From positions 372,001 to 436,000 of the forward strand of contig NZ_MJUX01000004.1 in assembly GCF_001927245.1 (NCBI RefSeq): 64,000 bases of DNA, written 5' to 3'. Within the stretch, counting starts at the first letter, position 1; each line of letters starts with the position of its first letter. Shown here in pieces: positions 1-64,000 of the stretch. A model generated the notes under the pieces. That model searched no databases and was not told where the DNA came from. It saw nothing but the letters and a program-made list of their open reading frames with translations. This DNA is from Acuticoccus yangtzensis. GTDB taxonomy: Bacteria; Pseudomonadota; Alphaproteobacteria; Rhizobiales; Amorphaceae. The position numbers and the translations under genes were made by a program.

Positions 1-2063
1 TTGATCATGTGACCCTTCAGGCGGTGATCCTCGATTTCGAGATCGAGCTGGGTCATCACCAGCGCGAGGATGATCACCGACAGCGTTTCGACCATGAACT
101 GGGTGAAGGACAGGTCCGGCGCGCCGTAGAGCATGAAGATGAGCGCCACCATCACGCCCTGCACGCCGAGGGAGACGATCGCCACCAGGCGCGACTTGGC
201 GATGATGACGATCCACAGCCCGGCGATCGCCGAGGCGATGACCACGAAATATTGCGGCTCGGAGAGGTCCGAGGGAAGCGAGAGCGCCGGCAGACCGTCG
301 ATGGCGATGGGGGCCAGCAGCGCGATGGCGAGGAGCACGAAGGTGGTCGTCACATAACGCTGCATCAGCCCCGGCTGGACGAGGTGGGTTACCCGCACGC
401 AAAGGCCGATGAGCGCGCCGAGGAGCTGGTCGAACCCGCGGTCCGGCCCCCAGCCGATGGCGTCGAGCGCCGCGCCCACTCCGCCGCGCACCACCGTGTA
501 GAGCGCGAAGAGGACGAGCCCGGCCCCGACCGTCACCAGAGTGAGCACCACGGGCGGATAAAGCCCTGTGGGCCACAAATGGAGGTGAAGCTCCACGGCC
601 TCGCCGAGAACGGCGCCCGTCATCGGCCCGATCAGCGCATGAACCGTCGTCTCCAGCATGAGCGCGGAGCCGAGCGCCACGCCGCCGAGGACGATCGGCC
701 CCAGCCACAGCGACGGATAGCCCTCGTGCGGCTTCTTCGGCATCTCGCCGGGCTTCTTGAAGAACGGGAGCAGCAGCGAAAGCGCGATGCAGAACATCAG
801 CGCGTTGCCGGCGACCGCGACGATGGTGGCGACCGAAACCCCGCCGATCTGCCACACGCCGTCATACATCACCTCCTTGGCGACGAAGCCGATCATCGGC
901 GGCAGGCCGGCCATGGAGAGGCAGCCCAGCAGCGCGGCGACGAAGGTGACCGGCATCTTGCCCGCAAGGCCCCCGAGCAGGCGGATGTCGCGGGTACCGG
1001 TCTCATGGTCGATGCAGCCCGCCACCATGAAGAGGCCGCCCTTGAAGAGCGCGTGGGCAAAGAGGTAGGCGACCGCGCCCGCCACCGCATACTGCGTGCC
1101 GAGGCCCGTCAGCATGACGAGAAGGCCGAGCGAGGCTACGGTGGTGTAGGCGAGGATCTGCTTCAGGTCCGTCTGGCGGATGCCGAGGATGACGCCCGTG
1201 AGGAAGGTGGCGCCGCCGAACAGCGGCAGCACCGTGTGCCACAGGGCCGTGTCGTCCAGCGTCGGGGCGAAGCGCATCAGAACGAACACGCCCGCCTTCA
1301 CCATCGTGGCCGAGTGCAGATAGGCCGACACCGGGGTCGGCGCCTCCATGGCGTTCGGCAACCACGAATGGAACGGCACCTGCGCCGACTTGGTGAAGGC
1401 GCCGAGGCAGACAAGAATGAAAATGGCGGTGTAGGCCGGAGCCTCGCGCAAGACGTCCGGCGAGGCGAGGAGACCCGCCACCGACGTCTCGCCCGACACC
1501 ATGCGCATGAGGATCAGCCCTGCGAGCAGCGCCAGGCCGCCGCCGCCGGTGATGACGAGCGCCTGCACCGCGGCGCGGCGGGCCGGCTCGCGGGTATGGT
1601 CGAAGCCGATGAGCAGGAAGGACGTGATCGAGGTCAGCTCGTAGAAGACGAACAGCGAGATGAGGTCGTCTGCGACGACAAGCCCCAGCATCGCCCCCAT
1701 GAACAACAGCAGGAACGACAGGAACCGGCCCTGGTGATGATGCCCCTTCAAATAGCCGCCCGCATAGACCACGATGAAGGTGCCGATGCCGGTGACGAGG
1801 AGGGCGAAGGTGAGGGACAGCCCGTCGATGAGCTGTGCGTAACGGATGCCCAGTGCGGGCGCCCAGTCGACGCCGGCCCGCAAGGTCGCCCCGTGCGACA
1901 CCTCGGGAATCATGGAAGCGTAGCCCAGGAAGAGGGCCGCCGGGACGATCGCGAGGATCCATCCGGCTTTGGCGCCCAGCTTGTGGACGAGCGTTGGCGC
2001 CAGGGCGGCCGCCCCGAAGGGGGCGAGCGCGACCCACAGCATCAAGTCGGCAGGGACAGTCAA
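1..2063 (-). CDS. mrpA: Na+/H+ antiporter subunit A (MrpA/MnhA/PhaA family), N-terminal part, cut by window edge
   Basis: The reverse strand encodes at least 687 residues of a polytopic membrane protein of the NuoL/MrpA family, the large proton-conducting subunit of multisubunit cation/proton antiporters. Visible family signatures are GAFTKSAQVPFHSWLP and the following APTPVSAYLHSATMVKAG, which form the conserved core helices, and many hydrophobic segments throughout. Towards the window edge the sequence enters the C-terminal MrpA-specific domain (YGAPDLSFTQFMVETLSVI). I chose the TTG at 2063 because GGAG lies 8 bases upstream; an ATG at 2042 has no ribosome site. The rest of the protein and the partner subunits should lie to the left. 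It is divergent from msrB with about 120 bp between them. Role: pH, sodium or potassium homeostasis at the inner membrane. Confidence 0.93.
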   Translation of the reverse strand, partial: MTVPADLMLWVALAPFGAAALAPTLVHKLGAKAGWILAIVPAALFLGYASMIPEVSHGATLRAGVDWAPALGIRYAQLIDGLSLTFALLVTGIGTFIVVYAGGYLKGHHHQGRFLSFLLLFMGAMLGLVVADDLISLFVFYELTSITSFLLIGFDHTREPARRAAVQALVITGGGGLALLAGLILMRMVSGETSVAGLLASPDVLREAPAYTAIFILVCLGAFTKSAQVPFHSWLPNAMEAPTPVSAYLHSATMVKAGVFVLMRFAPTLDDTALWHTVLPLFGGATFLTGVILGIRQTDLKQILAYTTVASLGLLVMLTGLGTQYAVAGAVAYLFAHALFKGGLFMVAGCIDHETGTRDIRLLGGLAGKMPVTFVAALLGCLSMAGLPPMIGFVAKEVMYDGVWQIGGVSVATIVAVAGNALMFCIALSLLLPFFKKPGEMPKKPHEGYPSLWLGPIVLGGVALGSALMLETTVHALIGPMTGAVLGEAVELHLHLWPTGLYPPVVLTLVTVGAGLVLFALYTVVRGGVGAALDAIGWGPDRGFDQLLGALIGLCVRVTHLVQPGLMQRYVTTTFVLLAIALLAPIAIDGLPALSLPSDLSEPQYFVVIASAIAGLWIVIIAKSRLVAIVSLGVQGVMVALIFMLYGAPDLSFTQFMVETLSVIILALVMTQLDLEIEDHRLKGHMI

Positions 2064-2182
2064 AGAGCGGGCTCCGTCGGTCGGCAGACGATGAGGGCGC
2101 CAAAGATCATACGCGACGCTTCGGCACTACAAGTTCACTATCGAGCGGCGCATATGCATGACGAACGTGATGGAGCACAAGT

Positions 2183-2599
2183 ATGTCCACGGCAGACGAC
2201 GAAACGAAAGTCCAAAAATCCGATGCAGAATGGCGCAGCGCCCTGACGCCTGAGCAATACCGCGTCACACGGCGGCACGGGACCGAAAGGGCCTTCACGA
2301 GTCCGCTCAACAACGAAAAGCGGACCGGAACCTATACGTGTGTGTGCTGTGGCGCGCCGCTCTTCCGATCGGAAACGAAATTCGATTCCGGCACCGGTTG
2401 GCCCAGCTTCTTCGCCCCGATCACCGAAGACGCGGTGGAGGACCACGCGGACCGCTCGCTTTTCATGCGGCGGACCGAGAACCGTTGTGCCAAATGCGAT
2501 GCGCACCTCGGCCACGTCTTTCCCGATGGGCCTCGACCGACGGGACTGCGATATTGCATGAACGGGGCTGCCCTGACCTTCCAACCCGACGACGAGTAG
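2183..2599 (+). CDS. msrB: Peptide-methionine (R)-S-oxide reductase MsrB
   Basis: The 138-residue protein is a complete single-domain MsrB, which reduces methionine-R-sulfoxide in oxidised proteins. Structural zinc is expected at Cys53/Cys56 and Cys102/Cys105 (CVCC and CAKC motifs). The catalytic cysteine is Cys125 in RYCMNG. The substrate-pocket signature SGTGWPSF is at 69-76 and the HLGHVF segment at 108-113. There is no signal peptide, so the enzyme is cytoplasmic. The peptidase gene starts on the next base after the stop codon, so the two are probably cotranscribed. Confidence 0.95.
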
Positions 2600-4723
2600 A
2601 TGCTGAACAAGCGCGCAAGCCAGCCGCCGGTCGCGGACCGGCGCCCCGTCACCGTCACCCATCACGGCGTGACGCTCGAAGACCCCTATCATTGGCTGCG
2701 CGCGGAGAACTGGCGCGAGGTGATGGCGGACCCGTCCGTCCTCGCCGCCGATATCCACGATTATCTCAGCGCCGAGAACGCTTATACCGAGGCGGTACTC
2801 GCCCCGGTTGAGGCGCTGAAGGAAACGCTGGTGGCCGAACTGCGCGGCCGCATCGCCGAGGACGACTGGTCGGTCCCGACGCCGGACGGCAACTACGCCT
2901 ACGGCATGACCTACGCGGAGGGCGACGAACAGCCGCGCCTCATCCGCATGTACCGCCACCTCGGCGACGCGGCGGCACCGGACGCCCCGCCCAGCGACTA
3001 CGAGATCCTGCTGGACGCCAACAAGGAGGCGGCCGGGGCCGGCTACTTCAAACTCGGCTCGGCGGCCCACTCCCCGGCCCAGACGCACCTCGCCTGGACC
3101 TCGGACCGCTCCGGCGGCGAGCTCTTCACCCTCGCCTGGCGCGATCTTTCCACCGGCGCCGACACGATCCTGCACGAGAGGGTGACGCCGTCGGTCACCG
3201 TCGCCGGGGACAACCGGACCGTCCTCGCGATCGAGGTGGATGACAACCACCGCCCCGGCAAGGTGCTGGCGCTGGAGCCGGGGGCAGAGCCGAGGACGCT
3301 CTACGAGGAGGCCGATTCGGGCTTCTTCGTCTCGGTCGGGCGGACACTGTCGGGCCGCTTCATCGTGATCGACAGCCACGACCATCAGACGTCGGAGGTG
3401 CGGCTGGTCGATGCGCACGACCCCTCATCGGAGCCGGTGCTGGTGGCGCCGCGTCTCGAGGAGGAAGAATACGACATCGCCCACATCGACGAGCAGCTTT
3501 TCATCCGCACCAACCGCGATGCGCGTGATTTCCGCATCGTGCGCGCGCCGGTGGACGCGCCGGGACGGGAGAACTGGGAGGACATCGTCCCGCACCGTCC
3601 GGGCGTCCTCATCGTCGATATGATCGTCTTCCAGGACTATCTCGTCTGGCTGGAGCGGGAGAACGCGCTGCCGCGCATCGTCATCCGCCGCCTCGCCGAC
3701 GGTGACGAGCACCAGATCGCCTTCGACGAGGAGGCCTATTCGCTCGGCATCTCGGAAGGCTACGAGTTCCAGACGGACCGGCTGCGCTTCACCTATTCGT
3801 CGATGACCACGCCGACCGAGGTGTGGGACTACGACATGGCGACGCGCGAGAGGCGTCTGCGCAAGCGCCAGGTCATCCCGTCCGGCCACGATGCGGGGCA
3901 GTACGTCACGCGCCGCCTGATGGCGCCCGCGCCGGACGGTGCCCTGGTGCCGGTCAGCCTCTACCACCGCGCCGACACGCCGATCGACGGCACCGCGCCG
4001 TGCCTCCTCTACGGCTACGGCTCCTACGGCATCACGATCCCGGCGTCCTTCTCGGCCAACTCGCTCTCCCTGGTGGACCGGGGCTTTGTCTACGCCATCG
4101 CCCATGTGCGCGGCGGCATGGACAAGGGGTTCGACTGGTACGACCAGGGCCGGCGCGCGCACAAGGAGAACACCTTCTCCGATTTCATGGCCGCGGCGGA
4201 CCATCTGATCGCCGAGGGCTACACCGCGAAGGGCCGGATCGCCGCGCAGGGCGGCTCGGCGGGCGGCATGCTGATGGGCGTCATCGCCAACCGCGCGCCG
4301 GACCGCTTCGGGGCGATCGTCGCCGAAGTCCCGTTCGTGGACGTGCTGACGACGATGCTGGACGACACGCTTCCCCTCACCCCGCCGGAGTGGCCGGAAT
4401 GGGGCGATCCGATCCGCGACCCGTCCGCCTTCCTGCGGATGAAGGGCTACTCCCCGGTCGACAACGTGACCGCGCAGGCCTACCCGGCGATCTTCGCGCT
4501 GGCGGGTGTGTCTGACCCGCGGGTGACCTATTGGGAGCCGGCCAAGTGGGTGGCGCGCCTCAGGGCGAGCGCCACCAACGACCCGCTCATTCTGCTCAAG
4601 ACCAACATGGAAGCCGGGCATGGCGGCGCATCGGGCCGGTTCAAGCGGCTCGGCGAGGTGGCGCTGGTGCAGGCTTTCGTCTTGTCCGTGCTCGGCAAGG
4701 CCGGCGAAAAGGAGACGACATGA
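2600..4723 (+). CDS. ptrB: S9 family serine peptidase, oligopeptidase B (protease II)-like
   Basis: This 707-residue protein has the prolyl-oligopeptidase layout: an N-terminal beta-propeller region (roughly residues 70-400) and a C-terminal alpha/beta hydrolase domain. The catalytic triad can be read as Ser553 (GGSAGG), Asp639 (GVSDPRV) and His674 (EAGHGG). The spacings of 86 and 35 residues are those usual for oligopeptidase B, which cleaves short peptides after Arg or Lys. The length also fits that family. No signal peptide is visible, so a cytoplasmic or peripheral location is expected. The gene directly follows msrB, and its stop codon overlaps the start of the next gene (ATGA), suggesting one transcript. 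Confidence 0.92.
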   Translation: MLNKRASQPPVADRRPVTVTHHGVTLEDPYHWLRAENWREVMADPSVLAADIHDYLSAENAYTEAVLAPVEALKETLVAELRGRIAEDDWSVPTPDGNYAYGMTYAEGDEQPRLIRMYRHLGDAAAPDAPPSDYEILLDANKEAAGAGYFKLGSAAHSPAQTHLAWTSDRSGGELFTLAWRDLSTGADTILHERVTPSVTVAGDNRTVLAIEVDDNHRPGKVLALEPGAEPRTLYEEADSGFFVSVGRTLSGRFIVIDSHDHQTSEVRLVDAHDPSSEPVLVAPRLEEEEYDIAHIDEQLFIRTNRDARDFRIVRAPVDAPGRENWEDIVPHRPGVLIVDMIVFQDYLVWLERENALPRIVIRRLADGDEHQIAFDEEAYSLGISEGYEFQTDRLRFTYSSMTTPTEVWDYDMATRERRLRKRQVIPSGHDAGQYVTRRLMAPAPDGALVPVSLYHRADTPIDGTAPCLLYGYGSYGITIPASFSANSLSLVDRGFVYAIAHVRGGMDKGFDWYDQGRRAHKENTFSDFMAAADHLIAEGYTAKGRIAAQGGSAGGMLMGVIANRAPDRFGAIVAEVPFVDVLTTMLDDTLPLTPPEWPEWGDPIRDPSAFLRMKGYSPVDNVTAQAYPAIFALAGVSDPRVTYWEPAKWVARLRASATNDPLILLKTNMEAGHGGASGRFKRLGEVALVQAFVLSVLGKAGEKETT

Positions 4724-5040
4724 CACGCATCGCCCCTCGTCTTCTGGCGATTTGTGCGGCGACCGCTCTGTCGCTGGCGGCGGCCGGTCCGGTGTCGGCG
4801 GGCCGGATCGACGCCGACAATCCGTGGACCTACACCGCGGCTGAGCGCACGCCCGACTGCCGGACGCATCCGAATGCGCCGATCGTCGGCCGCATATCGG
4901 GCGAATCAGCGGGCATGGCGACGACGGGCCTGTCCTATGTCGGCTGCTTCGACACGCTGGAGGCCTGCACCGCGTGGCGTCTCTGGATCGTCGGCAACAT
5001 GGGCCGCATCATCCTGAACCAGTGCGAGCAGCGCCGCTGA
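4720..5040 (+). CDS. Small secreted protein with four cysteines, function unknown
   Basis: The ATG at 4720 overlaps the peptidase stop codon (ATGA) and is preceded by AAAAGGAG, so translation is probably coupled. The 106-residue product has a clear Sec signal peptide: an Arg-containing start, the hydrophobic core LLAICAATALSLAAA, and a likely cut after GPVSA near residue 27. The mature part of about 79 residues contains exactly four cysteines (in TPDCRT, VGCFD, EACTA and NQCEQ), suggesting two periplasmic disulfides. I do not recognise the family. A longer upstream in-frame reading would run through the peptidase gene and is not credible. Confidence 0.8.
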   Translation: MTRIAPRLLAICAATALSLAAAGPVSAGRIDADNPWTYTAAERTPDCRTHPNAPIVGRISGESAGMATTGLSYVGCFDTLEACTAWRLWIVGNMGRIILNQCEQRR

Positions 5041-5111
5041 GGGCAGCGCGGTCGGCGCCAAAGACCCACACGATGCCAGAGCATCTCAGCGCTTGAAGAC
5101 GTGGGGCGGGG

Positions 5112-5186
5112 TCAAGCACCCACGCGGACCCACGCGCAGGCCGGCCTCTTGGGGGCCGGTCGAGCATGGGGAGCATGGGTGCTTGA
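5112..5186. repeat. Long inverted repeat enclosing an inner hairpin
   Basis: TCAAGCACCCA at 5112-5122 is perfectly complementary to TGGGTGCTTGA at 5176-5186. An inner hairpin lies between them, CCGGCC (5141-5146) with GGCCGG (5154-5159). It is the left part of a 477-bp gap (5041-5517) with no credible gene. A shorter hairpin, CGGGCT/AGCCCG, follows at 5231-5247. Confidence 0.75.
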
Positions 5187-5271
5187 TGCCGTCACACCAC
5201 TTCGGAAGGCTCGCTACAGGGTGTCAGGCTCGGGCTTCTTCAGCCCGAACTGACCCCTGCCCGGTGGCGAA

Positions 5272-5334
5272 CCCAACTGCGCTGTTGCGCAGTTGGGCAT
5301 CATGGATGCTGAAGTCGGCAACAGCCGACTTCAG
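5272..5334. repeat. Pair of perfect 11-bp hairpins with mutually complementary loops
   Basis: The first hairpin is CCCAACTGCGC (5272-5282), loop TGTT, then GCGCAGTTGGG (5287-5297). The second is CTGAAGTCGGC (5309-5319), loop AACA, then GCCGACTTCAG (5324-5334). The 8-mers across the two loops, GCTGTTGC (5281-5288) and GCAACAGC (5318-5325), are complementary to each other. The 11-base linker CATCATGGATG is itself a small inverted repeat. The arrangement could be a structured RNA, a REP-like element or a terminator cluster. Confidence 0.8.
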
Positions 5335-5350
5335 GGGGAGCGCGAGGGGG

Positions 5351-5423
5351 GAACGCCCTCGCGGGGCGCTGCCGCGGGAACGGCGCCGCCTGTGCGCCGG
5401 TGGAACGCCCTCGCGGGGCGCTG
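5351..5423. repeat. Two direct copies of a 21-bp sequence
   Basis: GAACGCCCTCGCGGGGCGCT followed by G occurs at 5351-5371 and again at 5403-5423, 52 bp apart. The first copy is also part of a hairpin, GCGAGGG (5342-5348) pairing with CCCTCGC (5356-5362). Only two copies exist, so it is not a CRISPR array. Confidence 0.65.
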
Positions 5424-5489
5424 GCGCGGGAAGGCGGCCGCCGATGCGCACGCAGGGTTCCGCCGGCCACCCAGACGCCAAAACGAAAC

Positions 5490-5510
5490 GGCCGGGCGCG
5501 AGGCCCGGCC
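5490..5510 (-). terminator. Rho-independent terminator of sodB
   Basis: An 8-bp GC stem (GGCCGGGC at 5490-5497, GCCCGGCC at 5503-5510) lies just past the sodB stop codon. On the minus strand it is followed by a T-rich tract (GTTTCGTTTTGG). Confidence 0.8.
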
Positions 5511-5517
5511 GAAGGTC

Positions 5518-6114
5518 TTACGCCTTGCCCATCAGCTCGGCGACATATTCCCAGTTCACCAGGTTGTCGAACCAGGCTTCCAGGTACTTCGGGCGGGCGT
5601 TGCGGTAGTCGATGTAGTAGGAGTGCTCCCACACGTCGACGCCGAGGATCGGCGTGGCGCCGGACACCAGCGGGTTCTCGCCGTTCGGGGTCTTCATGAT
5701 CTCGAGCTTGCCGTCCTTCACGGCGATCCAGGCCCAGCCGGACCCGAATTGACCGGCACCGGCGGCGAGGAAGTCGGCGCGGGCCTTGTCGTAGCCGCCC
5801 AGATCGCTGTCGATCTTGGCCGCGACCTCGCCGGGCATGGTGCCCTTGCCGCCGTTCGGAGTCATCCACTTCCAGAAGTGGATGTGGTTGTAGTGCTGAC
5901 CGGCATTGTTGAAGAGGCCGGCGTTGGTGCCGAAGCTCTTCTTCACGATATCTTCCAGCGACTCGTTCTCAAGGCCCGAGCCTTCCAGAAGCTTGGAGCC
6001 GTTGGTGACGTACGCCTGGTGGTGCTTGTCGTGATGAAACTCGAGCGTCTCGGCGGACATGTAGGGCGCCAGGGCGTCGTACGCATACGGCAGTTCGGGG
6101 AGTTCGAAAGCCAC
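5518..6114 (-). CDS. sodB: Superoxide dismutase, Fe/Mn family
   Basis: The 198-residue protein is a full-length Fe/Mn superoxide dismutase. Metal ligands can be placed at His27 (FHHDKHH), His77 (QHYNHIHFW), Asp160 and His164 (DVWEHSYYIDY). I chose the GTG at 6114, which gives the usual N-terminus (FELPELPYAYDALAPYM) and has GGAGAA 8 bases upstream; an ATG at 6132 would add six residues. The active-site neighbourhood (NNAGQHYNH, GSGWAWIAV) is closest to the iron type, but metal choice cannot be settled by reading. The gene is monocistronic: a terminator follows, and a promoter region of about 140 bp precedes it. It detoxifies superoxide in the cytoplasm. Confidence 0.95.
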   Translation of the reverse strand: MAFELPELPYAYDALAPYMSAETLEFHHDKHHQAYVTNGSKLLEGSGLENESLEDIVKKSFGTNAGLFNNAGQHYNHIHFWKWMTPNGGKGTMPGEVAAKIDSDLGGYDKARADFLAAGAGQFGSGWAWIAVKDGKLEIMKTPNGENPLVSGATPILGVDVWEHSYYIDYRNARPKYLEAWFDNLVNWEYVAELMGKA

Positions 6115-6255
6115 GTTATATTCTCCAGTCATCGCGCCGCGCATAAGCGCGGCATTTCGATCCCCCTGCAAGTAGCACGTCCCAGGAGCGCTTCAACGGT
6201 CGGGCGCCCTGCACCCACGGGAACGCGCAATAAATCGCAAGGGATGAGGGCCATC

Positions 6256-7110
6256 TCAGGCGTGGGCATAATCCCAATAAAGCTGCCGCGCCTTGTGGAA
6301 GACCGGTCCGGGCTGCATCTCGCGCGTTTCGATCCGCGTCACCGGCAGCACCTTGCCCATGTTGCCGGTGGAAAAGATCTCGTCGGCGTCCATGAAGTCG
6401 GCGACGGAGAGCGTCGTCGCCTCGACGCGGTAGCCGGCCGCCTCGAGAAGCGCCATGGTGCGGGTGCGGGTGATGCCGGCGAGGAAGGTGCGGTTCTCAC
6501 GCGGGGTGACCACCATCCCGTCCTTCACCATGAAGATGTTGGAGCTGCCGAGCTCGGCGACGTTGCCCAGCATGTCGAGCACCAGGGCGTTGTCGAACCC
6601 CTTTTCCTTGGCGCGCAGGATGGCGCGGGCGTTGTTCGGATAGAGGCAGCCCGCCTTCGCATTGGTCGGCATGGTCTCGATCGTCGGCCGGCGGAAGGGC
6701 GACACGGTGATGGCGTAGCTCTTCACCTCCGGCATCGCCGTCTCGTAGAGGCACAAAAGGAAGCGCGTGGAATCGGCGTTGGGCGCCACGGCGGAGGCCC
6801 CGCCCTCTTCGGCCCAATACATCGGCCGGATGTACAGCGGCGTGCCGGACGGGAACTTGGCGACGCCCTCGGCGGTCAGCTCCATCATCTCGCCGACGCT
6901 CATGGTCGGCTTCAGGTTCATCGCGAGGGCGGAGGCGTTGACGCGCTCCAGATGCAGATCGAGGTCGGGTGTCACCCCCTCGAAGGCGCGCGCCCCGTCG
7001 AATACCGACGAGCCGAGCCAGAATGCATGCGACCGCGGCCCCAGCAAAGGCGGATTGCCCGCGTGCCAAGCGCCGTCGATCCACGTCCAAGTTTGCGACC
7101 ATTCAGCCAT
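6256..7110 (-). CDS. ilvE: Branched-chain amino acid aminotransferase (class IV PLP enzyme)
   Basis: This 284-residue protein is a fold-type IV aminotransferase. The PLP lysine is expected at Lys152 in PTNAKAGCLYPNN, and the phosphate-binding end has LGSSNIFMVKDG and the later TFLAGITRTR segment. The start at 7110 is supported by GGAGG 8 bases upstream; an upstream in-frame ATG at 7128 has no such site. The expected reaction is transamination of Leu, Ile and Val with 2-oxoglutarate. At 284 residues it belongs to the shorter branched-chain aminotransferase group common in alphaproteobacteria. D-amino-acid transaminase or aminodeoxychorismate lyase activity is less likely but shares the fold. 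The next gene is divergent, with about 190 bp between. Confidence 0.88.
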   Translation of the reverse strand: MAEWSQTWTWIDGAWHAGNPPLLGPRSHAFWLGSSVFDGARAFEGVTPDLDLHLERVNASALAMNLKPTMSVGEMMELTAEGVAKFPSGTPLYIRPMYWAEEGGASAVAPNADSTRFLLCLYETAMPEVKSYAITVSPFRRPTIETMPTNAKAGCLYPNNARAILRAKEKGFDNALVLDMLGNVAELGSSNIFMVKDGMVVTPRENRTFLAGITRTRTMALLEAAGYRVEATTLSVADFMDADEIFSTGNMGKVLPVTRIETREMQPGPVFHKARQLYWDYAHA

Positions 7111-7303
7111 GAGAGCCCTCCAACGCATGAAGGTTTAAGGGCTGGTTCGCCTGATGAAAAGCACGCCATGTGTGCGGCTGGGCGCAAAAGGGTGCAACGG
7201 CGGCGTCTCCATCCTGCTTTGCGTCGATCGGCTCGACGTGAGGCCCCGCTCCGCGCTGGCCGCGGCGGTGCCGATCGGCTAGCCATGAGCGAGGAGGACC
7301 GTC

Positions 7304-7960
7304 ATGCATTCCGTCTACGTCTTCGACGCCTACGGCACCCTGTTCGACGTTCACGCCGCCGTGCGGCGCCATGCGGCGGAGGTGGGTCCTGATGCCGATG
7401 CGCTGTCGGCCGTGTGGCGCACCAAGCAGCTCGAATATTCCTGGGTGCGCAGCCTCGCCGGGCGCTATCGCGATTTCTGGTCGCTGACGGAGGATGCACT
7501 GGATACGGCGCTGAAAACCGTCCCCTCCGCCCCGTCATCCATGCGCGAGACGCTGCTTGACGCCTACCGCGAGCTCGACGCCTACCCGGAGGTGATCGAC
7601 GTCCTGACGCAGCTGCGCGAGGCCGGCGCGCAGACCGCGATCCTCTCCAACGGCAGCCAGGCGATGCTGGAGCTCGCCGTGAAGGCGGCGCGCATCGGCG
7701 GGCTGCTCGACGATATCCTCTCGGTGGATACGCTGGGAGCCTACAAGCCCCTTCCCGCGGTCTACGAGCTGGTGACGAACCGCTTCCGCGTCTATCCCGA
7801 AGCGGTGTCGTTCCAGTCGTCCAACCGCTGGGACATCGCCGGGGCGACGGCCTTCGGCTTCCGCACCGTGTGGATCAACCGCGGCGGCGCGCCCGACGAA
7901 TATCGGGACATGGCCCCCGCGGTGACTCTCTCGTCGTTGACGGGCCTTGCCGGCGTCTGA
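7304..7960 (+). CDS. (S)-2-haloacid dehalogenase, HAD superfamily type II
   Basis: The 218-residue protein has the haloacid dehalogenase type II pattern. The nucleophile is Asp8 in VFDAYGTLFD, motif II is the serine in ILSNGS (about 116), the conserved lysine is in YKPLP (about 151), and the type-specific tail is SSNRWDIAGATAFGF. The enzyme hydrolyses L-2-haloacids to hydroxyacids, although many genomic members have other or unknown substrates. A strong ribosome site (GAGGAGG) precedes the ATG. The gene converges on the HdeD-like gene with only 6 bp between stop codons. Confidence 0.88.
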   Translation: MHSVYVFDAYGTLFDVHAAVRRHAAEVGPDADALSAVWRTKQLEYSWVRSLAGRYRDFWSLTEDALDTALKTVPSAPSSMRETLLDAYRELDAYPEVIDVLTQLREAGAQTAILSNGSQAMLELAVKAARIGGLLDDILSVDTLGAYKPLPAVYELVTNRFRVYPEAVSFQSSNRWDIAGATAFGFRTVWINRGGAPDEYRDMAPAVTLSSLTGLAGV

Positions 7961-7966
7961 GCGGTA

Positions 7967-8617
7967 TCAGGCGGCGCTGCCGGCGCCCGGCCCGCCCATC
8001 GAGCCGAACTTGCGCGCAGCGAGCGCCAGACCGGCCAGCGCCGCACCCTGCGCGATGAACTCGATGGCGATGAAGAGGCCGATGATCCAGCCCCACTGCT
8101 GGAACCACGTGGCGGCGGCCTCCGGCGTCGCGATCTGCTCGGCGCTCGGAAAATCGACGATGCCGAAAATGAGGATGCCGAGCACGACAGACACCGCCCC
8201 GGTCAGGCCGAGCCACAGGACCGCCGCGCCGCCGCCGCGGATCTGAAAGGCCATCAAGACGCGCAGCACGCCGGTAACGATGAATGTGGCGCCGATCATC
8301 AGCGTCAGCCACCAGGCCGACTGCACCGGCATGACGATGAGGACCACGCCGGCGACGAGGTAGAGAAGGCCGAGCAGCAGGTGGGCGCCGAAGCTCTTCC
8401 AGCCCTTGTACTTGAAGGCATCGAAGACCTGGGCGACGCCGCCGATGAGGGCCAGCACGCCGAACCAGACCACGCCGACGATCGTCAACGCATAGGTCAT
8501 GCCGAGGCCGATGATGCCGAGCACCGCCATCAGAAGGCCGAGCCCCAGCATCCATTTCCAGTTCAGGGTCAGGTCGCCGTAGAGCGGGTCGCGGTAGGAT
8601 GCTGTGGGGACGGTCAT
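7967..8617 (-). CDS. HdeD family membrane protein (DUF308)
   Basis: The 216-residue product is a small polytopic membrane protein with about six hydrophobic helices, typical of the HdeD/DUF308 family. Representative segments are MLGLGLLMAVLGIIGLG, LVAGVVLIVMP and VLWLGLTGAVSVVLGILIFG. HdeD proteins are linked to acid resistance in enterobacteria, but elsewhere the role is not established. The start at 8617 is followed by a short hydrophilic leader of about 20 residues. The 276 bp upstream, shared with the divergent gene at 8894, shows no recognisable element beyond promoter space. Confidence 0.85.
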   Translation of the reverse strand: MTVPTASYRDPLYGDLTLNWKWMLGLGLLMAVLGIIGLGMTYALTIVGVVWFGVLALIGGVAQVFDAFKYKGWKSFGAHLLLGLLYLVAGVVLIVMPVQSAWWLTLMIGATFIVTGVLRVLMAFQIRGGGAAVLWLGLTGAVSVVLGILIFGIVDFPSAEQIATPEAAATWFQQWGWIIGLFIAIEFIAQGAALAGLALAARKFGSMGGPGAGSAA

Positions 8618-8893
8618 GTCGGTTCCGATCCAATAAGGAAAGCTTTTAGGAAGTCATGGGTCTTTCAGACCGTTCCCGCCATGTCAAAAGTTCGCTGTGG
8701 CACCAAAATTCGCGTGAGCGTCGCGGCAGATCCATCCGCGTGCCGGCGTTCCGCGGCTCACGGGGGCGCGGCTCACGAGGGGCGGCGGCCGGATGCGACG
8801 GGCGCGTTGGCCTCGCGGGCCGTGCGGGTGTAGCAAGCACGGCGACGGGCTGTACCGCGCCGCCCCCTCACGCGGTGCCATCGGACGATTGAC

Positions 8894-11119
8894 GTGACGC
8901 TTTTTACCGACTTGCCCCCCGCTGCCGCATCGCGCCTCCTCGCCGCATTGGGGTGGCCACCCGCGGCACCGCTGCTGCCGCTGGCGGACGCTGCAGGACA
9001 CGCCGCGCGCTGGCTCGCGGCGGATGTGGCCGATCGAGGGTCCGCGCGCGAAACATCCGGCGGAGAGCACCCGTCCTGCGTGCTCCTCGTCGCCGCCAAC
9101 ACAGTGCCGGCGCTGAGCGGTGCGCTGGATGCCGTCACACCGCCCATGGAGGCGATGATGCGGGCCGGGGACCTCGCCCTCGTTCTCGCCAATGCCGGAC
9201 CGCCGCTGCAGCGCGATGCCGCCGCCCTCACCGCCTTCACCGAAGCGCTGAGGGCCCGCGCATTGCCGCCGGGGGCGATCACTCTCGCGACGTCCAACCT
9301 CGCCGTCATCCACCAGGTGGACGCCGCCGCCGAGGGCGAAGCGCCACCCTGCAGGCTGGTGCTGCTGGGTCCGATCCCCGGCGAGGCCGAACCGCCGGTT
9401 TCGACCGACCGTCCAGATCTGCGCTTCAGTCTCGCCGGCGCGATCAACACGGCGCACGGCGTGATCCTCGGCGCGACCCTGCTCCAAGGGGGCCTGCTGG
9501 CCGGGCGGGACTACGGCACGGGGAGCGCTTTCGACGTGTCCGCGTCGCTGATCAACCGGATCGAGCGCTACAAGGCCACGCCCGCCAACAAGCTGTCCGA
9601 GCGCGTCGCGGCCTTCGCAGCGGCCATGCCGCCGGCCGCGGACGATCGCGCTGCGCGGGCCACGGCACCGGCCGGCCATCTCGCCGTGATCGCCGACGAG
9701 GCGGCGACCTATGGCAGCGTCATCCGCATCCCGCCGCTGGTGCGCAGCGCGATCGCCCAGCGCCTGCCCTTCGTGGTGCTCGGCGGCCCGCATGCGCTGC
9801 GCCTCGTGCGTGCGCTCGGCTTCGAGACCTTCGGCCCCGTGCTCGACGAGGCCTATGACGACGTGATGGAGCCGAACCTGCGGCTGGACATCCTGGCCCA
9901 GGAACTCCTCCGCCTCGCCGAGATGGACGCGAAGGATTTCGCCGCCGTCATCGCCAGCCTGGATGAGACGTTGACGCGCAACGCCGCCCGCCTCGCCGCG
10001 CTGGACGAAGCGAAGCACGCTCCTCCCGCGGACGCCGGGCCGCCCCATCCGCTGCCCCCTACGCCCGCACGGGTCGGCCGGGCAAATGCGCCCGCGCAGG
10101 ACGATGGCACGACCCCCGCAGCAGCAGCCACTTCCGTAGACCAAGGGCACGCCGCGTCCGCGGCGCTCGGCCATGCCGCATCGGGGTCCGACGGCCTTGC
10201 CGCCGCGAGCCTCGCCTTGTCGCGGCGGCTGCGTCACGAGGCCGTGCACTCGCGGTTCTCGGTGCCTGCGCGCCTGGTGCCGGACTATCGCCGCACGTCC
10301 CCCCTGCCCCAACCTCTGCCCCTGGTCCGCCCGGCGGCGCGCGGCGAGCGGCCGGTGATCGGCATCGTCTCGCACCTCGCCAGCAGCGGCGGAACCGCCA
10401 TCTCCAAATGCATCGGCACCATGGGCGGGGTGACGCTGCTCAGCGAGATCCATCCGCACGCCAGCGTGGCCCTCGGCGCCTTCAACCCGCTCTACCAATA
10501 CCAACGCTGGTTCGGCCTGTCCGACGCGCTGAAGACCGACCTTCGCCACATCGCCGAGAGCGGCACCGCGGAAGTCGTCGACATCATCGACGCGCTCGCC
10601 CGTGACGCGGGACGGCGCGGCACCCGGCTCGTCCTGCGCGACTGGGCTTATGTGGACTATCTGGGCGGCGGCGGCCTCCCCCCGTCCTACCGTCCCAGCC
10701 TGGTGGACCTGCTCGCCCCCCGCTTCGAGACCACGCTTCTGATCACCACCCGCCACCCTCTGGACGTTTGGCTCAGCATGCTCTCCTCCCGCTTCGCCAA
10801 GCCGGAGATGCTGGCGCCGGTGATGAAAGGCTTCGCCCGCTTCGCCGAATACGCCGCCGCCAACGGCTTCATGACCTACGAAGCCTTCACCGAGGCGCCG
10901 GAGGCGTGGCTGCGCGCCGCCACTACGACCTTGGGCGTTCCGTTCGATCCGGAATGGTCCGCCACGTGGGCCGACTACCGCAAGATCACCGGCGACAGCG
11001 GGCGCCGTTCGGCCGACATCGCTCCCCGCCCGCGCCGCCCCGTGTCGGACGAGATGATGCACAGCCTCACCACGAACCCGGACTACCGCCGGACCTGCGC
11101 CCTGCTCGGCTACGACTGA
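8894..11119 (+). CDS. Two-domain protein with a sulfotransferase-like C-terminus and an uncharacterised N-terminal domain
   Basis: The 741-residue protein splits into three parts. Residues 1 to about 370 form a domain I cannot name; it ends in GFETFGPVLDEAYDDVMEP (from 309), a motif seen in uncharacterised proteins near glycan and capsule genes. Residues about 375-440 are a Pro/Ala-rich linker. From about 490 the sequence resembles P-loop sulfotransferases: a beta strand then SHLASSGGTAISKCIG (possible PAPS phosphate loop, without the usual Lys/Arg-Gly-Thr), then later LLITTRHPLDVWLSMLSSRF, like the sulfotransferase 3'-phosphate motif with Arg and Ser. There is no signal peptide or membrane segment. 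The gene stands alone with a terminator behind it. Sulfation or another modification of a surface glycan is an inference. Confidence 0.7.
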   Translation: MTLFTDLPPAAASRLLAALGWPPAAPLLPLADAAGHAARWLAADVADRGSARETSGGEHPSCVLLVAANTVPALSGALDAVTPPMEAMMRAGDLALVLANAGPPLQRDAAALTAFTEALRARALPPGAITLATSNLAVIHQVDAAAEGEAPPCRLVLLGPIPGEAEPPVSTDRPDLRFSLAGAINTAHGVILGATLLQGGLLAGRDYGTGSAFDVSASLINRIERYKATPANKLSERVAAFAAAMPPAADDRAARATAPAGHLAVIADEAATYGSVIRIPPLVRSAIAQRLPFVVLGGPHALRLVRALGFETFGPVLDEAYDDVMEPNLRLDILAQELLRLAEMDAKDFAAVIASLDETLTRNAARLAALDEAKHAPPADAGPPHPLPPTPARVGRANAPAQDDGTTPAAAATSVDQGHAASAALGHAASGSDGLAAASLALSRRLRHEAVHSRFSVPARLVPDYRRTSPLPQPLPLVRPAARGERPVIGIVSHLASSGGTAISKCIGTMGGVTLLSEIHPHASVALGAFNPLYQYQRWFGLSDALKTDLRHIAESGTAEVVDIIDALARDAGRRGTRLVLRDWAYVDYLGGGGLPPSYRPSLVDLLAPRFETTLLITTRHPLDVWLSMLSSRFAKPEMLAPVMKGFARFAEYAAANGFMTYEAFTEAPEAWLRAATTTLGVPFDPEWSATWADYRKITGDSGRRSADIAPRPRRPVSDEMMHSLTTNPDYRRTCALLGYD

Positions 11120-11131
11120 TCGAAACGCGAA

Positions 11132-11156
11132 AAGGCCGGGCGGAACGCCCGGCCTT
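11132..11156. terminator. Bidirectional hairpin terminator
   Basis: A perfect 11-bp stem (AAGGCCGGGCG at 11132-11142, CGCCCGGCCTT at 11146-11156) with a 3-base loop lies between the converging ends of the sulfotransferase-like gene and flgF. Confidence 0.85.
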
Positions 11157-11200
11157 GGTCTCATCGCCACCTGGCAGCGCCGTTGGAATGCGCCCTCGCG

Positions 11201-11923
11201 TCAGTCCGCGCCCAAGGTGCGCACGGCGCGTTGCAGGCTCTCCTCACGGTCGCCCACCGCGCTCGTGGCATGATCGAAAGCGCGCTGAATCTGGATGAGA
11301 TCGGCGATCGCCTTGATCGGATTGACGTTCGATCCCTCACGATAGCCCTGCCGCACGCCGTTGGTGAGACGGTCCACCGCCGGCTCGCCCGGCACGTCCG
11401 ACAGCAGCGCCGAATCACCGTAGCGGCTGAGGTTGGCGCTCTCCGGCAAGACGAAGAGACCGAACACGCCGACATTGCGCCCATCCTGCATGATCGAGCC
11501 GTCGCCCCCGACGGCGACCGGCCCACCGTTGGCGTTGAGCTGGATCGGAGCGCCGCCCTCGTCCACCACGCCGTGTCCGGTGATCGTCTTCAGGTCGCCC
11601 TCGGGGCTGATCGTGAAGCGCCCATCGCGCGTATAGGCGAGGCCGGCCGGCGTCTCGATGCCGAACCAGCCGTCGCCCACGATGGCCATGTCGAGCGGGT
11701 TGCCTGTCGGCTCGATCGGCCCCTGGGCGCGGTCGATGTGCGTCTGACCGAGCGCGGCGAAGTTGACGCGGTCGGACTTGTAGTCGGACAGCACGGTATC
11801 GAAGTTCACCGTTTCGGCACGGAAGCCTCCGGTGCGCATGTTGGCGACGTTGTTCGCCACCGTCGCAAGTCGCGTCTCCATGACCTTTTGGCCAGACAGC
11901 GACACATAAAGTTCCGATGCCAC
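11201..11923 (-). CDS. flgF: Flagellar basal-body rod protein FlgF
   Basis: The 240-residue protein has the FlgE/F/G family layout: an N-terminal helix with LATVANNVANMRTGGFRAE (rod signature, about 20-38), the central domain containing DMAIVGDGWFGIETP, and a C-terminal helix ending REGSNVNPIKAIADLIQIQRAF. Length and composition fit FlgF rather than FlgG. The start codon is GTG at 11923, adjoining the stop of the DUF1217 gene, whose last codons contain the ribosome site GGAGG. It is a structural piece of the proximal rod, exported by the flagellar type III apparatus. No further flagellar genes follow, and a terminator lies downstream. Confidence 0.92.
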   Translation of the reverse strand: MASELYVSLSGQKVMETRLATVANNVANMRTGGFRAETVNFDTVLSDYKSDRVNFAALGQTHIDRAQGPIEPTGNPLDMAIVGDGWFGIETPAGLAYTRDGRFTISPEGDLKTITGHGVVDEGGAPIQLNANGGPVAVGGDGSIMQDGRNVGVFGLFVLPESANLSRYGDSALLSDVPGEPAVDRLTNGVRQGYREGSNVNPIKAIADLIQIQRAFDHATSAVGDREESLQRAVRTLGAD

Positions 11924-12706
11924 TCAGGCACCTCCAAGGCGTAGGTTGGATAGGGTCATCGCAAGGTCGAGGGAGACGGTGGGAGAACTGCCGCCCACGT
12001 TGAACAGCCCCAGGATCGGGTCCTGGGTCGTCACCTGCGTCGCGTCCCACAGCGCGGTGAAGCGCGTGAGAAACTTGCTCACATCCTCGACATTCTTGAA
12101 GTCGTAGTCTTTCAGGCGCTCCTCCAACACCGCCGCCTGGCGGTCGATGTCGGCGCTGGAGAAGGCGTCGGGCAGGCCGAGCGCGGTCCGCACCACCTTG
12201 GTGAGCGCCTTGTCGGCGAGCACGTCGTAGGGGCTCTTGATGTCGCCCGCGTTGCGCTGGAAGTAGAGCGCGAGGCGCACCCCTTCCCCGTCGAGCTCGC
12301 CGGCGTTCACCTCCATCTGCTGGCGGATGAACTTGTCCACCACCTCCTGGCCGGTCTTCTGGCGGGCCATGGTGAGATCGCCGAAGGTTTCGAAGTCGAA
12401 CGCGCGCGCGAACTCCTTGATCCGCGGGTCCGTCGTGCGGTTGCCCAGGGAGTTCGGGTCGGTCATGCCTTCTTCGAGGATCTTGCGCATGTAGCCTTTG
12501 GCGAAGGCCATCTCCTCGAGCCCGAACGCTTTCATCGCGGTCGTGAACAAGCGCGTGTCGTCCAGGAACTCGTCCAGCGACGTCACATTCCTGTAATTTT
12601 CGAGATAATATTCTGCCTCGAGCCGGACCGGGCCCTGCTTGGCGGTGATTTCGAGCTGGCGGTCCAGGTTCGAGGCGTACAACCTGTAGGTCACTGCGAC
12701 GGACAT
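11924..12706 (-). CDS. DUF1217 flagellar-locus protein
   Basis: The 260-residue protein matches the DUF1217 family, found next to flgF in flagellar clusters of Rhizobiales and relatives. Characteristic parts are DFETFGDLTMARQKTGQEVVDKFIRQQME and the helical segment around SLDEFLDDTRLFTTAMKAFGLEE. The start at 12706 has AGGAGG 8 bases upstream; a longer in-frame reading to 12979 runs through unlikely sequence and overlaps the end of the upstream gene. It is directly followed by flgF with no gap, so both are translated from one message. The exact function in rod or motor assembly is not known. Confidence 0.88.
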   Translation of the reverse strand: MSVAVTYRLYASNLDRQLEITAKQGPVRLEAEYYLENYRNVTSLDEFLDDTRLFTTAMKAFGLEEMAFAKGYMRKILEEGMTDPNSLGNRTTDPRIKEFARAFDFETFGDLTMARQKTGQEVVDKFIRQQMEVNAGELDGEGVRLALYFQRNAGDIKSPYDVLADKALTKVVRTALGLPDAFSSADIDRQAAVLEERLKDYDFKNVEDVSKFLTRFTALWDATQVTTQDPILGLFNVGGSSPTVSLDLAMTLSNLRLGGA

Positions 12707-12912
12707 CGTTCGTCCTCCTGAAAGGCGCGCTGCGGCGACTCGGACACTCCTTTCAAGCCCAGCGCGGGGCACAACCTGCTTTGAAGCGATTGCGTGAGGC
12801 TGGGGCCGGCGCACGCGCGATCCGCGGCGCCACGCCGGGGACAGGTCCGCAGGCCCCGGCGGCGGTTCGGCCCCCGCGGGCCGCAGCTTCTCCACGTGTG
12901 GAAGGCGCCGCG

Positions 12913-14967
12913 TCAGAGCGTGAGGTCGTCCAGGCTGAGGCCGAGGAGAACCACCTCCGCCACACCGTTCACATGCCACTCCACGCCGTGCGCGCCCTGC
13001 ACGGCCTCAGGCAACCAGGAGGGAACGCCGGCAAAGCTCAGCCGGTCGCCCCGGCGCGCGGGATCGAAGTCGACGATCACGTCGAGCGTGCCGTCCACCG
13101 TCAGCATGAAATGATCACGGCCCCGCCCGCCGGCCATCACGTCTTCACCGTCGCCGTCGTGAATGATGTCGCGCCCGGCCCCGCCGGCGATGTAGTCGTT
13201 GCCGAAGCCACCGTCGATGACGTCGTTCCCGCCCTCGCCGGACAGGTCGTCGTTGCCGGTGTTGCCCTCGATCCTGTCGCCGCGGCCGCCGCCGGTGATG
13301 AAATCGTCACCGCCGTTGCCGATGAGGACATCCGCCCGGACTTTGCCGATCAGCCAGTCGGCGCGTCCGTCGCCCTCCAGCGGCGCGCGGCCCTCGGCGA
13401 CCTGGCGGCGGTCCATCAGGTCGTCATTGGGCGCCTCGTCCATCGCCGGGGGATAGAACGTGCTCGCCGTGCCGACCAGGAGCTTGGTAGGGTCGGTAGC
13501 GTAGATATCGAGCTCGCGCGCGCCCCAGTTGTTGACGGTGCCGAGCCCGTCCTCGGTCAGAAATTCCCACGTATCACCGTCGGTCGAGGTCAGGATGTCG
13601 AACCCCAAGCTCTTGTCGAAGGTGCCGATATACATCACGTCCTCGCCCGGCCCGCCGGAGGTGTCGACGGCCGAGGACCAGATGTACGCGTTCTTCGGGT
13701 TGCCGAAGCCGTCCGCGGTGACGAGGGTCCACGCGTCGGCGTCGACCGGATTGCCTGGCCGGTCGGCGAAGGTGACGTAGGCGACGGCCGCCGCGCCGTC
13801 GTCGTCCGCGGTGCCGTAGAAGAGCTTGCCGTTGGCCACCCACATCTCGATGACGCTGTCGTCGTTGAACGGGTTCTCCATCAGGCCGAGGGGGTTGCCG
13901 TCCTCGTCCGCGCCGCCGGACTCGCCGACGCGGTGGATGCGGCTTCCGTCCTGACGGGTGAAGCTGTGCGGGGTCACCTCCTCGCCGGACCAGACACCCG
14001 CCGCCTCCACATAACGGTAGAGCCGCACCGGCTGCTCGACGATGACGCCGGACGATGCGCCGAAATAAAGCGCCTGCTGCCCGCTCGGCTCCTCCACAAC
14101 CTGCAGCATGGTGATGATGTCGATGTCCTCGACGATGTCGATCAGCACCCACTCGCCTGTGAGGGGGTCGTAGGACCAGAGCGCGCCGCCGCTGGCGTCC
14201 TGCGTCCCCATCACCAACACGTCGTTCCACACCACGATGCTGCGGTAGCCGGAGTTGGTGGAGCCGGGCGCGGAGGGGCCCGTGGTGATCTGATCCCAGG
14301 TGTCGCCGCGGTCCTCGCTGACCCAGAACTGGGCCGTGTCGTCGGTCGCCGCGCCCGGAATGGCGTCGTTGGTGAGGCCGGCGAACAGGAAGGTGCGCGC
14401 GGTGCCGCCATCGTCGACGGTGATCTGGCGCATCTCGCGCACGCCCGCGCCGGAAAAGTCAGGCTCGATGGACGAGCCCAGCACCTGCGTCCACTCCCCG
14501 TCCCGCAGGCGGTAGATGCCGAAGTCGGAGTCCTCGAGATCGGCGCCGTAGCCGATGGTCGACATGACCGCGCGCCGGTCGGCGAGATCCTCCGGGGTGA
14601 GAAGACCCGCGTCGAGCCTGAAGAAGAACTTCATGTAACCGAGCGCGTCGGTGTTCAAATAGTTGGTGCCGACGAGGATGTCCCCGTCCATCTGCTCGAC
14701 CGACCAAGCATAGCGCAGCGACGAGTTGCCGAAACCGCGGGCGCCTTCGGTAAGGTCCTCCACCGCGCCGGTGACGGGATCGTAGACGAGAATTTGCAGG
14801 CCGAGTTTCTCGGTCGACGGTGCGGCGCCGGGCGACAGAAGGGCCTCGCTCGGGCGGGGCACGTCGGTCAGCCAACCGGCGTTGCCGATCAGGGAGGGAC
14901 GGGTGCCGGTGTCGCCGAGCGACAAGGACGATACGCCAAGAGGAAACGCAGACTCGAAATCTGGCAC
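12913..14967 (-). CDS. RTX calcium-binding protein with Asp-box (BNR) propeller-like region; probable type I secretion substrate
   Basis: The 684-residue protein is acidic and has no N-terminal signal peptide. Residues about 40-520 contain Asp-box-like motifs typical of beta-propellers such as sialidases: SEDRGDTW at 217-224 and a degenerate STDGDTW at 461-467. From about 537 to 615 there are tandem RTX nonapeptides (for example NGGDDFITGG, EGGNDVIDGG, GFGNDYIAGG), which bind calcium outside the cell. The C-terminal 70 residues would carry the type I secretion signal. A complete secretion system lies at 37.9-44.4 kb, but pairing is an inference. The enzymatic or adhesive role is unknown; glutamate or arginine residues of a true sialidase site could not be assigned. 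Confidence 0.85.
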   Translation of the reverse strand: MPDFESAFPLGVSSLSLGDTGTRPSLIGNAGWLTDVPRPSEALLSPGAAPSTEKLGLQILVYDPVTGAVEDLTEGARGFGNSSLRYAWSVEQMDGDILVGTNYLNTDALGYMKFFFRLDAGLLTPEDLADRRAVMSTIGYGADLEDSDFGIYRLRDGEWTQVLGSSIEPDFSGAGVREMRQITVDDGGTARTFLFAGLTNDAIPGAATDDTAQFWVSEDRGDTWDQITTGPSAPGSTNSGYRSIVVWNDVLVMGTQDASGGALWSYDPLTGEWVLIDIVEDIDIITMLQVVEEPSGQQALYFGASSGVIVEQPVRLYRYVEAAGVWSGEEVTPHSFTRQDGSRIHRVGESGGADEDGNPLGLMENPFNDDSVIEMWVANGKLFYGTADDDGAAAVAYVTFADRPGNPVDADAWTLVTADGFGNPKNAYIWSSAVDTSGGPGEDVMYIGTFDKSLGFDILTSTDGDTWEFLTEDGLGTVNNWGARELDIYATDPTKLLVGTASTFYPPAMDEAPNDDLMDRRQVAEGRAPLEGDGRADWLIGKVRADVLIGNGGDDFITGGGRGDRIEGNTGNDDLSGEGGNDVIDGGFGNDYIAGGAGRDIIHDGDGEDVMAGGRGRDHFMLTVDGTLDVIVDFDPARRGDRLSFAGVPSWLPEAVQGAHGVEWHVNGVAEVVLLGLSLDDLTL

Positions 14968-15174
14968 GCCCGCACTCCCGCAGAAGCAACCGCCGAAAAT
15001 AGCGGCAACGTATAGAAATCGCGGTACAATGCGGCGTGTGTTCGTTCAACGATTTCTTGCGGTGGCGCCTTCACGTTTTGCTTAGGCGCATGAGATCGCA
15101 GGGAGCGGGAAGATTTCGCGAAGGCGCGATCCGCCTTTAGCGTCAACGGTATGGCGTATCGCAGGCGGTGAAAC

Positions 15175-15258
15175 TGGTACGGGCGGCGGGACTCGAACCC
15201 GCACGGCTTACGCCTCCGGATTTTAAGTCCGGTATGTCTACCATTCCATCACGCCCGC
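15175..15258 (-). tRNA. tRNA-Leu, anticodon UAA
   Basis: The reverse strand folds as a class II tRNA. The acceptor stem is GCGGGCG/CGCCCGT, and the anticodon stem CCGGA/TCCGG encloses the loop CTTAAAA, which gives anticodon TAA. A long variable arm (AGGCGTAAGCC) follows. The T arm contains GGTTCGAGTCC, and the CCA end is encoded at 15175-15177. The first acceptor pair is G-U. Confidence 0.97.
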
Positions 15259-15395
15259 AGCGTTGAAATCGCAGGCGATTTTCGTCTGCCACGATCTCTC
15301 GGCGGGAAGCGGCGCGGCGCGCGCGGCGCGGGCCCTTCCGCCGCCGGTCTTAGCGCGCCCCCCCGCGTCATGCCAAGGGCCGGCGCGGCGCAGGT

Positions 15396-15419
15396 GGCGG
15401 GGCGCCTCGGCGCCCCGCC
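15396..15419 (-). terminator. Hairpin after glpV
   Basis: A perfect inverted repeat (GGCGGGGCGCC at 15396-15406, GGCGCCCCGCC at 15409-15419) stands 17 bases past the glpV stop codon. No long T-tract is present, so termination efficiency is uncertain. Confidence 0.65.
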
Positions 15420-15436
15420 CGATCACGCAACGTGGC

Positions 15437-17167
15437 TCACTGCCACTGCTTGATGATCTCTTCGTAGGCGATCGTCTCGCCCTTCGGCTTCTCGTTATCG
15501 AGCTTCGGCTTGGGCGAGCCGGGCTTGTCGAACCAAGCCTGCGCGTCGGTCTCCTCGTTCAGCCGCGGGCCGCAGCCGCCGTAGACGTTGGCCTTCTCGT
15601 CCGCCTGCTGCATGCGGGCCATGATCTGGTCCATCTCACCGGCGAGACGGTCCATCGCCACCTGCGGCGTGTAGTTCCCGGCGTTCACGTCGCCGATATA
15701 TTGCCACCAGAGCTGCGCCAGCTTCGGATAGTCCGGCACGTTGACGCCGGTGGGGGTCCAGCGCGTGCGGTCCGGCGAGCGGTAGAACTCGACGAGCCCG
15801 CCCAGCGCCGGCGAGCGCTCGGTGAAGCTCTCGTGGTTCACCGTGGAGTCGCGCACGAAGGTCAGGCCGACGTGGCTCTTCTCGGTGTCCACAGTCTTGG
15901 ACCCCACGAACTGGGCGTAGAGCCAGGCCGCCTTGCGCCGGTCGACGGGCGTCGATTTCAGGAAGGTCCACGAGCCGACGTCCTGATAGCCGACCTTCAT
16001 GCCCTCTTCCCAATAGGGGCCATGCGGCGACGGGGCCATCCGCCACAGCGGCATCCCCTCGTCGTCGACGGTCTGGTTCCCCTCCGACTTCGGCTTCACC
16101 ATGTCGGCCGTGAAGGCGGTGTACCAGAAGATCTGCTGCGCCACGTTGCCCTGGTTGAGCGCGGGGAGCGACTGGTAGAAATCGTAGGACGCCGCAGCAG
16201 GGGGCGCATAACCGCGCAGCCATTCGTCCCACTTGGCGATGGCGTAGACCGCCGCCGGACCGTTGGTCGCCCCGCCGCGGGTGACCGAGGCGCCGGCCGG
16301 ATTGCACGAGCCCTCCTCCATGCGGATGCCCCATTCGTCGACCGGGCGACCGTTGGGAAGGCCCTTGTCGCCGGCGCCCGCCATGGAGAGCCACGCATCG
16401 GTCATGCGCCAACCGAGGTCCGGCGCGCGCTTGCCGTAGTCCATGTGGCCGTAGATGCGCACACCGTCGATCTCCTTCACGTCGTTGGTGAAGAATTCGG
16501 CGATGTCCTCATAGGCGGACCAGTTCACCGGAACGCCGAGCTCGTAGCCGTACTTCTCGCGGAAGGCGGTCTTGTTGGCCTCGTCGTCGAACCAGTCCTT
16601 GCGGAACCAGTAGAGGTTGGCGAACTGCTGGTCGGGAAGCTGCCACAGGGCGCCGTCCGGCCCGGTGGTGAAGTCCTTGCCAATGAAATCGTCGAGGTCG
16701 AGGCCGGGATTGGTGACGTCCGCCCCCTCGCCCGCCATCCAGTCGGTGAGGTTCACCGCCGCCTGCAGTCGCGCATGGGTGCCGACGAGATCGCTGTCGT
16801 TGACGTAGGCGTCGTAGAGGTTGCGGTTGGTCTGCATCTGGGTCTGGACCGCCTGCACCACCTCGCCCTCGCCGAGAAGCTGGTGATTGACCTTGATGCC
16901 GGTGATCTCCTCGAACGCCTTGGTGAGCACCTCCGATTCCCAGGTGTGGGTCGGGATGGTTTCCGACAGCACGTTGATTTCCATGCCGCGATAGGGCTCG
17001 GCGGCGTCGATGAACCACTGCATTTCCGCCATCTGCTCTTCTTTGGAGAGGGCGGAGCGCTGGAAGGTGTCGTCGATCCAGCGTTCGGCGGCCGCCATGT
17101 CGGCGAGTGCCGGTGTGGCCGCGGCCAGCGCCAGCGCGCCGGTGGAGGCCAGAAGTAGTTTTTTCAT
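15437..17167 (-). CDS. glpV: Glycerol ABC transporter periplasmic binding protein GlpV
   Basis: The 576-residue protein begins with a clear Sec signal peptide (MKKLLLASTGALALAAATPALA, cut near residue 22). It is a large extracellular solute-binding protein of the type found in the GlpSTPQV glycerol importers of rhizobia. Its length of nearly 580 residues is typical of GlpV and longer than ordinary sugar-binding proteins. The ribosome site GAAGGA precedes the ATG. It is the last gene of the glycerol locus but is separated from the permease genes by about 570 bp that hold an opposite-strand lipoprotein gene, so it may have its own promoter. A hairpin follows. Confidence 0.93.
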   Translation of the reverse strand: MKKLLLASTGALALAAATPALADMAAAERWIDDTFQRSALSKEEQMAEMQWFIDAAEPYRGMEINVLSETIPTHTWESEVLTKAFEEITGIKVNHQLLGEGEVVQAVQTQMQTNRNLYDAYVNDSDLVGTHARLQAAVNLTDWMAGEGADVTNPGLDLDDFIGKDFTTGPDGALWQLPDQQFANLYWFRKDWFDDEANKTAFREKYGYELGVPVNWSAYEDIAEFFTNDVKEIDGVRIYGHMDYGKRAPDLGWRMTDAWLSMAGAGDKGLPNGRPVDEWGIRMEEGSCNPAGASVTRGGATNGPAAVYAIAKWDEWLRGYAPPAAASYDFYQSLPALNQGNVAQQIFWYTAFTADMVKPKSEGNQTVDDEGMPLWRMAPSPHGPYWEEGMKVGYQDVGSWTFLKSTPVDRRKAAWLYAQFVGSKTVDTEKSHVGLTFVRDSTVNHESFTERSPALGGLVEFYRSPDRTRWTPTGVNVPDYPKLAQLWWQYIGDVNAGNYTPQVAMDRLAGEMDQIMARMQQADEKANVYGGCGPRLNEETDAQAWFDKPGSPKPKLDNEKPKGETIAYEEIIKQWQ

Positions 17168-17383
17168 GTTTGTCCTTCCCTAGACTGTCGTTGGTGTGGG
17201 GGCGTGCCGGTGCCGCGCTGGGCACGCCGGAGGGACCCGCAGGCGGCGGGGGTGGAGACCGCGCACGGCACCCTCGGCGGGCGCCATGATTGCGGGGAGA
17301 AAGTGCCGGTGTGGCCGCGCCGCCTCGGACGGCGGGGCCGCGCCCGCGCTATAGAAGGCCGGTTCGCACACAGCGAGGACGCG

Positions 17384-17713
17384 ATGAGTTTTGGAGTTCG
17401 CTTCACCTTCTGGCTGGCGGGGGCCGCCGTGGTCGGCCTCGTCGCCGGCTGCATGAGCGGCAAGGAAGACCTCGGCCGCGACGCCTTTGTCGGCGACTGG
17501 CGCTGCGGCGAGACCGAGGTCGTGCTCACCAGCCAGGCCGTCACCGTCGGCGAGGACAGCCGCAAGATCGCCTGGATCGAGACCGGCGGGAACGCCGACT
17601 ACGGCCTCTTCACCACCGACGGCGGCCACTATTCCGTGTTCGAGACGACGCGGCGCAGCCTGACCCTGCACGACCACAAGGGCGGCAATTCGATGGCCTG
17701 CCGGCGCACCTGA
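17384..17713 (+). CDS. Small predicted lipoprotein, function unknown
   Basis: The ATG at 17384 with GAGGAC upstream gives a 109-residue protein. The N-terminus is a lipoprotein signal with a hydrophobic stretch ending in VAGC, so lipidation is expected at Cys23. The remaining part (for example DAFVGDWRCGETEVVLTS and SLTLHDHKGG) looks like a compact beta-rich domain with two further cysteines, one near position 41 and one near the C-terminus, perhaps a disulfide. It lies on the plus strand inside the minus-strand glp operon, between the DUF2160 gene and glpV. The family is not recognised. The lipobox and codon use support a real gene. Confidence 0.75.
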   Translation: MSFGVRFTFWLAGAAVVGLVAGCMSGKEDLGRDAFVGDWRCGETEVVLTSQAVTVGEDSRKIAWIETGGNADYGLFTTDGGHYSVFETTRRSLTLHDHKGGNSMACRRT

Positions 17714-17736
17714 GGCGGGAAGCCGCGCCATCCCCG

Positions 17737-18117
17737 TCATACGAAGAGGAAGACGAGGAGCGCCACGGCGAGCGCGATGAGCGAGGCCATCCACAAGGGC
17801 CCGGTGGCGAGGGCGAGCCAGCCGAGGTGGATGTAGGCCGCGGCGAGCAGCGAGATGAACAGCCGGTCTCCGCGCGTTGTCGTGAGGCCGAGGACGCCGT
17901 GGCGCGGGTGACCGCCGGGGCGCACCCACTCCCACAAGGTCATCGCCAGGAGCGACGCGGCGATGGCGGCGAAGAACACCGCCGTCTGCCAGGTCCACGC
18001 CATCCAGCCGAGGCCGAGGCGTTCGGCGATCGTCGGGTCGGCGGCCTGCGCCAAGGCCGGGGCGGTGACCAGAACCGCCGCCGCCGCGACGGCGAGGCGT
18101 GTGAAGGTGGCGGACAT
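17737..18117 (-). CDS. DUF2160 small membrane protein of the glycerol transporter locus
   Basis: The 126-residue protein starts at the ATG overlapping the glpQ stop codon (ATGA). It has an N-terminal signal-like stretch (LAVAAAAVLVTAPALAQA), then hydrophobic helices around TAVFFAAIAASLLAMTL and LWMASLIALAVALLVFLFV. DUF2160 proteins are a regular member of glpSTPQV operons, between glpQ and glpV. The role is not established; an accessory subunit of the transporter is likely. Confidence 0.87.
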   Translation of the reverse strand: MSATFTRLAVAAAAVLVTAPALAQAADPTIAERLGLGWMAWTWQTAVFFAAIAASLLAMTLWEWVRPGGHPRHGVLGLTTTRGDRLFISLLAAAYIHLGWLALATGPLWMASLIALAVALLVFLFV

Positions 18118-18943
18118 CACACCCTCCCCAGGGCAAAGCCCTTGGCGATATAGTTGCGCACGAAGTAGATGACGATCGCGCCGGGGATGATCGTCAGCAC
18201 CCCCGCCGCGGCCAGAAGTCCAAGCTCGTAACCGGAGGTGGACGCGGTGCGCGTCATTACCGCGGCGATGGGTTTGGCGGCCACCGTGGTGAGGTTTTTT
18301 GCGAGCAGCATCTCCACCCACGAGAACATGAAGCAGAAGAAGGCGGTGACGCCGATGCCCGATGCGATCAGCGGCATGAAGATCTTCACGAAAAACTTGG
18401 GGAACGAATAACCGTCGATGTAGGCGGTCTCGTCGATCTCCTTCGGCACGCCGGACATGAAGCCCTCCAGGATCCACACCGCCAGCGGGATGTTGAAGAG
18501 GCAGTGTGCCAGCGCCACCGCCCAATAGGTGTCGAACAGGCCCATCGAGGAGTAGAGTTCGACGAAGGGCAGGACGAACACCGCCGGCGGCGCCATCCGG
18601 TTGGTGAGCAGCCAGAAGAACAGGTGCTTGTCGCCCATGAAACGGTAGCGCGAGAAGGCGTAAGCCGCGGGCAGCGCCACCGTCACCGAGATCACCGTGT
18701 TCAGGACCACGTAGATCATCGAGTTGACGTAGCCCATGTACCACGCCGGGTTCGTCAGGATCTCGACGTAGGAGTCGACGGTGAAGTTCTTCGGGTACGG
18801 GCTGAACCCGCCGAGGATTTCGTTCGTGGTCTTGAAGCTCATGTTGATGAGCCAATAAATCGGCAGCATCAGGAACAGGATGTAGAGCGTCGGCACCAGC
18901 CATTTCAGCGGGATGCGGCGCGCGGTCGGCCGGGCGGGCGCGC

Positions 18944-18947
<4 letters not shown>
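18117..18947 (-). CDS. glpQ: Glycerol ABC transporter permease GlpQ
   Basis: The 276-residue protein is a MalG-type permease with about six membrane helices, starting with LKWLVPTLYILFLMLPIYWL. The coupling loop that contacts the ATPases is EIDETAYIDGYSFPKFFVKIFMP, with the usual E-A-A-x(2)-G pattern relaxed to ETAYIDG. It pairs with GlpP to form the membrane channel. Both ends overlap neighbours by ATGA, indicating translational coupling within the operon. Confidence 0.93.
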
Positions 18948-19809
<862 letters not shown>

Positions 19810-19813
<4 letters not shown>

Positions 19814-20877
19814 GCCGCCACCTCGATGCGCCAGTCGTCGGCGTAGACGTTGATGCCTTCGGCGCGGAAGCTGGCGCGCGGCATTGCCGGAACCGCGGCG
19901 CCTTCCGGCAGGATCGCCGCCACTGCCACCCCGGCGATGGTGCCGTGAACGATCTTCTCGCGGCCGATATCGTCGACCCGCACGACGGTGAACGGCAGAC
20001 CGTCGTCCCCCAGCACGACGAATTCCGGCCGCACGCCGAGCGCGGTCACGGCCCCCTTGGCGGCCACCGCACGGCCCGGCAGCGCCACAGCCTCGCCACC
20101 CAGGCGCGCCACCGCCCCGTCCAACGCCACGGGCAGGACGTTCATGCCCGGCGAGCCGATGAAGTAGCCGACGAAGGTGTGGGCCGGACGCTCGAACAGG
20201 TCTTGCGGCGTTCCGACCTGCACCACCTCGCCCTCGTACATCACGACGACGGTGTCGGCGAAGGTCAGCGCCTCGGTCTGGTCGTGGGTGACGTAGACCA
20301 TGGTGTGGCCGAACTCGCGATGCAGCGTCTTCAACTGCGAGCGGAGCTGCCATTTCAAATGCGGGTCGATGACGGTCAGCGGCTCGTCGAACAGGATGGC
20401 GGCGACGTCTTCGCGCACCATGCCGCGGCCGAGCGAGATCTTCTGCTTCATGTCCGCCGTCAGCGAGGCGGCGCGCTTGTTCGCCTCCGCCGTCAGACCC
20501 AGCATGGCGATAATGCGCTCCACCCGCGCCGCGATCACCGGCCGCGCGACGCCCCGGTTCTTCAGCGGAAAGGCGAGGTTCTCGGCCACCGTCATCGTGT
20601 CGTAGACCACGGGGAACTGGAACACCTGGGCGATGTTGCGCGCTTCGGGCGGCAGATGCGTCACGTCCTGCCCGTCGAACAGCACGCGGCCTTCGGACGG
20701 CGTCAACAGGCCGGAAATGATGTTGAGGAGCGTGGTCTTGCCGCAGCCGGAGGGGCCGAGAAGCGCATAGGCCCCGCCGTCGCTCCACACATGGTGCAGT
20801 TCCTTCAGCGCGTAATCGGACCGGCTCTTGGCGGGGCCGTAAGCGTGGCCGATATGGTCGAGCGTGATTTCGGCCAT
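19810..20877 (-). CDS. glpT: Glycerol ABC transporter ATP-binding protein GlpT
   Basis: The 355-residue protein is a MalK-type ATPase. It has the Walker A motif GPSGCGKTT (near residue 40), the Walker B region AAILFDEPLTVIDPHLKW and the switch His in VYVTHDQTEA. The signature is unusual: where LSGGQ is expected the sequence reads LTADMKQKISLGRG. The C-terminal 120 residues form the regulatory OB-type domain. With GlpS it makes an asymmetric ATPase pair. The symbol follows the GlpSTPQV nomenclature and is not the E. coli glycerol-3-phosphate antiporter. Confidence 0.92.
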
Positions 20878-20880
20878 GGC

Positions 20881-21984
<1,104 letters not shown>

Positions 21985-22094
21985 CGCCTCTCCCTTCGCG
22001 GCAGGTTGGCCGCATCCGCCGGTTGGTTCCGGCATCGTCGTCGCGGTGGGCGGCGCCGCAGAGGTTGTCCCCCGCCAGTGCCACAACCGTTATC

Positions 22095-23612
22095 TTAGGC
22101 CGCGTTTTGCGCGTGTCCCGTCGTTTCTTTCATGTAGGCGGCGAGCGCTGCCTGATCGTCCGCCGCCATCACCAGGCCGAGCTTGGTGCGCCGCCACAGA
22201 ATGTCCTCGGCGGTCCGCGCCCATTCGGTCTCGATGAGGTGGCTCACCTCACGCTCCGTCAGCCCGGCGCCGAAGTCCCGCCCCAGGTCGGCCGGGCCGG
22301 TGGCACCGCGCAAAATGTCCTGCGCCTTCACGCCGTAGAGCCGGGCGAGGCGGTCCGCCAACGCGCCGTCCAGCCAGGGATAGGTCTGGCGCAGCCGCTC
22401 CCCGAAGGCGGCGGCGATGGAGATGGGCATGTCGCCCCCCGGCAGCGGCGCCTTGGCGGTCCAGCTCTTGCCTTTCACGCCGATCAGCGCGCCCACCTTC
22501 TCCGCCGCCGCTTCGGCGAGCTTGCGGTAGGTGGTCAGCTTGCCGCCGAAGATGTTGAGGAGCGCGGGCTTGCCGTGCCCGCCTTCGGCCTTCAGCACAT
22601 AGTCGCGCGTGGCCTCCTGCGCCTTCGAGGCGCCATCGTCGAACAGGGGCCGCACGCCGGCATAGGTCCACACAATGGCGTCCCGCTCCACCGGGCGCTT
22701 GAAATATTCGCTGGCGGCGGCGAGCAGGTAATCCGTCTCCGCCTCGGTAATCGCCACGTCGCGCGGCTCGCCCTCATAGTCCTGGTCGGTGGTGCCGATC
22801 AGCGTGAAAGCGCCCTCGTAGGGGATCGCGAAGATGATCCGCCCATCCTCATTCTGGAATATGTAGGCCTTGTCGTGGTCGAATAGCTTCTTCACCACGA
22901 TGTGGCTGCCCTGGACGAGGCGGACATTGTGGGCATCCGCCCGGCCGAGCGCGGAACCCAGCACATGGTCGACCCACGGCCCGGCGGCGTTGACGAGGCA
23001 GCGCGCACGCACGGCCTCCTCACCGTCCGGCCCGGCGAGGGTCACGGCCCAGCTGTTCCCCTCCCGCTCGGCCTTCACCACCTCGGTGCGGGTGCGCACA
23101 TCGGCGCCGCGGTCGGCGGCGTCGCGCGCGTTGAGGACGACGAAGCGCGCATCGTCGACCCAGCAGTCGGAATATTCGAAGGCGCGCACATACTCGTCCT
23201 TCAGCGGTGCGCCGGCGGGGTGGGTGCGCAGGTCGAGCTCGTCGGTCGGCGGCAGCATCTTGCGCCCGCCCAGATGATCGTAGGCGAACAGCCCCGCCCG
23301 CAGCATCCACGCCGGACGCAGGCCCTTGTGATGCGGGAGCACGAAGCGCAGCGGGCGGATGATGTGCGGCGCCATCGCCCACAACACTTCACGCTCGATC
23401 AGCGCTTCGCGAACGAGGCGCACCTCGTAATGCTCCAGATAGCGCAGGCCGCCGTGGATCAGCTTGGTCGACCAGGAGGAGGTGCCGGACGCGAAGTCCA
23501 CCTTCTCGGCGAGCATCACCGAATAGCCGCGGCCCACGAGGTCGCGCGCGATGCCGCAGCCGTTGATGCCGCCACCGATGACCAGAACGTCATATTGATC
23601 GTGTTGATCCAC
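22095..23612 (-). CDS. glpD: Glycerol-3-phosphate dehydrogenase (FAD)
   Basis: The 505-residue protein has an N-terminal FAD dinucleotide fold (YDVLVIGGGINGCGIARDL) and the GlpD signatures SSWSTKLIHGGLRYLE and IFGGKLTTYRKLAE. It oxidises glycerol-3-phosphate to dihydroxyacetone phosphate at the inner membrane, passing electrons to quinone. I prefer the GTG at 23612, which has AGGGAGG immediately upstream; an ATG at 23627 lies before that ribosome site and has none of its own. It is the first gene of the glycerol operon, about 110 bp before glpS. No glycerol kinase gene is in the window. Confidence 0.95.
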   Translation of the reverse strand: MDQHDQYDVLVIGGGINGCGIARDLVGRGYSVMLAEKVDFASGTSSWSTKLIHGGLRYLEHYEVRLVREALIEREVLWAMAPHIIRPLRFVLPHHKGLRPAWMLRAGLFAYDHLGGRKMLPPTDELDLRTHPAGAPLKDEYVRAFEYSDCWVDDARFVVLNARDAADRGADVRTRTEVVKAEREGNSWAVTLAGPDGEEAVRARCLVNAAGPWVDHVLGSALGRADAHNVRLVQGSHIVVKKLFDHDKAYIFQNEDGRIIFAIPYEGAFTLIGTTDQDYEGEPRDVAITEAETDYLLAAASEYFKRPVERDAIVWTYAGVRPLFDDGASKAQEATRDYVLKAEGGHGKPALLNIFGGKLTTYRKLAEAAAEKVGALIGVKGKSWTAKAPLPGGDMPISIAAAFGERLRQTYPWLDGALADRLARLYGVKAQDILRGATGPADLGRDFGAGLTEREVSHLIETEWARTAEDILWRRTKLGLVMAADDQAALAAYMKETTGHAQNAA

Positions 23613-23682
23613 GCGCGCCTCCCTCATTCATCGGTTAGGTGAACCCAAACCGAATGTCAAATGAACATGACGCGCGTTCGTT

Positions 23683-24468
23683 CTAGCCCCGGCTGGTTTC
23701 GATCAGCCTCACGTCATGCGCATGGCACACGGCTGCAAGCGCGTCCGGCGCCCTGTCCGTCACGAACGAGCGCACCTGGCTGATGTGGCCTATCCTCACC
23801 GGCGCCGACCGCTCATATTTGGACGCGTCGCTCACCAGGATGACGTGTCGCGCGTTCGCCATGATCGCCTGCGCCACCCTCACCTCGCGAAAATCATAGT
23901 CGAGCAGCGCCCCCTCGGCGTCGATGGCGGACGCACCGATCACCGCGTAATCAACCTTGAACTGCCGGATGAAGTCGCTCGCCGCCTCGCCGACGATGCC
24001 GCCGTCCGAGCCGCGCACCACGCCGCCGGCGATCACCACCTCGAACTTCGGGTGCAGCCGCATGCGGTTCGCCACATTGATGTTGTTGGTAATCACCATC
24101 AGCGCGTCGTGCCCGGCGAGCGCCTCGGACACCGCCTCGGTGGTGGTACCGATGTTGACGAAGAGCGAGGCCCCGTCCGGGATCAGCGCCGCCGCGGCCT
24201 GGCCGATCGCCGCCTTCTCGGCCGCCGCCATCTGCCGCCGCTTCTCATATTCAAGGTTGGCGACGCCGGACGAGAACACCGCTCCGCCGTGGACCCGCTG
24301 CAGGATCTGCCGCGCGGCGAGGTCGTTGAGGTCGCGCCGGATCGTCTGCGGCGTCACGTCGAAGTGGAGGGCGAGGCCGTCCACGGTCACCCGCCCCTGC
24401 TCGCGCGCCAGGGCGACGATCGCGTCCTGGCGCTGCGCCACGTCCGCCGGGCGTGTCAGATCCACCAT
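23683..24468 (-). CDS. glpR: DeoR family regulator of glycerol metabolism GlpR
   Basis: The 261-residue protein is a DeoR-type regulator. The N-terminal winged helix-turn-helix includes VTVDGLALHFDVTPQTIRRDLNDL followed by QRVHGGAVF. The C-terminal sugar-phosphate sensing domain contains SLFVNIGTTTEAVSEAL and VYAVIGASAIDAEG-like segments typical of GlpR. The start at 24468 gives the usual GlpR length. It lies immediately before glpD on the same strand, so it most likely represses the glp genes in the absence of glycerol-3-phosphate. The 70-bp AT-richer gap between glpR and glpD is the likely promoter and operator zone. Confidence 0.93.
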   Translation of the reverse strand: MVDLTRPADVAQRQDAIVALAREQGRVTVDGLALHFDVTPQTIRRDLNDLAARQILQRVHGGAVFSSGVANLEYEKRRQMAAAEKAAIGQAAAALIPDGASLFVNIGTTTEAVSEALAGHDALMVITNNINVANRMRLHPKFEVVIAGGVVRGSDGGIVGEAASDFIRQFKVDYAVIGASAIDAEGALLDYDFREVRVAQAIMANARHVILVSDASKYERSAPVRIGHISQVRSFVTDRAPDALAAVCHAHDVRLIETSRG

Positions 24469-24658
24469 GTCCCCCCTCCGTCGCCCGGCGCGGCCGGGCC
24501 GCCCGCGGGACGCATTGCCCGCATCCCCGCCGAATCTGCCGCGAAATGTGCGCGCTGCCCGCGCGACAATGCAAGCCGCCCCGCGCCGCGCCCGGCGTCC
24601 GGCCGAGGGCCGCAAGCCCCCGCTTTGCCGCGCCGCCGCGAGCCAGTATGGTGCGGCC

Positions 24659-25084
24659 ATGGACGAGGCCGCAGCAGACCGACTGGAACAAGCCCTGAGG
24701 GCTGACGGCGTACGCATCACGCGCCAACGCGCCGCCATTTTGAAGGTGCTGTCCGAATCGGGCGACCATCCGGACGCCAACGAGCTCCACCGCCGCGCCA
24801 AGGACATCGAGGAGACGGTCTCGCTCGCCACCGTCTACCGCACCCTCGCCGCGCTGGAGGCCCAGGGGATCGTCCACCGGCACGTGTTCGAGGGGACACC
24901 GGCCCGGTTCGAGACCGCCGATCTACCCCATCACGACCACATCATCGACATCGACACGGGCGACGTCATTGAGTTCGCGTCGGACAAAATCGAGCGCCTG
25001 CAGGCCGAAATCGCCAAGGAGCTCGGCTACGAGGTGGTGCGGCACCGTCTCGAACTCTACTGCAGGCGGATCAGGAAACCCTAG
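24659..25084 (+). CDS. Fur family metalloregulator (Fur/Mur-like)
   Basis: The 141-residue protein has the Fur winged-helix domain (GVRITRQRAAILKVL, then VSLATVYRTLAALEAQG) and a dimerisation domain with the metal-binding cluster HHDHIIDIDTGDVIEF at 91-106. Only one cysteine (Cys135) is present and both zinc Cys-X-X-Cys motifs are absent, as in the manganese-responsive Mur/Fur proteins of Rhizobiales. It could therefore respond to manganese rather than iron; that is an inference. It is divergent from glpR with a 190-bp intergenic region. Confidence 0.88.
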   Translation: MDEAAADRLEQALRADGVRITRQRAAILKVLSESGDHPDANELHRRAKDIEETVSLATVYRTLAALEAQGIVHRHVFEGTPARFETADLPHHDHIIDIDTGDVIEFASDKIERLQAEIAKELGYEVVRHRLELYCRRIRKP

Positions 25085-25339
25085 CGCGGACAAGAGGGTG
25101 ACGGCAGGCCCGGCAGGTTTGGCGCAATTTATGAACGCCATTGTTTACCAGTGCGACAAAGTCACCCGTGATGGACTTTCATCCGATCAAGGATTTGCCA
25201 TAATTCACCGGTGCCGGAGGATCGCCTCGGCCCGGTCGGAGCGGACCCGGATTGGATTGAGCCGGGGATGGACATCGCTTCGAAAGGGCCGCGCCGCATC
25301 CTTCTCCAAGATGATAGACTTGCACCTGGAGGAAGGGTT

Positions 25340-26335
25340 TTGATCGATACGGCCAGGACGATCATTTTCGGCCGACCGCCCGGCTTCAGCCCTGCCAACG
25401 TGGACGCACGGCAGCGCCTTTGCGAGCCCATCCTCGACACGATCCGCCTCGTCCTCGACGTCCCGTCGGCCAGCCTCGTCTTCGCCCCCACCCCGCTCGG
25501 ACACGACGACGGTGTCAGTCCCCTCCTCGCCGCGTTCAGCGCGGAGGCGATCGCGAGCCCCGTCCCCATCTTCAAGAACCTGTCCGAGACGGCTCCCGAC
25601 GCGGGCGGCCTCGTCCCCGCCGGAGCGCTGCTCGGCGCCCCCATCGTCACCGCGCGCGGCGAGCGCTGCGCCGTGATCGCCGCCGACGATCGCCCGCGCG
25701 CCTTTGCCGAGCGCGACGGCGTGATCCTCAACCATTTCGCCCGCTGCATCGCCAGCAAGCTCGACCTCAGCGACCGCGCCGAGACGGACGATCTCACCGG
25801 CCTCACCCGCCGTGCCCCGTTCATCGACGAGCTGCGCACCCTGTTTCAGACGCGCCAGCGCACCACCGGCGCGGTGCTCGCCATCATCGACCTCGACCAC
25901 TTCAAGCGCATCAACGACGAGCACGGCCACCCGATCGGCGACATCGCCCTCGGCACCGTGGCCGAAGCGCTGCGGCGCATTCTGGGTCGCGACGGCATCT
26001 TGTGCCGTCTGGGCGGCGAGGAATTCGCCGTGGTCTTCCCCGGCCATTCGCTCAACCAGGTGATGGCGCTGCTCGATCATACGCGCCGCGCCATCGCAGG
26101 GCTCGCGATTCCGGGGGTCGAGGGCCTGCGCATCACCGCCAGCTTCGGCGTCGCCCCTCTCTTTCCCGAAGTCGTCAACGTCTCGGCCTGGCTGAAAGCC
26201 GCCGATTCGGCGCTCTACGCGGCCAAACAAGGCGGCCGCAACCAGATCCGCGTCGGCTATAACAGCGTCCCCGCCAAGGGGACCGCAGCCGATCCGGTGT
26301 CGCTCCCCTGGTCCGCCGTCGCGGCCATGGGGTGA
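25340..26335 (+). CDS. GGDEF domain protein (probable diguanylate cyclase) with N-terminal GAF-like sensor
   Basis: The C-terminal half is a GGDEF domain: DDLTGLTRRAPF, then IDLDHFKRINDEHGH, and the active-site loop RLGGEEF (residues about 223-229 from the chosen start). No RxxD product-inhibition site is visible at the usual distance before it. The first 150 residues look like a GAF-type sensor. I favour the TTG at 25340, which has GGAGG 7 bases upstream and gives 331 residues; GTG at 25211 or ATG at 25268 would give longer versions. It should synthesise cyclic di-GMP in the cytoplasm. It is convergent with the Lrp gene. Confidence 0.85.
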   Translation: MIDTARTIIFGRPPGFSPANVDARQRLCEPILDTIRLVLDVPSASLVFAPTPLGHDDGVSPLLAAFSAEAIASPVPIFKNLSETAPDAGGLVPAGALLGAPIVTARGERCAVIAADDRPRAFAERDGVILNHFARCIASKLDLSDRAETDDLTGLTRRAPFIDELRTLFQTRQRTTGAVLAIIDLDHFKRINDEHGHPIGDIALGTVAEALRRILGRDGILCRLGGEEFAVVFPGHSLNQVMALLDHTRRAIAGLAIPGVEGLRITASFGVAPLFPEVVNVSAWLKAADSALYAAKQGGRNQIRVGYNSVPAKGTAADPVSLPWSAVAAMG

Positions 26336-26414
26336 GCGGCAGTCGACCCGCCCCGTCCACCGGACCGCGCTTCGCCGCCGCCTCTTCCCTGCCCCCGCGC
26401 ATCCTTTCCGCGCG

Positions 26415-26933
26415 TCACTGCCCCCGCGCGTCCTGCCCGCCGCGCTTCGCCGCTCCTTCCGCCTCGCCGGACTCCTGCTCCGCGGTAAGATCCAGCGCCG
26501 TCGTCTCTTTCAGTGTCTCCATGGAAAGCTGGGACGTCACGCTGAACAGCTCCACATCCCGCACCAGGCGCTTGTAGAAGGCGTCGAAGGCCCGCGTGTC
26601 GCGCACCCGCACCTTCAGAATATAATCGATCTCCCCCGCCAGCCGGTGCGCCTCCAGGATCTCGCCCATCTCCTCCACCGCCTTGGCGAAGCGGTCCAGC
26701 CAGTCCTTGGCGTGCTGCGACGTCTTCACCATCACGAAGAAGGTCTCGCCCCGATCCACCTTCTGCGGGTCGAGGATCGCCACCTGCCGGTCGATGATCC
26801 CCATCTCCCGCAGCTTGCGAATCCGGTTCCAAACCGGGGACTTGGACGAATTCACCATGGCGGCGATCCGCTCCACGGGCAGCGTCGCGTCCTGCTGCAG
26901 AATGGTGAGAATTCTGCGATCGAGATCGTCCAT
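26415..26933 (-). CDS. Lrp/AsnC family transcriptional regulator
   Basis: The 172-residue protein starts with the typical helix-turn-helix (MDDLDRRILTILQQDATLPVERIAAMVNSSKSPVWNRIRKL) and continues into the RAM effector domain with the usual G-E-I-D-Y pattern (RLAGEIDYILKVRVRD). The last 25 residues are a low-complexity extension. It is divergent from the sulfate reduction genes across a 228-bp region, so control of those genes is possible but not shown. The effector is probably an amino acid. Confidence 0.9.
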   Translation of the reverse strand: MDDLDRRILTILQQDATLPVERIAAMVNSSKSPVWNRIRKLREMGIIDRQVAILDPQKVDRGETFFVMVKTSQHAKDWLDRFAKAVEEMGEILEAHRLAGEIDYILKVRVRDTRAFDAFYKRLVRDVELFSVTSQLSMETLKETTALDLTAEQESGEAEGAAKRGGQDARGQ

Positions 26934-27161
26934 CGCGGGATATTTCCTTCATCGATGAGCCGCCGGGAAATTTTCCCGCGGCAGCCGGCCCGCGATAGCG
27001 AACCGTCTTATTTCGTTCCGAATATTGTCACTCGGACGGGACAAAGTCATCTTTAACCTCACGATCGCGGCCAGAGCGAGTCTCTCTCGGCCCCCGCGCA
27101 TCGCGACGCATCGTCCGACCCCATGCGGGCATGCGGACAAGGAAAAGGTGGAGTTGGACCG

Positions 27162-27455
27162 ATGGCGAAAGACAAGCGGCTGCAAGGCCCCTCCGTCTTG
27201 ACGGCGAACGAGATCATGACCGGCGCGATCGTCTACTGGACCGGCGACGACTGGTCGACCGACATCGCCAAGGCTGAGCGCGCAGGCCCCGACGGCCGCG
27301 CCGCGCTCGAGGAGATCGCCCGCAGCGAAGAGGATGGCAACCGCGTCGTCGGCGCCTATCTGATGGCACTCGACCCGGCCACCAACCTGCCGGTGCTTCT
27401 GCGCGAGCGCCATCGCCTCGCGGGGCCGTCCATCGCCCTCCCGTCCGCCGCCTAA
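27162..27455 (+). CDS. DUF2849 protein of the sulfite reductase operon
   Basis: The 97-residue protein (starting MAKDKRLQGPSVLTANEI) resembles the DUF2849 family, which in alphaproteobacteria sits just before the siroheme sulfite reductase gene. The ribosome site GGTGGAG precedes the ATG. There is no signal peptide. The function is unknown. In many relatives cysG lies just upstream, but here nothing precedes it except the promoter region. Confidence 0.85.
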   Translation: MAKDKRLQGPSVLTANEIMTGAIVYWTGDDWSTDIAKAERAGPDGRAALEEIARSEEDGNRVVGAYLMALDPATNLPVLLRERHRLAGPSIALPSAA

Positions 27456-27474
27456 GCCCCTCAAGGGACCCATC

Positions 27475-29145
27475 ATGTACCATTATGACGGATACGATCA
27501 GGCGTTCGTCGCCGCGCGCGCGGCCGAGTTCCGCGACCAGGTGAACCGCCGCCTCGCCGGTCAACTGACCGAGGACGAGTTCAAGCCGCTGCGCCTGAAG
27601 AACGGCCTCTATCTGCAGCTTCACGCCTACATGCTGCGCATCGCCATCCCCTACGGCACCCTGTCGGCGGACCAGATGCGCACCTTGGGTGAACTCGCCG
27701 ACCGCTACGACCGCGGCTACGGCCACTTCACCACGCGCCAGAACCTGCAATTCAACTGGACGCAGCTCAAAGACGTGCCGGACATGCTCGACATTCTGGC
27801 CGAGGCCGGGATGCACGCGATCCAGACCTCGGGCAACTGCATCCGCAACGTCACCACCGACGCCTATGCCGGTGTCGCGGGGGACGAGCTGATCGACCCG
27901 CGCCCGACGTGCGAGCTGTTGCGCCAATGGTCCAGCCTGCACCCGGAATTCGCCTTCCTGCCGCGCAAGTTCAAGATCGCCGTCATCGGCGCCGCCGAAG
28001 ACCGCGCGGCGATGAAGTTCCACGATATCGGCCTGACCGCCTATCCGGGCGTGGACGGCGGCCGTCCGAGCTATGACGTGTGGGTCGGCGGTGGCCAGGG
28101 GCGGACGCCGCGCGTGGCCCAGCTCTTCGAGGCCGGCGTTCCCTTCGAGCGCCTGCTGCCGACGCTGGACTCCATGCTGCGCGTCTACAACCTGCACGGT
28201 CGGCGCGACAACAAGTACAAGGCGCGCATCAAGATCCTGGTCGCCGAGCTCGGCCTCGAGGAATACCGTGCCGAAGTGAAGGCCGACATGGAGGGGCGCG
28301 ACCTCTCAGTGTTCGACGTCGCCGGCGCCGAATATGACCGGATCGCCGCCCACTTCGACATCGCAGACGTGCCGGCCGAAGCAGACGTGCGGCTGGAAGC
28401 GGAAGGCGATTTCGCGGCCTGGCTCGACCAGAACGTCACCGCCCACAAGCTGCCGGGCTATGCCGCCGTCACCGTCTCCTTCAAGGCGCCGGGCGCCATT
28501 CCGGGCGACGCCACGGGCGAGGACATGCGCACGCTGGCGGCGCTGGCCGAGCGCTACTCGCGCGCCGAGCTGCGCGTGACGCACCGCCAGAACGTCGTCC
28601 TGCCCTTCGTTCGGAAGGCCGACCTCAAGGCGCTGTTCGCGGCGCTGGTGGAGGCCGGCCTCGCGACCGCCAACATCGGCCTGACGAGCGACATCATCGC
28701 CTGCCCGGGCCTTGATTATTGCGCCCTCGCCACCGCCCGCTCGATCCCCATCGCGCAGGCCCTCTCGGCGCAGATCTCCGCCATCGAGGCGGACGCCCGC
28801 GCCAAGGGCGAGGACCCGTCCGGTCCGACGATCAACATCTCCGGCTGCATCAACGCCTGCGGCCATCACCATGCGGCCAACATCGGCATCCTCGGCCTCA
28901 ACAAGGCGGAGAAGGAAAGCTACCAGATCACGCTGGGTGGCCGGGCGGACGAGAACGCCGCCGTCGGCGAGATCCTCGGCCCCGGCTTCGCGGCCGAGGA
29001 GGTCCCCGCCGTGATCGCCCGCATCATCGCAACCTGGCGCGAGCACAGGACGGCGAACGAGAGCTTCGTCGCCACCTACGAGCGCGTCGGCAAGGCCGTC
29101 TTCAAGACCGCCATTTATGAGGAGCCTCTCCATGTGGCTGCTTGA
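27475..29145 (+). CDS. cysI: Siroheme/4Fe-4S nitrite/sulfite reductase (assimilatory sulfite reductase, hemoprotein)
   Basis: The 556-residue protein has the duplicated ferredoxin-like halves of the nitrite/sulfite reductase family. The four iron-sulfur/siroheme cysteines are Cys410 and Cys416 (ACPGLDYCALA) and Cys458 and Cys462 (GCINACGHHH), with the canonical CX5C and CX3C spacing. It should reduce sulfite to sulfide by six electrons, using reduced ferredoxin or a similar donor. The surrounding DUF2849, DUF934, ferredoxin-NADP reductase and APS reductase genes support sulfite rather than nitrite as substrate. Confidence 0.93.
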   Translation: MYHYDGYDQAFVAARAAEFRDQVNRRLAGQLTEDEFKPLRLKNGLYLQLHAYMLRIAIPYGTLSADQMRTLGELADRYDRGYGHFTTRQNLQFNWTQLKDVPDMLDILAEAGMHAIQTSGNCIRNVTTDAYAGVAGDELIDPRPTCELLRQWSSLHPEFAFLPRKFKIAVIGAAEDRAAMKFHDIGLTAYPGVDGGRPSYDVWVGGGQGRTPRVAQLFEAGVPFERLLPTLDSMLRVYNLHGRRDNKYKARIKILVAELGLEEYRAEVKADMEGRDLSVFDVAGAEYDRIAAHFDIADVPAEADVRLEAEGDFAAWLDQNVTAHKLPGYAAVTVSFKAPGAIPGDATGEDMRTLAALAERYSRAELRVTHRQNVVLPFVRKADLKALFAALVEAGLATANIGLTSDIIACPGLDYCALATARSIPIAQALSAQISAIEADARAKGEDPSGPTINISGCINACGHHHAANIGILGLNKAEKESYQITLGGRADENAAVGEILGPGFAAEEVPAVIARIIATWREHRTANESFVATYERVGKAVFKTAIYEEPLHVAA

Positions 29146-29536
29146 ACACGAAGGCGAGTTCGCCCGTCACGAGGCGATCGAGCTGGGCCTCGAGCTCTCC
29201 GGCGACACGGTGCCCGACACCCTGCCGGCCGAGCCGGTCGTCACCGTGCGCTTCGGCGGCTATGGCGACGGTCGCGGCTACTCGGTCGCGAACGCGCTGC
29301 GGGCGTTGGGATATCAGGGCCGCCTCATCGCCGCCGGTCCGCTGGTTCCCGACCAGGCGCGCCACGCCTTCCAGTCCGGTTTCGACGCCATCGCCGTGAC
29401 GGATGAGAGCGTTGCACGCATGGGTGAGGCGGCATGGGCCAACGCCATGTCCCTCACGGTGCGAGAGTTGTATACGCCAAGGCGCGGCAGCCGTGGACCC
29501 GAGCACGGCCTTTGGGCCGCAAGGCACGGTCAGTAA
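29132..29536 (+). CDS. DUF934 protein of the sulfite reductase operon
   Basis: The ATG at 29132 has GAGGAG 7 bases upstream and overlaps the end of the sulfite reductase gene by 14 bp, indicating coupled translation. The 134-residue product matches the DUF934 family, including the RFGGYGDGRGYSVANALRALGYQGRLIAAG block. The family accompanies siroheme sulfite reductases; a role in the electron path or assembly has been suggested but is not established. Confidence 0.9.
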   Translation: MWLLEHEGEFARHEAIELGLELSGDTVPDTLPAEPVVTVRFGGYGDGRGYSVANALRALGYQGRLIAAGPLVPDQARHAFQSGFDAIAVTDESVARMGEAAWANAMSLTVRELYTPRRGSRGPEHGLWAARHGQ

Positions 29537-29549
29537 TACGGAGCGCCCC

Positions 29550-30332
29550 ATGGCAGCAGTGATTCCGACGGAAACCGTTCTGTCGACCCACCACTATACC
29601 GACGATCTGTTCTCCTTCAAAACCACCCGTCCTTCAGGCTTCCGCTTCCGCTCCGGCGAGTTTGCCATGCTGGGGCTGATGAACGAGGGCAAGCCGCTTC
29701 TGCGCGCCTACTCGATCGCCTCCCCCAACTGGGCGGACGAGCTGGAATTCTACTCGATCAAGGTGCCGAACGGGCCGCTGACGTCTCGCCTCCAGCACAT
29801 CAAGCCGGGCGACGAGATCCTGCTGCGCCCCAAGGCCACCGGCACGCTGATCCACGACGCGCTCATTCCGGGCCGCAATCTGTGGCTCATCTCGTCGGGC
29901 ACCGGCATCGCGCCCTTCACCTCCGTGGCGCGCGATCCGGAAACCTACGAGCGGTTCGAGAAGGTCATCCTGGTGCAGACCTGCCGGCAGATGGCGGAGC
30001 TGCAATACGGCATCGACATCGTCGACGAGATCCGCCGCGACGAGATGTTGTCCGAGCTGGTCGGCGACCGCCTGCACCACGTCGCCACCGTGACGCGCGA
30101 GGAGCCGGGGCCGAACACCCTCGTCGGGCGCTGTACCGACCTCGTGCGCTCGGGCGACCTGTTCGAGGTGACCGGCACCGCGCCCTGGTCGCCGGACACC
30201 GACCGCGTGATGATTTGCGGCTCCACCGCAATGCTGAACGACACCAAGGACCTGTGCGAAGCGGCCGGCCTCGATGAAGGCTCCGTCTCGCGACCAGGAC
30301 GTTACGTCATCGAAAAGGCGTTCGTGGGCTAG
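29550..30332 (+). CDS. fpr: Ferredoxin-NADP+ reductase
   Basis: The 260-residue protein is a bacterial-type ferredoxin/flavodoxin-NADP reductase. The FAD-binding region has RAYSIASPNWADELEFYSIKV, and the NADP region has LISSGTGIAPFTSVARDPETYERFEKV and MICGSTAMLNDTKDLC. The C-terminus YVIEKAFVG is the typical ending. I start at the ATG at 29550. It probably supplies low-potential electrons for sulfite reduction by way of a ferredoxin not encoded here. Confidence 0.93.
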   Translation: MAAVIPTETVLSTHHYTDDLFSFKTTRPSGFRFRSGEFAMLGLMNEGKPLLRAYSIASPNWADELEFYSIKVPNGPLTSRLQHIKPGDEILLRPKATGTLIHDALIPGRNLWLISSGTGIAPFTSVARDPETYERFEKVILVQTCRQMAELQYGIDIVDEIRRDEMLSELVGDRLHHVATVTREEPGPNTLVGRCTDLVRSGDLFEVTGTAPWSPDTDRVMICGSTAMLNDTKDLCEAAGLDEGSVSRPGRYVIEKAFVG

Positions 30333-30385
30333 GCTGACCGGCCCCTGCCCGCCGCCTTTTCTTCGGACTTTCCGAGGAGAGCGCC

Positions 30386-31093
30386 ATGCTCGACACCTGC
30401 ACACTTTCGGTCGAGGACCGTGCCGACGACCTCAACCGCCGCTACGGCGAACTGTCCCCGGCCGAGTTGATCGGGACCATGGCCTATCACTTCTTCCCCG
30501 AACGCATGGCGCTGGTGTCGTCGTTCGGGGCGGATTCCGTCACCATGCTGTCGATCGTCGCCGAGGTGAAGCCGGACCTGCCCGTCCTCTTCCTGCAGAC
30601 CGGCAAACACTTCGACGAGACCTTGCGCTACCGCGACGAGATCGCGAAGCGCCTCGGCCTCACCAACATCATCGACCTCTACCCGGAGCCGCTGGCGCTG
30701 GCGAAGGAGGACCCGGACGGGACGCTCCACGCCCGCGATCAGGACGCCTGCTGCGCCATCCGCAAGGTGCATCCGCTGGCCCGTGCGCTGCGTCCTTACG
30801 ATGCGTGGATCACCGGGCGGCGGCGCCATCAGACCTTCGCGCGGCGGCAGATGCCGGTGATCGAGGCGGACGGGCGGCACGTGAAGCTGAACCCGATCGC
30901 CGCCTGGTCGCAGGAGGATGTCGACGCCTACATCGACGCGCGCGATCTGCCGCGCCATCCGCTGGTGGCGGACGGCTATCCGTCCATCGGCTGCGCCCCC
31001 TGCACCGCGCGGGTCGCCGCCGGCGAGGACGCCCGCGCCGGCCGCTGGGGCGACTCCGGCAAGACGGAATGCGGCATCCACTGGATGCGCTGA
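30386..31093 (+). CDS. cysH: Adenylylsulfate (APS) reductase, 4Fe-4S assimilatory type
   Basis: The 235-residue protein has the PAPS-reductase fold with the SFGADSV loop near 46. The cysteine pairs Cys122/Cys123 (DACCAIRK) and Cys203/Cys206 (CAPC) mark the iron-sulfur form that prefers APS. The C-terminal catalytic cysteine is Cys229 (TECGIHW). It reduces APS to sulfite. A strong ribosome site (CGAGGAGAG) precedes the ATG. It closes the sulfate reduction operon; sulfate adenylyltransferase genes are not in this window. Confidence 0.93.
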   Translation: MLDTCTLSVEDRADDLNRRYGELSPAELIGTMAYHFFPERMALVSSFGADSVTMLSIVAEVKPDLPVLFLQTGKHFDETLRYRDEIAKRLGLTNIIDLYPEPLALAKEDPDGTLHARDQDACCAIRKVHPLARALRPYDAWITGRRRHQTFARRQMPVIEADGRHVKLNPIAAWSQEDVDAYIDARDLPRHPLVADGYPSIGCAPCTARVAAGEDARAGRWGDSGKTECGIHWMR

Positions 31094-31355
31094 CCGCCCA
31101 GCGCTGACACCGCTGCGCCGACCGCGCCGCCCGCCGTTCCCTCCCGCCCGGTCGGCTACGAGCCGCCGGTGAAAATCCCGCCGCCCGGCCGGTCGTCACG
31201 CAAGGCCCGCCCGTTCAGCCCCAGCCATTCGTCCACCCCATTCCAAGGGCGAAAACGGGTTTGCCGCGCGTCGCCTTGCGGGCGAACGCGGTTCGGCGTC
31301 CGATCGGAAGGACGGCCCCGCACCGTAGGCCGTCCCGTACGAGGGAGAGGCCCAG

Positions 31356-31601
31356 ATGGCGAAATGGCGTTCGGAATCCACGTGGCTGGCCGCTCTTCTG
31401 GCGGTCTGCGCCGCCGACGTCTTCGCCCTCGTGTTGGCGGTACGTCAGATCACCGCAGGCGGTGGCTTTGCCTTCGCCGAGCACGGCGCGATCCCTCTGG
31501 ACCGCGCCGTCACCCTGTTCGCGGCCCCGTTCACGGTGGCCGCCGTCGCCGCTTTGGGCGTCGCCTATATCCTGATGCGCCGCTGGCAGCGCGGCGCCTA
31601 A
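31356..31601 (+). CDS. Small two-helix membrane protein, function unknown
   Basis: The 81-residue frame has a good ribosome site (GGGAGAGG, 6 bases before the ATG) and two hydrophobic segments, TWLAALLAVCAADVFALVLAV and FTVAAVAALGVAYILM, ending in the basic RRWQRGA. The pattern suggests an inner-membrane hairpin with both ends in the cytoplasm. No family is recognised and the gene stands alone between cysH and the sugar-acid genes. The 279 bp after it (31602-31880) show no feature. Confidence 0.6.
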   Translation: MAKWRSESTWLAALLAVCAADVFALVLAVRQITAGGGFAFAEHGAIPLDRAVTLFAAPFTVAAVAALGVAYILMRRWQRGA

Positions 31602-31880
31602 CCCTTTTCACCGGCGGCGTCCGCTTCTCGCGGATGGGACTTTCACCGTATCCCACGTACGTGCGGCGCCTGTCCTCGCTTCCGGCCTCTCCGGCCTGTA
31701 CGAAGCGCAGGAACGCGGTGCTTGGCTTTCCCGCTAGGGTGCGGTGACTTGCCGGCGTGCGACGCTCCGACTGTCCCGCGTGCGCTCGGCGCCTGACTTC
31801 TCGCCGGTGCGCGTTGCCCAGCCTCTCGCCGGTCGTCTGTGCTCCGGGCCTCTTTCGCAGGTCAGCGGCGCGCGGGGCCG

Positions 31881-32804
31881 TCAGCTCAGCGCGGCGGCGA
31901 TCTTTGCCAGGCCCCGCGCGGCGGTGTCCGGCGGGGCGGCGCGCGCCTCGACACCCGCCACCTCGAGCGCGCGCGCATACCGCTCGGCCAGAGCCGCCGC
32001 CGCCACGATGGTGACCGACGATGCGCCCCGCGACGCGGCCCCCACCTCGGCGCCGATCAGAAGGCCCGACAGATAGCTCGCCGCCGACGCCTCGCGCAGG
32101 CGGCCCATCAGACCCTCGACACGCACGCCGAACAACGCCGACATCAGCTCGCCGCCCGGCCCCAGCGCCAGACCGCGCGCGACACCGCCGAGATAGGCCT
32201 CGCGGTCCGCCTCATCGCGGCTCATCATCTTGCCCAGAATGGTGTGGTTTTTCATGGCGGCGAAGATCTCGCCGGTCATGTAGGTGGAGAAGTCGGTGAT
32301 CGCGCCGCCCTCCACCGTCACCCACTTGGAGTGCGTGCCGGGGAGCACGAAGGTGCCGGCATCACCGCCGAGCGCCTCCAAGGCGCCCATCACCTCGGTC
32401 TCCTCGCCGCGCATCACGTCGGCCCGCATCACGTCGCCGCGCGCAAGCCCCCCGCGCGGGACCGTCTGGCCGATGGCGACTCCGGGAACGATGCGCACCA
32501 GGCCGAGCGGCGTCTCCACCGTGGCGCAATGGGCCGCAAGCGCCTCGGCCGTCGCCGGAACGCCCACATAAGGCGCCTCCACCCAGCCCTGGCGGGATCC
32601 GACCATGCCCGACAACAGCACCGGCGTGTCCTCCGGCGCATCCTCCCGCCAGGGGCCGACGGTGCGCTCCAACACCCCGGCGAAGTCGCCGTCCTTGACG
32701 TTGAGAAGACCGTCGTCGCTGTCCTTGCGGGCGACGGGCCAGCCGTCCGCGCCGATCAGGTAGGCCCGCAGCCGGGTCGTGCCCCAGTCGACGCCGATCA
32801 GCAT
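31881..32804 (-). CDS. dgoK: 2-dehydro-3-deoxygalactonokinase (DgoK family)
   Basis: This protein of about 307 residues is of the DgoK type in the ASKHA sugar kinase clan. The phosphate-1 motif is MLIGVDWGTTRLRAYLI, and later conserved blocks are SGMVGSRQGW, RGEETEVMGAL and LPGTHSKWV. It phosphorylates 2-keto-3-deoxygalactonate in the De Ley-Doudoroff route. I use the ATG at 32804; an in-frame GTG at 32822 is possible, and neither has a clear ribosome site. It follows the sugar-acid dehydratase on the same strand, 185 bp away. No KDPGal aldolase gene is adjacent. Confidence 0.88.
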   Translation of the reverse strand: MLIGVDWGTTRLRAYLIGADGWPVARKDSDDGLLNVKDGDFAGVLERTVGPWREDAPEDTPVLLSGMVGSRQGWVEAPYVGVPATAEALAAHCATVETPLGLVRIVPGVAIGQTVPRGGLARGDVMRADVMRGEETEVMGALEALGGDAGTFVLPGTHSKWVTVEGGAITDFSTYMTGEIFAAMKNHTILGKMMSRDEADREAYLGGVARGLALGPGGELMSALFGVRVEGLMGRLREASAASYLSGLLIGAEVGAASRGASSVTIVAAAALAERYARALEVAGVEARAAPPDTAARGLAKIAAALS

Positions 32805-32989
32805 GAGGCCGACACGGGGCACAGCGGGGACGCCAGCGGGCGCCGATGTCTCGTCATGGTCGTGGCTCTCGGCAGAGGGGGAGCCGCCCGGCCGCGATCA
32901 GCGGCGGTGCGGCGTCGCGTGGAAGGAGGGTCGACGGCCGGCCCGTCCCGGACCACCGGAACGGGCCGCCTTCGTGGTGACGATCCGCG

Positions 32990-34780
32990 TCAGTGGCTGT
33001 GACGCGGCATGAAGGTGCGGGCGATCTTGCGATACTTCACCGCCGGCTTCAGCACCATGCCCTCGTTGAACTGGTCGACGCAGCCGCGCTGAATCTCCTG
33101 CCACGGGGTCTGATGCTCGGGATATTGGAAGCCGCCCGCCTCTTCGAGCGCCGCCTTACGTGCGGCCAGCTCCTCGTCGGAGATGAGGATGTTGGCGGTA
33201 CCCTTCTTCAGGTCGATCCGCACGCGGTCGTTCATCTTGAGGAGTGCCAGACCGCCACCTACCGCCGCTTCCGGCGAGGCGTTGAGGATCGACGGCGTGC
33301 CCGACGTGCCGGACTGCCGCCCGTCACCCACGCACGGCAGCTCGTTGACGCCCGCCTTGATGAGATAGTCCGGCGCACGCATGTTCACGACCTCGGCGCC
33401 GCCCGGATAGCCCACCGGACCCGCACCGCGGATGAAGAGAATGCACGTGGCGTCGATCTTCAGCTCCGGATCGTCGATCGCGTGGTGGTAGTGCTCCGGC
33501 CCGTCGAACACGATGGCGCGGCCCTCGAACGCGTCCGGATCGTCCGGGTTCGAGAGGTAGCGCTCGCGGAACTCCGGCGAAATCACCGAGAGCTTCATGA
33601 TCGCCGCGTCGAACAGGTTGCCGCTCATCACGCGGAAGCCCGCATGCTGCTTCAGCGCGGTGTCGAACGAGCGGATGACGTCGGGCCACTTGTTCTGCGC
33701 CGCCTTCCAGTTCTCGCCCGTGGTCTTGCCGTTGGCGGTGATGGTGCCCTCGTGCAGCTTGCCGTGGCGCATCAGCTCGGCCGCCACCGCGGGAACGCCG
33801 CCCGCGTGGTGATAGTCCTCGCCGAGATATTCGCCCGCCGGCTGCAGGTTCACCAGCAGCGGAATGTCCAGCCCGCAACGCTCCCAATCGGCCAGCGACA
33901 GCTCCACGCCGATGTGCTTGGCGATGGCGTTGATGTGGATCGGCGCGTTGGACGAGCCGCCGATCGCCGAGTTGATGACGATCGCGTTCTCGAACGCCTC
34001 CTTGGTGAGGATGTCGGACGGCTTCAGGTCCTCCTTCACCATGTCGACGATGCGAAGGCCGGTGCGGTAGGCCATCTGCCCCCGCTCCTTGTGCGGGGCC
34101 GGGATCGCCGCCTGGGCCGGCAGCGTCATGCCCAGCGCCTCGGCAAGGGAGTTCATCGTCGTCGCCGTGCCCATGGTGTTGCAGTAGCCGGGCGACGGTG
34201 AACCGGACGCCACGAGGTCGATGAAGCCCTCGTAGTCGATCTCGCCCGCGGCGAGCAGCCGGCGCGCTTCCCAGACGATGGTGCCCGCGCCCGTGCGCTT
34301 ACCATTGTACCAGCCGTTCAGCATCGGCCCGGCGGAGAAGGCGATCGCGGGAATGTCCACCGTGGCCGCCGCCATCAGGCAGGCGGGCATGGTCTTGTCG
34401 CAGCCGATCGTCAGCACCACGCCGTCCAGCGGGTAGCCGAACAGCACCTCGACGAGGCCGAGATAGGCTAGATTGCGGTCGAGCGCCGCGGTCGGCCGCT
34501 TGCCGGTCTCCTGGATGGGATGGACAGGAAATTCCAGCGCGATGCCGCCCGCCTCGCGAATACCCTCGCGGATGCGCTTGGCGTGCTCCATATGCGGCCG
34601 GTTGCAGGGCGAAAGGTCCGAGCCGGTCTGCGCGATGCCGATGATGGGCTTGCCGGACTGCAGCTCTTCCTGGGTCAGACCCCAGTTCAGATACCGCTCG
34701 AGATATAGTGCGGTCGCGGACGGGTCGGACGGGTCGTCGAACCAAGCGCGGCTGCGTAGTTTTTTTGATGTGTCGGCCAC
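32990..34780 (-). CDS. IlvD/Edd family sugar-acid dehydratase (arabonate/galactonate-type)
   Basis: The 596-residue protein belongs to the IlvD/Edd family. The N-terminus [23 protein letters not shown] is typical of the pentonate/hexonate dehydratases such as L-arabonate dehydratase, rather than dihydroxyacid dehydratase. Iron-sulfur cysteines fit SPCNRPH (59), [10 protein letters not shown] (126 region) and [14 protein letters not shown]. The start codon is GTG with GGGGGA upstream. The enzyme would dehydrate an aldonate to a 2-keto-3-deoxy acid, which the downstream DgoK could phosphorylate. Substrate assignment (galactonate, fuconate, arabonate or xylonate) cannot be made by eye. Confidence 0.88.
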
Positions 34781-34996
34781 GGACAGAATCCCCCAGAAGT
34801 TGGAATTTCACTAAACCCGGACCAGGACTCGCACAACCAATTAGCGGATGCGTTCGCGCAAGTTGCGCGCCGCCGCGGCCTGTGAAGGTCGTGCAAACCG
34901 GAATGTGTGCCACGACATTTGTTGCTATTGCATTCGCCTCCGGACGCCCCACTTCAGCCCCGCACACCGTGGTTGAACGGCTGAATGGAGATCCCG

Positions 34997-36112
34997 ATGC
35001 CGCCCTATCCGCACCTTTTCTCGTCGTTCGATCTGGCGGGTATCCCGCTCGCCAACCGTGTCGTCATGGCGCCGATGACCCGCTCGCGCGCCACCCGCCG
35101 GGCCGAGGGCAACATCCCGACTGACCTGATGGCCGAATATTATGGCGCCCGCGCGGACGCCGGCCTCATCATCACCGAAGGCGTGGCGCCCGGGCGCAAC
35201 GGGCTCGGCTATCCGCGCATCCCCGGCATCTACAGCGACGCACAGGTGGCCGGCTGGCGCAAAGTGGCGGACGCGGTGCACCGTTCCGGCCCGGCCAAGA
35301 TCTTCATGCAGCTCATGCACTCGGGGCGCATCTTCCACCCGCTCAACCTGCCGGACGGTGGTGTGGGTGTCGCCCCCTCGGCCATCGCCGCGCCCGGTGA
35401 GATGTACACCGACGAGGAGGGCCCGCAGCCGCACCCCGCCCCGCACGCCATGTCCGAAGCGCAGATTCATGCCGCGATCGACGATTTCGTGAGCGCCGCG
35501 AAGAACGCGGTCGCCGCCGGAATCGACGGTGCGGAGCTGCACGGCGCGAACGGCTACCTCATCGACCAATTCCTGAACCCGATCACCAATCAGCGGACCG
35601 ACGGCTGGGGCGGCTCGGCCGAGGCACGCAACCGCTTCGCCGTGGAGGTCGCCCGCCGCACCGCCGACGCGATCGGTGCGGGGCGCACCGGCATCCGCCT
35701 CTCCCCTTACGGCGCCTTCAACGGGCTCGGCCACCACGACGGGGAGGACGCGCAGTTCACGCAGCTCGCGGCCGAACTCGGCAGCCTCGGCCTTGCCTAC
35801 ATCCATATCGTCGATCATTCGGCGATGGGCGCGCCGGAGGTTCCGCAGTCGATCAAGGATGCCATCCGCGGCGCGTTCGGCGGCACGATCATCCTTTCGG
35901 GCGGGTACGATGCGGCCCGTGCCGAGGCGGATCTCGCAGCGGGCAAGGGCGAATTGGTGGCCTTCGGGCGGCCGTTCATCGCCAACCCCGACCTCGTCAC
36001 CCGGCTTGCCCACGACCTGCCGATGAACGCGCCCGACCCGTCCACCTTCTATAGCGCTGGCGCGAAGGGCTATACGGACTATCCGCGCGCCCCCGCCGCT
36101 GCGACCGCCTGA
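34997..36112 (+). CDS. nemA: Old Yellow Enzyme family alkene reductase (N-ethylmaleimide reductase-like)
   Basis: The protein of about 371 residues is an FMN-dependent ene-reductase with a TIM-barrel. Visible signatures are NRVVMAPMTRSRA (FMN site), ELHGANGYLIDQFLNP, NQRTDGWGGSAEARNRFAVEV and FGRPFIANPDL. It reduces activated C=C bonds with NADPH. I prefer the ATG at 34997, 6 bases after GGAG; an ATG at 34985 precedes that site. It is divergent from the dehydratase over a region of 216 bp, and a terminator hairpin follows. Confidence 0.92.
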   Translation: MPPYPHLFSSFDLAGIPLANRVVMAPMTRSRATRRAEGNIPTDLMAEYYGARADAGLIITEGVAPGRNGLGYPRIPGIYSDAQVAGWRKVADAVHRSGPAKIFMQLMHSGRIFHPLNLPDGGVGVAPSAIAAPGEMYTDEEGPQPHPAPHAMSEAQIHAAIDDFVSAAKNAVAAGIDGAELHGANGYLIDQFLNPITNQRTDGWGGSAEARNRFAVEVARRTADAIGAGRTGIRLSPYGAFNGLGHHDGEDAQFTQLAAELGSLGLAYIHIVDHSAMGAPEVPQSIKDAIRGAFGGTIILSGGYDAARAEADLAAGKGELVAFGRPFIANPDLVTRLAHDLPMNAPDPSTFYSAGAKGYTDYPRAPAAATA

Positions 36113-36161
36113 CCCACTGCGGCCGCCCCAGCCGCTGCGACGACCCTATCGCTGCGACGGA

Positions 36162-36193
36162 CGGACCGCGCCGCTCGAAGACGGCGCGGTCCG
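36162..36193 (+). terminator. Hairpin after the ene-reductase gene
   Basis: A perfect 12-bp stem (CGGACCGCGCCG at 36162-36173, CGGCGCGGTCCG at 36182-36193) with an 8-base loop lies 50 bp past the stop codon. No strong T-tract follows. Confidence 0.7.
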
Positions 36194-36536
36194 CGTGTTC
36201 GGGCGGTCACAGCCTGTGGACAGGCAGGTGCGCTTGCGTTGCCCATAACGCATAGCGCCTCGCCGGCCGGCGCGGCCTGTGCCGACCGGCCGGGCGCGCC
36301 GGCCGCGCATCACGCCGCCCGCCTCGGCCGGAAATCTCCGCGCGGCAGGCGGCGATTTGAGCCAAATCAGCCCGCGGCCGGGTGCCGCGCACTAGGGTGC
36401 CGCCCGCGCCGGACCGCGTGGCCCGAGGCGCGCGCGGTAACCGTATGCTCAATTATTTACCTTCAAACGTCTTGCAAAGCGGCACGGCGTGGCGTTGGAC
36501 AACACGGGTGAATGTCGTCCGAGGTCCGATCCCGTC
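36194..36536. other. Intergenic region before the capsule gene
   Basis: No gene is visible. An inverted repeat (GGCCGGCGCG at 36265-36274, CGCGCCGGCC at 36295-36304) lies in its GC-rich left half. The sequence around 36440-36480 is much more AT-rich (CTCAATTATTTACCTTCAAA), which suggests the promoter of the next gene. Confidence 0.5.
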
Positions 36537-37820
36537 ATGTCGCTAACCTCTGCGCGGCGGGTCCTGCTCCTTGAAGGCCCGCCAACCAGATTCTTCTCCG
36601 TGCTCGAGCGCCATCTGGAAGGTGACGGCATTCCCGTCACCCGGATCCTCCTGCACGCGGGGGACTGGCTTTTGGCGGGCGGGCGCGGCATCTCCTTCCG
36701 CGGCCGGCTGGAGGCGTTCGAGCCCTTCCTGCGCCGGATCATCGCCGAGCACGGCATCACGGATACGATCTACTTCGCCGACCGCCTGCCTTACCACCGG
36801 GTGGCCGAGCGGGTGGCGCGCGATGTCGGCGTCGTGCCCTACGCGATCGAAAACGGCTACCTCAGGCCCGACTGGCTGACGCTGGAGCCGGGCGGCATGG
36901 GCTGCTACTCGCGCTTTCCCATCGACCGCGCCCATATCGAGAGGATCGCCGCAGACGCGCCGCCGATCGACGACGTCATCCGCTACCGGCACCTCTTCAC
37001 CAACGAGGCGTTCCACGACGTCGCCTACAACTTCTCGCGCCTGGCCGGTTCGCTGGTCTACCGCCATTTCGACGACGACAAGCCGACGAGCCCCGTGCGC
37101 GAGTACGCCGCGTGGATCCCGCAGCTCGTCCGCCGGCAGATCGCCCGCAACCGCGCGCCGCGCCAGCTCGAGCGGATACTGGCCAACAACAAACCCTACT
37201 TCCTGGTGCCGCTGCAGCTCGAGGTCGACTACCAGATCCGCGACAACTCCCCCTACCGCAAGCTGTCGGAATTCATCGACGAGGTGTTCGCCTCCTTCGC
37301 GGCCCATGCGCCGAAGGAGACGTCCGTTCTCGTGAAGATCCATCCGCTGGACAGCGGGCTGGAGAACTGGCGCCACACGCTGAAGCGCATCAAGCGCACG
37401 CACGCCCTGACCGGGCGCATCCGCATGATCGCCGCCGGGTCGCTGCAGGACATGCTCGACAACGCGGCCGGCGTCATCCTGGTGAACTCCACCGTGGGGC
37501 TCTATGCGCTGCGGGCCGGACGGCCGACCAAGGCCCTGGGGAGCGCCGTCTACAACCTGCCCGACCTCACCGATCAGCAGCCGCTGGACACCTTCTGGAG
37601 CGACCCGAAAGAGCCCGACACGGAGTATGTCGCCACCTTCGTGAAGGCGCTGGCACGGGCCACCCAGCTCAAGGGCAGCTTCTATCACCCGCTCGGAATG
37701 GAGGTCGGCGCGGCCGAGGTGGTGCGCCGGGTGAAGGCCGAGATCGGCCTCAGCGACATGTTCGTGATGCCCCCACCCCGCCTCGAAGGCGCGCGCGCCA
37801 TGGGCGTCAATGTGCGGTAA
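36537..37820 (+). CDS. kpsS: Capsular polysaccharide export/biosynthesis protein, KpsS-like
   Basis: The protein of about 427 residues resembles KpsS-type capsule proteins, which add Kdo residues to the lipid anchor of group 2 capsules. Typical traits are the N-terminal VLLLEGPPTRFFSVLERHL, the GDWLL-x-GGRGISFRGRLE block, and YAIENGYLRPDWLTLEPGGMG. The C-terminal half has VLVKIHPLDSG and VILVNSTVGLYALRAG, a nucleotide-sugar-type Rossmann pattern. I start at the ATG at 36537; a GTG at 36489 is in frame. Other capsule genes are not adjacent, and the next genes encode a type I secretion system. Confidence 0.85.
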   Translation: MSLTSARRVLLLEGPPTRFFSVLERHLEGDGIPVTRILLHAGDWLLAGGRGISFRGRLEAFEPFLRRIIAEHGITDTIYFADRLPYHRVAERVARDVGVVPYAIENGYLRPDWLTLEPGGMGCYSRFPIDRAHIERIAADAPPIDDVIRYRHLFTNEAFHDVAYNFSRLAGSLVYRHFDDDKPTSPVREYAAWIPQLVRRQIARNRAPRQLERILANNKPYFLVPLQLEVDYQIRDNSPYRKLSEFIDEVFASFAAHAPKETSVLVKIHPLDSGLENWRHTLKRIKRTHALTGRIRMIAAGSLQDMLDNAAGVILVNSTVGLYALRAGRPTKALGSAVYNLPDLTDQQPLDTFWSDPKEPDTEYVATFVKALARATQLKGSFYHPLGMEVGAAEVVRRVKAEIGLSDMFVMPPPRLEGARAMGVNVR

Positions 37821-37841
37821 AGCCGCGATCCGCTAAATTGC

Positions 37842-37858
37842 GCGGACCTGGGGTCCGC
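37842..37858 (+). terminator. Short hairpin between kpsS-like gene and secretion operon
   Basis: GCGGACC at 37842-37848 pairs with GGTCCGC at 37852-37858 around a 3-base loop. The stem is short and lacks a T-tract, so it may only attenuate. Confidence 0.45.
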
Positions 37859-37928
37859 CGCGATTCGTGCCGCACATGCGTTCGGTGCTACGGTTCGTCG
37901 GCCACAGGCTCGCGTGGAGTGGGTTTTA

Positions 37929-40900
37929 ATGTCCGGCACATCGTTACAGTCGCGTATTTTAAAGGCCGCCCGGTCCGCTTTGATCGGCGTGGCGCTCTTT
38001 TCATGCCTCGTGAACCTCTTGATGCTCACGGGGCCGATTTACATGCTGCAGATCTACGACCGGGTGCTCGCGTCGGGCTCCGTGCCGACCCTGGTCGCCC
38101 TGTCGGCGATCGTCGTCATCCTCTACGTCTTCATGGCGATCCTGGACCTGGTGCGCCAGCGCATCCTCATCCGCGTCGGCCATACGATCGACGATGAGGT
38201 TGGCTACACCGCCTTCTCCACCTATGTCGACGCGCCGATGAAGCTCGGCCCCATGGGCGAGCAGGCCCAGCCGATCCGCGATGTCGACCAGCTCCGCCAG
38301 TTCTTCTCGTCCAACGGCATGACCGCGCTGTTCGACGTGCCGTGGATGCCGATCTACCTCGCCGTCGTCTTCCTCATCCACCCCGCGCTCGGCCTGCTGG
38401 CGACCGCGGGCGCGCTGATCCTCCTCGCCATCGCCATCATCACCGACAGGACCGCGCGCAGCGCCGTCGCCCAGTCCAACACCGCGGGGCTGCGCCGGTC
38501 GCGCTTTGCCGAGGCGACGCGGCGCAATGCGGAAGTCGTGCGCGGTATGGGGATGCTGGACGGGCTGGGCTCGGTCTGGCGCAGCGTCAACCGCGCCTTC
38601 CTGCGCGCCAACGGCCGGGCAGCGGAGATCGTGTCGACGTCCAGCGTCATCACCAAGGTGTTCCGGCTCGGCCTGCAGTCGGCGGTCTTGGGCCTCGGCG
38701 CATATCTGGCGGTTCATCAATATATCACGCCGGGCGCGATGATCGCCGCCTCGATCATCATGAGCCGTGCGCTTCAGCCGGTGGAATCGGCGGTCGGCAA
38801 CTGGCGCCAATTCCTCAGCGCGCGGCAGTCCTACCGCCGGCTCAGCGCCACGGTGGAGGCGGTGGAGGACATCGAGCGTATGGCGCTGCCGGCCCCCACC
38901 AAAACGCTGGCGGCCGAGACGATCACGGTGATCGCCCCCGGCTCGCAGACGCCCATCGTGCGCGATGTCGCCTTCCGCCTGGACGCCGGGCAGGCGCTCG
39001 GCATCATCGGCAAGTCGGGTTCGGGCAAGTCCACGTTGGCGCGGGCCGTCGTCGGCGTATGGCCGGTGGTGCGCGGTGCGGTGACGCTGGACGGCGCGCC
39101 GATCAACCAATACCCGGCCGGGGCGCTGGGCGCGCACATCGGCTACCTGCCGCAGGACGTGGAGCTTTTCCCCGGCACAGTGGCCGACAACATCGCCCGC
39201 TTCGACCCCGACTTCGCGCCGGACGACGTGGTCGACGCCGCGCGCCAGGCGGGGGTGCACGAGCTGATCCTGTCCTTGCCGCAGGGCTACAACACGATGA
39301 TCGGCGAGGCGGGGGCGGCCCTTTCCGGCGGGCAGCGCCAACGTGTCGGCCTGGCGCGCGCACTCTACAAGAACCCGTTCCTGGTGGTGCTGGACGAGCC
39401 GAACTCCAACCTCGACGCGGAGGGTGACGAGGCGCTTCGCACCGCAATCCTCGCCGTGCGTGAGCGTGGCGGCATCGCAATCGTCATCGCGCATCGTCCC
39501 TCGGCCGTCGCCAGTTGTGGGCACCTGATGATGCTGGCGGACGGCCGCGTGAAGGACTTCGGCACCCGCGACGAGGTGCTGAGCCGCGTCACCCGCCCGG
39601 TGGCCGATGTCTCCGCACCGCCGCCGACCGCTCCCCCCGCCTACGCCTCGGCCATGATGATGCCCGGCGCCCCGTTTTCGGGCGCTCCGGTCCGCGGCGG
39701 TGGGATGCACGGGTGTGGGATGCCCGGCAGCGTGCCGGTGGGCGGGGTGGCCGCGACGGGCCCCGGTACCACGGCCCGCCCGCAGCCACGTTTTGCCGGT
39801 GGCGGCGAGGCGTCCGGCCTCGCGCTCGTCCACAGCGCACCACCGTCTTCCGCCGCGCCGTCTGCCGCCGTGCCGTCCTCCGCAGCCGCCGCCGCGCCCT
39901 CACGCGGACCCGTGCTTCATCCGATCCCGAATTTCTACGGCACTTCCGCGGCGACAGTGATGCAGGCCGTCGCGCCGTTCGCCCCACCACCTGCCGCAAC
40001 GCCTGCGCCGACCGCCGCCCCGGTCGCTGCAACGGCGCTCCGCTCCAACGACGTCGCCGCCACAGCAGAGCCCGTCGCCCCAGCTCCGGCGGCCACTCCG
40101 CCGGCGGCCGGCCCGCCGCGCGAGGAAACCTCGCCCGTCCCGCAGGCCGATGCCACCTCGCCCGCCGAACCGGCAACGACTGACGGCGGCGCTGCCCCGG
40201 CGACGATGACCTCGACCGCGCCCGAGCGGCCTCTATCGCCGACCCCAATCCCGCAGCCGAGCGCAACGGCCACTGCCCCCGCGGCGCCGCCCGCAACCGA
40301 GCCATCGGGCGCCCCGGCGACCGCGCTCCGGACGCCCGAGACAGGGCTGCCCGAAACAGCGTCGACCGGAACAAGGCCGCTCGAAACAGTGCCGGCTGAA
40401 ACAATGACGGCCGAAACCAAGCCGACCGGAACCGCATCTGCCGAAGTCGAGCCGTCCTCTCCGGGGCCGATTGCGGCGGAGGCGCCCGCGACCGGCACGG
40501 AAAGGCAGGGCGCGAGTTCGCAGGCCGCCCCCACGGCGCCCGTCGCCGCATCATCTGCGACCGACAGCGTGCATCATTCCACGCCTCCGCTGCGCCTTCG
40601 CAGGCGCCGCAGCCCGGACAAGGCGTGGCTGATCCCCACCGACGACGAGGCCCTCGACGAAAACCGGCCGGGCCCCGCCCCGGCCGCGCCCGAAACCGCC
40701 ACGGCGACGGCGCCACGGCCCGCCCGCGACGCGCGTCCCGTCCAACCGCTCGCCCTCGACCCCGGCGATGCACCCGGCCCTCGCGCGGCGCCTCGTCCGC
40801 CGGAGGACCTGCGCGGACCGATCGACTGGGCCGCCGACGATCCCTTCACGCCGCAAACCCGCTGGCCGCCCGAACGGCCCGCAAATCATGCCTCTGCAGC

Positions 40901-41375
40901 GCCAGACGCGCAGACCGCCCCCACCGCGGTGGGTTGGCAGCCGGACGCCCTGTCCCCCTACCTCTCCGCCTACACCGCGGCGCTGTGCGCCGATGTGGCG
41001 CCCGCTCCCGACGCCACGCAGTCCACCCCACCCCCATCGCCCGGCCATGCCGCTACCCCCGTCTACACTGCTGCGCCTGGCAACGCCGACACGCCCGGCG
41101 AAGCGTCCGCGGTCCGCAACGCCGACGCGTCCGGCAACACCACCGCGGCCAGCAACACCAGCGTCCACGGCGACTCCGATGCGCCCGGCGAAGCGTCCGA
41201 AGTCAGCAGCGCCACCGCGTCCCGCAACGCCGATACGCCAGGCCGCACGGGTGTGGCCGGCGGTGCGGCACCGCACGTCACGGCTGCCACAACGGCCCGT
41301 CCGCGCGAGGCGGTGCCTGCCGTGAAACCGGCCTCCCCGCACGGCCCGGCCGGCAAGCCGGAGGCGGCTGAATGA
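37929..41375 (+). CDS. Type I secretion ABC ATPase/permease (PrtD-type) with very long disordered C-terminal extension
   Basis: The 1148-residue protein has a normal PrtD/AprD-type exporter in residues 1 to about 558. Membrane helices include ALIGVALFSCLVNLLMLTG. Walker A is GKSGSGKST (361-369), the signature is LSGGQRQR (465-472), and Walker B is LVVLDEP (485-491). The remaining 590 residues are almost entirely Ala, Pro, Thr, Glu and Ser, with local repeats such as ET-x-P-x-ET near 40340-40450 and NAD-x-PGEAS near 41085-41250, and one basic island, RLRRRRSPDKAWLIP. The frame is open throughout and its stop overlaps the next start (ATGA), so the tail is part of the protein. Usual family members end shortly after the ATPase. 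It would power export of RTX proteins. Confidence 0.9.
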   Translation: MSGTSLQSRILKAARSALIGVALFSCLVNLLMLTGPIYMLQIYDRVLASGSVPTLVALSAIVVILYVFMAILDLVRQRILIRVGHTIDDEVGYTAFSTYVDAPMKLGPMGEQAQPIRDVDQLRQFFSSNGMTALFDVPWMPIYLAVVFLIHPALGLLATAGALILLAIAIITDRTARSAVAQSNTAGLRRSRFAEATRRNAEVVRGMGMLDGLGSVWRSVNRAFLRANGRAAEIVSTSSVITKVFRLGLQSAVLGLGAYLAVHQYITPGAMIAASIIMSRALQPVESAVGNWRQFLSARQSYRRLSATVEAVEDIERMALPAPTKTLAAETITVIAPGSQTPIVRDVAFRLDAGQALGIIGKSGSGKSTLARAVVGVWPVVRGAVTLDGAPINQYPAGALGAHIGYLPQDVELFPGTVADNIARFDPDFAPDDVVDAARQAGVHELILSLPQGYNTMIGEAGAALSGGQRQRVGLARALYKNPFLVVLDEPNSNLDAEGDEALRTAILAVRERGGIAIVIAHRPSAVASCGHLMMLADGRVKDFGTRDEVLSRVTRPVADVSAPPPTAPPAYASAMMMPGAPFSGAPVRGGGMHGCGMPGSVPVGGVAATGPGTTARPQPRFAGGGEASGLALVHSAPPSSAAPSAAVPSSAAAAAPSRGPVLHPIPNFYGTSAATVMQAVAPFAPPPAATPAPTAAPVAATALRSNDVAATAEPVAPAPAATPPAAGPPREETSPVPQADATSPAEPATTDGGAAPATMTSTAPERPLSPTPIPQPSATATAPAAPPATEPSGAPATALRTPETGLPETASTGTRPLETVPAETMTAETKPTGTASAEVEPSSPGPIAAEAPATGTERQGASSQAAPTAPVAASSATDSVHHSTPPLRLRRRRSPDKAWLIPTDDEALDENRPGPAPAAPETATATAPRPARDARPVQPLALDPGDAPGPRAAPRPPEDLRGPIDWAADDPFTPQTRWPPERPANHASAAPDAQTAPTAVGWQPDALSPYLSAYTAALCADVAPAPDATQSTPPPSPGHAATPVYTAAPGNADTPGEASAVRNADASGNTTAASNTSVHGDSDAPGEASEVSSATASRNADTPGRTGVAGGAAPHVTAATTARPREAVPAVKPASPHGPAGKPEAAE

Positions 41376-42697
41376 GCATGGCCGCCGAGGACGATCCGAA
41401 CACGCCCATCTTCGCCGTCTCCACAGGGCGCTACCTGCGCCTCGGCGCCATCGCTGCAGCCGCCCTCGTCTTCGGCTTCGGCGGATGGGCCGCCGTCGCC
41501 AACGTCTCCGGCGCCGTCGTCTCCTCAGGCGTCGTCGCCGTCGACAGCCGCGTGAAGGAGATCCAGCACCGAGAAGGCGGCATCGTCGCCGCCATCTACG
41601 TGGAGAACGGCGACCGGGTCGCCGCCGGCGACCTCCTCGTCGAACTCGACGACACGCAGCCGCGCGCCGGACGCGATCTCGTCGCCGCCCAGCTCACCGC
41701 CCTCAACGCCCGCATGGACCGCCTCGCCGCCGAACGCGACGAGTCGGACGCGATCACCTTCGCCCCCACCCTGCTGGAGCGCGCGGACGAGCCGCTTGTC
41801 GCCGAGCTTCTGGACGGCCAGCGCTCCGTCTTCCGCGTCCGCCGCGCGACGCTGGACGGCCAGACGGCCCAACTCAGCGAGCAGATCGCCCAGCTCGAGC
41901 AGCAGATCGGCGGCATGGAGGCCCAGCTCGGCGCCAAGCGCGACGAGATCGAACTCGTCACCGCAGAGCTCGACGACCTGACCCAGCTCGAACGGCGCGA
42001 CCTCGTCCCGCGCGCGCGGGTGACCGAGCGGCGGCGCGAAGCTACCCGGCTGCGCGGCGAGGAAGGCGACCTCGTCGCCCGCATCGCCGCCGCGCGTGGG
42101 CGCATCGCCGAAATCCGCGTCCAGGTGCTCCAGATCGAGACCGAGTTTCAGCGCACCGTGCTGTCCGAAATCTCCGACCTGCAGACCGAGATCGCCACCC
42201 TGTCGGAACGCAACGTCGCCGCCGATGACGAGCTCAGCCGCGTCGCCATCCGCGCCCCGGTCGGCGGCATCGTCCACGAAAGCGCCGTCAGCACCATCGG
42301 CGGCGTGGTGGCGCCGGGCGGCCTCCTCATGAAGATCGTGCCGCAGAGCGACGACCTCGTCATCGAGGCGCGCATCGCCCCCATCAACGTCGACGAGGTG
42401 TCGATCGGCCAGGAGGCGGACGTTCTCTTCAGCGGCCTGCCGAGCCGCACGACCCCGCGGCTGAAGGGCGCCGTGAGCAGCATCTCCGCCGACCGCACGA
42501 TCGACCAGTCCACCGGCCAGCCCTACTTCTCCAGCCGCATCACCCTGCCGCAGAGCGAGCGCGAGAAACTCGGCAACGCCGTCCTGGTGCCGGGCATGCC
42601 GACCGAGGTCTATATCCAGACCCGCTCGCGCACGGTGCTCGACTACCTGATCGAACCCCTCATCAACGCGGCGCACATCACGTTTACCGAAAGCTGA
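41372..42697 (+). CDS. Type I secretion membrane fusion protein, HlyD/PrtE family
   Basis: The 441-residue adaptor has a short cytoplasmic N-terminus, one membrane helix (AIAAAALVFGFGGWAAVANV, about 27-47), and then the lipoyl half GVVAVDSRVKEIQHREGGIVAAIYVENGDRV. A long alpha-helical hairpin follows (about 95-280, many Gln, Glu and Arg). The second lipoyl half and beta-barrel contain IRAPVGGIVHESAVSTIGGVV, and the C-terminus has VPGMPTEVYIQTRSRTVLDYLIEPL, typical of HlyD-type proteins. It links the ATPase to the outer membrane channel. Its start overlaps the ATPase stop codon. Confidence 0.94.
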   Translation: MSMAAEDDPNTPIFAVSTGRYLRLGAIAAAALVFGFGGWAAVANVSGAVVSSGVVAVDSRVKEIQHREGGIVAAIYVENGDRVAAGDLLVELDDTQPRAGRDLVAAQLTALNARMDRLAAERDESDAITFAPTLLERADEPLVAELLDGQRSVFRVRRATLDGQTAQLSEQIAQLEQQIGGMEAQLGAKRDEIELVTAELDDLTQLERRDLVPRARVTERRREATRLRGEEGDLVARIAAARGRIAEIRVQVLQIETEFQRTVLSEISDLQTEIATLSERNVAADDELSRVAIRAPVGGIVHESAVSTIGGVVAPGGLLMKIVPQSDDLVIEARIAPINVDEVSIGQEADVLFSGLPSRTTPRLKGAVSSISADRTIDQSTGQPYFSSRITLPQSEREKLGNAVLVPGMPTEVYIQTRSRTVLDYLIEPLINAAHITFTES

Positions 42698-42779
42698 GGA
42701 TAACGCCCCGGCCGCCGCGGGGTTAGCGCCCCGTTAACCATGCCCATTCACCCTAAGGCCGTCTTTTGAAGGCGGTTTT

Positions 42780-44447
42780 ATGCGTGTCTCACTCCTTTGC
42801 CTGATTGCTGTGGGCGTCGCCTCGTGCGGGCCGCGCGCGTCCGGACCGGGACCTCAACTGGCGGCCATCGAGTCAGCCGACCTGTCCTCGTCCGCCGCCG
42901 TGACCTCCAGCGCCCAATTTTTCGTTGCCCCCCAGTCCTTGCACTCCCCCACCATCGCGGCCCCCGCGACGGCCGAGACGGAGCTGATGGAGGCGCGCAC
43001 CAGCGTCACCGTCCACCCGATGCCGGACGATCGCGACCCCCTCGTCCGCTACGACGACCCGGTGCCGCCGGGCGCCGTGCGTTCCCCCGCCTCCCTCACC
43101 TCCCCCGCGCCGCCCCGCGACGGCGTGGAGACCGCGGGCCGGCTCTCGGACGCGTTCCGCTCCACCTACCAGACCAACCCCGTGATCAACCGCGCCCGGT
43201 CCGACCTGCGCGCGGCCGACGAGGAGGTGGCGATCGCCAAGTCGCTGAACCGGCCGACGATCGCGCTGACCGCCAATGGAGGGCTCGGAACCGAGCGCAA
43301 CGTCAACGTGCCGACCTCCACGGGCTCGGGAACGGTGACGGACGACCGGCCGGACGGCATCGTGGCGCTGGAGGTCACGCAGCCCCTCTTCCGCGGCTTC
43401 CGCACGCGCAACGCGACCCGCGCCGCCCATGCCGGGGTGCAGGCCGAGCGGCAGCGCCTGCGTGCGACCGAGCAGGACGTGATCCTGGCGACGGCGGTGG
43501 CGTTCCTCGACGTGCGCCGCTTCCGCCGGGGCGAGGTGCTGCGCCGGCGCGAGGTGGACTTCCTGCGCGAGCAGATCGGCGCCGCCAGCGACCGCCAGCG
43601 GTTCGGCGAGGGCACGCGCACGGACGTCGACCAGGCGACGGCGCGGCTCGGCGAAGTGGAGTCGCTGCTCCTGCAGGAGAGCGCCCAGGCGCGCGCCGCA
43701 GAGGCCCGTTTTCGCGAGTTCAGCAATGTCGACCCCGGCAACCTGAAGCTCGACATCGACCTCAGCCACCTCGTCCCGCAGTCCTTGTCCGAGGCGCTGA
43801 CGCAGGGCCAGACGAACAATCCCGACATTCAACTGGCGATGCACGAGGTGGACGCGGCGAGCTTTCAGGTGAGCACGCTGGAGGGCGAGAGGCTGCCGAC
43901 GGTGAGCCTGACCGGGCGCGTCGGCGTGCAGGCCGGCACCAGCAGCGCCGACCGCACCGAGTCGGCCGAGGTGCGGGTGAACGTGTCCGTGCCGATCTAC
44001 CAGGGCGGCGGCGTCTCGGCGCGGGTGCGGCAGGCGAAGGAATCACTGGGCAGCGCGCGCATCGGGGTGGACGTGGCGCGCAACGAGACGCGATCGGACA
44101 TCGCCTCGGCGTGGGCGGCCTACGGCACGGCCCTTGAGGCGCTGGACTCGGCGCGCCGGTCCATCGGCGTCGCCCAGCGCGCGGTGAACGGGATCCTGGA
44201 GGAGCTGCGAGTGGGCCAGCGCACGACGGTCGACGTCCTGGATGCGCAGCGCGATTTGATCCGGGTGCAGATCATCGAGGCGGAGGCGGAGCGGCAGCGC
44301 GATGCCGCCGGCTTCCAGCTTCTGCGTGAACTCGGCCAGCTCGACCCCTCGGTTCTGGGCCTCGCGGTACCGCGCTACGACCCGGCCGAGCATTATACCG
44401 CCGTCGCCGACCGCTGGGCGGGCCTTCGCACCCCGGACGGCCGCTGA
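42780..44447 (+). CDS. TolC family outer membrane channel with lipoprotein signal and long linker
   Basis: The 555-residue protein starts with MRVSLLCLIAVGVASC, a lipobox with the modified cysteine at position 16. A Pro/Ser/Ala-rich linker of about 95 residues comes next. The TolC domain starts near GRLSDAFRSTYQTNPVINRARSDLRAADEEV (residue about 121) and shows the expected duplicated helical repeats, including DVRRFRRGEVLRRREVDFLREQIGAA and IGVAQRAVNGILEELRVGQRTTVDVLDAQRDLI. It forms the outer membrane exit duct of the secretion system. It lies 82 bp after the adaptor gene, and a strong hairpin follows. Confidence 0.92.
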   Translation: MRVSLLCLIAVGVASCGPRASGPGPQLAAIESADLSSSAAVTSSAQFFVAPQSLHSPTIAAPATAETELMEARTSVTVHPMPDDRDPLVRYDDPVPPGAVRSPASLTSPAPPRDGVETAGRLSDAFRSTYQTNPVINRARSDLRAADEEVAIAKSLNRPTIALTANGGLGTERNVNVPTSTGSGTVTDDRPDGIVALEVTQPLFRGFRTRNATRAAHAGVQAERQRLRATEQDVILATAVAFLDVRRFRRGEVLRRREVDFLREQIGAASDRQRFGEGTRTDVDQATARLGEVESLLLQESAQARAAEARFREFSNVDPGNLKLDIDLSHLVPQSLSEALTQGQTNNPDIQLAMHEVDAASFQVSTLEGERLPTVSLTGRVGVQAGTSSADRTESAEVRVNVSVPIYQGGGVSARVRQAKESLGSARIGVDVARNETRSDIASAWAAYGTALEALDSARRSIGVAQRAVNGILEELRVGQRTTVDVLDAQRDLIRVQIIEAEAERQRDAAGFQLLRELGQLDPSVLGLAVPRYDPAEHYTAVADRWAGLRTPDGR

Positions 44448-44603
44448 CGCCGGCGCCCCGGCTCGCCCGCCGCTGTCCCCACCCGCCGCGTCCTCGGATC
44501 GGCGGTGCTGAGTAGGGCCTTCTCCTGGCCGGGCCTCACCTTGCATCAGCGACGCCTGGCCGGCTCTTTCAACGCCCCCCCCTGCCGGGCCGTCCACTCG
44601 AGC

Positions 44604-44653
44604 CCGCGCCCCGTTGCGCGGCCGCTTTCAGGCCGCCGCGCAACGGGGCGCGG
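44604..44653. terminator. Strong 19-bp hairpin between tolC-like and DapA-like genes
   Basis: The arms 44604-44622 and 44635-44653 are perfectly complementary over 19 bp (core CCCCGTTGCGCGGC) with a 12-base loop. It sits between two converging genes and could stop transcription from either side. Confidence 0.75.
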
Positions 44654-44673
44654 CCCATGTCCGGCCGCCGCGC

Positions 44674-45621
44674 TTATTGCGCGGCGGTGGCCATCCGCCC
44701 GTCCAGGCGGCGCGAGAGGCGGTCCATCAGGCGCGTCAGCTCCTGGTGGCCGAACGGGTCCAGCTTGGGGCCGGGAGCGCGAGTGGCCGCGGAGGTGATG
44801 ATGCCGCGCCGGCGCAAAATCTCCTTGCGCACCGCGAGGCCGTAGCCCGGCTGCTGCTCGTGACGCACCAGCGGGAGGTAGGCGTCGAACACGTCCTCGG
44901 CCCCGTCGACGTCGCCGGCATGGTGACGCCTCACCACCTCCACCAGCATCTCGGGATAGGCGAAGCCGGTCATCGCACCGTCGGCGCCGCGGCCCAGCTC
45001 CTGCGGCAGATAGAGCCCGCCATTGCCGCACAGGATCGACACCCGCCGCGTGCCGCGCTTCTCCGACGTCTGACGGATCGTCGTCAGCTTCGGCAGGCCC
45101 GGCCAGTCCTCGTGCTTCAGCATCACCACCGTCGGCACGGCCTCGGCCAGGGTGACGAAGCCGCCCGGCGAAATCGGCATGTTCGTGGTGAGCGGGAAGT
45201 CCTGATAGACGATCGGCGTGTCGCCCAGGCTCTTGCCGATCGACTCGAACATCGAGATGACGTTGCTCTCGGTCTTGGCGGCCGCGTTGGGAGCGACCAT
45301 CACGCCGGCGGCGCCCTCGTCCATCGCCGTGCGCGCCAGGGCGAACATGTTGTCGAACCCGGCCTGCGACACGCCGACGACCACCGGAACGCGCCCGTCC
45401 ACCCGGCGCAGCACCTGCTTCAGCACCGCCTCGGACTCCGCACCCGTCAGCTTCGGGGCCTCGCCCATCATGCCGAGGATGGTGATGCCGTCGACTCCGG
45501 TCGACAGGTAGAAGTCGGTCAGCCGGTCGATGCTGGCGTGGTCGATGGCGCCGTCGTCGAGAAACGGAGTTGCCGAAATGATGAAGACGCCGCGCGCCTC
45601 CTCCGTCAAACGATGAGCCAC
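44674..45621 (-). CDS. DapA/NAL family class I lyase, substrate unknown
   Basis: The 315-residue protein is in the dihydrodipicolinate synthase/N-acetylneuraminate lyase superfamily. The Schiff-base lysine is expected in VVMLKHEDWPG, and the family tyrosine in IVYQDFPL. The phosphate or carboxylate-binding motif reads GMMGEAPKL instead of GTTGE, so it is probably not a true lysine-pathway DapA. I use the GTG at 45621 because AGGAGG lies 7 bases upstream. It could act on a keto-deoxy sugar acid, which would fit the dehydratase and kinase genes in the window, but it is not adjacent to them. Confidence 0.85.
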   Translation of the reverse strand: MAHRLTEEARGVFIISATPFLDDGAIDHASIDRLTDFYLSTGVDGITILGMMGEAPKLTGAESEAVLKQVLRRVDGRVPVVVGVSQAGFDNMFALARTAMDEGAAGVMVAPNAAAKTESNVISMFESIGKSLGDTPIVYQDFPLTTNMPISPGGFVTLAEAVPTVVMLKHEDWPGLPKLTTIRQTSEKRGTRRVSILCGNGGLYLPQELGRGADGAMTGFAYPEMLVEVVRRHHAGDVDGAEDVFDAYLPLVRHEQQPGYGLAVRKEILRRRGIITSAATRAPGPKLDPFGHQELTRLMDRLSRRLDGRMATAAQ

Positions 45622-45722
45622 CTGTTTCCTCCTGAGACGATCATCACATATTTTGCCACCTACCATGCCCCCATGGCGCGCTCAAAGCCAGCCTCCAGCG
45701 GCAGCATGGTCAAAATGGCGCC

Positions 45723-45998
45723 ATGGCCAAATCGCATCTAGAACAAATGCGGAACATGTGGTTCATGGTCAGCATGACACGCCGCTCACTCCCCTTCGTC
45801 GACCGCGACACCGTCGTCGCCCGTCTCGGACACTGCCGCCAGGCCATGATCGAGCTTCGGGCTGGCTCGCCCCCGCGCTCCCTGGCCCGCGCCTCCGCGG
45901 ACCAGATGATCTCGAATATCGACGAGCTGGTCTGGATCCTCACTGGAGACCGCGAAATGTTCGTCACCAAAGGCCACGGCCGGAACCTCTACCGGTGA
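45723..45998 (+). CDS. Small hypothetical protein
   Basis: The 91-residue frame (start MAKSHLEQMRNMWFMVSM) has a plausible mixed composition with two helical parts and a C-terminal basic segment (TKGHGRNLYR). The ribosome site is weak. It is not recognised and not conserved as far as I can tell by eye. It is divergent from the DapA-like gene and convergent with mscS. Confidence 0.45.
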   Translation: MAKSHLEQMRNMWFMVSMTRRSLPFVDRDTVVARLGHCRQAMIELRAGSPPRSLARASADQMISNIDELVWILTGDREMFVTKGHGRNLYR

Positions 45999-46085
45999 GG
46001 CCGGGACCGGCGCACCACCGCGGCCGCGCGCGCCGTCCGACCCGCCGCGGCGCGCCCCGGCCCACCGCGGCTCTCGTGACGCCCG

Positions 46086-47972
46086 CTACTCGGCGGCGTC
46101 GAGGTCCTCTCCGTCGGCGTCCTCGGCCGACCGCTTGATCGTGTCTGGCCCGCCGCCGGGGCGCTGCGCGTTCTTGCGAGTCTCCTCGTTCACGTCGTCG
46201 GCACGGCGAAGGGCGGTGTCCCTCCCGCCGTCGCCGTCCGTCTCGCGCCCGTCGCCCGTGTCGCCGCCCGTGTCGCTCATGTCGCCAACATCGCCGGTGC
46301 CCGCCGCGTTGTTCGCGATGATCGAGAGACGCGTATGCGGCAGGACCTGCGGCGCGCCCTTGTCGCGAAGATAGGCCAGCAGCTTTTCGCGCATGCGGCA
46401 GTGCAGGTCCCACGCCGCGGTGGGGTTGTTCGCCGTGCAATAGAAGCGCACGGACATCGACTCCTCGTCATGGTCGATAACCTGAACCTTCGGCTCCTCG
46501 CCCTCGGACCATTCCTCGTCCTCGGCGGCGAAGCGCTGGAACACCTGGCGCAGCTCCTCGACGTCGGTGCAGTGATCGAGCTTCAGAAGCACCGGAAGGA
46601 TCATCTTGGGCTCGGCCATCGTCCAATTCTCGAACGGGTTCGAGACGAAGTGCTTCACCGGGACGATGAACCGCTTCAGGTCCCAGGTCCGCAGCTGCAC
46701 ATAGGTGTAGTTGATCTGCTCCACATAGGCCCAATGGTCGTCATAATAGACCGCGTCGCCGATGCGGATGGGCTTGGCCAGCGCCAGTTGCAGCGAGGCG
46801 AGGATGTTGCCCAGGACCGTCTGCGCCGCGAGGCCGAAGATCGCCGTCGCCACACCGGCCGAGACCAGAAGCGACATGCCGAAGTTGGAGAAGACCCGCA
46901 GCGAGGAGAAGGCGACCGCCAGCCCCACCACCACCACAAACATGACGCCGATGCGCTTGGCGGCCGACAGGTTCGTGTACCACTGGCGCGCGCTGGTGTT
47001 CTCCGGCGTGTCGATGTTGGACAGATAGCGGTTCGACGTGAAGTCGATGATCGTGTCCAGCGTCCGCGAGACCCCGTACACCAGCGCCGCGATGATGAGG
47101 ATCCAGAAGATGACCGAGATCGTCGCATCGGTCGCCGCGGAAAACTCGAACAGCGACGTCACCGTGATCTGCAGAAGGACGCCGATCACGAAGAGCGCGG
47201 TCGGCAGACGTCCCCGGCAGATCGCCGCCGCCACCCCGGCGATCGGAATGCGCTGCGCCACCTTCGACATCACCGTCCACGTCAGCCACGCGGACGCGAT
47301 CGCGAAAACCGCCAGGAGGGGGATCGCGATCAGCTCCCAAAGGAGGATGCCGGCGAAGGTTTCGGCCCGCAGCACCTCCGGCAGCGCCCGCTCGAACGCG
47401 GTCGGGCCGTACCGGGCATAAAGGCCGGGAATATGCTCGACGCTTTGGCGCGCGATCACCCACACGGGGTCCTGGTCGCCGACTTGGACACGGTTGAGGC
47501 GCACGGTGACCGGCCACGACGGAAGGTCCAGCGTGCCCAGTTGCAGGCTCTTGCGCGCGGTGCCCACCATCGGCTCGCGGTCGCTGCCCGTCGTGTCCAT
47601 GCCGTCCGGCCGATCCGGCAGGCGGCCGAAGTCCACGGGGATCTTGCGCTTCAGAACGAAGGAGAGTTGCTCGGCAAGGCGCGGGCCCACCGTGCGCTGC
47701 TCCTCCTCGTCGACGAAATAGAGGTCGAGCACATGGGCGGCGGCGGCGAAGTCGGACCGGTTCACGGCGCTGACGAAGGATTCCATCGCCGAGCGCGGGG
47801 TCGTGAGATCCAGGATTTCGGGTGCGGCGGGCAGACCGCCGTTCAACACGTCGATGCGGAAGGTCGGACCGCCGTCATTCTCCGAGCTTTGCGCGGCGGC
47901 GGTATTGACCAAGGCGCCGATGCCGATGGCGCTCGCTAAGATGAGTATGGCGGCGAAGCGGCCTCGCGTCAT
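46086..47972 (-). CDS. Mechanosensitive ion channel, MscS family
   Basis: The 628-residue protein begins with a signal peptide (to about residue 27), followed by a periplasmic domain of about 170 residues. Several membrane helices come next, then the MscS core: the pore helix region SAGVATAIFGLAAQTVLGNILASLQLALAKPIRIGD and the beta domain with DLKRFIVPVKHFVSNPFENWT. The last 80 residues are an acidic, Gly/Asp-rich tail. It releases solutes on hypo-osmotic shock. A ribosome site (GAGGACAGAGG) precedes the ATG, and a perfect sigma-EcfG promoter lies 109 bp upstream, so induction in the general stress response is likely. Confidence 0.92.
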   Translation of the reverse strand: MTRGRFAAILILASAIGIGALVNTAAAQSSENDGGPTFRIDVLNGGLPAAPEILDLTTPRSAMESFVSAVNRSDFAAAAHVLDLYFVDEEEQRTVGPRLAEQLSFVLKRKIPVDFGRLPDRPDGMDTTGSDREPMVGTARKSLQLGTLDLPSWPVTVRLNRVQVGDQDPVWVIARQSVEHIPGLYARYGPTAFERALPEVLRAETFAGILLWELIAIPLLAVFAIASAWLTWTVMSKVAQRIPIAGVAAAICRGRLPTALFVIGVLLQITVTSLFEFSAATDATISVIFWILIIAALVYGVSRTLDTIIDFTSNRYLSNIDTPENTSARQWYTNLSAAKRIGVMFVVVVGLAVAFSSLRVFSNFGMSLLVSAGVATAIFGLAAQTVLGNILASLQLALAKPIRIGDAVYYDDHWAYVEQINYTYVQLRTWDLKRFIVPVKHFVSNPFENWTMAEPKMILPVLLKLDHCTDVEELRQVFQRFAAEDEEWSEGEEPKVQVIDHDEESMSVRFYCTANNPTAAWDLHCRMREKLLAYLRDKGAPQVLPHTRLSIIANNAAGTGDVGDMSDTGGDTGDGRETDGDGGRDTALRRADDVNEETRKNAQRPGGGPDTIKRSAEDADGEDLDAAE

Positions 47973-48080
47973 CCTCTGTCCTCGTCGGTTCGGGGTCGGG
48001 GGCGCGGCACCATGTCCGGGCGCAGCCCTGGGGGCGGTCCGCCGGGTTCCCCCTTCGAGACCACACGTGCTCGCTCAGCC

Positions 48081-48106
48081 AACGGCAGATCGGCGGTGAT
48101 CGTTCC
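48081..48106 (-). promoter_or_regulatory. Sigma-EcfG promoter of mscS
   Basis: On the minus strand GGAAC (48106-48102) and CGTT (48084-48081) are separated by exactly 17 bases, the consensus of the alphaproteobacterial general stress sigma factor EcfG. It points into the mscS-family gene at 47972. Confidence 0.75.
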
Positions 48107-48155
48107 GATGATCGTCCCGGTCGCAGGCTCTCGCCGCGATCCGCGCACGAAAAAA

Positions 48156-48173
48156 GGGGCGCCGAAGCGCCCC
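48156..48173 (-). terminator. Rho-independent terminator of the repeat-protein operon
   Basis: GGGGCGC (48156-48162) pairs with GCGCCCC (48167-48173) around a tetraloop, which reads TTCG on the transcribed minus strand. Six A residues at 48150-48155 become a T-tract on that strand. It lies 42 bp after the stop codon at 48215. Confidence 0.93.
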
Positions 48174-48214
48174 TTCCCTCTTCTCGATCCCAGCATCGCC
48201 GGGCAGCGGCGTCC

Positions 48215-49972
48215 TCAGACGTTCGCCTTTTCCTTTGCCGCCTTCTTGGCCTCGTCGACCACGTGCTCGGCCCGTTCGGCGACGGTCTTGCCGTCGTCCT
48301 GCGGCAGGAGACCCTCCTCCTTGGCCGACTTCTCGGCTGCATAGACTGCGGCCTCGGCGGCGCGCTCGGCCCGCTCGGCCTGCTGCGCCGCGAAGTCCAT
48401 CGCCTCATCGCGCAGCGTGTCGCGATAAGGGCCGACATACTCGTCCTCGACACGGGTCGAGGGGAGCAGCGCGCCGATCAAAGCGCCCGCGGCGATGCCG
48501 ATGGCGGCGGCCGCCAGCGGTTCCTCGGTGACGAAGTCGACCACGTTGCGCTTGGCGCGGCGGCCATAATAGGCGGCGTGGTCGGCCGCCTCGTAGGCCG
48601 CGTCACGGGCGCTGTAGTAGGCGTAGGACGCCGCATCCGACACCGCATAGGCACCGGACTTGAGCTGCGCGTTGGCGTAGTCGAGGCCGTGGCGCGCCTC
48701 GTCGGCGGCGAAGCGGGCGTGGTCGTAGATCGTGTCGAGCGCCGCCGTCGCAGCGTCGCTCACGGCGTAGGCGCCGGCCTTCAACTGGTCGCCGGCATAG
48801 GCGAGACCGTGCCGCGCCTCGTCCGCAGCGAACTTGGCCTGATCGTAGGCCGCCCGCGCGGTCTCCTTGGTGGACGCGGAGACGGCGTAGGCCCCCGCCT
48901 TCAGCTGACCGGCCGCATATTCGACGCCGTGCTTGGCCTCGTCGGCGGCGAAGCGGGCCTGGTCGTAGGCCTGGCGGGAGGCCGCCTTGGCCGAGTAGGC
49001 GCCGGCCTTGAGCTGCGACACCGCATATTCCGCGCCGTGACGCGCCTCGTCGGCGGCATAAAGCGCGCGGTCATAGGCGACGGCGCCCGCGGCGGCGGCG
49101 GCGTCGCGCACCGCATAGGCCCCCGCCTTCAGCTGGCCGACCGCGTACTGAGCGCCGTGCTTGGCCTCGTCAGCGGCGAAGCGGGCCTGGTCGTAGGCAC
49201 GGGCACCGGCCACGGCGGCCGTGTCACGCACCGCATAGGCCCCGGACTTCAGCTGCGCGGCCGCGTAGTCGACGCCGTGCTTGGCCTCGTCGGCGGCGAA
49301 GCGGGCGTGGTCGTAGGCGCTCTGCCCGGCCCCGTGGGCGGCAGCACGCATGGCGTAGGCACCGGACCGCAGTTGCGCGGCGGCATATTGGGCGCCGTAC
49401 TTCGCCTCGTCCGCCGCGTAGCGCGCGTGGTCATAGGCGCTCTGCCCGGCGGAGGCGGCCGTGTCGCGCACCGAATAGGCACCCGCACGAAGCTGGGCGG
49501 CGGCGTACTGGGCGCCGTGACGCGCCTCATCGGCCGCGTAGCGGGCCCGGTCGTAGGCGCCGATCCCGGCCGCCGTCGCCGTGCCGCGCATGGCGTAAGC
49601 GCCGGACTTCAGCTGCGCAATGGCGTATTCGGCGCCGAAGCGGGCCTCGTCCGCGGCGAAGCGGGCGCGGTCATAGGCGACCTGGGCCGTCGGGCTACCG
49701 GCATAAAGAGGCGCAGGCTTCTTGTTCTGGCTCATCAGGAGCCAGGCCAGCCCGACTCCGGTCAGCGCGATCGGCAGCGGGTTCTCCTTCACCTGCCGGC
49801 CGAGATTGTTCAGGAACTCGCCGCCCTGGCCTCCGGCGGAGGTGAAGGACCGGGTGACGCTGTCGACGATGTTGGCGGTCGACAGTTTGGCGCGCAAAGC
49901 GTCGAGGGTCTCTTCGACCTCGTAGCGCTGGGCCTCGACTTCGCGCTCGATCTGCGTGGTGGAACGGCTCAT
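48215..49972 (-). CDS. DUF3618-type membrane protein with nine tandem 40-residue Ala/Tyr-rich repeats
   Basis: The 585-residue protein starts with a DUF3618-like head (residues 1-85): the helix IEREVEAQRYEVEETLDALRAKLS and a membrane segment around LPIALTGVGLAWLLM. From residue 99 to 454 there are nine repeats. The conserved tyrosine of each is at 100, 140, 180, 220, 260, 300, 336, 376 and 416, a period of 40 except for one unit of 36. A typical unit reads AYD-ARFAADEAKHGAEYA, then QLKAGAYAVRDTAA. A degenerate tenth unit, a second hydrophobic stretch (AAAAIGIAAGALIGALLP) and a Glu/Ala-rich helix follow. The composition recalls LEA-type stress proteins and amphipathic helices. Its start overlaps the upstream stop (ATGA). 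It is the last gene of an EcfG-controlled operon; the function is unknown. Confidence 0.9.
   Translation of the reverse strand: MSRSTTQIEREVEAQRYEVEETLDALRAKLSTANIVDSVTRSFTSAGGQGGEFLNNLGRQVKENPLPIALTGVGLAWLLMSQNKKPAPLYAGSPTAQVAYDRARFAADEARFGAEYAIAQLKSGAYAMRGTATAAGIGAYDRARYAADEARHGAQYAAAQLRAGAYSVRDTAASAGQSAYDHARYAADEAKYGAQYAAAQLRSGAYAMRAAAHGAGQSAYDHARFAADEAKHGVDYAAAQLKSGAYAVRDTAAVAGARAYDQARFAADEAKHGAQYAVGQLKAGAYAVRDAAAAAGAVAYDRALYAADEARHGAEYAVSQLKAGAYSAKAASRQAYDQARFAADEAKHGVEYAAGQLKAGAYAVSASTKETARAAYDQAKFAADEARHGLAYAGDQLKAGAYAVSDAATAALDTIYDHARFAADEARHGLDYANAQLKSGAYAVSDAASYAYYSARDAAYEAADHAAYYGRRAKRNVVDFVTEEPLAAAAIGIAAGALIGALLPSTRVEDEYVGPYRDTLRDEAMDFAAQQAERAERAAEAAVYAAEKSAKEEGLLPQDDGKTVAERAEHVVDEAKKAAKEKANV
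48611..49678 (-). repeat. Nine tandem 120-bp coding repeats
   Basis: The DNA under the 40-residue repeats repeats every 120 bp, with one 108-bp unit. Copies share long identical stretches (for example around GCCTCGTCGGCGGCGAAGCG on the plus strand), implying recent duplication or conversion. It is coding sequence, not CRISPR. Confidence 0.92.
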
Positions 49973-50460
49973 TGCATCTGCTCCTTCGCAAGCTCGGCGT
50001 CGCGGCGCACTTGGAGGGCCGTGCGGTCCGGCGTGAGATTTTCGACATTGAGGTCGGTCGTGCCCGAGCGGATCAGGAACGCACCGACGGCCGCGAAGAT
50101 GGCGCCGACGATGAGAGAGGCCCAGCCTGTGTTGGCGGCCACCACGTCGGCGGCGGTGTTCTCGGCACCGCTCGCAGCCACGGCGGTGATGAGGTTGGCA
50201 ACGGCCACCACCAGCGCCTGGGTCAGAACGATCAGCGCGACCAGGACGACGATGGCACCGGCGGCAATCTTGCCGACGCCCATCTGAAGCTGGTTCACCT
50301 TGTCGTGCATCTCCGAGCGGATCAGCTCCCCTTCCTTACGGAAGAGATCGGAGACGTCGCGGAAAAGCTTCGTCAGAAGGTCCGGCAGCGAGCGGGTATG
50401 GGCAAGGGCCTCGGCCATCGCGCTCGGCTCGTCGGGGCGGTGAGGGGCATGATAGGTCAT
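49969..50460 (-). CDS. Phage-holin-family (DUF1469-like) membrane protein
   Basis: The 163-residue protein has a cytoplasmic helix (SLPDLLTKLFRDVSDLFRKEGELIRSEM) followed by two membrane helices, IAAGAIVVLVALIVLTQALVVAV and GWASLIVGAIFAAVGAFLI. This is the layout of the 'phage holin family' or DUF1469 proteins, which in rhizobia occur in stress operons and are not known to be real holins. I start at the ATG at 50460; it lies 10 bp after the upstream gene, and its stop overlaps the next start by 4 bp. Confidence 0.87.
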   Translation of the reverse strand: MTYHAPHRPDEPSAMAEALAHTRSLPDLLTKLFRDVSDLFRKEGELIRSEMHDKVNQLQMGVGKIAAGAIVVLVALIVLTQALVVAVANLITAVAASGAENTAADVVAANTGWASLIVGAIFAAVGAFLIRSGTTDLNVENLTPDRTALQVRRDAELAKEQMQ

Positions 50461-50470
50461 GGATGGCGCC

Positions 50471-51004
50471 TCACTTCGGGGTGGAGTTGGCGGGGGCGAC
50501 GGGCGGACGGGCCGCCTGCGGCGTGTAGGATGCGGGCGGCGTGTAGCCGGTGTGCGGCGCTGCCTGCCCGGTCGGCGGATAATGCGGCCGCTCGCCGCTG
50601 GCGCGCAGGAAGCGTCCTGCCGCAAGACCCGCCAGAACCGCACCGCCGACGAAGACGGCCGGGTTGCGCCGGGCGAAACCCTTCACCGACGTGACGACCT
50701 CGTCCATCGAGGTGTGCGACACCGAGCTGGCGATGTCCTCGAGGCTCGAGGCGGCGTGGGAGACGAGGCGCGCGGCGAAATCCTGATCGCGCTGGTTCAG
50801 CTCGTCGGATGCGCGGCGCACGGCCGACGCGAAATCGTTGAGCCGTCCGGCCGCGGTCGCCATGCCCTGCTCGGCATAGGCGTTGGCGGTCCGCTTGGCT
50901 TCGTCCGCATATTCGTGGGCGGACGATTTGATTGTGTCGGAGGCCTCGTGCAGCTTGTCGCTGGCGGACTGGGCCTCACGCTCGAAGTTCTCTTTCGTCG
51001 ACAT
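50471..51004 (-). CDS. DUF883-like, nutrient-deprivation-type stress protein
   Basis: The 177-residue protein has a hydrophilic amphipathic helix region (residues 1-105, rich in Ala, Ser, Asp and Glu), then the membrane-associated motif RRNPAVFVGGAVLAGLAAGRFLRAS typical of DUF883/YqjD-like ribosome- or membrane-bound stress proteins. It ends in a Pro/Tyr/Thr-rich tail. The ribosome site GGAG precedes the ATG. Such proteins are often described as nutrient-deprivation-induced in rhizobia. It is the second gene of the EcfG operon. Confidence 0.82.
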   Translation of the reverse strand: MSTKENFEREAQSASDKLHEASDTIKSSAHEYADEAKRTANAYAEQGMATAAGRLNDFASAVRRASDELNQRDQDFAARLVSHAASSLEDIASSVSHTSMDEVVTSVKGFARRNPAVFVGGAVLAGLAAGRFLRASGERPHYPPTGQAAPHTGYTPPASYTPQAARPPVAPANSTPK

Positions 51005-51067
51005 TGGAGCTGCTCCTCAGGCTTTGTCTGGCAATGCCAAGATGTGGCTAGGATGAGCCGGGACGGT

Positions 51068-51142
51068 TTAGGCGAGGCCCAACAGGCTGAGAATGAAGAG
51101 GACCACCACAACCAAGCCGACCAAATAGATGAGGCTATGCAC
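51068..51142 (-). CDS. 24-residue hydrophobic membrane peptide
   Basis: A GTG at 51142 with a perfect ribosome site (AAGGAG, 8 bases upstream) opens a 24-codon frame. It starts M-H-S-L-I-Y-L-V-G-L, is almost entirely hydrophobic (Val, Leu, Ile) with no charged residue after His2, and ends L-L-G-L-A. It would form a single membrane helix. Very small peptides beginning MHS-I/L-IYL occur in other alphaproteobacteria. It is the first gene after the EcfG promoter, with about 45 nt of leader. It is too short for usual gene finders. Confidence 0.8.
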   Translation of the reverse strand: MHSLIYLVGLVVVVLFILSLLGLA

Positions 51143-51186
51143 CGGCTTTCTCCTTTTCGTTCATTTCGCGAGACAGTTATGTCTTG

Positions 51187-51212
51187 AACGTCGCGGCCCG
51201 TGGCGCGGTTCC
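51187..51212 (-). promoter_or_regulatory. Sigma-EcfG promoter of the repeat-protein operon
   Basis: On the minus strand GGAAC (51212-51208) and CGTT (51190-51187) are separated by exactly 17 bases, matching the EcfG general stress consensus. Transcription would start about 37-40 bases before the GTG of the 24-residue peptide and read through the whole operon to the terminator at 48156-48173. Confidence 0.85.
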
Positions 51213-51534
51213 GTAGGGAGTGGGGTTATGGACAAAAGATCATGTCCTTCGACATCGCATCGGCAGCCGGCATACGCACGGCCGCACCTCTCCCCCTATC
51301 AGCGGAGAAATCTGGAAAAGCGGATTTCGTTCCCAATGTGATCGCGGATGAAAGCGACGGCCGACATCGGCGGGGCAGCACCGCATGCAGGATGGAAGGC
51401 GTGGCACCTCACGGCGGCCTCGGCGGCGTCACCGGGTGCGGGTGAGATATACGGCGGGGCAGGCTGCCCGCCGCGTTCATTATCGCGGGCGGCGGTGGCG
51501 CCGGCGACCGCGGCGGCGAACCGGCGGCGCCGTT
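51213..51534. other. Intergenic region, no gene seen
   Basis: The 322 bp between the EcfG promoter and the end of the ABC exporter gene contain only weak open frames without ribosome sites. The stretch near 51230-51350 is less GC-rich than its surroundings, but I see no clear element. Confidence 0.5.
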
Positions 51535-53256
51535 CTATTCGGCGGCGAATTGCGTGCGGTGCAGGCGGCTATAGACCCCGCCGCGCGCGATCAGATCCGC
51601 ATGGCGGCCCTCCTCCGCCACACCGGCCGGCGTCACCACGACGATGCGATCCGCCCCGCGGATCGTGGCCAGACGGTGGGCGATGACCAGGGTCGTGCGC
51701 CCCTCCGACAGCGCCGCCAGCGACGCCTGGATCTGCCGTTCGGTTTCCGAATCCAGCGCCGAGGTCGCCTCGTCCAGCACCAGGATGGGCGGGTCCTTCA
51801 AGAAGATGCGCGCGATGGCGAGGCGCTGCTTCTGCCCGCCGGACAGCTTCACACCGCGCTCGCCGATCACCGTGTCGAGGCCGTCCGGCAGCGCGGCCAC
51901 CATGTCCTCGATCCGGGCCGCGCGCACCGCCGCTTCGATGTCCGCCTCGCTGGCGCCGAGACGCCCATAGGCCACGTTCTCGCGGATCGTCCCGGCGAAC
52001 AGGAACACGTCCTGCTGGACGATGCCGATCTGCCGGCGGAGCGACGCGGTGGTCATGTCGCGCACGTCGATCCCGTCGACGAGGATCCGCCCGGCCTGCG
52101 GCTCGTAGAAACGGGGCAGCAGCGAGCAGATGGTCGTCTTGCCCGCGCCGGAGGGGCCGACGAAGGCCACCGTCTCCCCGGAGTTGATGGTCAGGTCGAT
52201 CCCCTTCAGCACCGGAAGACCGCGCGTGTAGGAAAAATCGACCCCCTCGAAGCGGATGTCCCCCTTCAGCGGCGGCGCGTCCTTGGCGCCGGGCCGGTCG
52301 GTGATGTCCGGCGCAATGGCCAGAAGATCGAGGTAGGAGCGGAAGCCGGCGATCCCCTTCGGATACATCTCCATCACGCGGTTGATCTGCTCGATCGGCT
52401 TGAAGAACACCGTCACCAGCAGCAAGAAGCCGACGAAGCCGCCCGCGGTCAGCTCGCCCGCGATGACGAACCACGTGCCCGCCACCATCACGATGAGCTG
52501 GATCAGCCTGAGGCCGAGATAGGACATGGCCGTGTTCACCGCCATCAGACGGTAGGCGCGCAGCTTGATGGTGCGATATTGCGCGTTGTCGGCGGCGAAG
52601 AGACGGGTCTCGTGCGCCTCGTTGGCGAAGGCCTGCACCACGCGCATGCCGCCGATATTCTCCTCCAGCCGTGCGTTGAAGGCGCCGATGCTGCGGAACA
52701 GGCGGCGGAAATTGTTCGTCATGCGCGTTCCGACGGCCATCGTGAGCCAGCCGATGAAGGGAACGATCGCCGCCACGATCAGCGCCAGCTCCACGTTGAC
52801 CGAGAGCATCAGGATGAGCGCGCCGACGAACGTCATCACCGCGAGGAAGATCTCCTCCGGCCCGTGGTGGGCAAGCTCGCCCACCTCCTCCAGATCCTTC
52901 GTCACGCGCGCGGTCAGGTGCCCGGTCTTGGCGCTGTCGTAGAAGGAGAAGGACAGCTTCTGCAGGTGGTCGAAGGCGCGGCGCCTCAGCTCGGTCTCGA
53001 TGTTGATGCCGAGCATGTGCCCCCAATAGGTGCAAACCGCCATCAGCGCCCCGTTGAAGAGGTAGACGACCAGGAGCCCGCCCGCCGCGAGGAGAATGAG
53101 CGGCCAGTCGCCCGCCGGAAGGAGCCGGTCGATGAAGACCTTGATGGCCATGGGAAAGGCGAGTTCAAGGAGTCCGGCCAGAACGGCACTGCCGAAGTCC
53201 AACACGAAAAGGCCTTTGAACGGGGCGTAATAAGCGAAGAACTTTCGCAAGATCAT
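51535..53256 (-). CDS. ABC exporter, fused permease-ATPase (MsbA-like)
   Basis: The 573-residue protein starts at the ATG at 53256 (MILRKFFAYYAPFKG). Six membrane helices occupy residues 15-300, and the second half is the ATPase. Walker A is GPSGAGKTT, the Q-loop is in QQDVFLFAGT, the signature is LSGGQKQRLAIARI, Walker B is PPILVLDEATSALD, and the switch His is in LVIAHRLAT. This is the half-transporter layout of MsbA and other lipid or drug flippases. The substrate cannot be told. The gene is monocistronic and divergent from the GFA gene. Confidence 0.9.
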   Translation of the reverse strand: MILRKFFAYYAPFKGLFVLDFGSAVLAGLLELAFPMAIKVFIDRLLPAGDWPLILLAAGGLLVVYLFNGALMAVCTYWGHMLGINIETELRRRAFDHLQKLSFSFYDSAKTGHLTARVTKDLEEVGELAHHGPEEIFLAVMTFVGALILMLSVNVELALIVAAIVPFIGWLTMAVGTRMTNNFRRLFRSIGAFNARLEENIGGMRVVQAFANEAHETRLFAADNAQYRTIKLRAYRLMAVNTAMSYLGLRLIQLIVMVAGTWFVIAGELTAGGFVGFLLLVTVFFKPIEQINRVMEMYPKGIAGFRSYLDLLAIAPDITDRPGAKDAPPLKGDIRFEGVDFSYTRGLPVLKGIDLTINSGETVAFVGPSGAGKTTICSLLPRFYEPQAGRILVDGIDVRDMTTASLRRQIGIVQQDVFLFAGTIRENVAYGRLGASEADIEAAVRAARIEDMVAALPDGLDTVIGERGVKLSGGQKQRLAIARIFLKDPPILVLDEATSALDSETERQIQASLAALSEGRTTLVIAHRLATIRGADRIVVVTPAGVAEEGRHADLIARGGVYSRLHRTQFAAE

Positions 53257-53390
53257 GGCGTGACCGGAGACGGCAGGTGGGGCAAGGTGCCCCGGTGTAA
53301 GCGCCGCGGAGACGGCGAGCAACGGATGCCGGCCGGACCCTGCCTTGCAGCAGGCGCCGCGCGGGCCGCCACAAAGGGGGAGTGCCGCGG

Positions 53391-53777
53391 ATGGCGCGCC
53401 GAGGACGATGCAATTGTGGCGCCGTCACCTTCAGCGTGGCGGCGGAGCCCGAGGCGGTGGGCCTTTGCCACTGCACCACCTGCCAGCGCGAGACGGGCGG
53501 ACCTTTCATGGCCTACATGGTCGTGGGCCTGGCCGCCCTCACCGTCACCGGCACGACCGCCTCTTGGCGCGAGACGACGGATCACCGGCACTTTTGCCCC
53601 CGCTGCGGCACGCCCCTCTTCGCCACGATGGACGGAGATCCCGATGCCGAGGTGCGTCTGGGTGCGCTCGACGATGCGTCCGGCCTCATCCCAACGTTCG
53701 AGCTTTGGGTCGACCGGCGTGCGGCTTGGCTCGCCCCCCTTCCCGGCGCAGAGCAATACGAGCGCAACCGGCCTTGA
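53391..53777 (+). CDS. GFA family (Mss4-like fold) zinc protein
   Basis: The 128-residue protein has the GFA pattern: CNCG at 7-10, CHCTTCQRETGGPF and HFCPRCGTPLF, giving the cysteines for two zinc sites. Family members include glutathione-dependent formaldehyde-activating enzyme, but most are of unknown activity. The ATG at 53391 has GGGGGAG 9 bases upstream; a GTG at 53382 is less likely. The next gene follows after 36 bp on the same strand. Confidence 0.88.
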   Translation: MARRGRCNCGAVTFSVAAEPEAVGLCHCTTCQRETGGPFMAYMVVGLAALTVTGTTASWRETTDHRHFCPRCGTPLFATMDGDPDAEVRLGALDDASGLIPTFELWVDRRAAWLAPLPGAEQYERNRP

Positions 53778-53813
53778 GCCGCCATAAAAACAAACGACGA
53801 TGGAGGACTGCCC

Positions 53814-54728
53814 ATGATCCAGGATCATCTGGAAATCTTCGACCCCGCCTTTCGCAAGCTGATCCTCGGCAACTGCGCGCTGGACATGTTGTGGACCGGC
53901 GGGCGCTGGCTGGAGGGCCCGGCCTATTTCGCCGGCATGCGCAGCCTCGTCTTCTCGGACATCCCCAACAATCGGATGCTGCGTTACGACGAGGGGAGCG
54001 AGACCGTCAGCCTCTTCCGCTCGCCCTCCAACCACGCCAACGGCAACACGCGCGACGCCCAGGGGCGGCTCGTCACGTGCGAGCATTCTGGCCGGCGCGT
54101 CACCCGTACCGAGCACGACGGCTCCATCACCATCCTCGCCGACCGCTACGACGGCAAGCGCCTCAATTCGCCGAACGACGTCGTCGTCCACGCGGATGGG
54201 TCGATCTGGTTCACCGACCCCACCTACGGGATCGACAAGGACTATGAGGGGGCGCGCGCCGTGTCGGAGATCGGCGCGTCATACGTCTACCGGTTCGACC
54301 CGGCGTCGGGCGCGCTGGCGGCGGTGGCGACGGACTTCGTGAAGCCGAACGGCCTCGCCTTCTCGCCGGACTACTCGATGCTCTACATCGCCGACACCGG
54401 CCTCAGCCACGTGCCGGACGGTCCGCGCCATATCCGCCGCTTCTCCGTGGACGACGGCGCGCTGTCCGGCGGTGAGGTGTTCGCCACCTGCGACTATGGC
54501 CTGTTCGACGGCTTCCGGTTGGACGAGTACGGCAACATCTGGTCCAGCGCGGGCGACGGGGTGCACTGCTTCGACCCGTCCGGCGCGCTGATCGGCAAGA
54601 TCAAGGTGCCGGAGGTGGTGGCGAACGTGTGCTGGGGGACGCAAAAGCGCAACCGGCTCTACATCTGCGGCACCACCTCGCTCTACGCCACATACCTCGC
54701 CACGAACGGGATGCCCTACCCGGTCTGA
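53814..54728 (+). CDS. SMP-30/gluconolactonase family protein
   Basis: The 304-residue protein is a six-bladed propeller of the SMP-30/gluconolactonase type. Metal-site pieces visible are the Glu in WLEGPAYF (near 35), the Asn in RLNSPNDVVVHADGSIWFTDPTYG, and the Asp in YIADTG, with KPNGLAFSPD between. It likely hydrolyses a sugar lactone, which would suit the aldonate dehydratase in this genome, though it is 19 kb away. The ribosome site GGAGG precedes the ATG. Confidence 0.9.
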   Translation: MIQDHLEIFDPAFRKLILGNCALDMLWTGGRWLEGPAYFAGMRSLVFSDIPNNRMLRYDEGSETVSLFRSPSNHANGNTRDAQGRLVTCEHSGRRVTRTEHDGSITILADRYDGKRLNSPNDVVVHADGSIWFTDPTYGIDKDYEGARAVSEIGASYVYRFDPASGALAAVATDFVKPNGLAFSPDYSMLYIADTGLSHVPDGPRHIRRFSVDDGALSGGEVFATCDYGLFDGFRLDEYGNIWSSAGDGVHCFDPSGALIGKIKVPEVVANVCWGTQKRNRLYICGTTSLYATYLATNGMPYPV

Positions 54729-54770
54729 CCCGGCGCGGATGGCGGCCTAAGCGGCGGCGACAGGCAGGGG

Positions 54771-55564
<794 letters not shown>

Positions 55565-55568
<4 letters not shown>

Positions 55569-57007
55569 GACTGCACCTCGGCCGTTTTGCCGCGGGCGAA
55601 GGCGCGGCGCAGCTTTTCGGCCGCCTCACCCGGTGCCGCGGCCTTTGTGATGGCGCCCATGACGGCCACACCGTCCGCCCCGGCGGCGGCGAGCTCTTCG
55701 GCCCGCGCCTCGTCGATCCCGGCGATGGCGACGACCGGAAGATCCGGCCGGCGCAGGCGCAGCCGCGCGGCGATGCGGGCGAACCCGTCGATGCCGATGG
55801 GCGGGTTGGGATTGACCTTGCTCGTCGTCTCGAACACGCCGCCCACGGAGGCGTAGTCGATCGGCGCATCGTCGGCCGCTTCCGCCTCGGCCATCGAATG
55901 GATGGTGAGACCGACGATCGCGGCCGGGCCGACGATCTCGCGCGCCTCGCGGGCGGAGAGGTCGCCGTGTCCCACATGGACGCCCGCCGCACCGGCCGCG
56001 CGCGCCACGTCGGCCCGATCGTTCACGAGGACGGGCACGTTGGTCGCAGCGACGAGGGCGCGCACGGCCGCCACCTGAACGGCGGTGTCGCCGCCTTTGT
56101 CACGCCATTGGACGAGGGTGACGCCGCCGGCGGTGGCACTGCGCACGAGCCGCACCGGGTCCGGCTCCTTGGGGCCGAGGACGAGGTAGAGGCGCGGGTC
56201 CAGCGGCGGCTTGGCGACGCGGATGCGCGCGGCGATATCATGCGGATCGGCGGTGCCCACGGCATCCAGCAGAGCGACCGTGAAGGAGCCGGGGCCGGGA
56301 TTGGCGGGGGCCACCATCTCGGCCGACACGTTGAGGAGGCTGAGGCCGGCGATCGCCGCGAGCAGCGGGTCCGCCTCGATGGCGAGGGCGGCGGCGATCA
56401 GCATGCCCGCCGAGCAGCCGGTGGCGATCACCCGGTCCAGCTTGGAGGTGCCGTTGGCGAGGTAGATCGTCCGATCCCCGGCCGGACCGCGCACGGACAG
56501 GCGGTCGACGGCCCCGGTGGTGACGGCGACGGTCCCGTCCGGCACGGCACCGAGGGCGGCCATTTCCGCCGCGTTGCCCTTCACCACTTTGGGCCCGTAG
56601 GCGAGAAGCTCGCGCGCGAAGGCGAGCCGGGCGGGCACGCGGTCGATCTTCACCGGGTCCAGCATGAAGGGCTGGCCGGTACGCACGGCCGCCAGGATTC
56701 CGGCGCGGCGCGGTCCGTCCAGCATGCCGAGGTTGATGCAAAGCGCGCCTGAACCGGCGGCCATCGGGCGCACCTCGTCGGAGTCGATCGTCATCGAGAT
56801 GTCGATGCCGATGCTGGCCGCGATGTTGGCGACGAGAGGCTGGGCCACCGGCGCGACGAGAGCGTGAATGCGCGGGTGGGCCATGACGAGGCGGCCGAGG
56901 GTGCTGGCCACGTGCATGGGGTCGAACGGCTCGGGGGCGGCGGGTGCGGCGGCGCCGCTGGCTCGGTCGTCGGCAAAGCGCAGCGCGTTGATGGTGGTCT
57001 CTTTCAC
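55565..57007 (-). CDS. thiM-thiE: Bifunctional hydroxyethylthiazole kinase / thiamine-phosphate synthase (ThiM-ThiE fusion)
   Basis: The 480-residue protein joins two thiamine enzymes. Residues 1 to about 275 are ThiM, with the conserved [24 protein letters not shown] and the anion hole [17 protein letters not shown]. Residues about 285-475 are Thi[18 protein letters not shown] (normally V-Q-L-R-E-K), [41 protein letters not shown] and [12 protein letters not shown]. It would couple thiazole phosphate made by the first half to HMP-PP in the second. The start is GTG with GGAGAA upstream. It lies directly behind a TPP riboswitch. Confidence 0.92.
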
Positions 57008-57012
57008 CTGTT

Positions 57013-57100
57013 CTCCAATCCCTTCGCCGGCATGACCCGGAGCAGGTTCGAGGGGTCGGCGCGTGGCCTCTCAGCCCGGAGGCACCCCCTTGGGGGCATC
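57013..57100 (-). ncRNA. TPP (thi-box) riboswitch
   Basis: The minus strand shows the TPP aptamer core: CUGAGA at 57074-57069, then GACCC, the loop CGAACCUG, the CCGGGUCAUGCCGGCGAAGG segment and the closing GGGAUU. A CCCCC/GGGGG hairpin lies at its 5' side. The riboswitch ends a few bases before the GTG of thiM-thiE, so it probably controls ribosome access and represses thiamine salvage when TPP is high. Confidence 0.96.
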
Positions 57101-57395
57101 ATCTGTACGGAATTTTGGCCCCAGCGCCAACTCCCCTCGCGCGGCGCACCATGCCGCGCGCGGCAGATGCGCACGGTGGGTCGGCGGGTTTTTGCGCGGG
57201 AGGCGCACCGGCCGATCCGCCCGGTGGCCGGGGCGTTGCGGAGGACGGCGGAAGGTTCGGCCGGAGGATCGAGACGGTGCGCCCCCCAAGCGCACGGGCG
57301 GGGCGCGATGAGCGGCGTGCAGTGCTTGATGACCGGCGCTCAGGACTTGCCGGCGGTCCCTCTTTGGGCGCATCTAGCCGGAACCGGAGGTGCCC

Positions 57396-57632
57396 ATGAC
57401 GCCGTTTTTCATCCTCATCAAATGCCAGCTCGGCCGAGCCTACGAAGTGGCCAACGCCTTGGCGGATGCGGAAATCGCCTCAGAGATCTATTCCACGGCC
57501 GGTGATTTCGACCTGATCGTGAAATTCTACGTCGACCGTGACAGCGACATCGGCCATTTCGTGAACGAGAAGGTGCACGCGATCCCCGGCATCCTCGACA
57601 CCAAGACGATCATCACCTTCAAGGCCTTCTGA
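57396..57632 (+). CDS. Stand-alone Lrp/AsnC ligand-binding (RAM) domain protein
   Basis: The 78-residue protein is only the RAM effector domain of Lrp/AsnC regulators: FFILIKCQLGRAYEVANALAD, then STAGDFDLIVKFYVDRD and GILDTKTIITFKAF. There is no helix-turn-helix. The ATG has GGAGG 6 bases upstream. Such proteins, sometimes called SraA- or Lrp-like, form oligomers and may sense amino acids or interact with full Lrp regulators. The 295 bp before it (57101-57395) contain no other feature I can support. Confidence 0.88.
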   Translation: MTPFFILIKCQLGRAYEVANALADAEIASEIYSTAGDFDLIVKFYVDRDSDIGHFVNEKVHAIPGILDTKTIITFKAF

Positions 57633-57670
57633 AGGCGCGTCGCCGCGGCTTCTCCGGCGGCGCCGTAGGC

Positions 57671-58474
57671 TCAGTTGGGAAGCGGAAGCGCCTGCCCGCT
57701 GCCGGAGAGCGTGCTCCCCGGAGGCGGCAGCATGCCAGCGCTCGGTATGCCGCCGGACGGGCGCGTTCCGGCGGGCGGCGCGGCCATGCCCTGCGGGGTC
57801 TGCGGGAAGGCGCCGCTTTGGGCCGCACCGCCGCTCGGCAGCGGGTTCGGCGCAGGACCTTCGACCGCAGGCGGCGGGGCAATGCCCGTTCCCGGCCGCA
57901 CGACGAGGCCGACATCGGCCCGGCTCGTCGCCGTGGCGCTGGCGTCCGGCGCGCGGGTGGGCTGCCGTGTGCCCGGTGTGCGCGAGGCGGGGATCACGAT
58001 CCCTTGCGGGTTGGCCGACGTCGGCACGATGCGCCCCTGTCCGGGCGTTCCGGCCACCATCCGCCGTGTCGCCGGCGACAAGAACTGCAGCGCATTGATG
58101 CTCTGAAGCCCGCTATAGCAGGTGAAGGAGATGCGGATGTCCGCCTGTTCCTCGGCCGCGACCAGGAGACGCCCGGTCTCGTACAGCCACTTCGGACGGT
58201 CCCGCTCGTACACGTACTGGTTCGACGGGCAGTTCGACTGCGGGGCCTGCGCCATGATGACGATGGTCTTGAAATTGTCGACATAGACGTCGCTCACCCG
58301 GCCGTCGAGAAAGATGCGGCCTGTGTCGCGCGTCTCGGCGGCGGCGGGGGGAAGGTCCTGGCTCTGCGCCCTCGCGGTGCTTGCGGACAGCATCGAGGCC
58401 GGCACGATGGCGGCAGCGGACAGGACGACGGGCAGTAACACGCCTGTGCACAACCGGACGACGTCGTACTTCAT
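57671..58474 (-). CDS. Periplasmic protein with Pro-rich C-terminus, function unknown
   Basis: The 267-residue protein begins with a Sec signal peptide (VRLCTGVLLPVVLSAAAIVPASM, cut near the ARAQS site). The folded part (about 35-150) contains two cysteines (SNCPSNQY and FTCYSGL) that could pair. The last 120 residues are Pro/Gly/Ala-rich and probably disordered. I start at the ATG at 58474. The family is not recognised. Confidence 0.75.
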   Translation of the reverse strand: MKYDVVRLCTGVLLPVVLSAAAIVPASMLSASTARAQSQDLPPAAAETRDTGRIFLDGRVSDVYVDNFKTIVIMAQAPQSNCPSNQYVYERDRPKWLYETGRLLVAAEEQADIRISFTCYSGLQSINALQFLSPATRRMVAGTPGQGRIVPTSANPQGIVIPASRTPGTRQPTRAPDASATATSRADVGLVVRPGTGIAPPPAVEGPAPNPLPSGGAAQSGAFPQTPQGMAAPPAGTRPSGGIPSAGMLPPPGSTLSGSGQALPLPN

Positions 58475-58570
58475 ACCATTGCCCTTCACCACGCTCAAAC
58501 GCACGCCAATATAAGGCCAAAAGTGAACGCATTCCAGACGTCAAGCGCCACACGATCGACAAGCTTACTT

Positions 58571-60100
58571 TTAGGTTAAGGGCGGATCGTCCATTCCATC
58601 CAGGAATGTCTTGGCCGACTGGCGGATCGCCGCCACGCGATCATCGTCCATCTTGTCCAACGTGCGGTAGATCATCCCGACACGCGGGTTGCGCGCCAGC
58701 CTCTCGCGCGCCTCCATCAGGAAGTTCCAGTAGAGGTAGTTGAAGGGACAGGCCTCCTCGCCCACCTTCGCCTTCACGTCGTACCGGCAACCGCCACAAT
58801 AATCGCTCATCCTGTCGATATAACTTCCCGACGCCGCATAAGGTTTGGATGCGAACACGCCGCCGTCGGCGAAGATCGCCATGCCGTGAACATTGGGAAG
58901 CTCCACCCACTCATAGGCATCGGCATAGACGACGAGATACCATTCCTCGATCTCCGCCGGAGCGATGCCGGCAAGGAGCGCGAAGTTGCCCGTCACCATC
59001 AGCCGCTGAATGTGGTGGGCATAGGCGTGGTCGCGGGTGGCGCCGATCGCCTCGGCCATGCAGCGCATGTCCGTTTCGCCCGTCCAGTAGAAGGACGGCA
59101 GTGGCCGCGCGGCGCCGAGCGCGTTGGTGTCCCGATAGGCCGGCATCTTCAGCCAGTAGACGCCGCGGATGAACTCACGCCAGCCCAGAATCTGCCGCAC
59201 GAAGCCCTCCACAGCGTTGAGCGGCGCCGCCCCCGCCTCCCACGCGGCGACGGCCCGGTCCACCACCTCGCGTGGGCGCAAGAGGCCGCAATTGATCATC
59301 GGCGACAGCAGCGAATGGAAAAGGTGCGGCTCGCCCGCCTTCATCGCGTCCTGAAAATCGCCGAAGGTCGGCAGGCACGTGTCGACGAAGGCGTCGAGCG
59401 CAACCAGCGCGTCACCCCGCGTCACCGGCCAGTCGAACGCCTCCAGCGTGCCGAAATGGTCGGCGAACTCCTCCGCCACGAAGGCGATCACCTCGGCGGT
59501 CACCTCATCGGGCGGGAAGGACGGGCGCGCGGGCGCGGCGGCCCCCTTCGGCAGCGCCTTGCGGTTCTCCTGATCGTAGTTCCACCGCTCGCCCGCCGGA
59601 TTGCCGTCCTCGTCCATCAGGATGCCCGTGGTGCGGCGCAAATCGCGGTAGAAATATTCCATCCGCAATTCTTTGCGCCCCTCGGCGAAGCGGCGAAAAT
59701 CGCTGTGGTCGGCGAAGAAGCGGTCGTCGGAGCGGATCTCCACCGGCACGCCCGCCGCCGCCTCGAACCCGCGCATCTCCTCGAGCACGCGCCATTCTCC
59801 CGGTTCGGTGACGACGACGCGGGTCGCGCCATGCGCCTTCACCGCCGCCACCACCGCCTCGGTGAACGTGGCGTGGCGGCCGTAGCGGCGATAGTCGACG
59901 ACGTATCCGTCCGCCTCGAGCCCGGCGAAGAAGTGCCGCATGGCGCTGAACAGGAAGGCGATTTTCTGCTTGTGGTGGCGCACATAGGTGGCCTCGGCGG
60001 CGACCTCGCAGCCCAGCACCACGTCGCCCGGCGCGAGGTCCGCCAGCGCGGACACGTTGCGGTCCAGCTGATCGCCGAGCACGAAGCGCAGCACCGTCAT
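58571..60100 (-). CDS. phrB: FeS-BCP family cryptochrome/photolyase ((6-4) photolyase PhrB type)
   Basis: The 509-residue protein has an N-terminal Rossmann domain (FVLGDQLDRNVSAL) and a helical FAD domain. Four cysteines for a 4Fe-4S cluster are at 347, 435, 438 and 451 (MRCMAE, YCGGCRY, EACPFNY). Their spacing equals that of Agrobacterium PhrB (350, 438, 441, 454). This marks the iron-sulfur bacterial cryptochrome/photolyase group, which repairs (6-4) photoproducts with light. A ribosome site (GGGGCGAGG) precedes the ATG. The next gene on the same strand, upstream, encodes another DNA-repair-type protein. Confidence 0.93.
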   Translation of the reverse strand: MTVLRFVLGDQLDRNVSALADLAPGDVVLGCEVAAEATYVRHHKQKIAFLFSAMRHFFAGLEADGYVVDYRRYGRHATFTEAVVAAVKAHGATRVVVTEPGEWRVLEEMRGFEAAAGVPVEIRSDDRFFADHSDFRRFAEGRKELRMEYFYRDLRRTTGILMDEDGNPAGERWNYDQENRKALPKGAAAPARPSFPPDEVTAEVIAFVAEEFADHFGTLEAFDWPVTRGDALVALDAFVDTCLPTFGDFQDAMKAGEPHLFHSLLSPMINCGLLRPREVVDRAVAAWEAGAAPLNAVEGFVRQILGWREFIRGVYWLKMPAYRDTNALGAARPLPSFYWTGETDMRCMAEAIGATRDHAYAHHIQRLMVTGNFALLAGIAPAEIEEWYLVVYADAYEWVELPNVHGMAIFADGGVFASKPYAASGSYIDRMSDYCGGCRYDVKAKVGEEACPFNYLYWNFLMEARERLARNPRVGMIYRTLDKMDDDRVAAIRQSAKTFLDGMDDPPLT

Positions 60101-60163
60101 CCTCGCCCCTTCCTTGGATTGCGGACCGTCGCAATTAGCGCCGCCGGCGGGCGTGGCGAGGGG

Positions 60164-60955
60164 TCAGGCCGGCGCGGCCAGGATCGCGGCGATGCGCGCG
60201 CGCAGGTCCGGCAGGTGCTCGGCCTCGAACCACGGGTTCTTCTTCAGCCACGCATTGTTGCGCCAGGACGGGTGCGGCAACGCCATGACGGTGCGCGGCG
60301 CGGTCCTCTCGGCAATCTCGCGCCAGGCGCCGACGATGGCGGTCAACGACAGGCGCCGCGTCTCGGGCAGGTGGTAGGCGAGCGAGTAGCGGCCGATGCA
60401 CAGGAGCAGCCGGAGCGAGGGCATCGCGGCGAACACTTCGTCGTGCCAGGTGGCGCGGCATTCGGTGCGCGGCGGCAGGTCGCCTCCCGCTTTGTCGTAG
60501 CCCGGAAAGCAGAAACCCATGGGGATGATGGCGACCTGGGCCGGGTCGTAGAAGGTCGCCTCGGAAAGGCCCATCCAGGCGCGCAGGCGCACGCCCGACG
60601 GGTCGAAGAAGGGCCGCCCCGCCATATGGGCGCGGTTGCCCGGCGCCTGACTGCATATGGCGATGCGGGCGGTGGGCGAGATCTGGAAGATCGGCCGCGG
60701 CGTGTGCGGCAATGGCGCACCGAGCGGGCGGTCGGCGCAGATCCGGCACACGGCCATGGCCCCGGTGAGCTTGGCCAGCGCCGGATCGCCCGCCGCGGCC
60801 GCGCAGGAGCGGGTCGCCGCCTCCGTCACGGCCGGCCCGGTGAACGCACCCGCGCGGCGCTGCGCGCGTTGCCGGCGCGGCGTGTCGGCCGGGCCGGGTG
60901 CTTCGGTGCGGCGGGGCGTGTCGGCGCGGCGGGGCGTGTCGGTGGGACGGGGCAT
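60164..60955 (-). CDS. Uracil-DNA glycosylase family protein
   Basis: The core from about residue 60 shows uracil-DNA-glycosylase-superfamily motifs: ICSQAPGNRAHMAGRPFFDPSGVRLRAWMG (motif A with the loop around the uracil) and LPHPSWRNN (motif B). CRIC and further cysteines (MGFCFPG, TECRA) could hold an iron-sulfur cluster as in families 4 and 5. The first 40 residues are a repeating TPRR-x-D/A segment encoded by GC-rich repeats, so the true start may be downstream of 60955. The subfamily is uncertain. It shares its strand with the photolyase gene. Confidence 0.8.
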   Translation of the reverse strand: MPRPTDTPRRADTPRRTEAPGPADTPRRQRAQRRAGAFTGPAVTEAATRSCAAAAGDPALAKLTGAMAVCRICADRPLGAPLPHTPRPIFQISPTARIAICSQAPGNRAHMAGRPFFDPSGVRLRAWMGLSEATFYDPAQVAIIPMGFCFPGYDKAGGDLPPRTECRATWHDEVFAAMPSLRLLLCIGRYSLAYHLPETRRLSLTAIVGAWREIAERTAPRTVMALPHPSWRNNAWLKKNPWFEAEHLPDLRARIAAILAAPA

Positions 60956-61009
60956 CTCGGCTCCGGCGGGCCTATGAGGTCGCAAGCTTCGGCGGCATGC
61001 TGCGGTGGG

Positions 61010-62026
61010 TCAGGCGGGGCCGTCCACCCCCGCCTCGGCGAAGGTCGCCATGCCCGAATGGCAGGCTGCCGCCGCCTTCACGATCGACATGGCGAGCGCC
61101 GCACCCGTCCCCTCGCCGAGCCGCATGCCGAGATCCAAGAGCGGCGCCACGCCGAGCGCATCGAGGGCTCGTCCGTGCGCCGTCTCGGCCGAGCGGTGGG
61201 CGAAGAGGCAATGGCTGATCGCGGACGGGTCCATCGCATGCACCACGACGGCGGCGGAGGTGGCGACGAAGCCGTCGATCACCACCGGGACGCTCTGCGT
61301 GCGCGAAGCGAGGATCGCGCCGACCATCGCCGCGATCTCCCGCCCGCCGAGGCGCATCAGGATCCTGAGCGGGTCCCGCTCGCCGGCGATGCGCGCGACG
61401 GCGGCGTCCACCGCCACGGCCTTGGCGGTCAGCGCTGCGCCGGTGACGCCGGTGCCGGGGCCGACCCACTCGGCCCCCGTGCCTCCGAGAATGGCAGCGC
61501 ACAGGGCGGCGGCCACGGTGGTGTTGCCGATCCCCATCTCGCCGAGGCCGAGGAGGTCGACCCGGTTGGCCGTCGCCTCCAGCCCGAAGGCCATCGTCGC
61601 GGCGGTGTCACGCTCGGAGGCGAAGGCGTCCGTCTCGACGATGTCGCCGGTCGGTACGTCCACCGCGAGGTCGAACACCGAGAGGCCGATGCCGTAGGCG
61701 CCGCAGATCTGGTTGATCGCCGCCTTGCCGGCGCGGAAGTTGGCCAACATCTGCCCGTTCACGCTGGACGGGAAGGCCGACACGCCGCGCTCGGCCACAC
61801 CGTGGCTGGCGGCGAAGACGACGACGCGCGGGTGATCGACCTTCGGCGGGGCGCGCCCGGTAACGGCGGTCAGCCATGCGGCGATCTCCTCCAGCCGCCC
61901 CAGCGATCCGGCGGGCTTGGTGAGGGTCGCCTCGCGCGCCGCGGTGGCGGCGACGGCGGCGGCGGTGTCGGGCGAAGGGGTGTGCGCGAGCGCGCGGAAA
62001 TCGTCGAACGGCGAAGTCTGGGTCAC
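61010..62026 (-). CDS. cobT: Nicotinate-nucleotide:dimethylbenzimidazole phosphoribosyltransferase CobT
   Basis: The 338-residue enzyme makes alpha-ribazole phosphate for the lower ligand of cobalamin. Signatures are LTKPAGSLGRLEEIAAWL, VVVFAASHGVAERGVSAFP and LLGLGEMGIGNTTVAAAL, and the catalytic Glu is expected in the MRLGEGTGAALA segment near the C-terminus. The start codon is GTG. The gene is downstream of the membrane protease and cobS on the same strand, with 9 bp before it. Confidence 0.95.
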   Translation of the reverse strand: MTQTSPFDDFRALAHTPSPDTAAAVAATAAREATLTKPAGSLGRLEEIAAWLTAVTGRAPPKVDHPRVVVFAASHGVAERGVSAFPSSVNGQMLANFRAGKAAINQICGAYGIGLSVFDLAVDVPTGDIVETDAFASERDTAATMAFGLEATANRVDLLGLGEMGIGNTTVAAALCAAILGGTGAEWVGPGTGVTGAALTAKAVAVDAAVARIAGERDPLRILMRLGGREIAAMVGAILASRTQSVPVVIDGFVATSAAVVVHAMDPSAISHCLFAHRSAETAHGRALDALGVAPLLDLGMRLGEGTGAALAMSIVKAAAACHSGMATFAEAGVDGPA

Positions 62027-62035
62027 GAAGGAACT

Positions 62036-62764
62036 TTAAGGGTTGAGAACGAGGCGGTCGCGGCGCACTTCGTACCCCTCGAGCCGGTTGAGAAAGGTCA
62101 TGCCGAGGAGGCTTGAGTCAAGGTCGCCGGGCTTTGCGACCGCCGCGCGCACGTCCTCCACCGTGATCCCGCCGATCGAGATCTCCGACAGCCGCACCGG
62201 AGCGACCTGAGTCATGCCGTTCGCGGTCATGACGGGGATGCGGTAGTCCAGCCGCTCCCCGTGGAAGCCGGCGCGGCGGGCGTCGGCGGCGGAGAGGACG
62301 ACGGTGCTCGCCCCGGTGTCGAACAAAAAGGTGATCGGCGTGTCGCCCACCTCCCCGGCGAGAACGAACTGGCCGCCGAAGCCGCGGTGAACGGTCACGC
62401 TCTCGCCCCGCGTGATCGGCGTTCCGGGCATCAGCACCGAGATCATGTCCCGCCCGACGCCCTCCAGATGATGGCGGTAGGTGTAGCCCATGACGACGAG
62501 GACGAAGATGGCGATCCACAAGACCGCGGTGCGGATGAGCTCGCCGATGCGCACCTGCCGCGCGGCGAAGACGACGACGAGCAGCACGGCGAGGATGATG
62601 ACGAGCTTCACCGCCATCGGTCCGGAGTTGTCGATGGAGACGATATCGGGCGAGGCTCCCGCAGGCGACTGGGCCGCGGCGGGCAACATGGCGGCCGTCA
62701 GCAGCGCCAACCCGGCGATTCCCGTCCGGAAAAATGTTGCCGCCGCCTTTGCCGTCAAACCCAT
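62036..62764 (-). CDS. Membrane-anchored retropepsin-like aspartic protease (clan AA, TIGR02281-like)
   Basis: The 242-residue protein has a signal-like N-terminus, two hydrophobic segments (AVKLVIILAVLLVVVFAA and TAVLWIAIFVLVVMGYTY), then a retropepsin domain with the active site FLFDTGASTVVLS and the later SLLGMTFLNRLEGYEV. The fold normally works as a homodimer. It sits between cobS (14 bp away) and cobT (9 bp), so all three are likely cotranscribed; a link to cobalamin is not obvious. Confidence 0.9.
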   Translation of the reverse strand: MGLTAKAAATFFRTGIAGLALLTAAMLPAAAQSPAGASPDIVSIDNSGPMAVKLVIILAVLLVVVFAARQVRIGELIRTAVLWIAIFVLVVMGYTYRHHLEGVGRDMISVLMPGTPITRGESVTVHRGFGGQFVLAGEVGDTPITFLFDTGASTVVLSAADARRAGFHGERLDYRIPVMTANGMTQVAPVRLSEISIGGITVEDVRAAVAKPGDLDSSLLGMTFLNRLEGYEVRRDRLVLNP

Positions 62765-62778
62765 GCCACCCCCGCCCT

Positions 62779-63540
62779 CTAGGGCAGAGAGATAGTGAAG
62801 GCGGCCAAATATGAAAGGTCGGCCATGACCACTGCGGCGCCGATGACGTCGCCCGTATGACCGCGGATCTTGGAATCGGCGAGGCTGGCGACGCCCTTGG
62901 CAGCGGCCGCGGCGGCCATCGCGCCGAGGAAGAATCCGAGCGGCGAAATGAGGAGCGTGAGCACCGCGGTGACACCGATGGCGATGAAGATGGCGGCCCG
63001 GAACTCGCGCGCGCTGGGGCGGCCCATGGTGGCGGCGAGACCGCCGGGGCGCGCGTTGGGCAGACCCGCCCACGGGAACAGCGCCACCGCGCGCGCCGCC
63101 GCCGCCGCCGCCGCGAAGACCGGCAGCGCCCACCCGCCGAGCGCGGTGACGAGATCGGCCAGAAGCGCCACCTTCAGCCCCACCGCGCCGACGAGGCCGA
63201 GCACGCCGTAGGTGCCGATGCGGCTGTCGGCCATGATCTCCAGCCGCCGGGACAGGGTCGAGCCGCCCCAAAATCCGTCGCAGCAGTCGGCGAGCCCATC
63301 CTCGTGCAGCGCGCCGGTGACGATGACGAGGCCCATCACCGTAATGAAGGCGGCGGCGAATGACGACAGGCCGAACCACAGGCCGAGCGCGCCGAGGAGC
63401 GCCGGGCCGAGCGCGATGAGCGCACCCGCGACGGGCAGCACCCACACGGACCGGGCGAGCGAAACGCCCTGCGGATAAGGCACCGGCAGGCGGGAATAGA
63501 AGGCGACCGTCGCGCGGATCGCGGAGAATGCGGGCGTCAT
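62779..63540 (-). CDS. cobS: Adenosylcobinamide-GDP ribazoletransferase CobS (CobV)
   Basis: The 253-residue membrane enzyme joins adenosylcobinamide-GDP and alpha-ribazole (phosphate). It shows the CobS signatures FYSRLPVPYP at the N-terminus, GALHEDGLADCCDGFWGG (metal-binding acidic cluster) and R-x-GTYG-x-LGL (SRIGTYGVLGLVG). About six membrane helices follow. It starts 9 bp after the pentapeptide-repeat frame. Confidence 0.95.
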   Translation of the reverse strand: MTPAFSAIRATVAFYSRLPVPYPQGVSLARSVWVLPVAGALIALGPALLGALGLWFGLSSFAAAFITVMGLVIVTGALHEDGLADCCDGFWGGSTLSRRLEIMADSRIGTYGVLGLVGAVGLKVALLADLVTALGGWALPVFAAAAAAARAVALFPWAGLPNARPGGLAATMGRPSAREFRAAIFIAIGVTAVLTLLISPLGFFLGAMAAAAAAKGVASLADSKIRGHTGDVIGAAVVMADLSYLAAFTISLP

Positions 63541-63549
63541 GTGCGGGCG

Positions 63550-63882
63550 TCAGGTTCGAGGCGTGGGGGGCGAAGCGGCTTGGCGGAGCGGCGCGGGGCG
63601 GCGGGTTGTGATGCGGTCTGCCGTCGAGCGGTCAGTCGCCCGGCGGCCAATCGCCCGGCAGTGGAGCGCCGGGCGGCAGGTCATGCCGAGTCCGGTGTCG
63701 GGGCGTCCGGTCAGGGTGCGGCCGGCTACGAGGCGTCCGGTCACAGCGCGTCCAGTCATGGTGTGGCCGATCGTGGGGCGTCCGGTCGTCGAGCGGCCCG
63801 TCGTCGGCCGGTCAGCCGCCCCGCGGCGGAGCGCCGGGTGCGACGGCAATGGATGGGCCGGCGACGGCACGCGGTGCGTCAT
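63550..63882 (-). CDS. Possible small basic protein of pentapeptide TGR-type repeats (uncertain)
   Basis: This 110-codon frame exactly fills the space between the upstream gene and cobS, and its ATG overlaps the upstream stop codon (ATGA). From residue 26 to about 70 it repeats a five-residue unit, mostly x-x-T-G-R (for example STTGR, PTIGH, TMTGR, AVTGR), with an Arg at almost every fifth position. The DNA repeats every 15 bp (63673-63807). It could be a genuine disordered basic protein or merely a decayed or expanding microsatellite left open by chance. No ribosome site is clear. Confidence 0.4.
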   Translation of the reverse strand: MTHRVPSPAHPLPSHPALRRGAADRPTTGRSTTGRPTIGHTMTGRAVTGRLVAGRTLTGRPDTGLGMTCRPALHCRAIGRRATDRSTADRITTRRPAPLRQAASPPTPRT

Positions 63883-64000
63883 GCGGCGAGGGCGCGGCGG
63901 GCCGCGGCCCGTGCCGCCTCGTCCTCCAGACGGTCGAGCGCGCCGGCGAGGACGTGCGGCCCCGCCTCGGCCCGGTGGCCCTCCTCCGACAAGGTACGGC
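63879..64000 (-). CDS. C-terminal end of an unidentified gene, cut by window edge
   Basis: The last 39 codons of a minus-strand gene are visible, ending ...AAARRALAA at a TGA (63881-63879). The piece (from RTLSEEGHRAEAG) is an Ala/Glu/Arg-rich helix with no distinctive motif. Its position before cobS suggests a cobalamin gene, but this is only inference. Confidence 0.6.
   Translation of the reverse strand, partial: RTLSEEGHRAEAGPHVLAGALDRLEDEAARAAARRALAA

What the first reader, a model, noticed from the sequence alone, without database searches (positions are those of the whole stretch)
51068..51212. Perfect sigma-EcfG promoter driving a 24-residue membrane peptide and three further membrane or stress proteins
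GGAAC and CGTT spaced by 17 bases lie 45 nt before a GTG with an ideal AAGGAG site, which opens a 24-codon hydrophobic frame. The DUF883-like, holin-like and repeat proteins follow on the same strand, with gaps of 63 and 10 bp and one 4-bp overlap, and a rho-independent terminator ends the unit. This defines a compact general-stress operon whose first product is invisible to normal annotation.
Basis: partly seen in the sequence, partly recalled or inferred. Interest (0 to 1): 0.75.

Follow-up and report, generated by a model that had tools for sequence, protein, structure and literature searches.

The report
Hidden 24-residue stress-response membrane peptide family
The tiny 24-residue membrane peptide is a real gene: it belongs to an apparently unnamed family found in many Alphaproteobacteria and some other Pseudomonadota, often behind the general-stress (EcfG) promoter, and it was absent from the gene tables I could check.

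Summary
A GGAAC-N17-CGTT site (51212-51187, -) lies 45 nt before a GTG with an AAGGAG site, which opens a 24-codon transmembrane frame. A YqjD-like, a PF07332 and a DUF3618 gene follow (gaps 63 bp, 10 bp, 4-bp overlap), then a strong terminator. One such motif proves little (60 hits against 52 reversed controls in this genome), but comparison settles the main point. The peptide is conserved in 7 of 8 congeneric genomes, in about a quarter of sampled genomes of the order, and in 14 sampled genomes outside the class. Of 200 copies, 190 are exactly 24 aa. In congeners, 13-16 nucleotide differences from the window cause no residue change. The EcfG motif precedes 65 of 176 distinct alphaproteobacterial copies (0.8 expected), 0 of 15 others, at similar rates whatever gene follows. 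Presence tracks the anti-sigma gene nepR. The peptide usually stands alone or precedes an unnamed four-helix membrane protein, so it is not a leader of the window's operon. No Pfam or NCBIfam model covers it and PLSDB gene tables omit it. Most likely it is an EcfG-induced single-span small membrane protein, a new family of a known kind. Its molecular action is inferred only. 'DUF883' is not confirmed by Pfam.

The parts
51187..51212 (-). sigma-EcfG-type promoter, GGAAC-N17-CGTT
   Evidence: conserved at about -66 to -72 in five further congeneric genomes; enriched family-wide
51150..51155 (-). Shine-Dalgarno AAGGAG, 7 nt before the GTG
51068..51142 (-). 24-aa single-span transmembrane peptide MHSLIYLVGLVVVVLFILSLLGLA (GTG start, TAA stop)
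   Evidence: no Pfam/NCBIfam family
50471..51004 (-). 177-aa YqjD/DUF883-like protein (amphipathic helices plus C-terminal hydrophobic segment); label not confirmed by Pfam
   Evidence: homologous cluster follows the peptide in other genomes
49969..50460 (-). YqjE-like membrane protein, PF07332 (holin superfamily III)
   Evidence: E 1.9e-18
48215..49972 (-). 585-aa protein: DUF3618 N-terminus, about a dozen tandem repeats, subthreshold DUF883_C glycine zipper at the C-terminus
   Evidence: DUF3618 1.1e-7 over cut-off; DUF883_C 21.4 bits, below cut-off 27
48149..48180 (-). rho-independent terminator closing the unit
   Evidence: -25.1 kcal/mol, z -3.07

Best explanation
This is the window's member of a family of genuine 24-residue single-span inner-membrane proteins. 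Shown by sequence comparison: the frame is coding, its length and key residues (Y6, G9, L18, G22) are nearly fixed, and in Alphaproteobacteria it often sits directly behind an EcfG-type promoter, alone or as first gene of a membrane-protein operon. Inferred: on general stress or stationary phase the PhyR-NepR-EcfG switch turns on the unit; the peptide is made, inserts as one helix, and acts in the membrane by oligomerising and/or packing against a membrane partner, alongside the YqjD/YqjE/DUF3618-type proteins that in other bacteria belong to envelope-stress and stationary-phase responses. The likeliest effect is to stiffen or quieten the membrane in resting or stressed cells, as E. coli YohP does, rather than to act as a leader sequence or killer toxin.
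For: Coding: four identical congeneric peptides with 13-16 nt differences (window against the other three), all synonymous; about 3e-8 for 13 differences if substitutions were random. 190 of 200 copies end after exactly 24 codons, the stop position not being imposed by the search; SD and ATG/GTG starts throughout. Regulation: EcfG motif in 65 of 176 alpha upstream regions against 0.8 in shuffles, 1 with the pattern reversed, 1.6% of random windows, and 0 of 15 non-alphas; rates similar whatever follows, 36/110, 19/59, 7/18. NepR in 23 of 30 peptide-bearing against 43 of 355 other genomes of the class, p 5e-14. Own genome has NepR. Independence: many standalone copies, and monocistronic Halomonas copies with their own terminator. 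Analogy: YohP, a 27-aa stationary-phase protein, lowers membrane potential and fluidity (PMC12719787); PA3040-3042 is a stress-sigma-controlled YqjD/YqjE operon (PMC11302039).
Against: No transcript, ribosome footprint or peptide was seen. About two thirds of alpha copies lack a motif match within 140 nt, so other promoters or looser motifs must exist. Conservation is not one-sided on an ideal helix (100-degree moment p 0.996), so no single packing face is shown. YohP is not a recognisable homologue (8.8 bits; Pfam YohP only E 0.011 in 5 of 55). Seven peptide-bearing genomes of the class lack a NepR hit. Counts over related genomes are not independent.
Confidence: 0.75

Rival explanations
1. 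A co-subunit: the peptide is a small stabilising or regulatory subunit of the membrane protein encoded next to it (as CydX or KdpF are), here of the YqjE/DUF3618-type proteins, elsewhere of the unnamed c0 protein.
For: 59 of 190 copies lie directly before c0, with TGATG/TAATG stop-start overlap in Brucella, Ochrobactrum and Agrobacterium; 9 of 9 plasmid loci examined carry the peptide, 8 of them just before c0.
Against: About 110 of 190 copies have neither neighbour; Halomonas copies are single-gene units; no c0 in the window's genome; the same peptide with unrelated partners.
Confidence: 0.3
2. A leader peptide (uORF) whose translation tunes the downstream genes; the product itself is not needed.
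For: First in the operon, short 5' UTR, coupling to c0 in some species.
Against: Residue-level conservation with free synonymous change; fixed length over hundreds of species; standalone copies, some with their own terminators; different downstream genes.
Confidence: 0.06
3. A membrane-acting type I toxin with an antisense RNA.
For: Short hydrophobic peptide; tandem copies before icd in some genomes; predicted short transmembrane ORFs are often such toxins (PMC5521070).
Against: Short 5' UTRs, a strong open SD, free synonymous drift with no sign of an overlapping conserved RNA, usually single copy and stress-sigma promoter. No antisense promoter search was made beyond one sigma-70 consensus scan (none).
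Confidence: 0.08
4. A chance hydrophobic ORF; the true transcript starts the operon at the YqjD-like gene.
For: The promoter motif alone is at chance frequency genome-wide.
Against: Searches exclude chance.
Confidence: 0.01

Closest known systems
YohP (E. coli 27-aa small membrane protein, Pfam PF25659)
   Same: Very short single-span hydrophobic protein, no catalytic residues, produced in stationary phase/starvation (PMC12719787).
   Different: Profile score 8.8 bits, only weak sub-significant Pfam matches (best E 0.011); lacks the Y6-G9-L18-G22 pattern; no EcfG control in E. coli (own knowledge).
PA3040-3042 / yqjDE operons (YqjD = DUF883, YqjE = holin-like)
   Same: Tight operon of a YqjD-like and a YqjE-like gene under an alternative stress sigma factor (AlgU) (PMC11302039).
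   Different: Window operon has a large DUF3618 repeat protein and the 24-aa gene in front, with an EcfG-type promoter.
Sinorhizobium meliloti SEP6 (PMC10117765)
   Same: Below 30 aa, one predicted TM helix, membrane/P100 fraction, conserved in Hyphomicrobiales, missed by annotation.
   Different: Its sequence is only in a supplement I could not open; membership cannot be decided.
Thivi_2564 family (NF041949)
   Same: Small membrane protein; one of 55 family members matches weakly (E 0.013).
   Different: A different NCBIfam model; one sub-significant match is not membership.

Membership tests
EcfG (general stress response) regulon | GGAAC-N16-17-CGTT promoter upstream | tested here: met
   present in window and five congeners; 47 strict matches in 176 alpha upstreams against 0.2 expected
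EcfG (general stress response) regulon | Genome carries the PhyR-NepR-EcfG switch | tested here: met
   NepR PF18557 E 3.5e-11 in own genome; PhyR and EcfG themselves not searched
EcfG (general stress response) regulon | Expression lost without ecfG | not testable with these tools
   needs RNA data
YohP (PF25659) | Pfam profile match above cut-off | tested here: not met
   window member no match at E<=0.1; 5 of 55 family members weak, best E 0.011; reverse test 8.8 bits
Stress-induced small membrane proteins (kind, not homology family) | Below 50 aa, single TM helix, real translated gene | tested here: met
   24 aa with a roughly 20-residue hydrophobic span and coding signature; translation itself not observed
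Type I toxin | Antisense RNA gene overlapping the peptide | tested here: inconclusive
   no sigma-70 consensus on either strand of 47900-51600, synonymous sites drift; no transcript data
DUF883 / YqjD (window gene 50471-51004) | Pfam DUF883 match above cut-off | tested here: not met
   no DUF883 hit at E<=1; resembles YqjD only in layout
PF07332 (window gene 49969-50460) | Pfam match above cut-off | tested here: met
   67.1 bits against cut-off 28.4

The most novel reading that the evidence does not exclude
A very small, nearly length-invariant transmembrane protein is a recurrent, unannotated member of the alphaproteobacterial EcfG regulon and has kept its function in other Pseudomonadota under different promoters, acting on its own in the membrane; it would be one of the most widespread small stress membrane proteins known and would have been overlooked in EcfG regulon studies that relied on gene tables.
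Probability: 0.6. Interest if true: 0.8.

Novelty: new member of a known kind. Interest (0 to 1): 0.66.

Why it matters
Much of what the EcfG response does in the envelope is unexplained. A 24-residue protein that is behind the EcfG promoter in many families, yet missing from the gene tables examined, is a concrete candidate that transcriptome studies based on annotated genes may have missed. It can be tested at once in laboratory Alphaproteobacteria, and the invariant residues give ready point mutants.

Tried and rejected
Promoter motif as stand-alone evidence: rejected, as it occurs at near-chance frequency genome-wide. One-sided helix conservation as a sign of a packing face: not found at 100 degrees. 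Homology to YohP or another Pfam/NCBIfam family: not met. AlgU/RpoE motif before the non-alpha copies: none. Identity of the neighbour c0: no Pfam/NCBIfam family over cut-off (best was an anti-sigma model at 26 of 100 bits), AF2 model pLDDT 75 with four long helices, no PDB fold match. Literature: no paper holding the peptide letters or EcfG together with DUF883; full texts of subscription journals and supplements not searchable. A 24-aa tblastn against plasmids is near the detection limit. First regex fixed some residues by design; conservation was therefore re-measured with an HMM, itself trained on those sequences.

Full report
What is there. On the minus strand GGAACCGCGCCACGGGCCGCGACGTT (51212-51187) is a GGAAC-N17-CGTT site; 45 nt on, a GTG with AAGGAG at 7 nt opens MHSLIYLVGLVVVVLFILSLLGLA, closed by TAA at 51068. 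It is followed by a 177-aa gene (63 bp gap), a PF07332 gene (10 bp) and a DUF3618 repeat gene (4-bp overlap), and a strong terminator. Every number in the finding checks out. The 'DUF883' label does not reach Pfam significance.

Is it chance? The promoter motif alone could be: 3 in the window against 1.5 expected, and 60 in the genome against 52 for the reversed pattern. The test is comparative. tblastn finds the peptide in 7 of 8 genomes of the genus and 75 of 297 of the order (six of these at E above 0.1). A profile finds it in 30 of 385 of the class at E<=1e-4 and 46 of 398 of the phylum at E<=0.001, 14 of them outside the class. A named-genome scan gives Paracoccus, Mesorhizobium, Brucella/Ochrobactrum, Agrobacterium, Bradyrhizobium, Methylocystis, Bosea, Devosia, Reyranella, and Halomonas relatives, Ectothiorhodospira and Accumulibacter.

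Is it coding? Of 200 copies in the fetched loci 190 have exactly 24 codons although the search did not fix the stop. M1, G9, L18 and G22 are invariant and Y6 is 94% (W otherwise) in 145 distinct 24-mers, about 52 effective sequences. The window and three congeners have identical peptides; the window copy differs from the other three at 13-16 nucleotides, all synonymous. With 27% of single substitutions synonymous, 13 random changes would all be silent with probability about 3e-8.

Is it in the EcfG regulon? The motif (GGAAC-N15-18-[CT]GTT) lies within 140 nt of 65 of 176 distinct alphaproteobacterial upstream regions; shuffles give 0.8 (largest 4), the reversed pattern 1, random windows from the same loci 1.6%. 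It is in 0 of 15 non-alphaproteobacterial ones, as expected since EcfG is confined to that class (PMC3892343). Most matches end 24-70 nt before the start codon. The rate is about a third whatever gene follows (36/110, 19/59, 7/18), so the promoter belongs to the peptide gene. In the same 385 genomes of the class, NepR is found in 23 of 30 peptide-bearing and 43 of 355 other genomes (p 5e-14); relatedness inflates this figure. The window's genome has NepR.

Context. Three situations occur. (a) In 59 of 190 deduplicated copies the peptide sits directly before an unnamed membrane protein, 'c0', with stop-start overlaps such as TGATG in Brucella and Agrobacterium relatives. Nine plasmid loci were read: all carry the peptide and none lists it, and in eight the next listed gene is c0, as 'hypothetical protein'; the PLSDB gene table is incomplete by its own description. 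c0 has no Pfam/NCBIfam family above cut-off; its AF2 model (pLDDT 75) shows four long helices and no PDB match. (b) In 18 it heads the YqjD-like/PF07332/DUF3618 operon, as in the window. (c) About 110 have neither neighbour; some lie beside other stress-type genes (CsbD, DUF3309, DUF3096). In Halomonas relatives it is a single-gene unit with a strong SD and, in 5 of 14 non-alpha copies, a terminator right behind; a -10-like GCTA(C/G)(A/G)CT upstream is my reading of the printed sequences, not a scored result. The counts in (c) include truncated loci, so they are upper bounds.

How it most likely works. Shown: conserved coding frame, single hydrophobic span, promoter linkage, independence of any one neighbour. 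Inferred: EcfG switches it on under stress, it inserts as one helix and acts by self-association or by packing against a general membrane partner. The nearest experimentally studied analogue is YohP (27 aa), which lowers membrane potential and fluidity and quietens metabolism (PMC12719787); it is an analogy, not homology. The operon partners resemble YqjD/YqjE, stress-sigma controlled in Pseudomonas (PMC11302039). A search for a single conserved helix face was negative, so the interaction mode is open.

Novelty. Neither Pfam nor NCBIfam covers the peptide and no open paper contains its core letters. S. meliloti SEP6 (PMC10117765) fits the description but its sequence could not be read; if it is a member, translation of the family has already been shown. 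I rate it a new family of a known kind.

Noticed in passing
window 48106-48081 (-): A second GGAAC-N17-CGTT site lies just behind the operon's terminator and ahead of an ORF starting near 47972 (-); it may drive another EcfG gene.
   Followed up: no
window 48215-49972 (-): The DUF3618 protein carries about a dozen tandem ~30-aa repeats of the type YDxARFAADEAKHGxxYAxxQLKxGAYAV between its DUF3618 head and a glycine-zipper tail; repeat number seems to vary between relatives.
   Followed up: no
L161:5075-6154, L145:5085-5966, L151:5105-6010: Unnamed membrane protein family c0 (YVDWxAIxAGA...GGRHRDE), 200-365 aa, no Pfam/NCBIfam family, found right after the 24-aa gene in about 60 loci.
   Followed up: partly
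L057, L059, L061, L074, L077, L163: Two tandem copies of the 24-aa gene, about 60 nt apart, between unrelated genes and an isocitrate dehydrogenase-like gene.
   Followed up: no
L220 (Opitutus MAG), L166 (Solirubrobacterales MAG): Copies in MAGs named for other phyla; L220 carries a Devosia-like peptide and c0, so binning contamination is likely and these were not counted as real spread.
   Followed up: partly
G000:C12:222696-222764: Three GGAAC..CGTT matches, two divergent and overlapping, lie about 150 bp from the NepR gene, as expected for an autoregulated ecfG locus.
   Followed up: no
L165, L171, L173, L208, L209, L211 (Halomonas relatives): Conserved -10-like GCTA(C/G)(A/G)CT about 60-80 nt upstream of the monocistronic peptide gene, read by eye; perhaps sigma-S or sigma-70 control.
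   Followed up: no
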